DNA from: Nitrospirota bacterium
Lineage (GTDB): Bacteria > Nitrospirota > Nitrospiria > Nitrospirales > UBA8639
Assembly: GCA_003695915.1 (NCBI GenBank)
Contig: RFGF01000101.1
Span: 1 to 38,242 of the forward strand
Reading direction: 5' to 3'
DNA length: 38,242 nt
The notes beneath the pieces are model-generated. The model saw only the letters and a list, made by a program, of their open reading frames with translations, did not search any database and was not told where the DNA came from. A program made the translations under genes and the position numbers. Shown in pieces: positions 1-38,242 of this stretch. Numbering within the stretch: position 1 is the first letter of the stretch; every line of letters begins with the position of its first letter.

Positions 1-900
1 ATTATTGGCACTCCGCCGAATCTCATCGGTGTCGGCTTACTAGCTGAACAAGCTGGCATCTCGTTGTCGTTTACGAGCTGGCTGCTCGTGGGCGTGCCGT
101 TAGCAGCTTTGATGCTAGGGATGATCTATGGCGTTCTTCGCTGGCTGCATCCTCTCCCTGCGGATCTGTGCAATTTTGCGGACAACTTGGTTCGACAGCG
201 TGCCACGCTCGGTCCTTGGTCGGCCGGGGAGCGCTATGCCTGTGTGGCCTTTGGTATCGCGGTTGTCCTCTGGCTGGCCCCCGGGGTCTTTTCTGTCTTC
301 TTGGGTGCGAATCACGCGATTGTGGCATGGTATCGGGTTCACCTCCCCAAGGAGTTGGTACCGATTCTTGCGGCAGGCTTATTGTTCATGCTGCCAGTGG
401 ACGCTCGGCGGGGAGTTTTCACGTTGTCGTGGAAACAAGCGGCAAAGATTAATTGGGGAACGATCCTCTTGTTCGGCGGAGGACTCTCGTTCGGTCACTT
501 AATGATTCAAACCAATCTGGCGAAGACGGTCGGAGAGTCGTTGGTGTATGCGCTCGGGGTAGAAACGGTGTGGGGATTGACGGCTGTGGCGATCATCGCC
601 GCGATTGTCCTCACGGAGATGGCTTCAAATACTGCAGCGGCCAGCATGATTGTTCCGGTCGTCATTGCTATTGCCCAATCGGCCAGTCTCTCACCTGTGC
701 CCCCAACTTTAGGCGCATGTATGGGAGCGAGTTTGGCTTTTGTTCTTCCTGTTTCCACCCCACCGAACGGTATTGTCTATGGCACAGGGCGTATTCCGAT
801 CCTGTCTATGATTCGAGCTGGGTTGCTATTAGATCTTTTGGGGGGGCTCTTGATTTGGGGTGTGCTGCGGGTGGTGTGTCCTCTTGCGGGATTGAATTGA
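1..900 (+). CDS. DASS/SLC13-family anion transporter, C-terminal part (5' end outside window)
   Basis: Frame 1 is open from the first base, so the gene starts upstream; 299 residues are visible. The frame opens with GTPPNLIG, the ligand/Na+ motif that closes the N-terminal repeat of divalent anion:Na+ symporters. The second repeat is complete: TEMASNTAAAS (the SNT helical-hairpin motif) near residues 207-217, then LPVSTPPNGIVYGTG near 250-264. Several hydrophobic helices lie between. The family imports di- and tricarboxylates, sulfate or related anions across the inner membrane. Substrate cannot be read from this part. No partner gene is adjacent; the next gene starts 280 bp later behind its own promoter. 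Confidence 0.85.
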   Translation: MIGTPPNLIGVGLLAEQAGISLSFTSWLLVGVPLAALMLGMIYGVLRWLHPLPADLCNFADNLVRQRATLGPWSAGERYACVAFGIAVVLWLAPGVFSVFLGANHAIVAWYRVHLPKELVPILAAGLLFMLPVDARRGVFTLSWKQAAKINWGTILLFGGGLSFGHLMIQTNLAKTVGESLVYALGVETVWGLTAVAIIAAIVLTEMASNTAAASMIVPVVIAIAQSASLSPVPPTLGACMGASLAFVLPVSTPPNGIVYGTGRIPILSMIRAGLLLDLLGGLLIWGVLRVVCPLAGLN

Positions 901-1115
901 ACATTGAAATATGTTCCATACGATATGTTCTGTACGATCCGGAAACACGCAAGAATTCCTTCCAGAGCCTCGATGCGTGAAAAGGATTGGCCGGCACCGA
1001 GACATGGCAAAAGATGCAATGATCTTCATCTGATTTTGTAACACTGTGCCATCTCCGTTGCGTCCCTCATCGTCTCGTGGAGAACCAGCTGAGTGTACAG
1101 GCAATCGTGGCCTGT

Positions 1116-1144
1116 TTGACAAAGCGCCGACAGTGTTTCATAAT
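1116..1144 (+). promoter_or_regulatory. Sigma-70 promoter for the Fis-type regulator gene
   Basis: A perfect -35 (TTGACA, 1116-1121), a 17-bp spacer and a -10 of CATAAT (1139-1144, 5/6 match). The predicted transcript starts near 1151, leaving a leader of about 30 nt before the GTG at 1183. One of the best promoter matches in the window. Confidence 0.7.
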
Positions 1145-1182
1145 TCACTGCTTTCTGCCTGACGAGACGAATCTTTCCTCCT

Positions 1183-1779
1183 GTGTCCAAACAGCCTTCT
1201 CAGCCTGCGTTCCATATTGTGATCCTGAGTCGAGATCAGGAGCTTTATCCCAGCTTTGATCCCGATTTTGGAGATGTTCGTGTCTCCGTCGTTCCCACCA
1301 TGTCTGCCTTAAAAGACACTCTCGCTTCCGGCAACGTTCAAGGCATCGTGATCGACGGAGGACATTGCTCCCTCAGCGAATTGGCGGCTTTAGGGGACAG
1401 TGTGGATCTTGCTCAGACCATCGTTATCGCGGGGTCACGGGTCGGGACCAGCAAGCTCCTTCACGTCGCGCAATCCATGCTGAAACCCGCCGAAAAACAA
1501 ATTCGACATCGGGAATTGACTCTCACGGATTATGTCCAGACAAAATTTGAGGATTTTGTGCGGGCGATGAAAGAAGGGTCGGCTCGCGATATTTATCCCA
1601 TGCTGATGCAAGCGGTGGAACGCCCGCTGATTGAGCTGGCGCTGCGAGAAACAAACGGCAATCAAATGCAAGCAGCTCGGCTGCTGGGGATGAACCGAAA
1701 TACCCTGAAGAAAAAGATTGTGGAGTTTCGAATCCCTGTCGCCCGACTTCGGGACCGACGCAGGGACCGTTCCACTTAA
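1183..1779 (+). CDS. Fis-type HTH regulator with degenerate receiver-like N-terminus
   Basis: 198 residues, GTG start. The next in-frame upstream stop is at 1141-1143 and no ATG lies between. The C-terminal 60 residues form a Fis/NtrC-type DNA-binding helix-turn-helix (RPLIELALRETNGN followed by QAARLLGMNRNTLKKKI). The first ~105 residues have alternating strands and helices like a receiver: a possible phospho-acceptor Asp in GIVIDGG (about residue 57) and a Lys-Pro in MLKPAEK (about 104). The N-terminal acidic pocket is poor (LSRDQE). There is no AAA+ sigma-54 activation domain. The layout is like RegA/PrrA regulators (receiver plus Fis, ~185 residues), so DNA binding is likely but phosphorylation is doubtful. 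No histidine kinase is adjacent. The partner and targets are unknown. Confidence 0.75.
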   Translation: MSKQPSQPAFHIVILSRDQELYPSFDPDFGDVRVSVVPTMSALKDTLASGNVQGIVIDGGHCSLSELAALGDSVDLAQTIVIAGSRVGTSKLLHVAQSMLKPAEKQIRHRELTLTDYVQTKFEDFVRAMKEGSARDIYPMLMQAVERPLIELALRETNGNQMQAARLLGMNRNTLKKKIVEFRIPVARLRDRRRDRST

Positions 1780-1851
1780 TCACCGAATAAAAAAAGCCTG
1801 CGAGCCTTCCTATGGGGAAAGGATCGCTCATGTCCCCATTCCATCGTATTC

Positions 1852-1880
1852 TTGACAACTCGAGGGCGCGAGACTAGCAT
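1852..1880 (+). promoter_or_regulatory. Sigma-70 promoter of tRNA-Val
   Basis: Perfect -35 TTGACA (1852-1857), a 17-bp spacer and -10 TAGCAT (1875-1880, 4/6). Transcription would start near 1887, 16 nt before the mature tRNA 5' end. Confidence 0.65.
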
Positions 1881-1902
1881 GACCTCAGAGCATTTTCTGG
1901 AT

Positions 1903-1977
1903 AGGCGCGTAGCTCAGGGGGAGAGCGCTACCTTGACACGGTAGAGGTCGGCGGTTCAAAACCGCCCGCGCCTACCA
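1903..1977 (+). tRNA. tRNA-Val (anticodon GAC), CCA encoded
   Basis: A full cloverleaf can be folded by eye. The acceptor stem is AGGCGCG/CGCGCCT, the D-stem GCTC/GAGC, and the anticodon stem CTACC/GGTAG around loop TTGACAC (anticodon GAC). The T-arm is GGCGG-TTCAAAA-CCGCC. Discriminator A is followed by a genomically encoded CCA. It has its own promoter upstream and a hairpin terminator downstream. Confidence 0.97.
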
Positions 1978-1981
1978 TGAG

Positions 1982-2024
1982 AAGGCATTTCACGCCAACA
2001 ACCAGGCGGAAGTGCCTTTTCTTG
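1982..2024 (+). terminator. Intrinsic terminator after tRNA-Val
   Basis: An imperfect hairpin pairs AAGGCATTTC...CGCC (from 1982) with GGCGGAAGTGCCTT (to about 2018), with a short AACAACCA loop, followed by a T-rich run. It sits directly after the tRNA and 50 bp before thrS, so it should insulate the tRNA transcript from the thrS operon. Confidence 0.6.
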
Positions 2025-2071
2025 TGTCAAGGTATTAAAATCGTGCACGCCGAATAATAAAAATAAAGACG

Positions 2072-4048
2072 ATGACTCAAGATCTCTCAACAACAATGAC
2101 AAAGGAGATGTCCTCCCTCGTCCATGTTAGGTGCGAGGATGGGAAGAGCCAGACGCTCCCGGCAGGGCTTAGCGCACGCGAAGCCTATCAGCGCATCAAA
2201 GGAGAGGTCCCAGCCGATGCCTTAGCTGTCAAAATTAACGGGATTCCGAGGGATTGGAATACAATCATTGAAGAAGATGCGACCCTAGAACCGATTAGTT
2301 TTGCTTCTCCAGAAGGAAAAGAAATTTATCGGCACAGTAGCGCGCACCTTATGGCGCAAGCGGTGAAAGAGTGTTTTCCCTCAGCCAATCTGACCATCGG
2401 TCCTCCCATTGAGGAAGGCTTTTATTACGATTTTGCGTTCGAACGGTCGTTTACGCCAGAAGATTTGGAACGCATTGAGCAAAAAGCCAAAGCCCTTATC
2501 GAAGCCGATCTTCCCATTACCCGACACGAAATGAGCAAGACCCAAGCTATCGAACTGTTTCGTCAACGCGGAGAGCGGTATAAGGTCGAACTGCTGGAAG
2601 GTATCCCGGATGACACAGTTTCTCTTTACCAACAAGGGGAATTTGTGGATTTGTGCCGAGGACCGCATGTGGAATCCACAGGACGCATTAAAGCCTTTAA
2701 GGTGTTGTCCAGCGCTGGAGCATATTGGCGCGGCGATGAACGCAATCCGATGTTGCAACGGATTTACGGCACGTCTTTTCCCTCACAGGAAGAGCTGGAT
2801 GCCCATTTGGCCAAATTAGAAGAAATCAAGCGGCGGGATCACCGAAAGTTGGGAAAGGAACTCGACCTCTTCAGCATTCAAGAAGACATTGGACCGGGAT
2901 TGATCTTATGGCATCCCAAAGGGGCGCGCGTCCGGCTGGTGATCGAAGATTTTTGGAGAATCCAACATCTTCGGCGCGGCTATGAACTCGTGTACTCGCC
3001 GCACATTGCTCGACTAGATTTGTGGAAAACGAGTGGGCATCTTGACTATTACCGCGAAAATATGTTTGCACCGATGACCGTGGAGTCGTCCGAATATCAA
3101 TTGAAGCCCATGAATTGCCCATTTCATATTATGCTGTACAAGACCCATTTGCGGAGCTATCGGGATCTTCCCATTCGGTACGGCGAGCTCGGCACGGTAT
3201 ATCGGTACGAGCGCTCGGGCGTTCTGCATGGCTTGTTGCGTGTGCGAGGCTTCACGCAGGATGATGCCCATATTTTTTGTCGTCCCGATCAAATCGCGCA
3301 AGAAGTGAAACAGGTATTGGAGTTTATGACGGAGGTCTTACGAACCTTTGGGTTCGAAAACTGTGAAATGTATTTATCAACTAAGCCGGACAAAGCGGTG
3401 GGGACGGACGAACAATGGGAGCAGGCCACGCTGGCGCTGGCCACGGCCTTGCAGGAGACTGGATTTGCTTACGAAGTGGACCCTGGCGAAGGAGTCTTTT
3501 ATGGTCCCAAGATCGATGTTAAAATCCGTGACGGCTTGGGTCGCTTGTGGCAATGCTCCACCGTCCAAATCGATTTTAACAATCCACAGCGATTTGGTCT
3601 GAGCTTCATCGGCGAGGATGGAAAACCGCATCAGCCGATCATGATCCATCGTGCGCTGTTGGGCTCGATCGAGCGGTTTTTTGGTGTGCTGCTTGAACAT
3701 TACGCCGGAGCATTCCCTGTCTGGTTGGCACCTGTACAGGCTCATGTTTTGCCGATCACGAACAAGCAGCATGATTATGCCTGTGCGGTTGCGGAGCAAT
3801 TGAGACAAGCGGGGTGTCGAATCGAGCTAGACTTGCGGAATGAAAAAGTAGGTCTTAAAATCCGGGATGCAGAAAAAGCCAAGATTCCGTACATGTTGAT
3901 CGTGGGGGAACGTGAGCGTCAAGCCCAGAGCGTTGCTGTGAGGAAGCGGAATGGACAGGATTTGGGAACCATGACGATTGCCGAGTTTCGGGACCTTGTG
4001 CGTCAAGACGAGCCTCCTGTGCTGAGAGGTGCTACGCTTTCCGAATGA
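2072..4048 (+). CDS. thrS: Threonine--tRNA ligase
   Basis: 658 residues, usual length for bacterial ThrRS. It attaches threonine to tRNA-Thr in the cytoplasm. Domain order: TGS (about 15-75); the editing/SAD domain opening with HSSAHLMAQAVKECFP; then the class II catalytic core with MNCPFH (zinc Cys), VYRYERSGVLHGLLRVRGF (motif 2) and HRALLGSIERFFGVLLEHY (motif 3); and an anticodon-binding domain from about 560. ATG 2072 is preceded only by a weak AAAG. A second in-frame ATG at 2108 is abutted by AAAGGAG with no spacing, so the start is slightly uncertain. It is the first gene of thrS-infC-rpmI-rplT, and its stop overlaps the infC start (ATGA). Confidence 0.97.
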   Translation: MTQDLSTTMTKEMSSLVHVRCEDGKSQTLPAGLSAREAYQRIKGEVPADALAVKINGIPRDWNTIIEEDATLEPISFASPEGKEIYRHSSAHLMAQAVKECFPSANLTIGPPIEEGFYYDFAFERSFTPEDLERIEQKAKALIEADLPITRHEMSKTQAIELFRQRGERYKVELLEGIPDDTVSLYQQGEFVDLCRGPHVESTGRIKAFKVLSSAGAYWRGDERNPMLQRIYGTSFPSQEELDAHLAKLEEIKRRDHRKLGKELDLFSIQEDIGPGLILWHPKGARVRLVIEDFWRIQHLRRGYELVYSPHIARLDLWKTSGHLDYYRENMFAPMTVESSEYQLKPMNCPFHIMLYKTHLRSYRDLPIRYGELGTVYRYERSGVLHGLLRVRGFTQDDAHIFCRPDQIAQEVKQVLEFMTEVLRTFGFENCEMYLSTKPDKAVGTDEQWEQATLALATALQETGFAYEVDPGEGVFYGPKIDVKIRDGLGRLWQCSTVQIDFNNPQRFGLSFIGEDGKPHQPIMIHRALLGSIERFFGVLLEHYAGAFPVWLAPVQAHVLPITNKQHDYACAVAEQLRQAGCRIELDLRNEKVGLKIRDAEKAKIPYMLIVGERERQAQSVAVRKRNGQDLGTMTIAEFRDLVRQDEPPVLRGATLSE

Positions 4049-4572
4049 GTCGCCCCGTCGTTGTCAGCAAACATCGGGTCAATCAGCTTATACGGGTCCC
4101 GGAGGTTCGTGTCATTGGTCCAGAAGGCGAGCAGCTTGGAGTCATGCGCACCTCGGAGGCGATCCGACAGGCTAAGGAAATGGGATACGATTTGGTGGAA
4201 GTGGCCCCGACAGCAGTCCCGCCAGTCTGTCGGATCATGGACTACGGGAAATTTAAATATGAACAGAGCAAAAAGGAACACCGCATACGGCAGCATCAAA
4301 AATCCACGCATGTCAAGGAGATCAAGCTGCGGCCGAGGACAGACAAGCATGATCTGGAGACCAAAGTGCGGCAGATTCGGACTTTCTTGTCTGAGGGCAA
4401 CAAAACTAAAGTCACGGTTATGTTTCGGGGACGCGAAATGGCCAACCGCGAACTGGGGTTCGCGGCCATTAACAAAGTATTGGAGGAAGTGAAAGGCGAG
4501 GGTATTATTGAGCAGCCGCCGCGAATGGAAGGGCGAAACTTATACGCGGTGCTGGCTCCAAAGAGTTCGTAA
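4045..4572 (+). CDS. infC: Translation initiation factor IF-3
   Basis: 175 residues. IF3 binds the 30S subunit, prevents premature 50S joining and checks initiator tRNA and start codon. The N-domain carries NQLIRVPEVRVIGPEGEQLG and the linker KEHRIRQHQKSTHVKEIKLRP. The C-domain has KTKVTVMFRGREMANRELG. The ATG overlaps the thrS stop by 4 bp, implying translational coupling. The start here is a plain ATG; in many bacteria infC begins with a rare AUU/AUA codon that allows IF3 autoregulation, so that form of autocontrol is not evident. Confidence 0.97.
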   Translation: MSRPVVVSKHRVNQLIRVPEVRVIGPEGEQLGVMRTSEAIRQAKEMGYDLVEVAPTAVPPVCRIMDYGKFKYEQSKKEHRIRQHQKSTHVKEIKLRPRTDKHDLETKVRQIRTFLSEGNKTKVTVMFRGREMANRELGFAAINKVLEEVKGEGIIEQPPRMEGRNLYAVLAPKSS

Positions 4573-4629
4573 TCGTTACCGCCGGAAAACCGGGCTGTTG
4601 CACACGAACGTCGAAAAGGATGAAGCGGT

Positions 4630-4833
4630 ATGGCTGAACAAAAACTCAAAAATCACTCTGGAGCGAGTAAACGCTTTAAGTGGACTGGCCGAGGAAAATT
4701 AGTCAGGCGGCGAGCGGGCATGCGCCATATTCTGACAACCAAGGCGCGAGATCGAAAGCGTAGGCTGGGACGATCAATGCCTTTGAGCAAGGTCGATGCG
4801 AAGGCCGTTGAGAAATTGCTTCCATATCGGTAG
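4630..4833 (+). CDS. rpmI: 50S ribosomal protein L35
   Basis: 67 residues, very basic, with the family pattern HSGASKRFKWTGRGKLVRRRAG, a central basic stretch and a C-terminal LLPYR. ATG 4630 follows AAGGAT at suitable spacing. It lies in the conserved infC-rpmI-rplT order, 57 bp after infC. Confidence 0.96.
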   Translation: MAEQKLKNHSGASKRFKWTGRGKLVRRRAGMRHILTTKARDRKRRLGRSMPLSKVDAKAVEKLLPYR

Positions 4834-4887
4834 GCATGGAAGTTTTCAGCAAGCTAGTGTCGAGTAACGAGAGGAGCCGCGAAGATT

Positions 4888-5259
4888 ATGCCGCGAGTCA
4901 AAGGTGGACCTAAGACACGACAACGCCGCAAGAAACGTCTGAAGCTAGCTAAAGGGCAATATGGAGCCAAAAGCCGACTCTTTCGGACCGCGACAGAATC
5001 GGTCGATAAAGGTCAGGCGTACGCTTATATCGGCCGGCGTCAGCGGAAGCGAGATTTCCGTCGCCTCTGGATTGCCAGAGTGAGCGCAGCCGTTCGTGCG
5101 CACGGCTGGACATACAGTCGATTCGTCAATGCATTGAAGCAGGCCAAAATTGAGTTAAATCGTAAGATGCTCTCAGAAATGGCCATTCGTGACCCCGAGG
5201 GATTTTCTCGCCTCATTGCTCACGTCCAACCACAGCACGCGAGCTCAGCGTCACAATAA
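4888..5259 (+). CDS. rplT: 50S ribosomal protein L20
   Basis: 123 residues, normal L20 length, starting MPRVKGGPKTRQRRKKRLKLAKG and containing GRRQRKRDFRRLWIARVSAA. L20 is needed for early 50S assembly and in many bacteria represses this operon by binding its mRNA. GAGAGGAG lies upstream of the ATG. In the usual bacterial arrangement pheS-pheT would follow; here the gene ends 8 bp from the stop codon of an oppositely oriented pheT, with no room for a conventional terminator. Confidence 0.97.
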   Translation: MPRVKGGPKTRQRRKKRLKLAKGQYGAKSRLFRTATESVDKGQAYAYIGRRQRKRDFRRLWIARVSAAVRAHGWTYSRFVNALKQAKIELNRKMLSEMAIRDPEGFSRLIAHVQPQHASSASQ

Positions 5260-5267
5260 TCCTGTCT

Positions 5268-6968
5268 TTAAGCTGGGCTGATCAGCTTGTCGCAGTGAAG
5301 TTCCACTGCGGCGATAGGCATAGTAATTTGCCAGGCTTCCAGCACTTCCGGGTGAAGTTCACCGATCACCCCTATTGCCTGCCCCTCGTAGACGATTTGT
5401 CCGACGCGCCCCTCCAAATAAGAAGGGTGTACGATGGGTTCTAGACGATAGGTCTTCAGTAAATAATACAATAACACATCTAACACCGCATGGATTTCGG
5501 AGAAGTTAGCGGTGGCAGACGCCAGCAATAGGGCAAGATGCGTCTTGGTCTCGGATCCAAGCTCTGCTCGAGGGTCGGGAGAGGCAACCTCTCCGATTTC
5601 AAAGAGTTTGTGTGGATAAAAAGCACGAGGGCTGGTTGCCTCGACACGAAGAAGGCAGGGCAAAATGGCAGAGCGCAGGCAAGCATAACTAAGAGACAGG
5701 GGATTAGCGACTTCTACGACGGCTTCGTGTTCGCTCTCTGTTAGGCGCATTCGCTCGATCAACTCATCTCGGGCCATGAGGATATTCGAAAAAATTTCCT
5801 GAAAGCCGAATCCGATCATCAACGTGCGGATTTGATCCGAAAGTTGTTCGATCTGAGAGAGCGCTCCGACCGTAAATTGGGTGGGCATCAGTGGTTGGAA
5901 TGCATCGTAGCCTCTGCTGATTGCCACGTCCTCGGCGACATCGACCGCATGCATGAGATCATCTCGATAAGGGGGCGGGGTCACCGATAGGGTGTGTCGG
6001 GTCGCTTTGACATGGTGCCCATAGGATCGGAGAGCGGCTTCGATGGCTTCCGTTCCCAACGCCATGCCCAATGCCCGTTCGATCTCGCTGGCCCGCACTC
6101 GTTGAGGCCTGGCTATGTTGAATGGCGTTCGGACAATGGTTCCCACCTCGGTCGCATAGGGATACACCACATCCACCGGCTCAATGGAGGCCCCTCGATC
6201 TGCCAAATTCGTCGCCAAGATGTTGAGAGTCAAGAGAACCATCCGGAGATCGGTGCCCGTCACTTCCAGCAACAAATCGGTGTCGCCAACGCGCACTTCG
6301 CCGATGTCCCGGCTGTTGATGATGGGAGGAAAGGACAGAATTTGGCCTTCCTTGTCCCAAAAAAGAGGAAATTTTTCATGGCCGCTGAGAATATGGCCGT
6401 ATTCGACCCCTTTGGGATGGACGGCCAAGATTTCCTCGAGCGTCATCTTTTCAGAGAAGCCGAGCGGCGTGAACCGCACTTCAGTGGGCTTGACGAGTCC
6501 ATACGTCAAAGGAAAGGCGAGAGGGCTCAAACGGTAGATGCCGATGGACACGGTTTGTCGTTTGCGGCCGAAAATCTCGGCCAGCTTTTCTTGGGTTTGA
6601 ATCAATTGAGTAAGCCCTGCCTCTGTGACCTGATATCCGACTGCTCCGCAGGCAGCGATATAAGGCCGAACGGACTCTGTTTCGGGCAGGACAAGCACAC
6701 GGCGTTTAATGCGACCTTTTGTCGACCAAAAGGGGTAGACGGGCGGAGTATTGGTCAGTGCAATCCGAATTTGTCTGGCAATGCCTTCCACGCACCACAG
6801 ATCCGGACGATTGCTGTCTTGGAGCTCAACGCGCAATTCGCCGGTTGATGAAAGGTAGTCCTTCAGTTCACCTTTCACAAGCGGGAGCCACGCTTCGATG
6901 TCGGGCAGCGAAGCCGATCGCCCAAGCAGCGTTTGGAGATCAGCGTGGGAAAAGGAAATTGTCGGCAT
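5268..6968 (-). CDS. pheT: Phenylalanine--tRNA ligase beta subunit, archaeal/eukaryotic type
   Basis: 566 residues. Bacterial PheT is usually near 800; archaeal and eukaryotic cytosolic beta subunits are 550-590. Signature blocks of the short type are present: IQTQEKLAEIFGRKRQTVSIG, HPKGVEYGHIL, LSFPPIINSRDIGEV and TGTDLRMVLLTLNILATNLADRG, then the B5 domain and the catalytic-like C-terminal domain. There is no N-terminal EMAP/OB tRNA-binding extension and no C-terminal anticodon-binding domain as in the bacterial form. It lies 17 bp downstream of pheS. The type call rests on remembered family patterns; a tree would settle its origin. Confidence 0.93.
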   Translation of the reverse strand: MPTISFSHADLQTLLGRSASLPDIEAWLPLVKGELKDYLSSTGELRVELQDSNRPDLWCVEGIARQIRIALTNTPPVYPFWSTKGRIKRRVLVLPETESVRPYIAACGAVGYQVTEAGLTQLIQTQEKLAEIFGRKRQTVSIGIYRLSPLAFPLTYGLVKPTEVRFTPLGFSEKMTLEEILAVHPKGVEYGHILSGHEKFPLFWDKEGQILSFPPIINSRDIGEVRVGDTDLLLEVTGTDLRMVLLTLNILATNLADRGASIEPVDVVYPYATEVGTIVRTPFNIARPQRVRASEIERALGMALGTEAIEAALRSYGHHVKATRHTLSVTPPPYRDDLMHAVDVAEDVAISRGYDAFQPLMPTQFTVGALSQIEQLSDQIRTLMIGFGFQEIFSNILMARDELIERMRLTESEHEAVVEVANPLSLSYACLRSAILPCLLRVEATSPRAFYPHKLFEIGEVASPDPRAELGSETKTHLALLLASATANFSEIHAVLDVLLYYLLKTYRLEPIVHPSYLEGRVGQIVYEGQAIGVIGELHPEVLEAWQITMPIAAVELHCDKLISPA

Positions 6969-6985
6969 CGGTCAAGGAACACGCG

Positions 6986-8542
6986 TTACGGAAACTGTCC
7001 GCGCATAGTCCGGATCGCTTCCAAATCGGCGGTGAACAAATCACGGATATCATGAATCCCCAAGGCGACCATCGCCATTCGGTCAAGCCCGAGGCCCCAG
7101 GCGATGACGGGAACATGGACCCCGAGAGGAATTGTCACTTCTGGCCGAAACAATCCGGCTCCTCCGAGCTCCATCCATCCGAGCTTCGGATGGCGTACGT
7201 GAAGTTCCACCGAGGGCTCGGTGAACGGAAAATAGGCAGGAAACACTCGAATTTCTTGCGCTTGCGCCATTTCCGTTGCAAAAAGTTGCAAGAGCCCCAA
7301 CAGGGTTCGAAAATGAATGTCCTCGCCGAGGACGATGCCTTCGACTTGGAAAAAATCGGTTGCATGCGTGGCGTCCACTTGATCGTACCGAAAACATCGC
7401 GCAATGGAAAAATATTTTCCTGGAATCCGAGGATTGGATGCGAGGGTTCGAGCGGAGACGGCGGTTCCCTGACTTCGCAGAATGAGGCGTTGCGCTCGAG
7501 ATTTGTCGTACCGGTATCGCCATCCTCGAGAACCGGTTTCTCCGCCATGCTCGTGCACGGCTGCGACACGCGATAAAAACGGCTCGGGAGAGGAAGTCGC
7601 ATGTGTGGGATGCTTGACGAAATAGACATCGTGAATAGCCCGGGCCGGATGGAATTGGGGCATGAACAGCGCATCCATGTTCCAAAATTCGGTTTCCACG
7701 AGCGGGCCACGCATTTCTTGAAAGCCCATGCTGATCAGCTTGATTTTGACAACATCCAGAAACTCGCGATAGGGATGACGCCGTCCGATCGCTAACCGTG
7801 GTGGGCGCAAAGTAATCGTATATTTGCGGAAGCGATAGTTGCGCCATGAGCCATCTTTCAACATCTCCGGTGTTAGCTGCGAGACTTCTTCCTTGGGCAT
7901 GGCGTGCACGTGTTCGGCGAGCGTTCGGCCTTGATCTGTCAATAGATAGGCACGAATGGTGCGATCTTCGATCCGAAAGGGTTCATTCGTGTTGCCGCGT
8001 TTCACGGCGTAGAGTTTGATCAGGGATTGGATGGCCGGGGGAAATGCTTCAAGAGGTCGGCTCGACTCGCCAAGCTGCTGAAGCACGGCTCGCAATTGCT
8101 GGCAGAGCGAGCTGGGCAGGCCGGTAGCCTCAAGGGAGCCCCCGGGGGCTAATTGCACCGATCCTTCTTTTTTCAAGAGCCCGATCGCTCGGCTCAGTGC
8201 ATTGGGTGGAAATGGGCTTTGGGTTTGTAATGCTTGAACGGTGAGGCGAACGTGACGGTGGTGGGCTTCCTCGATCTGCCGGAGAATCCATTCGGGAGGC
8301 GATGACTCCTGGAGGTAACGAAACCCAACCTCCGTCAAGCTGACGATCGGAATGACGGTTTCTGATTCGAGCCGGACCAACGATTTCGTCTGAAGCCAGC
8401 CGAGCGCCATACTGATTTGCGAGGGCTCGAGACCGGTCGATTGGACGAGATCCGAGTCGGTTTGCGGCGCGTCTTTCTGGGCTAGCGCCAGGAGAACTTT
8501 GATCTCTAAGGGATGTAAAGTTTCTATGGTGGTAAGGTCCAT
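6986..8542 (-). CDS. pheS: Phenylalanine--tRNA ligase alpha subunit, archaeal/eukaryotic type
   Basis: 518 residues against 330-350 in ordinary bacterial PheS. The first ~200 residues look like tandem winged-helix DNA/tRNA-binding domains, as in eukaryotic cytosolic alpha subunits (about 508 residues). The class II core has the archaeal/eukaryotic wording: FHPARAIHDVYFV, WRYRYDKSRAQRLILRSQGTA, FRYDQVDATHATDFFQVEG (motif 2), PAYFPFTEPSVEL, ELGGAGLFRPE and AWGLGLDRM (motif 3). With PheT it forms the alpha2-beta2 enzyme that charges tRNA-Phe. Its start is 6 bp from the rpe stop, so it is translated from the rsmB-rpe-pheS-pheT message. Confidence 0.94.
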   Translation of the reverse strand: MDLTTIETLHPLEIKVLLALAQKDAPQTDSDLVQSTGLEPSQISMALGWLQTKSLVRLESETVIPIVSLTEVGFRYLQESSPPEWILRQIEEAHHRHVRLTVQALQTQSPFPPNALSRAIGLLKKEGSVQLAPGGSLEATGLPSSLCQQLRAVLQQLGESSRPLEAFPPAIQSLIKLYAVKRGNTNEPFRIEDRTIRAYLLTDQGRTLAEHVHAMPKEEVSQLTPEMLKDGSWRNYRFRKYTITLRPPRLAIGRRHPYREFLDVVKIKLISMGFQEMRGPLVETEFWNMDALFMPQFHPARAIHDVYFVKHPTHATSSPEPFLSRVAAVHEHGGETGSRGWRYRYDKSRAQRLILRSQGTAVSARTLASNPRIPGKYFSIARCFRYDQVDATHATDFFQVEGIVLGEDIHFRTLLGLLQLFATEMAQAQEIRVFPAYFPFTEPSVELHVRHPKLGWMELGGAGLFRPEVTIPLGVHVPVIAWGLGLDRMAMVALGIHDIRDLFTADLEAIRTMRGQFP

Positions 8543-8548
8543 CTGGCG

Positions 8549-9226
8549 TTAGACTGAAATCGTCTCTCCTGCCATGCGGAGCTGCGAGATGGTTTTCGAG
8601 TAATCATTGCTGGTGAAGATGGCTGATCCAGAGACCAAGACGTCCGCTCCTGCTCGAACGATCGGGCCGGCCTTTGCGAGATTGACGCCGCCGTCTACTT
8701 CTAACAGCGCCTGCGAGTGAACATGATCCAGCATCCGACGGACACGGGCAATTTTATCGAGACAAGACTCGATGAAGGGTTGCCCGCCGAACCCGGGATT
8801 CACCGACATGACCAACACGATGTCCACCGAGGTCAAAATTTCTTCCAACGTGACCACTGACGTCGCCGGGTTGAGCGTGACGCCGGCTTTCATTCCATGT
8901 TCGTGAATGCGCTGAAGTGTGCGGTGAAGATGGGGACAGGTTTCGACATGGACAGTCAGATGGTTGGCGCCCGCCCGGGCAAACTCGCCGATCAATGCAT
9001 CGGGGTTCGTCACCATGAGATGGACATCCAAGGGCAAATCCGTTACGGATCGTAAAGCCTCCACAATGGGCGGGCCTGCCGTGAGATTGGGGACAAAATG
9101 CCCATCCATGACATCCACATGAATCCAGTCGGCCCCGGCGGCTTCAACCTGTTTGACGGCATCGGCGAGATGGCCAAAGTCTGCCGACAAGATCGAAGGA
9201 GCAATCAGCACCGGTCGCAGGCTCAT
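8549..9226 (-). CDS. rpe: Ribulose-phosphate 3-epimerase
   Basis: 225 residues, normal length. It interconverts D-ribulose-5-phosphate and D-xylulose-5-phosphate (pentose phosphate or Calvin cycle) in a TIM barrel. Visible motifs: APSILSADFGHL, DWIHVDVMDGHFVPN (metal His and Asp), LDVHLMV, MSVNPGFGGQ (phosphate loop) and LEVDGGV (second metal Asp). Its ATG overlaps the rsmB stop by 4 bp (ATGA). Confidence 0.97.
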   Translation of the reverse strand: MSLRPVLIAPSILSADFGHLADAVKQVEAAGADWIHVDVMDGHFVPNLTAGPPIVEALRSVTDLPLDVHLMVTNPDALIGEFARAGANHLTVHVETCPHLHRTLQRIHEHGMKAGVTLNPATSVVTLEEILTSVDIVLVMSVNPGFGGQPFIESCLDKIARVRRMLDHVHSQALLEVDGGVNLAKAGPIVRAGADVLVSGSAIFTSNDYSKTISQLRMAGETISV

Positions 9227-10638
9227 GATGGCTTTTCCTTTTGCAGGCGCGCGGCGAAAAATCCGTCCATATTCATGGCCAAACTGACGAAATACCCTTC
9301 GGGATCACACAACGCTTGCCCCGACGCTGGCAACCACGGTTCGACCGATTCCAATAGAAATTCCGGATGATCACGGAGAAAGCGCTCAATGAGTTCTCGG
9401 GTTTCTTCCGGCTCGATCGAGCAGGCACTATAGACCATGAGTCCACCAGGTCTCAAGAGCCGAGCGGCGCTGAGCAACAACTGATACTGGAGACGCTGTG
9501 CTCGCTGAATCGAGTCAGGGCTCTTGAACCATTTTCCTTCCGGATGGCGGCGAAGGACGCCGAACCCGGAGCAAGGTGCATCGATTAAGATGCGATCGAA
9601 GAGGTGCTCGAAAAGGCGTGAGCGTTCGGAATGATCTTCTGGAGAAAACCGGCCCGGCTCGGGGGTAAGAGCAAGATCACCGCAAACTTCGACGACATTG
9701 GTCACGCCCAGCCGTCGACAATTTTCCGCGAGTTTCCTCAATCGGCAAGCATCTCGGTCAACGGCTACAATAAGCCCTTGGTTGCGCATGAGTTGGGCCA
9801 TGTGCGTGGTTTTTCCCCCTGGCGCGGCACAGGCATCCAACACCCGATGGCCCGGCTGAACGTCGAGCAGGAGAGGAATGAGCTGAGCGGCTTCGTCTTC
9901 CGCATAGCACCAGCCCTCTTGCCAGACGTCGAGTTGGGACAGCGATCCGCAATGGTCGAGCGTAAGACCGACCGGACTGACGGCCGTTTCGTGCACACGA
10001 ATGCCTACATGAGCCAATCGCTTAGCGAGTGTCTCCCGCGTGCATCGCAACGTATTGGTTCGCAAGGTGATGGGAGGGATCTGAATCGTGTGGTCGCAAA
10101 GACGCGCGACAGTGGCAGGATCCTGACGAGAGAGCCATCGATCGACGATCCATTGGGGACAGGAGTAACGGATACTCAAGGCCGAACTCGGCTCCCCTTC
10201 GAGGTCGGGCCCCAAAGGGGGGGGCGTCCGGGCAAGTGCCCTCAGTACGGCGTTGACAAATCCCCGCCAATCTCGCCCACCGATTCGGCGCGCCATCGCC
10301 ACCGCCTCGAAGGTAGCTGCGGAATGAGGAATGCGATCCAAATAGAGCATTTGATAAGCCGCGAGGCGAAGAATCATGGCTACGACTAACGGAAGACGGG
10401 CCATCGGCCGATCAGCGACGTGATTGAGCCGCCAATCCAATGTGAGCAAGAATCGCAGGACGCCGTAAACCAATGCATGGACAAGGGCTCGGTCTTGGAC
10501 GGACAAGTTCGTGCGCTCGAGTTCTGCGTGGAGCACCTCATCGGCGGATTGTCGCCGTCGAAACACGGACATCAAAATCGACAAAGCTACCGATCGCGCC
10601 GTCTGCCGGGCTGGAAGTGATGCTACGCGAAGCGCCAT
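9223..10638 (-). CDS. rsmB: 16S rRNA (cytosine(967)-C(5))-methyltransferase RsmB
   Basis: 471 residues. A NusB-like RNA-binding domain (about 10-140) precedes a Rossmann methyltransferase domain. The SAM loop DACAAPGGKTTHMAQL is at 268-283. Both cysteines of the m5C family are present: C356 in DAPCSGFGV and the nucleophile-type C406 in YSACSIEPEE. It methylates C967 of 16S rRNA (E. coli numbering) during 30S maturation. It follows pdxA by 85 bp on the same strand and is coupled to rpe by a 4-bp overlap. The ribosome-binding site is weak (GGAAAA). Confidence 0.95.
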   Translation of the reverse strand: MALRVASLPARQTARSVALSILMSVFRRRQSADEVLHAELERTNLSVQDRALVHALVYGVLRFLLTLDWRLNHVADRPMARLPLVVAMILRLAAYQMLYLDRIPHSAATFEAVAMARRIGGRDWRGFVNAVLRALARTPPPLGPDLEGEPSSALSIRYSCPQWIVDRWLSRQDPATVARLCDHTIQIPPITLRTNTLRCTRETLAKRLAHVGIRVHETAVSPVGLTLDHCGSLSQLDVWQEGWCYAEDEAAQLIPLLLDVQPGHRVLDACAAPGGKTTHMAQLMRNQGLIVAVDRDACRLRKLAENCRRLGVTNVVEVCGDLALTPEPGRFSPEDHSERSRLFEHLFDRILIDAPCSGFGVLRRHPEGKWFKSPDSIQRAQRLQYQLLLSAARLLRPGGLMVYSACSIEPEETRELIERFLRDHPEFLLESVEPWLPASGQALCDPEGYFVSLAMNMDGFFAARLQKEKPS

Positions 10639-10723
10639 TTTTCCGTCGTTGGTGAAGCTCGAAAAGCTTGAGAAGTCTCTGCCAGGAGGTCGCCTCAGGA
10701 TCCCGAACCATGGGTCTGGTTGC

Positions 10724-11770
10724 TCAAGGGTTCATCGACGAACGGCGTTCCGCAGCCAGACGAGCCCCCAGCGCCATGGCTTCCAGGAGGCTAGCAGGAT
10801 CGGCTACTCCTTTCCCTGCAATGTCGTAGGCTGTACCATGATCCACGGAAGTCCGAATAATTGGGAGGCCCACCGTGAGATTGACACATCGGCCAAAGGC
10901 CACTGTTTTTAACGCAATGAGTCCTTGATCGTGATACATCGCAACAATCCCGTCGAACGCTCCGCGCACGGCCTTTCCGAACAACGTGTCCGCTGGCAAC
11001 GGGCCCGTACAATCAATCCCCTTGGCTTGGGCCTCCCGGACGGCTGGCACAATGTATCGTTCCTCTTCGTCACCGAAGAGTCCGTTTTCTCCAGCGTGTG
11101 GATTCAATCCAGCGACGCCGATGCGCGGATGCGTCAGTTTAAAGATATCACGCAATCCGGTCGAAGCCAATTCGATGGCCTCCACGATGGCGGTCGCCGA
11201 AAGCAGGTCGGGGAGTTTTCGAAGTGCGACATGCGTCGTGACGAACAAAACTTTAAGTCCACCCCCGACAATCATCATCCCGACACGTTTGGCCCCGGTA
11301 AGGTCTGCGAGCATTTCAGTATGTCCCGGATAGTCATAGCCGGCGAGTTGCATGGCTCGCTTATTGATCGGAGCGGTCACGATGGCATCGACTATCCCTG
11401 CCTGTGCCAGGCGCACGGCAGTGTGAATGCACTGAACCGCCGCTCGGCCGCCAGCTGCGCTGGGCTGCGCTGGAGGAATGGGTGGCAATGGCGCGTCAAA
11501 CGGATCGAGAATCGGGAGAGTCCTGGGTGCGGAGTTGAAGACATTCACTGTCAAATCCTGCTTGGTCAGAGGCCTGATGGTCAGCGAAGCGCCTTGTGCC
11601 AAGGCCGCTTGCTCCATGACGATACGGGACGCCAGCACGACGGGTCGGGCATAAGTCCAAATGGATTCAGTGCGCAAGGCCTTGATGATAATCTCGGGTC
11701 CAATCCCGGCAGGATCGCCCATGGTAATGGCGAGAATCGGAAGGCTGTCGCGTGAAAGATGCTGGGGCAT
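10724..11770 (-). CDS. pdxA: 4-hydroxythreonine-4-phosphate dehydrogenase
   Basis: 348 residues from the ATG at 11770. A longer in-frame start at 11869 would overlap larC and add an unrelated leader. PdxA oxidises 4-phosphohydroxy-L-threonine in the DXP-dependent vitamin B6 pathway. Seen: AITMGDPAGIGPEI at the N-terminus; the metal-binding histidines in YPGHTEM, TTHVALR and YHDQGL; and NPHAGENGLFGDEE. It starts 25 bp after larC and presumably shares its transcript. No other pdx gene is in the window. Confidence 0.96.
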   Translation of the reverse strand: MPQHLSRDSLPILAITMGDPAGIGPEIIIKALRTESIWTYARPVVLASRIVMEQAALAQGASLTIRPLTKQDLTVNVFNSAPRTLPILDPFDAPLPPIPPAQPSAAGGRAAVQCIHTAVRLAQAGIVDAIVTAPINKRAMQLAGYDYPGHTEMLADLTGAKRVGMMIVGGGLKVLFVTTHVALRKLPDLLSATAIVEAIELASTGLRDIFKLTHPRIGVAGLNPHAGENGLFGDEEERYIVPAVREAQAKGIDCTGPLPADTLFGKAVRGAFDGIVAMYHDQGLIALKTVAFGRCVNLTVGLPIIRTSVDHGTAYDIAGKGVADPASLLEAMALGARLAAERRSSMNP

Positions 11771-11795
11771 AGTCTGATACCGCGCTGGCGAGTGA

Positions 11796-13028
11796 TTATA
11801 ATTTTGATTTCGCCGATGAACGGCGTGCAGTGGGTTGTTCGAACCGTGAGCGCTGATGGTGCTTGGCAAAATTGTGCAAAGCTTCTTCCATGATCATGTG
11901 GAGCGGCTGGCCGGTTCGCTCGGCGATGGCTCGACAATCTTCATACTCGGGCATGGCCTTGCGGAATCCGTTGATCATAGCGGTTTTGATTCTGACCGAT
12001 CCGTTTCGTACGCGGACGGTGTCGATCCGCCGCGGCAGGACATACCGCCAGACCTCTTGCACACGGACTCCAAGGGTGGTGGACTCGCGAAACAAGACAT
12101 CAAGAAGGCTGTGGACCGAGGGTTGCGAAGCCAGCACAGTCACAACGGTTCCGGGTCGCCCCCATTTCATAATGACCGGTGTCAGGCACACGTCCAGGGC
12201 TCCTCGTGCGAAGAGCTGTTCGATCAGAAAGGGATAGGCTTGGGGATTGAGATCATCCACGTTGGTTTCGAGCTGCACGATGGGCTCGAGCGTTCCATAA
12301 CGAGATGCTCCCCGATATGAGCGAAATACGCGTAGGACATTGGGCCACCCTTCGGGATCGGCTGTCCCAGCTCCGTATCCGACGGCTGTCGGAGTAAGGG
12401 GAGGAAAGGCGCAGAACTCTCGGGTCAGTTGCGTCGCGATCCCTATCCCTGTCGGTGTCGTCAGCTCCAAACGCGGTCCCGAGGAAAAGACGGGCACCTC
12501 TTTCGCTAATTGTGCGACGGCCGGAGAGGGAACGGGAAGCGTACCATGAGCCGTCTGCACGGTTCCTGATCCGAGATTGATCGGGGTACAAGACACGGTC
12601 TTGACGTCAAGACTCTGACAACCGAGAAAGGCCCCAACAATATCCACGAGAGAGTCGATCACGCCAATTTCGTGGAAATGAACCTTATTCGGGCTTACGC
12701 CATGAATATGCCCCTCTGCCTCGGCGAGGCGGGAAAAGACGGCGAGCGAGTGGTGTTTTACATAGGACGATAAACGGCTTTGCGAAAGCAATCGTCGAAT
12801 GGCTGCAAACGAGAGCGGCTTTGTGAACCCTTCGCGGACCCGGATATCGACTTTTGTGGCCTGAATATTGCTACGCATGACTTTCTGCGCTTTGACGGTA
12901 TAGCCTTTCACGGGAAGTTGACGAAGCCCTTGCTTCAATTCCGTCAACGAGAGTCCACAATCAATGAGCGCGCCGAGGAACATGTCTCCGCTGATGCCCG
13001 AAAAACAATCAAGGTGAAGATGAGTCAC
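11796..13028 (-). CDS. larC: Nickel-pincer cofactor biosynthesis protein LarC
   Basis: 410 residues from a GTG at 13028, chosen because AAGGGGG lies just upstream and the protein then begins VTHLHLDCFSGISGDM, as LarC proteins do. The open frame reaches 13100 without family similarity. LarC inserts nickel, using CTP, into the thiolated pyridinium precursor to complete the pincer cofactor of lactate racemase and related LarA enzymes. Other markers are EAEGHIHGVSPNKVHFHEIG and the C-terminal regulatory-like domain from about 280. In some species larC is split into two frames by a programmed frameshift; here it is one continuous frame. larB is nearby; larA and larE are not in the window. Confidence 0.93.
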   Translation of the reverse strand: MTHLHLDCFSGISGDMFLGALIDCGLSLTELKQGLRQLPVKGYTVKAQKVMRSNIQATKVDIRVREGFTKPLSFAAIRRLLSQSRLSSYVKHHSLAVFSRLAEAEGHIHGVSPNKVHFHEIGVIDSLVDIVGAFLGCQSLDVKTVSCTPINLGSGTVQTAHGTLPVPSPAVAQLAKEVPVFSSGPRLELTTPTGIGIATQLTREFCAFPPLTPTAVGYGAGTADPEGWPNVLRVFRSYRGASRYGTLEPIVQLETNVDDLNPQAYPFLIEQLFARGALDVCLTPVIMKWGRPGTVVTVLASQPSVHSLLDVLFRESTTLGVRVQEVWRYVLPRRIDTVRVRNGSVRIKTAMINGFRKAMPEYEDCRAIAERTGQPLHMIMEEALHNFAKHHQRSRFEQPTARRSSAKSKL

Positions 13029-13083
13029 CCCATCCCCCTTGCGTTGATTTCCGACTTCACGTGTATGGTCGACATGCTGGCCT

Positions 13084-13092
13084 ATCATACCA
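13084..13092 (-). promoter_or_regulatory. Possible extended -10 promoter for larC operon
   Basis: On the minus strand TGG-TATGAT (TATGAT at 13089-13084, preceded by TGG at 13092-13090) gives an extended -10 with 5/6 match. No convincing -35 lies at 16-18 bp. The transcript would start near 13077, about 50 nt ahead of the larC GTG. Confidence 0.4.
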
Positions 13093-13124
13093 GAGGTCAA
13101 TCAATGGGGAAACGAACCCGGTCG

Positions 13125-13153
13125 TTGACGAGGCCGAAAGGCTATGGTATCCG
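13125..13153 (+). promoter_or_regulatory. Possible promoter for the exported acidic protein gene
   Basis: TTGACG (13125-13130, 5/6), a 17-bp spacer, then TATCCG (13148-13153) with a TGG extended -10 element. The start would be near 13160, about 76 nt before the ATG at 13236. It is divergent from the larC promoter. Confidence 0.35.
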
Positions 13154-13235
13154 AGCTCGTTTGCCTGAAGTGGATGGGCGGTTCTTGTGCGATCATGTAC
13201 GTTCAACCGGTATCCCGAAGAAACGAGGTGGTTTC

Positions 13236-14078
13236 ATGAAGCGGTGTCCAATCCGAGCAATCGTCATCATCTGCGTGGTCGTCATGGGTATGAGCATCGT
13301 GGCCGAAGGGAAGCGGCGACGATCGGCTCCCCCTCCCATCACTATTATCGATGTGCGCACTGATCCAGATCCATTTCCCGTTGGAAATGGGATGCTGACG
13401 TTCACCGTGATGGTCAAATTGCCCAGCTCGGTTGAAGAAGATCACGTGCTGGAAGTATCGTCGTTGGTGACGTCGCCATCGAAACGCTCGATGCGCTTTC
13501 TCTTCGAGCGCATGCCGGTTCACGCCGTTTCCGCCGATGGGGGACAGCGCATCGTTCGAGTCGTTCTCTCATGGGATGGGAAAGATCAAACACAACAGTA
13601 TGTAACGCCAGGAACCTATCATTACGACATTCGCGCAAAACTGATGGAAGACCGCGGGTATGGATACCAAATGGTATTGATCTCTCGGCATGCACGGGGG
13701 ACCCTAGAGGTGGTCAATGCTCCGGATCGGGATGGGCTTCCTCGTCAGGGCTTCGAACCGTTCGACGCGGAAGATGAACCGCCCCTGGAGAATCTGACGG
13801 AAGAAGAAGCCCTCGAAGAAGATCAAGCAGATCGTTCCGACCGCGATACATCTTTACCGCTTCTCCTCCATTCCGAATCGACCGAGAGGAGTGGGGCCGC
13901 CCCGACATTGGTGGAGCCTCGACCAGCTTCCCCCATTCCGTCGTCATCGGGGGAGAGTCTGGGATTCTCCGAGCAGGTTGATCCGGTGCGCGAGGCAGCC
14001 GGCTCCGAATCCATTGTCGATATTGACGACCCCGATGCCGCTCGAACAGGCGTTGAGCATAGTGAGCAAGGGCGCTAA
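13236..14078 (+). CDS. Exported acidic protein of unknown function, 3' end antisense to larB
   Basis: 280 residues from ATG 13236, which follows GAGGTG; the frame is open further upstream without coding character. Residues 1-25 form a signal peptide (MKRC, then a hydrophobic core ending VAEGK). Residues 35-155 contain alternating beta-type stretches (TVMVKLPSSV, RIVRVVLSWDG, PGTYHYDIRAKL) suggesting an Ig-like or beta-sandwich domain. From about 165 the chain is low-complexity and rich in Glu, Asp, Ser and Pro, probably disordered. No family recognised. Its last 135 bp overlap the 3' end of larB on the other strand. It separates larC from larB. Confidence 0.6.
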   Translation: MKRCPIRAIVIICVVVMGMSIVAEGKRRRSAPPPITIIDVRTDPDPFPVGNGMLTFTVMVKLPSSVEEDHVLEVSSLVTSPSKRSMRFLFERMPVHAVSADGGQRIVRVVLSWDGKDQTQQYVTPGTYHYDIRAKLMEDRGYGYQMVLISRHARGTLEVVNAPDRDGLPRQGFEPFDAEDEPPLENLTEEEALEEDQADRSDRDTSLPLLLHSESTERSGAAPTLVEPRPASPIPSSSGESLGFSEQVDPVREAAGSESIVDIDDPDAARTGVEHSEQGR

Positions 14079-14717
14079 GCCACCGAAGTGAGCTCCATAC
14101 CCTTGACTGGTGGGAACCGCGACGATCGGTCGATCGATGAGACCCCCGACGACACTGGGAAGTACCCCGTCCATGCCGGCAACGACTATCACTACGCGGG
14201 CGGCATGAAGGTGTTCCTGCCGATCGAGCAGGCGATGAAGCCCCGCGACGCCCACATCGTAAAACGTCTGGACACGACTGCCCATGATCTCAGCGGTGAC
14301 TTTCGCCTCTTCCGCCACCGGAATATCCGAGGTGCCAGCGGTCAAGACGACGATGTTTCCAATCGCGGAGTCCGTCGATGACAGTTTGGGGACGGCCACG
14401 ATTCGTCCGGCCTCATGATAGACGGCACGACGGCTTACCCGTTTGAGTGCATGCGCGACATCCGGCTGAACGCGAGTGGCCAGTAGGGCGTTCCCTGTTT
14501 TTAATAATTCCCGAGCGATTCGTATGATTTGATGTTTGGTTTTCCCCTCGCAGAAGATGACCTCAGGAAATCCTTGTCGGATAGCGCGATGGTGATCCAA
14601 CGAGGCAAATCCTAAGTTTTGATAGGGAAGCAGGCGAAATTTTTGGAGCGCTTGGGATACAGACAGTCGCCCTTTGCGCACATTCTCCAATAGCGTTTGG
14701 AGCTGGTCTCGATCCAT
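13944..14717 (-). CDS. larB: Nickel-pincer cofactor biosynthesis protein LarB
   Basis: 257 residues, usual length. LarB carboxylates nicotinic acid adenine dinucleotide and hydrolyses the AMP, the first step to the nickel-pincer cofactor. It belongs to the PurE/AIR-carboxylase superfamily: FCEGKTKHQI near residue 55, then VLTAGTSDIPVAEEA, GMDGVLPSVVGGL, AVPTSQGYGA and the terminal NIDNGFGAG. AAAGGA lies about 12 bp upstream of the ATG. It follows gpsA by 64 bp on the same strand. Confidence 0.95.
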   Translation of the reverse strand: MDRDQLQTLLENVRKGRLSVSQALQKFRLLPYQNLGFASLDHHRAIRQGFPEVIFCEGKTKHQIIRIARELLKTGNALLATRVQPDVAHALKRVSRRAVYHEAGRIVAVPKLSSTDSAIGNIVVLTAGTSDIPVAEEAKVTAEIMGSRVQTFYDVGVAGLHRLLDRQEHLHAARVVIVVAGMDGVLPSVVGGLIDRPIVAVPTSQGYGAHFGGLAPLLTMLNACSSGIGVVNIDNGFGAGCLAHRINLLGESQTLPR

Positions 14718-14781
14718 TCGCGCGATCGTTCCTTTCGTTATGTCATGGCATAGAGGAACGAGGTCTCCTCATGCGCACCTG

Positions 14782-15831
14782 TCAGTGATCGGCGCTAGGA
14801 CGTGCAAGGACGGGGTCCAATTCCGACCGTGCTGCGCGGGTCATTAATTGACTGACGGCGTCGCGAGGATTCCTCCCGTTGAAGAGGACATCGTACACGC
14901 TTTGCACAATGGGCATGTCGATCCCGTATCGGCGTGCGAGACCGACGGCAGCCCGGGTCGTTCGGATGCCTTCGGCCACGGTATGGGTTTCGGCGAGGAT
15001 GCGATCGAGGGATGCGCCACATCCGAGTTGAAAGCCCACCGTATAGTTTCGACTCAGGGGGCCGGTGCACGTCAGCACGAGGTCGCCTAGGCCGGAAAGG
15101 CCGTACAAAGTGGCGACATGTGCCCCCATCGCCGACCCCAAGCGGATCATTTCAGCCAGTCCGCGAGTGATAAGCGCGGCGCGGGCATTAAAGCCCAATT
15201 GCAGGCCGTCGACGATGCCCGACGCAATCGCCATGACGTTTTTGAGGGCCCCACCAATTTGAGCTCCAATGAGATCGGTGCCGCCATAGATCCGGAATGT
15301 CGGGGTCATCAACAGCTGTTGGAGCTGCTCGACTAATTGCGCATTGCGTCCGGCCAGGAGAACGGTCGTGGGTTTATCTTGGCTGACCTCTGCGGCAAAG
15401 CTGGGTCCTGAGAGGACAAGAAGCCATGAATGCCAATACGACGGCAAGAGGGCATCGACGACGTCGGACATGAGACGCAAAGATTCATCTTCGATGCCTT
15501 TTGTGGCGATAACGATCGGCATGGGAGAAGGTAGCGAGGGGGCAAGCTGCAGCAGCAACGTATGGAAAACATGAGAGGGAGAAGCGAGAATAAGGGCTTG
15601 TGCGCCATGAACGGCTTCGTCCAAGCGCGACGTTGCGTAGAGAGAAGACGGTAAGCTGACTCCTTTGAGATAAAACGAATTTTCACGGCTGGCATTGATC
15701 GTGTGGGCCACATCCGGTTCGTAGGCCCACAGCCGCACGGCATATCCTTGATGAGCGATCAGGCGGGCAAGCGCCGTTCCCCAGGCTCCGGCACCGATGA
15801 TTGCAATGGTATGGATGCGATCAGCGGTCAT
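14782..15831 (-). CDS. gpsA: Glycerol-3-phosphate dehydrogenase [NAD(P)+]
   Basis: 349 residues. It reduces dihydroxyacetone phosphate to sn-glycerol-3-phosphate, the phospholipid backbone precursor. IIGAGAWGTALA (about 10-21) is the dinucleotide-binding loop. ATKGIED, LSGPSFAAEV, GGALKNVMAIASG (catalytic Lys) and YGLSGLGDLVLTCTG are also present. A strong promoter lies about 155 bp upstream. The leader holds a hairpin and a short ORF whose TGA overlaps the gpsA ATG (ATGA). Confidence 0.97.
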   Translation of the reverse strand: MTADRIHTIAIIGAGAWGTALARLIAHQGYAVRLWAYEPDVAHTINASRENSFYLKGVSLPSSLYATSRLDEAVHGAQALILASPSHVFHTLLLQLAPSLPSPMPIVIATKGIEDESLRLMSDVVDALLPSYWHSWLLVLSGPSFAAEVSQDKPTTVLLAGRNAQLVEQLQQLLMTPTFRIYGGTDLIGAQIGGALKNVMAIASGIVDGLQLGFNARAALITRGLAEMIRLGSAMGAHVATLYGLSGLGDLVLTCTGPLSRNYTVGFQLGCGASLDRILAETHTVAEGIRTTRAAVGLARRYGIDMPIVQSVYDVLFNGRNPRDAVSQLMTRAARSELDPVLARPSADH

Positions 15832-15914
15832 GGATCCATTCGTCGGCCGAGCAGGAGGCCCATCCCGAGCAGCGACGTAAGATGGAGGAGAACGGAAACG
15901 TAAACATGGGTCAT
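15828..15914 (-). CDS. Candidate 28-residue membrane micropeptide overlapping gpsA
   Basis: A 28-codon ORF (ATG 15912-15914 on the minus strand; TGA at 15828-15830) sits in the gpsA leader and overlaps the gpsA start by 4 bp. Codons 3-23 encode a hydrophobic helix (VYVSVLLHLTSLLGMGLLLG), followed by RRMDP, the layout of a single-pass membrane micropeptide with cytoplasmic positive end. The frame is also open upstream to about 15962, so a longer form from a TTG at 15938 is possible. There is no well-spaced Shine-Dalgarno. It may be a real peptide, a coupling leader, or chance. Confidence 0.35.
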   Translation of the reverse strand: MTHVYVSVLLHLTSLLGMGLLLGRRMDP

Positions 15915-15946
15915 CTCTTCGTTAAGAAATCTTGGCAATTTGGCTC

Positions 15947-15967
15947 GGTAGCCGGCCGATGGCTACC
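15947..15967 (-). promoter_or_regulatory. Hairpin in the gpsA leader
   Basis: Perfect 7-bp arms GGTAGCC/GGCTACC enclose a 7-nt loop, about 20 nt after the predicted transcription start. No T-run follows on either strand, so it is not a plain terminator. It may stabilise the 5' end of the message or be a regulator site. Confidence 0.4.
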
Positions 15968-15992
15968 CCTTGCGACCGGTTGACCAGATTGA

Positions 15993-16020
15993 AAGTATAA
16001 GGACGTCTCTGTTGCTGTCA
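15993..16020 (-). promoter_or_regulatory. Strong sigma-70 promoter for gpsA-larB
   Basis: On the minus strand: TTGACA (16020-16015, perfect), a 16-bp spacer and TATACT (15998-15993, 5/6). Start near 15986, giving a leader of about 155 nt to gpsA. The best-matching minus-strand promoter in the window. Confidence 0.7.
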
Positions 16021-16138
16021 ATGTGGAGTCGTTTTTTCATGGACCGTCAGCGCCCTATGCGCGCTCGTCAGGATGGTTGTCATGCATTATCGAATATAAG
16101 CAAAATATATACTGACGACTTTGCGAGGAGCGAAGAAG

Positions 16139-16483
16139 ATGGTCGTGACATGTCCAACATGCTCAGCCTCCCTTCCAAAAGAGGGAAAATTTTGCCCAAA
16201 TTGCGGAACGCGAATTCAAAGGCTGTCTGAAGACTCGCAACCTCCGGAGGCGCTGAACGTCAGAATTTTGTATCTCATGGTGGGACTGCTGCTGTTGGCC
16301 GTATTGTTCCCGCCGTGGGAGTCTCCGCCAGAAGCCCCACCTGAATTTTTAGGCTTTCATTTCATCCTCTCGCCGCCTGTCTCCGGCGCGATCGTCAGTC
16401 GAGTGCTCCAGACCGTTCAACTCGTCACGATTGCCATCGCAGGCCTCTACCTGTCATGGTTGTTTCGGGAGAAATCGACGTAA
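16139..16483 (+). CDS. Small zinc-ribbon membrane protein
   Basis: 114 residues from ATG 16139, set by GAGGAG eight bases upstream. An N-terminal zinc ribbon (CPTCSASLPKEGKFCPNCG, two CxxC pairs) is followed by two hydrophobic segments: ILYLMVGLLLLAVLF at about 42-56 and a C-terminal one at about 88-108. Such proteins are widespread and of unknown function. It converges with the next gene, with 15 bp between stops. Confidence 0.7.
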   Translation: MVVTCPTCSASLPKEGKFCPNCGTRIQRLSEDSQPPEALNVRILYLMVGLLLLAVLFPPWESPPEAPPEFLGFHFILSPPVSGAIVSRVLQTVQLVTIAIAGLYLSWLFREKST

Positions 16484-16498
16484 ACAAACAGAACGGTA

Positions 16499-17107
16499 TT
16501 ATGCAGTCAACGCCGTTTGCAGTTCTCGGTAGACGTGCATCAGGCGCTGATCTTCAAGCCGATACGCGAGCGATAACAGAATCATCCCGAAGGCAAGGAC
16601 GAGCAAGCCTAATGCCACGATTCCCAAGGCTAAAAGGACGCCACCGGCTGAGCGAAATCCACCGTCTATCCAGAACATCACCACAAACATAAGCGTGCCC
16701 ATTGCGACGAGAGTAAGCCAACCCATGGTCAAAATCGCTGAGGTCCATGGAATTCGTTTGACAAGGGTGAACACCAAGCCGCCTTGCTGCGGATCAGAAG
16801 CGATATCGATGGTTCCCTTGAGGGGCCATGCCGTACGAAATCGGAGCGAAAACAAACGGTACGAAGGTCGAACAACGATGACGGCTTGTTCCGGGAACCA
16901 TCGCGCCACGCCATGTGGAAGTTGCAAGGCACGATGCTGACCAAAGACAGTGTGTAAATGTGCAGGTTGAATTGTGAGGAGATCGCGCCGTCGGGCCACT
17001 CCGAACCCATACCGGCTTGTCCCGCCGTGGAGACTCGTGAATTGATACCAATCTCCAATAATGAGGGCCACAAACAGCAAAGCACCGAAGACCGTCGCGA
17101 GCATCAT
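16499..17107 (-). CDS. Membrane protein of unknown function
   Basis: 202 residues. One N-terminal transmembrane helix (MMLATVFGALLFVALIIGDW), a soluble middle (25-120), then two close C-terminal hydrophobic segments near 123-145 and 152-180. The start is an ATGATG pair with no clear ribosome-binding site. No motif recognised. It is divergent from tRNA-fMet. Confidence 0.6.
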   Translation of the reverse strand: MMLATVFGALLFVALIIGDWYQFTSLHGGTSRYGFGVARRRDLLTIQPAHLHTVFGQHRALQLPHGVARWFPEQAVIVVRPSYRLFSLRFRTAWPLKGTIDIASDPQQGGLVFTLVKRIPWTSAILTMGWLTLVAMGTLMFVVMFWIDGGFRSAGGVLLALGIVALGLLVLAFGMILLSLAYRLEDQRLMHVYRELQTALTA

Positions 17108-17146
17108 AACAGTGGGACAATATCACAGAGGCGAGATATTGCTGAA

Positions 17147-17159
17147 GAGTCGTCGACTC
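17147..17159. repeat. Palindrome upstream of the tRNA-fMet promoter
   Basis: A perfect palindrome, GAGTCG-T-CGACTC, ends 8 bp before the -35 element of the tRNA-fMet promoter, in the divergent spacer with the membrane-protein gene. It could be an operator, but 13 bp can arise by chance. Confidence 0.3.
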
Positions 17160-17167
17160 GTTATGCG

Positions 17168-17197
17168 TTGACTTGATGCGCGATTCTCGTCTAGTAT
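17168..17197 (+). promoter_or_regulatory. Sigma-70 promoter of tRNA-fMet
   Basis: TTGACT (17168-17173, 5/6), an 18-bp spacer and TAGTAT (17192-17197, 4/6). The start would be near 17204, so the precursor would have almost no 5' leader. Confidence 0.55.
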
Positions 17198-17204
17198 CGA
17201 TACC

Positions 17205-17278
<74 letters not shown>

Positions 17279-17313
17279 CTCTCCTTGGTGTTGATTCCCA
17301 CAAAAAGAGGTTG

Positions 17314-17350
17314 AGGCCCCTTCTCCCATGGAGGATGGGCCTTGTTCTTT
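17314..17350 (+). terminator. Intrinsic terminator after tRNA-fMet
   Basis: The outer stem AGGCCC (17314-17319)/GGGCCT (17337-17342) encloses an inner CTCC-CAT-GGAG stem, followed by TGTTCTTT. It lies 35 bp after the tRNA. Confidence 0.65.
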
Positions 17351-17519
17351 AAGCATCCCTGTGATTACGGCTTAATTTTCTGTGAACCTTGCCTTTGGTA
17401 CGAGTGGTTGCCGGATCATGCCTAAGAAAGGCTGTAGCGGCGGCGAATGACAAAAGGCCCTCTTCGGTACAAGCGGAGGGTCTCGCTTGCGGCGATTCGA
17501 TTACTGGAAAGGCTGCGGA

Positions 17520-19007
17520 ATGCTTTGTTATCACGTGCATGCCTATCGGTCTGTAGCTCGGTGTAAGTCGAGGCCGTACTCGGATCCATGGCCTTGGCCA
17601 AGAGTGATTTCGTGGACGGTCGTTTTAGGAGCAATCGTTCTGATCGCCGGATGTGGATACGATCCGATAGTGGTCAGCGATCGAGCCGGAATAGCGGAAG
17701 GCGCGACCAATGATGGGAGGGCGGTCGTGCTTTTTCGCCTTTTCGTCACAGAAGAGGGTCGATCGCCGATGCTGTCTCCTGTTCGATGGTCATTCGAGTC
17801 CTTTGAAATGGGGCTTGCACGTATTGATGCCGGCGAACAGATGAAACGCGTGCAAGTGTTGTCCCCCTCATCAGCACTCGCGTCACAAGGATGGATGTTC
17901 ATGAAGATGAATCCCGGACGCTATCAACTATGGATTGTTCCCCCAGCGGGATCGCTGAGCATTCTCGGTGCCCAAGACACTCACCGAACGATCCCGGACA
18001 TTCATCTCGATATCCCATCGGGTGCCAGGTGGGTCTATGCCGGTTCTCTGCATCTTGTCTGTTCGCCACGAGCGGGCTTTTGGGGAAATATGATGCCCAC
18101 GCATTGCGCCAACACGGTGAACGTGGTCAATGAAGCGCAAGCGGCTCGCCGGGTGATTGAGCAGGTGGCACGGCGCCCTGTGCCGTTCATAGTCAGATTG
18201 GGAGTCCCGCATCGGTGGAAAGTGAATGATTCTCGGTTGCGTACGGTCATGCCGATCGTCAAAGCCCAGAAAAAGCCGATTCGTTGGGTTCGGCCCGATT
18301 GGCGTCGCCGGGCATTGGAGCGTGTGGGAATAACGCCTCAGGGTGTGGAATGGTCGATGTGGGGGTTTGGAGGGATCAGTACCATCGCGTATCTATTGTA
18401 CTTGCCATTTGGGATTCTCACCGGTGAACTTTTGGGCGCCTCTGATCAGGACACATGGAAGGATTGTGTCGATCGGTGGCAGGAAACGTTCCAACAAAGC
18501 GATCTTCAACGGCACTGGAACCAAATGATGCGCCGTGCTTTGGAAATGAAGGTGAATGGCCTTGCCCACGACAGAAGGTCACACGCCGCTCGTTCCGACG
18601 CTGAGCCTGCGGTTTTTATCTGGGAAACCGGCGTTGAACGCGTGCAACTTCGAGAATGCGAGGAACGCGGATCGTTTTGTCTCGAACTAGCAGTTCGTCT
18701 GCAGATTCGTGAACGATCGGCTGAGGAAGGTCAATTGGTATACGACGGGTTTTTGCTCTATTCCAATCCTGCTGCTCGCCCAGTGCCGTTTTCTGAGCAG
18801 CCGTTCTCGCAGGCTCAGCTTCCTGTTTATCGGACCTATGAGATCCCATTGTCGGATCGCGCACCGTGCCGCAATCTCAAATTTTATTGTGCGGATGAAA
18901 ATGCGAGGCTGCTTCACGAGGAAGTGAGCCAGGTGTTTTCACGGATGATCAGCTACTTTTTGACAGATCTGGGGATCAATGCCGAGACGTCACAGGACGC
19001 CCATTAG
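17520..19007 (+). CDS. Large lipoprotein of unknown function
   Basis: 495 residues from ATG 17520, which follows GGAAAGG; a TTG at 17487 in the same frame is an alternative. A long N-region ends in a hydrophobic stretch and lipobox (VVLGAIVLIAGCGYDP), predicting lipidation at the Cys near residue 46. The N-terminal half after the lipobox is rich in short strands and resembles carbohydrate- or surface-binding beta proteins. A second hydrophobic stretch (GISTIAYLLYLPFGILTGELLG, about 290-312) could be a membrane or amphipathic segment. No family recognised. It is convergent with mlaA. Confidence 0.7.
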   Translation: MLCYHVHAYRSVARCKSRPYSDPWPWPRVISWTVVLGAIVLIAGCGYDPIVVSDRAGIAEGATNDGRAVVLFRLFVTEEGRSPMLSPVRWSFESFEMGLARIDAGEQMKRVQVLSPSSALASQGWMFMKMNPGRYQLWIVPPAGSLSILGAQDTHRTIPDIHLDIPSGARWVYAGSLHLVCSPRAGFWGNMMPTHCANTVNVVNEAQAARRVIEQVARRPVPFIVRLGVPHRWKVNDSRLRTVMPIVKAQKKPIRWVRPDWRRRALERVGITPQGVEWSMWGFGGISTIAYLLYLPFGILTGELLGASDQDTWKDCVDRWQETFQQSDLQRHWNQMMRRALEMKVNGLAHDRRSHAARSDAEPAVFIWETGVERVQLRECEERGSFCLELAVRLQIRERSAEEGQLVYDGFLLYSNPAARPVPFSEQPFSQAQLPVYRTYEIPLSDRAPCRNLKFYCADENARLLHEEVSQVFSRMISYFLTDLGINAETSQDAH

Positions 19008-19058
19008 GTCTAGGTCGCCGATCACATCGCTATGTCCTGAGAGAGCAGTTTCCGAAAT

Positions 19059-19961
19059 TTATTCTCGAATCGCTTTTGCCCGCTTTTGAAGGTAAGCGTT
19101 TCTCACTGCCCCATACAGATCGACGGTTCCCTCTTCTACGCCTTGGAAGCGTTCTAAATTCAGTGCGCGAAAGTTGACGGTTTCGCCGGATCGGTATCCT
19201 AATTGCGAGAGGGTAATGGTGGTATCGTGTGTGACCAATCGTGGGGCATCGGCAATTTCGATCAACGGCAGAACCAGCCAGTTGAACGGATCCAGAAAAA
19301 GATCCCCAATGTAGCCCACTCCATCTCGTACTGTGAACGAGCCGAGAAAGGGAATAACGAGATACGGACCTGCTGGCATACCGTATACGGCTAGTGTTTG
19401 ACCTGTATCTTCATCAGGGGTTTCCATATCGAACATGTATGTAGCCGGATCGAACAATCCTCCCACTCCTAAGGTCGAATTTATGGCAAACCGGCTGAGT
19501 TCGATGCCTGCGCCAGAAAATTTAGCTTGAAAGATATTATTGAGAAATCGAGGGGCTGTCCGGAGATTTTGGATCGCATTAAAAATAGATTGTTGAACAT
19601 CAGGCGGGATGAAAAAATTGTACACTCGGGCTACAGGTTTAATGAGGTATTTGTCGAGCCGGTAGTTAAATTCGAACGCCAGCACGTTATAGGCTTCCCA
19701 TGGATCGTACTCGTCGATGTCTTCTCCCGGTTCGGCAAACGGGTCATACGCCAAGTCGGCAGCGGCTTCTCCATCGTTCATGTTATGGATTTCATCTTCG
19801 GTCGATAAGGAACTCGCCTGCTCGTCAATCACCGCCTTCGTGGGAAGAGGGGCGGTTTCGGAAATGGATGGCCCCCGGGTAGCACAGCCGGGACTGGTTA
19901 TGGCGACGAGGAACACTGCAAGGAACAATAGACATCCACGCCGATGTAGTTTCTCAGTCAA
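19059..19961 (-). CDS. mlaA: MlaA (VacJ) outer-membrane lipid-asymmetry lipoprotein
   Basis: 300 residues. A lipobox signal (LVAITSPGC) is followed by the MlaA domain: DPWEAYNVLAFEFNYRLDKYLIKPVARVY, then NLRTAPRFLNNIFQAKF, GVGGLFDPA, DTGQTLAVYGMPAGPYLVIPFLG and the conserved DPFNW. MlaA forms a ring in the outer membrane that removes mislocalised phospholipids from the outer leaflet and hands them to periplasmic MlaC. The start is TTG at 19961, decided by GAGGAGG five bases upstream; no in-frame ATG fits. mlaBCDEF are not nearby. Confidence 0.95.
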   Translation of the reverse strand: MTEKLHRRGCLLFLAVFLVAITSPGCATRGPSISETAPLPTKAVIDEQASSLSTEDEIHNMNDGEAAADLAYDPFAEPGEDIDEYDPWEAYNVLAFEFNYRLDKYLIKPVARVYNFFIPPDVQQSIFNAIQNLRTAPRFLNNIFQAKFSGAGIELSRFAINSTLGVGGLFDPATYMFDMETPDEDTGQTLAVYGMPAGPYLVIPFLGSFTVRDGVGYIGDLFLDPFNWLVLPLIEIADAPRLVTHDTTITLSQLGYRSGETVNFRALNLERFQGVEEGTVDLYGAVRNAYLQKRAKAIRE

Positions 19962-20102
19962 ATGAACCTCCTCTTTTGTCCTCTCGCTCGATCAATGTTT
20001 GATATGAGCCCGAAAGCCTTCATTGATGAATCTCCGTTTCATGCTGTCGACGAATATGAGCGGACGTGATGGAAGAGCGCATTTCAGATGAACGAGACAA
20101 TG

Positions 20103-20131
20103 AATCTAACAGAAATACCAAAAGAAGCCAA
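20103..20131 (-). promoter_or_regulatory. Possible mlaA promoter
   Basis: Minus strand: TTGGCT (20131-20126), a 17-bp spacer and TAGATT (20108-20103, 4/6) preceded by TGT as an extended -10. It lies about 140 bp upstream of the mlaA TTG. Confidence 0.4.
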
Positions 20132-20178
20132 TAAAAAATGGTCAGGGTTGCACTGTGGCTAATTGTTAAAAGATCGGC

Positions 20179-20206
20179 CTGACATGTTTTCTTACACGGA
20201 TATCAT
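20179..20206 (+). promoter_or_regulatory. Promoter candidate for the sigma-factor gene
   Basis: CTGACA (20179-20184, 5/6), a 16-bp spacer and TATCAT (20201-20206, 5/6). The predicted start near 20213 leaves about 244 nt of leader before ATG 20457. Confidence 0.5.
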
Positions 20207-20456
20207 CTCGAAAATCTGAACCCCTTTTAGTCGATTATCTGCCGCCTATGGCCTTTAGACAGGCATGTTGTCTGTAAAAGATCTCGACAGCAGCTTAGTT
20301 TTTTTAACGGCTTGCCTTCTCAATCGGTCTCTAATATGCAGAAAACTCAAACAAATTCATGTAAATTTCACATGGCGCACTGGCATTGTGTTTGCTGGTC
20401 TTTATCGTGATCGAGGACGAGAACCAAGCGAACTGTACACCTCAGGGAGCGTGTTC

Positions 20457-22019
20457 ATGAACGACCTTCTGCTTGATGCCAGCAACGAACAGTTATTCGA
20501 TGAATTGCCAGAATCCGATGAGACGGTCGAAAATCTTGAAGCATTAGATGGGCCGGACGGCTATCTGCCTTTGTATCTCAAAGAAATTGGCCGTGTCGCT
20601 TTGCTGGATAAGATTGGAGAAGCCTCGCTGGGGAAGCAGATCGAGCGAGGGCGCCGAGAAATTGAAGCGGTCCTTTTTTCTCTCCCTCTGACGGTGAAAA
20701 AGGTGAATGCAGCGATTGAGCAAGTGGTATCGGGCGAGATAGCGCTTCGCGAACTTGTTCAATTGCCTGAATCGGCGTATCTGGCTGCTCGCGATGGGAA
20801 GGCTGCCTTGGCTAAAGATGAGGTCAAAGCCCTAGGCCGAGCCTACCGAACGATGATCGTGAATCATCTCATGGAACTTTTATCGCTCGCTCGGAGCTAC
20901 CTCGGGCTTTTCGCTACTCGGGAAGCCGGAACAAGGAAGCGCTTATCATCCAATCGAGAGCTGGCACGCTTAAAACGTACGCTAGTCAAAAAAGCCCAAA
21001 CCATCAAATGGCAGCCAGCATGGCGAGAACGGCTCATCGCGCAGCTGTTGATGATCAAAACGGAACTCCAAGCCGTGATCCATGAAGCTGTGCCTCAATC
21101 CGGCGATGTCTCTTCGACCGAGGGTGCGTCTCAGATGCGAGCGCGGAAAAAATCGTTGATCTTAGCCGACCGTGATTGTTCGCATGAACACAAGCTCCGG
21201 CAGTATGAAGAAACCATTTTGTTCATGCGAGCGGAGGAATTCCTTCTGGAGATGCAGCGCCTCGAGCAGGCTCAACAAATCATGGAAGGCGCCAAGCGCG
21301 GGCTGTTCGAGGCTAATCTTCGATTGGTGGTCAGTGTGGCGAAGCGGTATGTTCGCCGCGGCTTGGATTTGCTCGATCTTATCCAAGAAGGCAACATTGG
21401 CCTTATGAAAGCCGTCGAACGGTTTGAATACGGGCGTGGTTATAAATTTAGTACCTATGCCACATGGTGGATTCGCCAAGCGATCACCCGTGCGTTAGCC
21501 GATCAGTCGAGGACGATTCGCTTGCCCGTGCATATTTCCGACGGGCTCGTAAAATTGCGCCGGATTGTCGAAAAATTGACGCGACAATTGGGACGCGAAC
21601 CGATGGCCTCGGATATCGCCGGCCACATGGGGCTACCGTTAGATCGGGTTCTCGACCTGATGTCGGTCGCTAAGGGAACGCTGTCTTTTGAAACCGCTAT
21701 CAGTGACGAGGACAGCTCTCGTTTAGAAGACATGATGGAGGATACGGAAAGCGTCACACCACTCGAGTCGGCTGAACGAGTTGATTTACAACGGCAAGTC
21801 AACGCCGTGCTGGCGACGTTGTCGCCCCGCGAGGCTCATATCATTCGGCGCCGTTTTGGCATCGGATGTTTGTCCGATGCCACATTGGAGGAGATCGGAC
21901 AGGAATTTGCTGTGACGCGCGAACGCATTCGGCAGATTGAAGAGCGAGCTCTCAGCAAATTACGGGACCCCCAGCGGAATCATGCATTGCGAGGGTGTCT
22001 TCGATCCCCCTACGACTGA
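20457..22019 (+). CDS. RNA polymerase sigma factor, RpoD/SigA family, lacking region 1.1
   Basis: 520 residues from ATG 20457, which has AGGGAG upstream at good spacing. Region 1.2 ([12 protein letters not shown], 34-45) comes almost at once, so the inhibitory region 1.1 is missing. A long non-conserved region (about 75-270) is present, as in many primary sigmas. Regions 2.1-2.4 (about 284-360) include [39 protein letters not shown] and [18 protein letters not shown]. The -10 contact residues (Q and T of WWIRQAIT) are retained. Region 3 and the sigma finger (about 365-432) end in [10 protein letters not shown]. Region 4.2 ([25 protein letters not shown], 476-500) keeps the -35 reading helix [10 protein letters not shown]. 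It should read ordinary TTGACA/TATAAT promoters. It may be the main sigma or a second RpoD-like copy. Confidence 0.88.
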
Positions 22020-22032
22020 GCCAAAGGTCTTG

Positions 22033-22062
22033 CGCCTGTACTTGGTTGTTCCAATAGAGGCG
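22033..22062. terminator. Possible bidirectional hairpin between convergent genes
   Basis: CGCCT (22033-22037)/AGGCG (22058-22062) encloses TTGG-TTGTT-CCAA, between the sigma-gene stop and the pentapeptide-gene stop. There is no T-run on either side, so termination here is uncertain. Confidence 0.3.
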
Positions 22063-22073
22063 ATGGCCGAATC

Positions 22074-22745
22074 TCAGGCGGATGACGGAGGAAAAGGAAT
22101 ATCGAGTTCAGTGTCTTGCGCGCCGGAGAATGTGGGGCCCGAAGCGGATGGTTTCTCAATTCCTGGGAGAGCATCATCGAGAATGGCATTTTCGATATCG
22201 CTTTCTCGCAGGTCAGCCCACGACAAATCTGCATGGGTCAAATCCGCTCCGCATAAATTAGCTCGATACAAATTCGCACCCCGGAGATTCGCGTACCGCA
22301 AATCCGCGCCGTGTAAATTGGCATATTGGAGGTCACTCCAAAACAGGTCGGCATTTTGCAAATTTGCCCATCCCAAATTCGCTCGACGAAATCGTGCATT
22401 GCGAAGATTTGCGTTCTGGAAGTTAGCCCCACGTAGATCGGCCTCATCGAAATTCGCTCCGCGCAAAAGAGCATCATGAAAATCAGCTTGAGGAAGGCGA
22501 GCAGCACGAAATTGCTGGCCTGATAAATCGACGCCAGGTGGCGTAACCCATGTTTCTACCAGCCGCTCAGGCAATTCGTGTTGTGCTTCAGAGCCGGACG
22601 CGGGAGAGGAGGACATACGTGGTTGGGCTTTCCATTGGGCATGGGCCTGAAGAAGCGCCTCGCGTTCCCGCTGTCGCCGTGATGGCTTTTGGGGTTCGCC
22701 TAGAAAGGTGTCTTGGGGTGTTTCGGGCTTGCGCTCATGTTTCAT
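22074..22745 (-). CDS. Pentapeptide-repeat protein
   Basis: 223 residues. About 24 tandem A(D/N)LXX repeats run from residue 73 to 193 (for example DLRGANFQNANLRNARF, NLHGADLRYANLRGANL), enough for roughly six coils of a right-handed quadrilateral beta-helix. The first ~70 residues are charged and Pro/Gln-rich with no signal peptide. The last 30 are acidic. No catalytic domain. Some family members mimic DNA and protect gyrase; most have no known role, and nothing here assigns one. The upstream ribosome-binding site is weak. It converges with the sigma-factor gene. Confidence 0.85.
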   Translation of the reverse strand: MKHERKPETPQDTFLGEPQKPSRRQREREALLQAHAQWKAQPRMSSSPASGSEAQHELPERLVETWVTPPGVDLSGQQFRAARLPQADFHDALLRGANFDEADLRGANFQNANLRNARFRRANLGWANLQNADLFWSDLQYANLHGADLRYANLRGANLYRANLCGADLTHADLSWADLRESDIENAILDDALPGIEKPSASGPTFSGAQDTELDIPFPPSSA

Positions 22746-23519
22746 GGAGACATTCGCCCTTTCGATCTCGCTGCGAGTAAGGAATCAATCTGTGGGGGCT
22801 CGATCGCTACGCACAGTCGCTACCATATCCCGAATGCCGTCCAAGAGTCCAGACAAAAATTCATGACAAAAAGCCCGAACATTAGCGTAATGCGGAATCC
22901 GCATGGGCGAGAAAAAGCGCATGGATACTGGCCGAACGACCTTAGTGAGGCAGCCAACCTTTTCTTTGGCGCCCGTGTCTTTTCGTTGAGGCTCGCCAGC
23001 GGTCGATGGAGTCCTCTGAGCCGTGACATGCTGTGTTTGTGACCCGAGAAAATCCCCGGTTGGCACTGTCAGGAGATCTTGGATGGGCTATTTGAACATG
23101 AACCTGGCTCCCAATTGAATCAGGCTTGGCGAGCAACTATGAAGTGCCCTGTTGCGGTGAGCGCCTTGAGCAAGGTCTACTCAAAGACGAGGTCCAACCA
23201 GATCGTTGCCGCCATGACTTTTGAGGATCGAGCGTTGAGGCGGTATGGAAAACAGTCTAGAACCGGTCATATATTGACCCAAGCGTAGGGTCTTGGATTT
23301 TGGGGTGCTATCGACACATCTTGCGTCGCTCTCAAGGCGACTCGATATCTTATATCTCATCTCCATTGGCTTCGAAAGAAACCGAAGAGAGATTAATACT
23401 ACTTAACAACGCTTTGAAACGATCTATGTAAGCTGTTCGGTCTCATGGCCAAAAATCATCTACCCTCGTTGTCATGCGTACACAGCAATGTCGTTCGCAG
23501 GAGAGAATCAATAGCGGTT
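22746..23519. other. Gene-poor stretch; no convincing gene
   Basis: Only short overlapping frames occur. The best is a minus-strand frame at 22785-23066 (93 codons, GTG start, no Shine-Dalgarno), ending 40 bp upstream of the pentapeptide gene. Its second half (SMRFFSPMRIPHYANVR) reads somewhat like protein, but no family is recognised. A plus-strand frame at 23079-23288 is no better. No tRNA, insertion sequence or CRISPR array is visible. Together with the pseudogene next to it, this looks like decayed DNA. Confidence 0.5.
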
Positions 23520-23561
23520 GATCAGGAAATGAAGAATGATGATCAGGAAATGTAGAATGAG
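23520..23561. repeat. Two tandem copies of a 21-bp repeat
   Basis: Two adjacent 21-bp units (23520-23540 and 23541-23561) both begin GATCAGGAAATG and differ at two positions. The period is seven codons. It lies just past the 3' end of the HD-GYP relic, consistent with slippage in non-functional DNA. Confidence 0.75.
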
Positions 23562-23684
23562 AAAATGGGGACCGACATGTCCCGGTACGATCGATCTGAA
23601 GGAACAAGGCCATTTGGGAGCGGCTCAAATTCAAATGTTCTAACGCGCTGATCGGCACGTCTTGGAGGCAGGCGAACAGATCGC

Positions 23685-24335
23685 TCAATGGACACGTGCG
23701 GATTGCATACGAAACCGATCTTTACGGCTTCCTGACGCGTCTGAGTCAGTGCATAGAGCAACAGACATGATTGGGTCAGGGTGCAACGGTTGGTGCTCGT
23801 CGCGTTTCCCGTCGAGCCGTCACTCAATATCGTCCATCGTGCGCTCAGCCTGACAATGATTTTCTCGGCAATTTGAGACCGAAGATTTGTCCTGCATGCG
23901 CACTGCGAAAAATGTCTTTGCCCGCTCCAAGGATCGGCCAATAGGCTCTGGCGACCTTGTGGAATGGTTCACGTGTTCATGAAAGAGACGACGACGCGCG
24001 CGGTTGCGAGAATCGTCCGGGGCAGTAGCGATTGGTAATGGCTCGTGTCGAACAATTCGATCGTGTTCCTGATGCGCCGAGTCGCTATCTGGATTCGTAA
24101 TGTCCGTCGGCGCGAGGTCTTCTAATAAAAGAGGACGAGCGATCGGATCGACATCTGACCACATAAGATTATAGAACAGTTTCTGGGTTTCGATTCGCCG
24201 AATACCGTGAATCTCGTTTTCTGACACAATCTTGCGCTGACTTTTGATCAAGGCATATTTCCACCAAGAGCAGTCCGATTTGACATAAAGACCGATTTGA
24301 AGTTGAGCGAGATTTTCTAAAGGAATAATAGCCAT
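23685..24335 (-). pseudogene. Frameshifted relic of a DUF3391/HD-GYP c-di-GMP phosphodiesterase gene
   Basis: The 5' part is open for 171 codons (24335-23820). Its first ~70 residues are a recognisable DUF3391 domain (IIPLENLAQLQIGLYVKSDCSWW, then a helix and QKLFYN), the N-terminal domain of many HD-GYP phosphodiesterases. After about residue 125 the likeness jumps between frames. One frame reads ARAYWPILGAGKDIFRSAHAG (about 23955-23890), the next AEKIIVRL. Then the original frame, beyond a TGA at 23820-23822, reads RLDGKRDEHQPLH, resembling the lead-in to HD-GYP. No HD or GYP catalytic motif follows; the frame ends at 23685. No ribosome-binding site is seen. DUF3391 is seen directly; the HD-GYP assignment is inferred. 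Confidence 0.6.
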
Positions 24336-24745
24336 AAGAGGCTGGGTGCGCGTGGAAGCGAGACGGGTTCATGGCCGAAGAACGAGGAGGCCGCTTGCAC
24401 ACACGTCAAAATTGAGTCCCTTGCAGCCGACACGGTTAACAGCATCCTCGACATCCGTGCAAGCCTTATAAAAGGAGAAAGGCGTGGCATGAGATGCACC
24501 TGCCAGCTCTCAGATCGGATGGGTCAGTGAAACTCCGAAGATCTCGAACTCACACGCGATAGAAGAAAGGCCTTGAGAATCCTACCAAATCAGCAGGCAG
24601 ACTTGACGACACTCTCAACATTTGGGCTGAAATTCTCTTCGATCGCTTGGGCGGGATTGACGAGATCGGCTGCGACGATCATGATGAAACCGTGCTGAAA
24701 GGCTTCCAGCGAGAGAAGAGATACCTGCAGAACTGGTGAGGGAGA
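24336..24745. other. 410-bp stretch without a supported gene
   Basis: It contains an 8-bp perfect inverted repeat (listed separately). It also contains a minus-strand frame ending at 24590-24592 that reads EAFQHGFIMIVAADLVNPAQ but has no proper start; it may be a fragment of a lost gene. AAAGGAG at 24471 precedes an ATG opening only 13 codons. Confidence 0.4.
24393..24464. repeat. Inverted repeat GCTTGCAC ... GTGCAAGC
   Basis: Perfect 8-bp arms at 24393-24400 and 24457-24464, 56 bp apart. They could close the base of a structured RNA or be protein-binding half-sites. The interior does not match any riboswitch core I know. Confidence 0.4.
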
Positions 24746-25390
24746 ATGGAGTTGCAGCGTTGGCTATGGATCATTCTGCTGGTCGGCCTTTTTGCGCTTG
24801 TTTGGGCTATTCGAGCAGAGCGGGTACGTCGTCGTTTCCGAACATGGCTTATCGGCGATCTCAACCGGTCGCCTTCGACCTCACACCGAGAATGGCAGGA
24901 TCGATTTCAACAGTTGGCCAATCGATTGGATGCGATTGAGTTAACCCTTTCTCTGTCCGGTCGGACGATGCTTGCGTCCTCTGACCTTCAGCGAGGACCT
25001 GAGGCAGCCTTACCACCAACCTCACCGCCACTGAATCCCTTATCTTTATCTTTGAGGCCGACGACCGTTTTGCGACGAGGCGTACGAGTGGCCGTGACGG
25101 ATTTTATTTGGCTGGAATTAGGGGTGAACGATCCTGTGAGATTGACGGATCAGCAGCTGGATCGATGCCTACAGGGGCCTTTTTGCCGGCAATGCTTGCG
25201 ATCACTGGTGTTCACGGATGAGAAACGCGGCAGACAGGTCCGTACTCGTTGCCAATATTGCTTCCTGACGTGGCGTTACGATCATCCTGCTGAGCCGATT
25301 CCTTTAGCACGTTTCAAGAGGATGATCTACGAAATGCTTGATGCGGAATTTCGGCAAACGGGGGCTCTCGCAGAACGCGGCGAATCATGA
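24746..25390 (+). CDS. Membrane-anchored zinc-ribbon protein of unknown function
   Basis: 214 residues, ATG preceded by GAGGGAG. One N-terminal transmembrane helix (LWIILLVGLFALVWAI), a basic segment, a helical, possibly coiled-coil stretch (about 45-70), a Ser/Pro-rich linker, then a zinc-binding C-terminal region with two CxxC pairs (FCRQCLRSL and RCQYCF, about 145-175). No family recognised. The next gene, also with a zinc ribbon, follows by 113 bp on the same strand. Confidence 0.7.
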   Translation: MELQRWLWIILLVGLFALVWAIRAERVRRRFRTWLIGDLNRSPSTSHREWQDRFQQLANRLDAIELTLSLSGRTMLASSDLQRGPEAALPPTSPPLNPLSLSLRPTTVLRRGVRVAVTDFIWLELGVNDPVRLTDQQLDRCLQGPFCRQCLRSLVFTDEKRGRQVRTRCQYCFLTWRYDHPAEPIPLARFKRMIYEMLDAEFRQTGALAERGES

Positions 25391-25503
25391 AGTTGGTTGT
25401 GCTTCCGCCTTGCAACAAGAGCGATGAAGGTATAGAGAAAGCGTGCGAACCAGAGAGTTCGGCACTTGTGCCGTCTGGAACGTGATGCTATAACCTTCGC
25501 CCG

Positions 25504-26181
25504 ATGAAGCCCTGTCCTGCGTGTGCACAACAAAATCCAGATGAAGCACGGTTTTGTTTGCAATGCGGAAACAGCATTGTGCAAGGCGCTACGCCCTCTG
25601 AATCCCAGGAGCTAGCGGACGAAGAACGTCTCTGGGAGATGTTTATCGGCCCGAGCCGCTCAATCCAATTTTCATGGAAAGAAGGTTGGTCGTGGCGACC
25701 GGCGACGGTCTATTACCTGCAGAAATTTCGTCGATTTCAGATGCCGTCCGGTCCCCGCTTTGCACTGACCTGGCATTGGCCTGCTGCGCTTTTCGATCCG
25801 TTTCTCTGGTTTCTGTATCGAAAAATGTATATGTTCGCGCTGGTGTATGCCATAGGACCGATTCTGTCAGCCTTACTTACTGGGGATATGAGCGTAGGGA
25901 TCGTTTGGCGGATTTTTGCTGGGGCGAGCGCGAATTATATTTATTTTTGGCATATCAAAGATTCTCTCAATCGCATTCGAGCAAAAGCTGGCGGAGACCA
26001 GCGCGAATTAGAGCAACTAATTAATGAGGAAGGCGGAGTCCAACCGTATGTGATTTGGTTGGGCGTCGCCCTGCACTTGCTCATGCTCGGTGTGATTATT
26101 GCGGCAATTGAACAAGGCCCACCGCCGGAATTAGAGAGGTCGGAGATGGAAGAAGGAGTTTCGGGATTTCGGGAATTTTAG
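25504..26181 (+). CDS. Zinc-ribbon membrane protein, DUF2628-like
   Basis: 225 residues. The N-terminal zinc ribbon (CPACAQQNPDEARFCLQCG) is followed by an acidic linker and three hydrophobic segments: WPAALFDPFLWFLYRKMY into ALVYAIGPILSALL, VWRIFAGASANYIYFW, and VIWLGVALHLLMLGVIIAAI. The core FLWFLYRKMY and NYIYFWHIKDSLNRI pattern resembles DUF2628 proteins, which typically sit behind a zinc ribbon. Function unknown. Confidence 0.75.
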   Translation: MKPCPACAQQNPDEARFCLQCGNSIVQGATPSESQELADEERLWEMFIGPSRSIQFSWKEGWSWRPATVYYLQKFRRFQMPSGPRFALTWHWPAALFDPFLWFLYRKMYMFALVYAIGPILSALLTGDMSVGIVWRIFAGASANYIYFWHIKDSLNRIRAKAGGDQRELEQLINEEGGVQPYVIWLGVALHLLMLGVIIAAIEQGPPPELERSEMEEGVSGFREF

Positions 26182-26209
26182 CGGGCCTCATGGCCTTAAC
26201 CTATAAGCC

Positions 26210-27025
26210 TTAGGCAAGAGGGTGTGAATGGGTAGTTTGCCAAGCCAACCATGATTGGAACCATTGATAGTCACTCTGATACGCGGTATGGGGAGTATTT
26301 GCCTCGCCCTTTTCTTTGAGCATCGTGTACGTCCGAGGCCAATTTTTCGTCCACCAGGATTTCACTTCTCTGGGAGAAGCAGGCTGCCCGGCGTTGGGCG
26401 AGATTTCTGCAGCCGTGAGAATGTCGGCAATGAGCCCCCACAGGCGATCCTTGCCGATCCCTAGGCTGCGGAAATGCTCTCGGAGAAGAAAGATGACCCA
26501 CAGTTCGGCGCTGTGTTTTTTGTTGTGCTTGAACGGCTGAATTTGACGCAGTGGAACGGGATCGAAGGGTTTGATCAACGACGTGTAGTCGGGACCGCCA
26601 TAGCTTCCGACGACTTCGGCAATGTCTTCCAGCATACGCGCTAACGCAACTTCAACGACAGGCGATGACGAGCGGGAAGTATCGGTTAGCGGATTCGGCA
26701 TGGTGAGGAGATCGATAACCGGCTTCAGCTCTTTCAGGCGGGCGACGGCCGTTTTCAGGATATGCTCCGATTCCAGCCAGTAATCCAGATCGTTTTTCGT
26801 CAAGCGTTCGCGCCCAGCCGGAGGAAGCACAGCCGGAATCCAATGACGCAACAAGACAAACAAGATGTAATCGAGATCGCCGCCTTCGCGGTCCGCGCGA
26901 TCGAACACTTTACCGGGACCGAGAGCGTTGTCGAAAAACGCGGATGCTTTCTCTTGAACTCCGAGGCGAGCAGCGAGTTGCGACCACCAGTGTCTCAATT
27001 GTTGCCATTCTTTCGACGAAGCCAT
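26210..27025 (-). CDS. Protein of unknown function
   Basis: 271 residues, soluble, mostly helical, rich in Trp and Lys with no signal peptide or membrane segment. No motif recognised. The ribosome-binding site is not evident, but length and composition look coding, and the frame has no competitor. It is divergent from gpmA, which starts 162 bp away. Confidence 0.65.
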   Translation of the reverse strand: MASSKEWQQLRHWWSQLAARLGVQEKASAFFDNALGPGKVFDRADREGGDLDYILFVLLRHWIPAVLPPAGRERLTKNDLDYWLESEHILKTAVARLKELKPVIDLLTMPNPLTDTSRSSSPVVEVALARMLEDIAEVVGSYGGPDYTSLIKPFDPVPLRQIQPFKHNKKHSAELWVIFLLREHFRSLGIGKDRLWGLIADILTAAEISPNAGQPASPREVKSWWTKNWPRTYTMLKEKGEANTPHTAYQSDYQWFQSWLAWQTTHSHPLA

Positions 27026-27187
27026 AGGGAACGTACGATGCGAGAGCGCGGAGCGTCGGGACGCATCCTACTGGCTTGTGAGCAGCAAAGCAAGGAAAGG
27101 TCCGTCGTTGGAGACGAACCAGGAAAGCGGTTGAGATCGTGCATTGGGAACGAACCACTCAATACTACAAGACAGCAAGGGTGATCG

Positions 27188-27793
27188 ATGGCACAAATGG
27201 TGCTGCTTCGGCATGGAGAGTCTCAGTGGAATTTAGAAAATCGGTTTACCGGATGGATCGATGTGCCGCTCTCGCCGAAGGGGGAGCAAGAAGCTAGAGA
27301 AGCGGGAGAAAAACTCCGATCTTTCCGGTTCGATTGTGCTTTTACCTCTGTGCTGACTCGGGCCAAGGAGACCTTGCGAATTGTCTTGGAAGTGATCGGG
27401 CAGACGGATATTCCTGTTGAAGAGAATCCCGCGCTTAACGAACGGCACTATGGGGAATTGCAAGGCCTCAACAAAGATGAAACTGCTCAGCGATACGGGG
27501 CCGAACAAGTCAAACTCTGGCGTCGGAGTTACGATATTCGTCCGCCAGGAGGGGAGAGCTTGAAGGATACGGCGGCACGAGTCATTCCCTATTTCGAGCG
27601 CCGGATTTTACCTAAATTGTTGGCGGGGAAGAACGTACTCGTAGTCGCGCATGGCAATAGCTTGCGAGCTCTCGTGATGCATCTCGATAGATTGTCGAAA
27701 GAAGAAGTGCTGGAATTGAACATCCCCACCGGAGCGCCCCTTCTCTACGAATTCGATGAGAAAGGAACAGTCACCGGACGACGCTATCTTTAG
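27188..27793 (+). CDS. gpmA: 2,3-bisphosphoglycerate-dependent phosphoglycerate mutase
   Basis: 201 residues, the short bacterial form (E. coli GpmA is 250). It interconverts 3- and 2-phosphoglycerate in glycolysis/gluconeogenesis. LLRHGESQWNLENRFTGW carries the phospho-His (H9). SVLTRAKET, LNERHYGELQGLNK (acid/base Glu), PPGGESLKDT and VVAHGNSLRALV (second His) complete the active site. ATG follows AAGGGTGA. Confidence 0.95.
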   Translation: MAQMVLLRHGESQWNLENRFTGWIDVPLSPKGEQEAREAGEKLRSFRFDCAFTSVLTRAKETLRIVLEVIGQTDIPVEENPALNERHYGELQGLNKDETAQRYGAEQVKLWRRSYDIRPPGGESLKDTAARVIPYFERRILPKLLAGKNVLVVAHGNSLRALVMHLDRLSKEEVLELNIPTGAPLLYEFDEKGTVTGRRYL

Positions 27794-27841
27794 TCCTAGG
27801 GCTTTAGCCCTCGGGTTCGGCATCAGCGCTCAAAGGGTTCG

Positions 27842-28336
27842 TCATATGGCAAATTGCGCTTCGATCGCTATCAAGACGCTTCCAATTTCTTCGATGGCCA
27901 CATAGTCCAGAAAAAACGCCAAGACCTGGTGTCGCTCTCGTTCCTTGATCGTGCCGCGGTCTTCGAGAACGGAAACAGCGTGGCTCAATACAGCGATAGG
28001 CTCGTTTCCGCTTTTTGTAATGTGGTCCCACTGGGTATGAAGCCGTTCAACCATAGCGTGAACGTCTTCGTCATGCGCCCATCCACCGTGGGATTTCTTG
28101 AAGTCCTCAACCCGATACGAAATGATTCGTTCGATTTCATTGGCAGGTTCTTTAGGGACAGACACCCGTAATCCGCAATTGACCCAATACAACCAGAGGA
28201 CCACCATCATCCAATGCACGTCTTGCCGCTGAGGCTCAGTCAACATCAGTCCGTAGTCTGCCAATATCTCCGGCTCTACAGTGCAGGGAAACGTGTCGAT
28301 GAGCTGATCTGCCGCTTGACGAAAAGGATCAGACAT
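27842..28336 (-). CDS. Protein of unknown function
   Basis: 164 residues from ATG 28336. A longer form from TTG 28414, preceded by AGGGGA at short spacing, is possible. Soluble and helical with several Trp (VHWMMVVLWLYWVNCG) and charged helices. No domain recognised. It converges with gpmA. Confidence 0.6.
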   Translation of the reverse strand: MSDPFRQAADQLIDTFPCTVEPEILADYGLMLTEPQRQDVHWMMVVLWLYWVNCGLRVSVPKEPANEIERIISYRVEDFKKSHGGWAHDEDVHAMVERLHTQWDHITKSGNEPIAVLSHAVSVLEDRGTIKERERHQVLAFFLDYVAIEEIGSVLIAIEAQFAI

Positions 28337-28629
28337 GTTCAACAGCTCGGCTGTAATCACTCGCGGTATCTGCTTAGAGCACGGTAGCATAGAACAAATT
28401 TTTATGGTCGGCAACGGGTCCCCTGAGCCGCGATAATGCTATGAGCACCTTGTCTGTCAGGCTTGAGAGATATGAGGGATCCTAGGGATTACTTGACAGC
28501 GCGCTGCGGGGAGTGAGAGCGTATTGAAGAGATGAGAGCGTCCTTAACTCGCTCGTGACCTGCGGGAGCTCGCAAGGGATTTGAGGTTTGGGGGCTTCAC
28601 CAATTCGCGAAAGGGGTCAGGGTGGAGCC

Positions 28630-29019
28630 ATGCCGTTTTTGATGTTCGCCATAGCAGGCCTGTGGTTGGCCGACGGGCTTGCGCTTTTAGTGGCGCCGGA
28701 CCGCGCCATGGCCTTGCTGCGCCAGGCAGTATTGGCCTCACCGCGACTCGTCAAATGGGGAAGTGTGTCGGCTACTCTGGGACTGATGCTTCTCGTGGGA
28801 ACAAAAGGGCTACGCTATCAACCGTTATGGCATCTTGTTGGCATAGCTATGATCGGGAAAGGCCTATTTTTCTTGTGGGCTCCCGATATGTGGCGACAAG
28901 GAGTCGTCCAATGGTGTCTGAGCCGGGACCCCGTGGATTATCGGATCTGGGGATTGGGGCTTTGCGCGTTGGCTCTGCTGCTATTAGATGCGCTGGGATG
29001 GTTAACTTCAGCATCATGA
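28630..29019 (+). CDS. Small membrane protein of unknown function
   Basis: 129 residues from ATG 28630, which follows GGTGGAG; an upstream in-frame start at 28588 is less likely. Four hydrophobic segments: FLMFAIAGLWLADGLALLVA, WGSVSATLGLMLLVG, PLWHLVGIAMIGKGLFFLW and WGLGLCALALLLLDAL. It reads like a DUF2065-like or other small integral membrane protein. Role unknown. Confidence 0.65.
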   Translation: MPFLMFAIAGLWLADGLALLVAPDRAMALLRQAVLASPRLVKWGSVSATLGLMLLVGTKGLRYQPLWHLVGIAMIGKGLFFLWAPDMWRQGVVQWCLSRDPVDYRIWGLGLCALALLLLDALGWLTSAS

Positions 29020-29172
29020 GACATGTCGAGGCTGGGAATATCGATCCAAAAAGCGCATGGAGATTGTAAGCAGGTTTACGAGAAAGACTGTTCCAGGTAC
29101 CGTTGTGGATATGGAAGAGCTCATAACCGATGTGAGCCGGCATGAAATGCCAAATATACAGGATTCCTTTCG

Positions 29173-29493
29173 ATGATACCTGATCATACTCGCGGACATT
29201 GCTCAGACGATCGGTTGGCCTTGTTGTGGACCGTGCATCAACATGCGGCCTGGCCGGCAGAAATCGGTCCACATGAAGGCGAATTGATGATGATAGATAC
29301 AGTCATTACAGGCTGTTTGACATATTATTTCGAGGAGGTCGATGGTCTGGACACTCAGCGAATCGACATCCTTCGAGATAGCTTGACGCAATTAGAAGAT
29401 TTGCTACCGGAAATTCCCGATACCGCCTTGGAATACTTTTCTCGCACCCGCGACTTGGCGACTCTTCTCCTGAACCGACACAGCCTGTCATAA
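29173..29493 (+). CDS. Small soluble protein of unknown function
   Basis: 106 residues. The composition is protein-like and acidic (TQRIDILRDSLTQLEDLLPEIPD), with predicted helices and no membrane segment. The ribosome-binding site is weak (AGGAT). No family recognised. It lies 216 bp before the CHAT gene on the same strand. Confidence 0.5.
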   Translation: MIPDHTRGHCSDDRLALLWTVHQHAAWPAEIGPHEGELMMIDTVITGCLTYYFEEVDGLDTQRIDILRDSLTQLEDLLPEIPDTALEYFSRTRDLATLLLNRHSLS

Positions 29494-29708
29494 CGCATCG
29501 CTCACAGCCGTCGGCATGGGTATTCCCTCTGGGCTGTCTGACGTTGTCCGCCAAGATTTACTTATCGCTGCATGGCGATCCCGACGGCTTTTCCTCAAAA
29601 AATGGTTTGCCTTTTTATCCAGGAAAGCCTAGGATTTTCACGAAGCACACGCATCGATCGTTCGAGAGGCCTTCCATAATCCATACTTGCACGGAAAGGA
29701 GAAAGGCC

Positions 29709-32066
29709 ATGTTGCTCCCAACACGCCCCCCTCACAGAGACAGTGGAACATGGAAGGCTCTCGCTTTTTTGACGTTGGTAAGCCTGGTCGGGTGGAGTTC
29801 GGTGTTGCTGGGCACTCCGCTTCTGGTCGAGGCGGAGAACGGCCCTGTGGTGTCTGGCGACGTTCAGATCAAACAGGGGTTTGAGCATTTTCAGTATGGC
29901 CAGTTCAAGGAAGCAGCCACAGTATGGGCTGAAGCGGCATGGAGGTATGAAGCAACCCAACGGGTGTCCGAACAAGCTTATGCGTTGGTCTATTTGGCGC
30001 GAGCACTGTACCAACTGGGCCAATACGACGATGCCAATGCGAGTTTGCGACAAGCGTGGGGATTGGCGAAACAACAAGGCGATAGGCGATTCTTGGCCAT
30101 TCTTCTGGAGCAGGCAGGCAACGTCTCGCTTGCCGCAGGACAGGTGGATCAGGCGGTTCGGTCGTTACAAGAAGGGTTATCATTCGCACGAGAAGAAGAC
30201 GATCCGACCCTTGTCGCTGCACTATTGAATGATCTGGGAAACGCCTTGGCCAGTCAAGGCAAGAATGACGAAGCCCTAGGCGCCTATATCGAAGCTGCCA
30301 TTCTCGCTGAGGCCATGGGCGATGACACGTTGGCGACGAGATCGCACATCAATACAGCCATGGCGTCCATTCGCGAACATCGCTATGAGGAAGGCAAGGA
30401 ACGTTTGGACTTCGCGGTCAAGCGCATGAGATATCTTCCCTCGACTCATGAGCATGCCTCAAGTTGGCTGAATATTGGATTAGCCTATGTGGAATTGCTT
30501 CGTTCTTCCTCTGACCGACATAGCGACGTGATGGCTCCTGCTGCCCAGGCCTTTCGCTCGGCTGCCGCCATGGCAAAGGCCATTGGCGATGCCCGTGCGG
30601 AATCGTATGGATGGGGATTTCTCGGAAATTTGTATGAACGAGCGCATCAGCATCGCGAGGCTCTGCGGTTAACGGCGCGAGCCATTCTTGTGGCTCAGCG
30701 GATCACCATGCCGGAGGCGCTCTATCGATGGGAATGGCAACAGGGACGAATCTATCGCGCGCTCCAGCGATTTCCGGAAGCTATACATGCATATCAACGA
30801 GCTGTGGACACGGTTCAGCCTATGCGTCGTGAATTGACTGTTGCCACCAGTGACGGACGCCTCTCGTTTCGAGAATCGGTAGGTCCTTTATTTTTCGAGT
30901 TTGCTGAATTGTTGCTCCAGCGGACCGAGGCGGTTCCCAGTGAGCGCGAACGGCAGGCGTTGTTGAGGCAGGCCCGACAAACGATCGAAGGGTTTAAGGC
31001 TGCTGAACTGCAGGACTATTTTCGCGATGATTGTGTCGAAGCGGTGCGATCGCGGATCGCCACGCTGGATACGGTATCGGACGCCACAGCAGTGCTCTAT
31101 CCCATTATTTTCCCCGACCGCATAGAGATGCTCGCGAGTTTGGGTGCGAGAATCGTGCGCGTGACCATTTCGATCGACCAAGTACAATTGATCGCTCGAA
31201 CCAATCAGTTCCGTCGATTTCTCGAAAAACGCACCACGCGTCAATACCTTCCTCATGCGCAAAGCCTGTATGATTTGTTGATCCGGCCATTGGACCACTA
31301 TTTCCGTGCGCATGGCATTGACACGCTTGTGATTGTCCCCGATGGGGTGCTTCGGACAATTCCGTTTGGGGCCCTTCATGATGGCAAGCAGTTCCTTGTT
31401 GAAATGTATGCCATGGCTGTGACGCCGGGATTGACGTTAACCGATCCTCAGCCCATCGATCGGCAACGTATCCACCTCTTGACGGTGGGATTGACGGAAG
31501 GGGTGCAAGGGTTCCCCCCGCTCCCATTCGTCAACCAGGAAGTGAGCGCCCTTCAGAGGCTATATGGCGGTCAGCTGCTTTTAAATCGTCAATTCCTTGT
31601 TTCCAACTTAGAACGCACCCTCAAAAATGAACAATTTACAATAGTGCATGTGGCTTCCCATGGACAATTTGAACCCGAAGTCACGAACTCGTTTATCCTG
31701 GCCTTTGATGATCGACTCACCATGGATAAACTCGATGAATTGATTGGACTGTTTCAATTTCGCGAGACACCGCTTGATTTGCTTGCGTTGAGTGCCTGTG
31801 AAACAGCAGTGGGGGATGATCGAGCGGCTTTGGGGCTGGCAGGCCTGGCGATTAAGGCTGGAGCTCGGAGTGCGCTGGCCACCCTCTGGTTGGTCAACGA
31901 TCGCGCAGCGTCAGCCTTGATTAACGAGTTTTATGTCCAACTTCGACAGCCATCCCTGTCCAAGGCTATGGCGCTTCAGCGCGCGCAACAAAAGCTGATT
32001 GCCCATCCGACGTATCAGCATCCCGGATACTGGTCGCCCTTTTTACTGATCAATAATTGGCTGTAA
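29709..32066 (+). CDS. TPR-CHAT caspase-like peptidase, membrane-targeted or exported
   Basis: 785 residues from ATG 29709, set by AAGGAG at good spacing; the frame is open 165 bp further upstream without coding character. A signal or anchor segment (ALAFLTLVSLVGWSSVLLGTPLL, about 16-38) precedes some eight tetratricopeptide repeats (about 50-400; for example ARALYQLGQYDDANASLRQAW). Then comes a C-terminal CHAT domain (about 480-785) with both catalytic residues: His651 in VHVASHGQF and Cys697 in LALSACETAVGDD. It ends with the family-typical PGYWSPFLLINNW. CHAT proteases are separase/caspase-like cysteine peptidases; TPRs usually bind partners. The cyclase gene follows by 15 bp. Confidence 0.92.
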   Translation: MLLPTRPPHRDSGTWKALAFLTLVSLVGWSSVLLGTPLLVEAENGPVVSGDVQIKQGFEHFQYGQFKEAATVWAEAAWRYEATQRVSEQAYALVYLARALYQLGQYDDANASLRQAWGLAKQQGDRRFLAILLEQAGNVSLAAGQVDQAVRSLQEGLSFAREEDDPTLVAALLNDLGNALASQGKNDEALGAYIEAAILAEAMGDDTLATRSHINTAMASIREHRYEEGKERLDFAVKRMRYLPSTHEHASSWLNIGLAYVELLRSSSDRHSDVMAPAAQAFRSAAAMAKAIGDARAESYGWGFLGNLYERAHQHREALRLTARAILVAQRITMPEALYRWEWQQGRIYRALQRFPEAIHAYQRAVDTVQPMRRELTVATSDGRLSFRESVGPLFFEFAELLLQRTEAVPSERERQALLRQARQTIEGFKAAELQDYFRDDCVEAVRSRIATLDTVSDATAVLYPIIFPDRIEMLASLGARIVRVTISIDQVQLIARTNQFRRFLEKRTTRQYLPHAQSLYDLLIRPLDHYFRAHGIDTLVIVPDGVLRTIPFGALHDGKQFLVEMYAMAVTPGLTLTDPQPIDRQRIHLLTVGLTEGVQGFPPLPFVNQEVSALQRLYGGQLLLNRQFLVSNLERTLKNEQFTIVHVASHGQFEPEVTNSFILAFDDRLTMDKLDELIGLFQFRETPLDLLALSACETAVGDDRAALGLAGLAIKAGARSALATLWLVNDRAASALINEFYVQLRQPSLSKAMALQRAQQKLIAHPTYQHPGYWSPFLLINNWL

Positions 32067-32081
32067 TGCCCGCAGGTTGAT

Positions 32082-34007
32082 ATGAGATGGCTCCGTCAAT
32101 GTTGGAGTTCATCTATAACCTGGGGGCTAGCTATGAGCCTTGTGATCGGAGCCCTCGTTGTGGGCGTTCGTACCAAGGGATGGTTAGAGCCGTTGGAATT
32201 GGCGGCCTATGATCTCAGCCTTGCGATTGAACCAAAGCCTTCGGATTACGCTCCCCCTATCACGCTGATTACGATTACGGAAGCCGGCATTCAACGGCTG
32301 CGACACTGGCCACTCACCGATGCCATGCTCGCCACAGTCTTGCAGCTTTTGCTGGATCTCAGTCCACGGGTTATCGGCTTTGATATATACCGTGACCTCC
32401 CGATCCCGCCGGGACACGCGCAGTTCAATGCCTTGGTACGTGAAAATCGGAACGTGGTAGGCATTATGAAGTATGGCCCGGTAGCGAAGGGTGGGATCGC
32501 ACCGCCGCCTGTACTTAAGGAAAGTGATCAAATTGGATTTAGCGATATGGTGGTTGATGCCGATGGACTGGTTCGTCGCGGCCTTTTTTTTCTTGATGAT
32601 GGTCACACCATTAGTTCCTCATTTGCGCTAGTCGTGGCGCTCCGGTATCTCGAAGATGAGGGGATTGGCCTTGTCCCTGATCCTCTGGTTCCCACCTCCC
32701 TCAAAATCGGGCGAACGACGTTTCCGCCGTTGGAACCCAACGATGGGGCATATGTGGAGGCTGATACCCGAGGCTATCAGTTTCTGTTGGATTTCCCCCA
32801 CGGAACGTTCATGTTCCCTACTTATACCGCAGAGGATGTGCTAGATGGAAAGATCCCGATGGAGGCCATTCGGGATCGCATCGTGCTTCTCGGCGTCGTT
32901 GCCGAAGGCGTGAAAGATTACTTTTGGATGGCGACGCATCATGACGGGTGGCGGGTTCAGCGCGTGGCTGGCGTCAAGCTGCATGGCGACATGGTGAGCC
33001 AAATTGTTCACGCCGCATTGCTGGGGAATCCTCCACGACGATTTTGGGACGATCGAGGGGAATCGAGCTGGATCATAGGCTGGGCGGCACTCGGAAGTGT
33101 CAGCGGATTGCTTGTGGGTGGGATCTGGTCTTTTATCGCCGTCGCGTTCGGCGGATTCTTGCTTATCGGCACCCTCGTCCTATGGGCTTTTGTTCTCGGT
33201 TGGTGGCTCCCATCCGTTCCAGCGATGCTGGCATGGGGTGGAGCGCTCAGCCTCATGACGGCCTACAAGGTCAATAAAGAAAAAAGGGAACGACAACTTG
33301 TTGAGCGCGTATTTTCGCCCTATGTAGCGCCTGAAGTAGCCCAGGCGATTTGGCTGAATTGCAAGCAACTTTTCGATCGTGGAAGGCTACGTCCGCAAAT
33401 GTTGGTCGTGACAGTGCTATTTTGTGACTTGGAAGGCTTTACGCCAGTTGCCGAAAGCATGGATCCTGAACGATTGATGGAGTGGCTGAATGCGTACATG
33501 GATGAGATGACCAAAGTCATTATGGATCACGGTGGAGTGATCGATGACTATTATGGAGACGCCATCAAAGCCAATTTTGGCGTGCCCTTTCCTCGTGCGA
33601 ACGAAATGGCGATTCGAGATGACGCAATCAATGCCGTGCGATGTGCCGTTGCGATGGAACGCGCCATGAACGACATGCAGGCGAGATGGTGGGAAAATCA
33701 GTGGTCGGCACTGCGATTGCGGATCGGCATATGCACTGGATCGGTCATGGCTGGAAGTTTGGGCAGTGCCTGGAGGTTGAAGTATACGACAGTAGGGGAT
33801 ACCGTCAACATTGCTGCGCGACTCGAAAGTTTGCACAAAGAGTCGCAGGCCTCGTTTTCCGGGGAGCGAGTCTGCCGCATTTTGATCGCTGAGAGTACCA
33901 AGCGGTACGTAGAGGGGCTCTGGTCTCTCTACGATCTCGGGGAAATTCAGGTCAAAGGGAAACAACAGGTCATTCATGCTTACCGCGTCGTCCCGTCGGC
34001 AGGTTGA
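32082..34007 (+). CDS. CHASE2-domain class III adenylate/guanylate cyclase
   Basis: 641 residues. A first transmembrane helix (about 14-30) leads into a periplasmic CHASE2 sensor (about 40-330: ITLITITEAGIQRLRHWPL, DRIVLLGVVAEGVKDYF, GVKLHGDMVSQI). Three helices (about 335-405) follow, then a class III cyclase domain (about 440-620). Metal aspartates D449 (FCDLEGFTPV) and D493 (YYGDAIKANFG) and transition-state N576/R580 (GDTVNIAARL) are present. The Lys usually four residues before the second Asp is Asp489 (IDDYYGD), so nucleotide preference cannot be assumed. It lies 15 bp after the CHAT gene and is probably co-transcribed. It converges with the next gene. Confidence 0.93.
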   Translation: MRWLRQCWSSSITWGLAMSLVIGALVVGVRTKGWLEPLELAAYDLSLAIEPKPSDYAPPITLITITEAGIQRLRHWPLTDAMLATVLQLLLDLSPRVIGFDIYRDLPIPPGHAQFNALVRENRNVVGIMKYGPVAKGGIAPPPVLKESDQIGFSDMVVDADGLVRRGLFFLDDGHTISSSFALVVALRYLEDEGIGLVPDPLVPTSLKIGRTTFPPLEPNDGAYVEADTRGYQFLLDFPHGTFMFPTYTAEDVLDGKIPMEAIRDRIVLLGVVAEGVKDYFWMATHHDGWRVQRVAGVKLHGDMVSQIVHAALLGNPPRRFWDDRGESSWIIGWAALGSVSGLLVGGIWSFIAVAFGGFLLIGTLVLWAFVLGWWLPSVPAMLAWGGALSLMTAYKVNKEKRERQLVERVFSPYVAPEVAQAIWLNCKQLFDRGRLRPQMLVVTVLFCDLEGFTPVAESMDPERLMEWLNAYMDEMTKVIMDHGGVIDDYYGDAIKANFGVPFPRANEMAIRDDAINAVRCAVAMERAMNDMQARWWENQWSALRLRIGICTGSVMAGSLGSAWRLKYTTVGDTVNIAARLESLHKESQASFSGERVCRILIAESTKRYVEGLWSLYDLGEIQVKGKQQVIHAYRVVPSAG

Positions 34008-34058
34008 AACGCTGGAGAGGCAGAGTGAAAGTGTGCCCGGTGAAGCGTCGAGAGGTAA

Positions 34059-34502
34059 TTAATAGGTTGTGGGAGGGGGAAGGTTAATTTCAGGCGTGGT
34101 GGCCTCAGGGATAAGTTTGCCGAGACGGGTGTGGTACGTTCGGAGGCGGTCTTGATCCGATTGGCGGAAGAGAATTGTTCCCTCGTTGTGAAGTTGGACC
34201 AGTCGATCGATGACTTGAAAAAGTGGCCAGACTGCATCAAACACACGGCCGGCTTCAAATGCCTCCAATGAATCGAGCAAAAGGGGAGCAATGCTTTTGT
34301 ACGTTGTCCCAGTTCGATCGCGCATTCGATAGACGGTTTCTTCATAAGCTTCGACGGCTTGCGGATCAGGGCGACGACTGTCCGTGATCATCATGACCGC
34401 GACTGCAGGCACCTTGGCTGCAAACGCAGCAAGTGTCGAGATCAATTCACCCAGCGAATCCAGTACATCACTGGGACTCATTTCCTGCGCATTCTGTGGC
34501 AT
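34059..34502 (-). CDS. Protein of unknown function downstream of rluD
   Basis: 147 residues. The ATG is supported by AGAGGAAG about seven bases upstream. A helical, soluble protein (SDVLDSLGELISTLAAFAAK; VYRMRDRTGTTYKSIAPLLL), with no recognised domain. It follows rluD by 42 bp on the same strand and so probably belongs to the atp-rluD transcript or a sub-operon. Confidence 0.65.
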   Translation of the reverse strand: MPQNAQEMSPSDVLDSLGELISTLAAFAAKVPAVAVMMITDSRRPDPQAVEAYEETVYRMRDRTGTTYKSIAPLLLDSLEAFEAGRVFDAVWPLFQVIDRLVQLHNEGTILFRQSDQDRLRTYHTRLGKLIPEATTPEINLPPPTTY

Positions 34503-34544
34503 ACAGCTCTTCCTCTCCCTGGTTGGTGGGCGTGTGCGATTCGC

Positions 34545-35519
34545 TCATTGTTGTACGGGCATCTTCGTTATTGTGCGGAGTTTTTCGATCAGTTGCATCA
34601 TATCGCGTGGCAGCGGTGCGTGAAAGAGTAAACGTTGTTGACTGACAGGATGGATGAAACCTAAGTCCCGAGCATGCAGCATGACCCGGGGAGTGGCAAT
34701 CTCGTCAACCTTGACAACTTTCTTCCCGCCATACGTGAGATCCCCTAGAATGGGACAGCCAATGGAAGTCAGATGAACTCGAAGTTGATGTGTGCGGCCT
34801 GTACCAGGGACAAGTTCCACGCGACTCGCCAAGTCCCCGAACTGTTCAAGGAGCTGATACATTGTCAACGAAGATTTAGGACGAGTTGTCCGCGCTGAAA
34901 ACTTTTTCCGGTCTTTGGTGTCTCGTCCAATGGAGACCTCGATTTGTCCCGTTCGGCTTTTCGGAGCGCCCCAGACGAGGGCCTCATAGATGCGCTGGAT
35001 ACTGTGCCGTTTGAATTGGGCAGAAAGAAATCGATGGGCCTGATCCGTTTTGGCGATGACGAGCACTCCGGTCGTATCTTTATCGAGTCGATGAACTAAG
35101 CCAGGGCGCTCTCGTCCCCCAATCGTGGACAACGTTCCATTTCCTCGGGCCAGATGGTGCAACAGCGCATTGACGAGTGTTCCCGTCCAATGGCCGGGTG
35201 CTGGATGGACAACGAGGCCGGCTTGTTTATTGAGCACCAATACTGCATCGTCTTCATACAGAATATCAAGCGGAATTGGTTCTGGTGTGAGGTCGATGGG
35301 TTGCGGGCGAGGAAGGATCAGCGTAATGCGATCGCCAGGTTTGATCTTATGGCTGGGCTTAACCGTTCGATCATTCACTCGAATGTGCCCTTCTTCAATT
35401 AACCGCTGCAAGGCGGTTCGTGAATAAAAGGGCTCGCGAGTGGCAAGAAAATGGTCGAGGCGCTTAATCCCCTCTCCTGCTGTTACGAGGAGCTCGGTAC
35501 GCGTCTCTGCCTGAGGCAT
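34545..35519 (-). CDS. rluD: RluD-family 23S rRNA pseudouridine synthase
   Basis: 324 residues from ATG 35519; a longer frame to 35588 would overlap atpC. An S4 RNA-binding domain (about 20-75: RLDHFLATREPFYSRTALQRL and GHIRVNDRTV) precedes the RluA-type catalytic domain. This has GLVVHPAPGH, LVHRLDKDTTGVLVIAK (catalytic Asp in HRLD), PGTGRTHQLRVHL and GCPILGDLTYG. It isomerises uridines in helix 69 of 23S rRNA if truly RluD; RluA/RluC-like specificity cannot be excluded. It follows atpC by 28 bp. Confidence 0.92.
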   Translation of the reverse strand: MPQAETRTELLVTAGEGIKRLDHFLATREPFYSRTALQRLIEEGHIRVNDRTVKPSHKIKPGDRITLILPRPQPIDLTPEPIPLDILYEDDAVLVLNKQAGLVVHPAPGHWTGTLVNALLHHLARGNGTLSTIGGRERPGLVHRLDKDTTGVLVIAKTDQAHRFLSAQFKRHSIQRIYEALVWGAPKSRTGQIEVSIGRDTKDRKKFSARTTRPKSSLTMYQLLEQFGDLASRVELVPGTGRTHQLRVHLTSIGCPILGDLTYGGKKVVKVDEIATPRVMLHARDLGFIHPVSQQRLLFHAPLPRDMMQLIEKLRTITKMPVQQ

Positions 35520-35547
35520 GAAAACGTGAAACCGCGGTCGATGATGG

Positions 35548-35993
35548 TTAGTGGGTGTGCTGGTGGCGTTGCCGATGCCGTTCGGCAAGTTTTTTGCGGA
35601 GACGAGCTTTTTCTAGGCTGATTTGAGCCTCTTTGAGCTCAGAGGGAAGGCCGCCTCGCTCGAGGCGTTCGAGAGCCCGACGGACAGCCGCTTCGGCACG
35701 TTCCACGTCGATATCTTCTGCCTTTTCAGCAATTTCTGCCAAGATCGTGACTTTATTTGGCGTGACTTCAGCAAACCCCCACAGGACGGACATATATTCG
35801 ACGCGTTCGCCGATCCGGTACAGAAGCTCTCCAATCCGTAACGTCGAGAGAAAATGGCAATGTCCTGGCAGCACCCCAAAATCTCCTTCGCTCCCCGGTG
35901 CGGACACGTAATCTACCTCTTGGCTGAGGAGCAGATGTTCCGGGGTGACCACTTCGAGGAGTAATTTTTTTGAGGGGCCTTCAGTGACAGCCA

Positions 35994-35994
<1 letters not shown>
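35548..35994 (-). CDS. atpC: ATP synthase F1 epsilon subunit
   Basis: 148 residues from ATG 35994, whose A is shared with the last base of the atpD stop (TAATG). The N-terminal beta-sandwich has LEVVTPEHLLLSQEVDYVSAPGSEGDFGVLPGH and the C-terminal helical hairpin has EKAEDIDVERAEAAVRRALERL. Epsilon links the rotor to F1 and inhibits ATP hydrolysis. A few residues longer than E. coli AtpC (139), with a His/Arg/Gln-rich tail (HRQRHQHTH). Confidence 0.96.
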
Positions 35995-37445
<1,451 letters not shown>

Positions 37446-37493
37446 TTACTCCTTGATTCGCGTGAAAGCCTCATCTTTAGTCCGTAGACTCGA

Positions 37494-38242
37494 TTATTTC
37501 AACGCCTCAGCTCCTCCAATGATATCCATGAGTTCTTTGGTGATCGCAGCCTGTCGGGTTTTGTTGTAAAACAAGGTGACCTTTTTGATCAACTCCCCGG
37601 CGTTCCGCGTGGCTCCATCCATTGCGGTCATACGGGCCGCTTGTTCGGCAGCAGCAGACTCCAAGAGGATTCGGTACGTCTGGATCACGAAGTGCCTGGG
37701 AAGCAGAGCGGCTAACAGTTCATCCTCATCCGGTTCATACAGGTAGGCGCCTGTCCCTGTGAGAGAGGAAGAGGTTTCTGGAGCTAGTGCATCTTCAAGC
37801 TGTTCAATGGGGAGCAACTTTTCGACCACCACGTGCTGCTGGAGCATGGATTTGAATTCATTGTAGACGACATAAAGATGGTCAAAGCGGCTTTGTTGAA
37901 ATTGATCGATAATGGTCTGCCCAATATCGAGAGCATGTTCGTAGGTCAAGCGATCGAACACGCCCGGCCATTCATCGAGAATCGTCCATTGCCGTCGACG
38001 AAAAAAGTCGATTCCTTTCCGTCCGACCACGCTGACCGCCACGTGTTCCCCGCGGGCGGTATGGTCGGAAAGAAATTCTTGAGCCTTGCGCAGGATGTTG
38101 GCATTGAAAGCTCCGCATAGGCCTCGGTCGCTGGTGATGACCAATAATTCGATGTTTTCGGGCGGGCGTCGCGCTAAAAGCGGGTGGGCGGCCCGATTGA
38201 CCCGCTGGCTCAAATTCCCCATGACTGCCCGAAGCTTATGGG
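37494..38242 (-). CDS. atpG: ATP synthase F1 gamma subunit (5' end outside window)
   Basis: About 249 C-terminal codons are visible. The frame continues past the window edge (HKLRAVMGNLSQRVNRA), so the internal ATG at 38222 is not the start. LLVITSDRGLCGAFNANIL and the C-terminal helix EQAARMTAMDGATRNAGELI are family hallmarks. Gamma is the central rotor shaft of F1. Confidence 0.96.
   Translation of the reverse strand, partial: HKLRAVMGNLSQRVNRAAHPLLARRPPENIELLVITSDRGLCGAFNANILRKAQEFLSDHTARGEHVAVSVVGRKGIDFFRRRQWTILDEWPGVFDRLTYEHALDIGQTIIDQFQQSRFDHLYVVYNEFKSMLQQHVVVEKLLPIEQLEDALAPETSSSLTGTGAYLYEPDEDELLAALLPRHFVIQTYRILLESAAAEQAARMTAMDGATRNAGELIKKVTLFYNKTRQAAITKELMDIIGGAEALK

Follow-up and report, generated by a model that had tools for sequence, protein, structure and literature searches.

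In bacteria, the gene block thrS–infC–rpmI–rplT normally terminates in pheS–pheT, the genes of phenylalanyl-tRNA synthetase (PheRS). In the window (the whole stretch of 38 242 nucleotides analysed here, from a member of the Nitrospirota), the block is followed by pheT and pheS on the opposite strand, and the original prediction took both to be of archaeal/eukaryotic type. What kind of PheRS does this bacterium carry, how did it come to occupy the slot behind rplT, and with which tRNA-Phe does it work? The features of the locus are listed in table 1.

Table 1. The pheT–pheS locus of the window and its neighbours.
Feature	Position	Strand	Evidence
thrS, 658 aa, first gene of the thrS–infC–rpmI–rplT block	2072..4048	+	ORF; same order in relatives
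infC (translation initiation factor IF-3), 175 aa	4045..4572	+	ORF; conserved neighbour in relatives
rpmI (ribosomal protein L35), ends approximate	4636..4833	+	L35-like translation, frame 2 of 4640–4890
rplT (ribosomal protein L20), 123 aa	4888..5259	+	ORF; synteny
pheT, archaeal-type PheRS beta subunit, 566 aa	5268..6968	-	TIGR00471 492 bits; Pfam; trees
PheT modules: B1, B3/B4 editing region, B5, catalytic-like module
pheS, archaeal-type PheRS alpha subunit, 518 aa	6986..8542	-	NF003210 559 bits; PF01409 279.9 bits; AlphaFold model
rpe (ribulose-phosphate 3-epimerase), upstream of pheS, gap 6 nt	8549..9226	-	ORF, spacing
rsmB (16S rRNA methyltransferase), 4-nt overlap with rpe	9223..10638	-	ORF, overlap, conserved order

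The pheT and pheS reading frames are both intact and are separated by 17 nt. Their archaeal type is borne out by the family scores. PheS reaches 559 bits with NF003210/PRK04172 (cut-off 350), the match spanning nearly its full length, and PheT reaches 492 bits with TIGR00471 pheT_arch (cut-off 283) over positions 1–550. With the bacterial model TIGR00472 pheT_bact, PheT scores 118 bits, below the cut-off of 403, and thus falls outside the bacterial type; this similarity is one of common domains only. The blocks GLFRPE, FTEPSVEL, HPKGVEYGHIL and FPPIINS, quoted in the original prediction, are present. In the same prediction the EMAP and anticodon-binding domains of the bacterial enzyme were said to be missing, and this is also the case: a Pfam search of the window's PheT at E-values up to 10 found B5 and the catalytic-like domain and neither tRNA_bind (EMAP, B2) nor FDX-ACB (B8), both of which were recovered from the control, a complete bacterial-type PheT from this phylum (L090). 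PheT is 39% identical to the N-terminal half of Pyrococcus PheT.

The catalytic core of PheS (PF01409, 279.9 bits) begins at about residue 220. The AlphaFold model of residues 11–201 contains three helix–helix–helix–strand units, with pLDDT mostly near 90, and these modelled units match what is expected of three winged-helix-like domains; the N-terminal part also gives a weak Pfam match to MarR. A fold search with residues 251–518 matched the catalytic core only, the best hit being human cytosolic PheRS alpha (3l4g; Z 28.2, rmsd 7.0, 292 residues).

For the comparison of the editing region, the Pyrococcus positions other than N217 are those that we take, from work on Pyrococcus, to belong to the editing site. 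S211, N217 and T236 of Pyrococcus correspond to S212, N218 (in the PPIINS block) and T237 of the window's PheT. E235 stands for D234, as in human, and F203 for L202. Pyrococcus N217 is part of the B3/B4 editing site (PMC3275996). The residues for editing of Tyr-tRNA-Phe are mostly kept.

The PheS core is present as a single copy in the whole genome, which is 99% complete. No second PheS and no bacterial-type PheT were found in the rest of this genome; a bacterial-type pair there would have spoken against the original prediction. An EMAP-like match in a 742-aa frame (G000:C86:69136-69366) is probably the C-terminal domain of MetRS.

The distribution of the two PheRS types was examined in 296 genomes of the phylum by scoring PheT against the TIGR cut-offs. 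The archaeal-type PheT passes in 165 genomes and the bacterial-type PheT in 119; 12 genomes pass neither cut-off. Comparison of the two PheT tables for the 296 genomes reveals no family with both types. The archaeal type is found in families f1–f13, f16, f19, f20 and f37, including the whole of the window's class, where it is fixed; at least one half of the species sampled in the phylum have it. The bacterial type is found in families f14, f15, f17, f18, f21–f23, f25–f36, f38 and f39, and in f24 from a fragment only. In most of these families the bacterial-type PheT has about 690 aa, with the TIGR00472 match starting from about position 157, and the EMAP domain (tRNA_bind) is missing (e.g. L094, L098, L101 and others among L093–L105). 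The EMAP-less form occurs in f15, f21–f36, f38 and f39; the domain is kept in f14 (L090) and in one genome of f27 (L100). Mobile elements were also searched. A tblastn search of a plasmid collection with PheS gave low-identity partial matches, none covering more than 80% of the query, which as expected look like bacterial-type PheS, and viral contigs searched with PheT and the PheS core alignment gave no match.

Most bacterial-type genomes examined have the order thrS–infC–(rpmI)–rplT–pheS–pheT on a single strand (e.g. L095, L098, L099, L101, L102, L104 and L105); this canonical order is absent from the stretch examined in f14 and f17. In the window's order, in further families of its class and in f20, a divergent family, pheT–pheS occupies the same slot on the opposite strand. 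In the window, rplT and pheT are convergent and their stop codons lie 8 bases apart; f13 and f19 are also convergent, the distance from rplT to pheT–pheS reaching a few kilobases. Both rpe and rsmB are found next to pheT–pheS in the window's class, f19 has rpe, and rpe adjoins pheS in the window's class, f12 and f19. In the window, rsmB is probably the head of an rsmB–rpe–pheS–pheT run. The archaeal-type pair of f16 is located elsewhere. In both genomes of f37 (L406 and L407), it stands collinear with rplT and immediately behind it, which is the canonical bacterial slot. This collinear pair, together with the convergent slot of the other families, suggests that, in f37 at least, the native pair was replaced where it stood. 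Among the archaeal-type relatives that were examined, pheS and pheT are adjacent, consistent with the prediction that both subunits were swapped together.

Phylogenetic trees were constructed for PheT, for the PheS core with a bacterial-type outgroup, and for PheS + PheT (56 rows, with bootstrap); the last set is without spirochaetes and represents Thermococcales by half of one PheT only. PheS is separated from bacterial-type PheS with a support of 100 in the PheS core tree, and PheT groups with archaeal-type sequences, as the prediction required. The three trees agree on a single clade that unites the archaeal-type enzymes of the phylum with the enzymes of six Planctomycetota (100/100 in the PheS + PheT tree); the recovery of this same clade by PheS and by PheT also speaks for a joint swap. 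The split in the PheS + PheT tree separates this long-branched clade from every archaeal sequence sampled, from human and from further Planctomycetota enzymes that make up a second set. In the PheS core tree the clade is on the archaeal-type side, beside Bathyarchaeota and Methanosuratincola (support 92). The AU test does not reject a single clade of all archaea without the clade of the phylum (p 0.616), and does not separate a position inside the sampled archaea from one as sister to all of them. No donor group is therefore named, and the designation archaeal-type is firm; the prediction of an archaeal/eukaryotic-type enzyme holds for its archaeal part, not as specifically eukaryotic.

Archaeal-type PheRS of Planctomycetota is of two kinds, one on the archaeal side near Heimdallarchaeota (L287, L288, L290, L291, L294, L254 and L256) and the other in the window's clade (L289 and L296–L300); 16 of the 79 sampled genomes have an archaeal-type PheRS above the cut-off. 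A quick PheS tree in which Planctomycetota were paraphyletic was rejected: a better likelihood was obtained with the sequences of the phylum held together, so the branching order of Planctomycetota carries no weight.

The pair G27–C43 of tRNA-Phe is important for bacterial PheRS, according to work on E. coli. The E. coli enzyme uses U20, one of the bacterial identity elements named together with U59, and the enzymes of A. pernix and yeast use G20 (PMC9976931). Archaeal/eukaryotic PheRS–tRNA-Phe pairs and their bacterial counterparts are stated not to cross-react (PMC3275996). The tRNA-Phe of the window's genome, encoded outside the window on contig C37, has C20 and the pair C27–G43. Among the tRNA-Phe genes listed for the phylum there is no G20, base 20 being U or C. 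The bacterial signature U20 + G27 + C43 is present, among the tRNA-Phe listed, in 108 of 116 bacterial-type genomes, in 43 of 44 archaeal-type genomes outside the window's class, in 6 of 15 genomes of the window's class outside its order, and in one of 92 genomes of the order itself, as an extra gene in G271. The base at position 20 and the signature pattern indicate that no archaeal tRNA came along with the enzyme. Furthermore, the signature has been lost mostly where the bacterial enzyme is long gone; among the tRNA-Phe listed, it is lacking in 8 of the 116 bacterial-type genomes as well and is kept in many archaeal-type lineages. The genomes are related, so few independent events are being counted, and the loss in the window's order may be one change. 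Given the stated orthogonality and the use of G20 by enzymes of this form, set against the absence of G20 among the tRNA-Phe listed, the enzyme would have had to adapt.

Some exceptions to the general pattern were observed. The extra gene of G271, a genome of the window's family (G271:C52:5242-5290), is a second tRNA-Phe that carries the bacterial signature, either a contaminant or a second gene. Bacterial-type PheRS combined with a tRNA-Phe without U20 + G27 + C43 is found in G113, G158, G176, G217, G230, G248, G278 and G282.

The history of the enzyme was compared with a species tree based on rpoB, thrS, infC and rplT (unrooted, with reading frames picked by shared words). In this tree, 24 archaeal-type genomes (the window's class, f19 and f20) are on one side with a support of 98. 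Families f13, f16 and f37 fall among or beside bacterial-type lineages, f37 being sister to a bacterial-type group (99). For PheRS, f37 and f16 are sisters (100/100), nested together among the enzymes from the side of the window's class, f19 and f20. The species tree requires at least two to three changes of PheRS type, and one clean event is thus insufficient. An early acquisition with later passing-on within the phylum would be the simplest reading.

We consider it very probable that an archaeal-type pheST pair was transferred jointly, that the native pair was lost, that the new pair was then passed on inside the phylum, and that the host kept its own tRNA-Phe, which later drifted. Both genes would have arrived together from an archaeal-type source, probably before the split of the window's class, f19, f20 and f13. 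The incoming pair would have replaced the native pheST in function and in its position behind rplT. It may later have been handed on inside the phylum, including the putative exact in-place replacement in f37. We infer both the direction and the order of these transfers. The host would have retained its bacterial tRNA-Phe, and once the bacterial enzyme was gone, the recognition features of this tRNA could drift, most of all in the window's order. In the window's bacterium, pheS–pheT probably codes for the sole cytosolic PheRS, a predicted alpha2beta2 tetramer of archaeal/eukaryotic form. The alpha subunit would form phenylalanyl-adenylate and charge tRNA-Phe, and by analogy with the family the beta subunit would edit Tyr-tRNA-Phe through its B3/B4 region. 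As beta has no B8, tRNA is likely to be contacted by the N-terminal extension of alpha, whose three predicted winged-helix-like units probably replace B8 in this role, as in the family (PMC3275996).

Other histories were weighed against joint transfer. If the phylum had an archaeal-type ancestor, the bacterial type would have been regained by transfer in two clades (f14/f17/f18, and f15, f21–f36, f38 and f39). Such a history would account for bacterial-type lineages surrounded by archaeal-type ones in the unrooted species tree and for f13, f16 and f37 on the bacterial-type side. We find it rather unlikely, as the canonical order in most bacterial-type genomes examined is most simply ancestral and the enzymes of f16 and f37 nest among those of the window's class, as late transfers would. 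An even older origin, in which Bacteria once had both PheRS forms and the phylum kept the archaeal-like one, agrees with the AU test, which does not place the clade within the sampled archaea; its patchy distribution, the bacterial type in the canonical operon slot of sister families, the bacterial tRNA-Phe and the in-place swap of f37 make such vertical retention very improbable. The draft state of the genome is all that would suggest contamination or misassembly, by which archaeal genes were placed on the window's contig. This is refuted by the occurrence of the enzyme in 165 genomes, single-contig assemblies included, and by the bacterial genes that flank it on both sides.

The route of the transfer is less clear-cut. 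The enzyme may have come via another bacterium, from Planctomycetota or an unsampled spirochaete-type relative, the primary archaeal transfer having occurred elsewhere. Six Planctomycetota genomes belong to the same clade and have neither rplT nor infC in their gene context, and the clade as a whole is long-branched and apart from the sampled archaea. Against this, the trees leave the branching of f20, Planctomycetota and the rest unordered, so the direction could be either way, and the sample is without spirochaete or complete Thermococcales sequences. We regard this route as possible, at clearly less than an even chance. It is also conceivable, at somewhat less than even chance, that the enzymes of the phylum and of some Planctomycetota are a deep, bacteria-only branch of archaeal-type PheRS outside the sampled archaea. 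This branch would have overcome the assumed orthogonality by adapting to a bacterial tRNA-Phe without G20, whose bacterial identity set then decayed.

A replacement of this kind is already known in spirochaetes (Borrelia, Treponema, Spirochaeta), in which both PheRS subunits were exchanged for the archaeal form (PMC3191353); the original prediction already drew this likeness. The spirochaete subunits are also of archaeal form (alpha 513–528 aa, beta 514–573 aa), were acquired jointly, and replaced the bacterial pair, with relatives of the same phylum keeping the bacterial type. In the window's lineage, too, both subunits were replaced jointly and the bacterial pair was lost. The two cases differ in the phylum and in that the window's kind is common to some Planctomycetota; here, moreover, the landing site at rplT, the in-place replacement in f37 and the drift of the tRNA can be seen. 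What is added here is the extent of the replacement, its visibility in place and the tRNA drift. In the open-access literature, to which the search was confined (subscription papers lying outside it), we found no report of archaeal-type PheRS for the window's phylum or for Planctomycetota, which is no proof of novelty.

With the archaeal/eukaryotic cytosolic enzymes (Pyrococcus 2cxi, human 3l4g; PMC3275996), the window's PheRS shares the N-terminal extension of alpha, with units predicted to be winged-helix-like, a short beta without EMAP and B8, and largely kept B3/B4 editing residues. It differs from them in its bacterial host, in a tRNA-Phe with U20 or C20 (no G20 among those listed) and in belonging to a separate, long-branched clade. 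Bacterial PheRS (TIGR00472; E. coli, Thermus) has the same reaction, heterotetramer and catalytic core, and in sister families the same slot behind rplT, but its alpha has about 340 aa with a coiled coil and its beta about 700–800 aa with B8, and it is absent from the window's genome. Archaeal-type synthetases in bacteria (TyrRS and TrpRS) are also described for CPR bacteria (PMC5370408), in which the tRNA identity is archaeal too, whereas the window's tRNA-Phe stayed bacterial.

The gene pheS is used as a phylogenetic marker and belongs to the marker set of PMC3636077. PheRS is essential, and in this phylum more than half of the species sampled carry a replaced marker. The phylum also offers a natural experiment, in which an archaeal-type synthetase works with a bacterial tRNA, sister lineages have the old enzyme, and the release of tRNA identity can be measured. 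This bears on the claimed orthogonality of archaeal and bacterial Phe systems, and in view of the stated lack of cross-reaction (PMC3275996) the natural combination of enzyme and tRNA is worth testing. Human cytosolic PheRS does not clear m-Tyr-tRNA-Phe (PMC3275996), from which an altered response to PheRS inhibitors and to meta-tyrosine is predicted here.

Other genes of the window include pdxA, larC and larB (nickel pincer cofactor synthesis), beside rsmB on the minus strand (10724–14717), and a TPR-like protein followed by a CHASE2–guanylate cyclase sensor protein (29544–34007).
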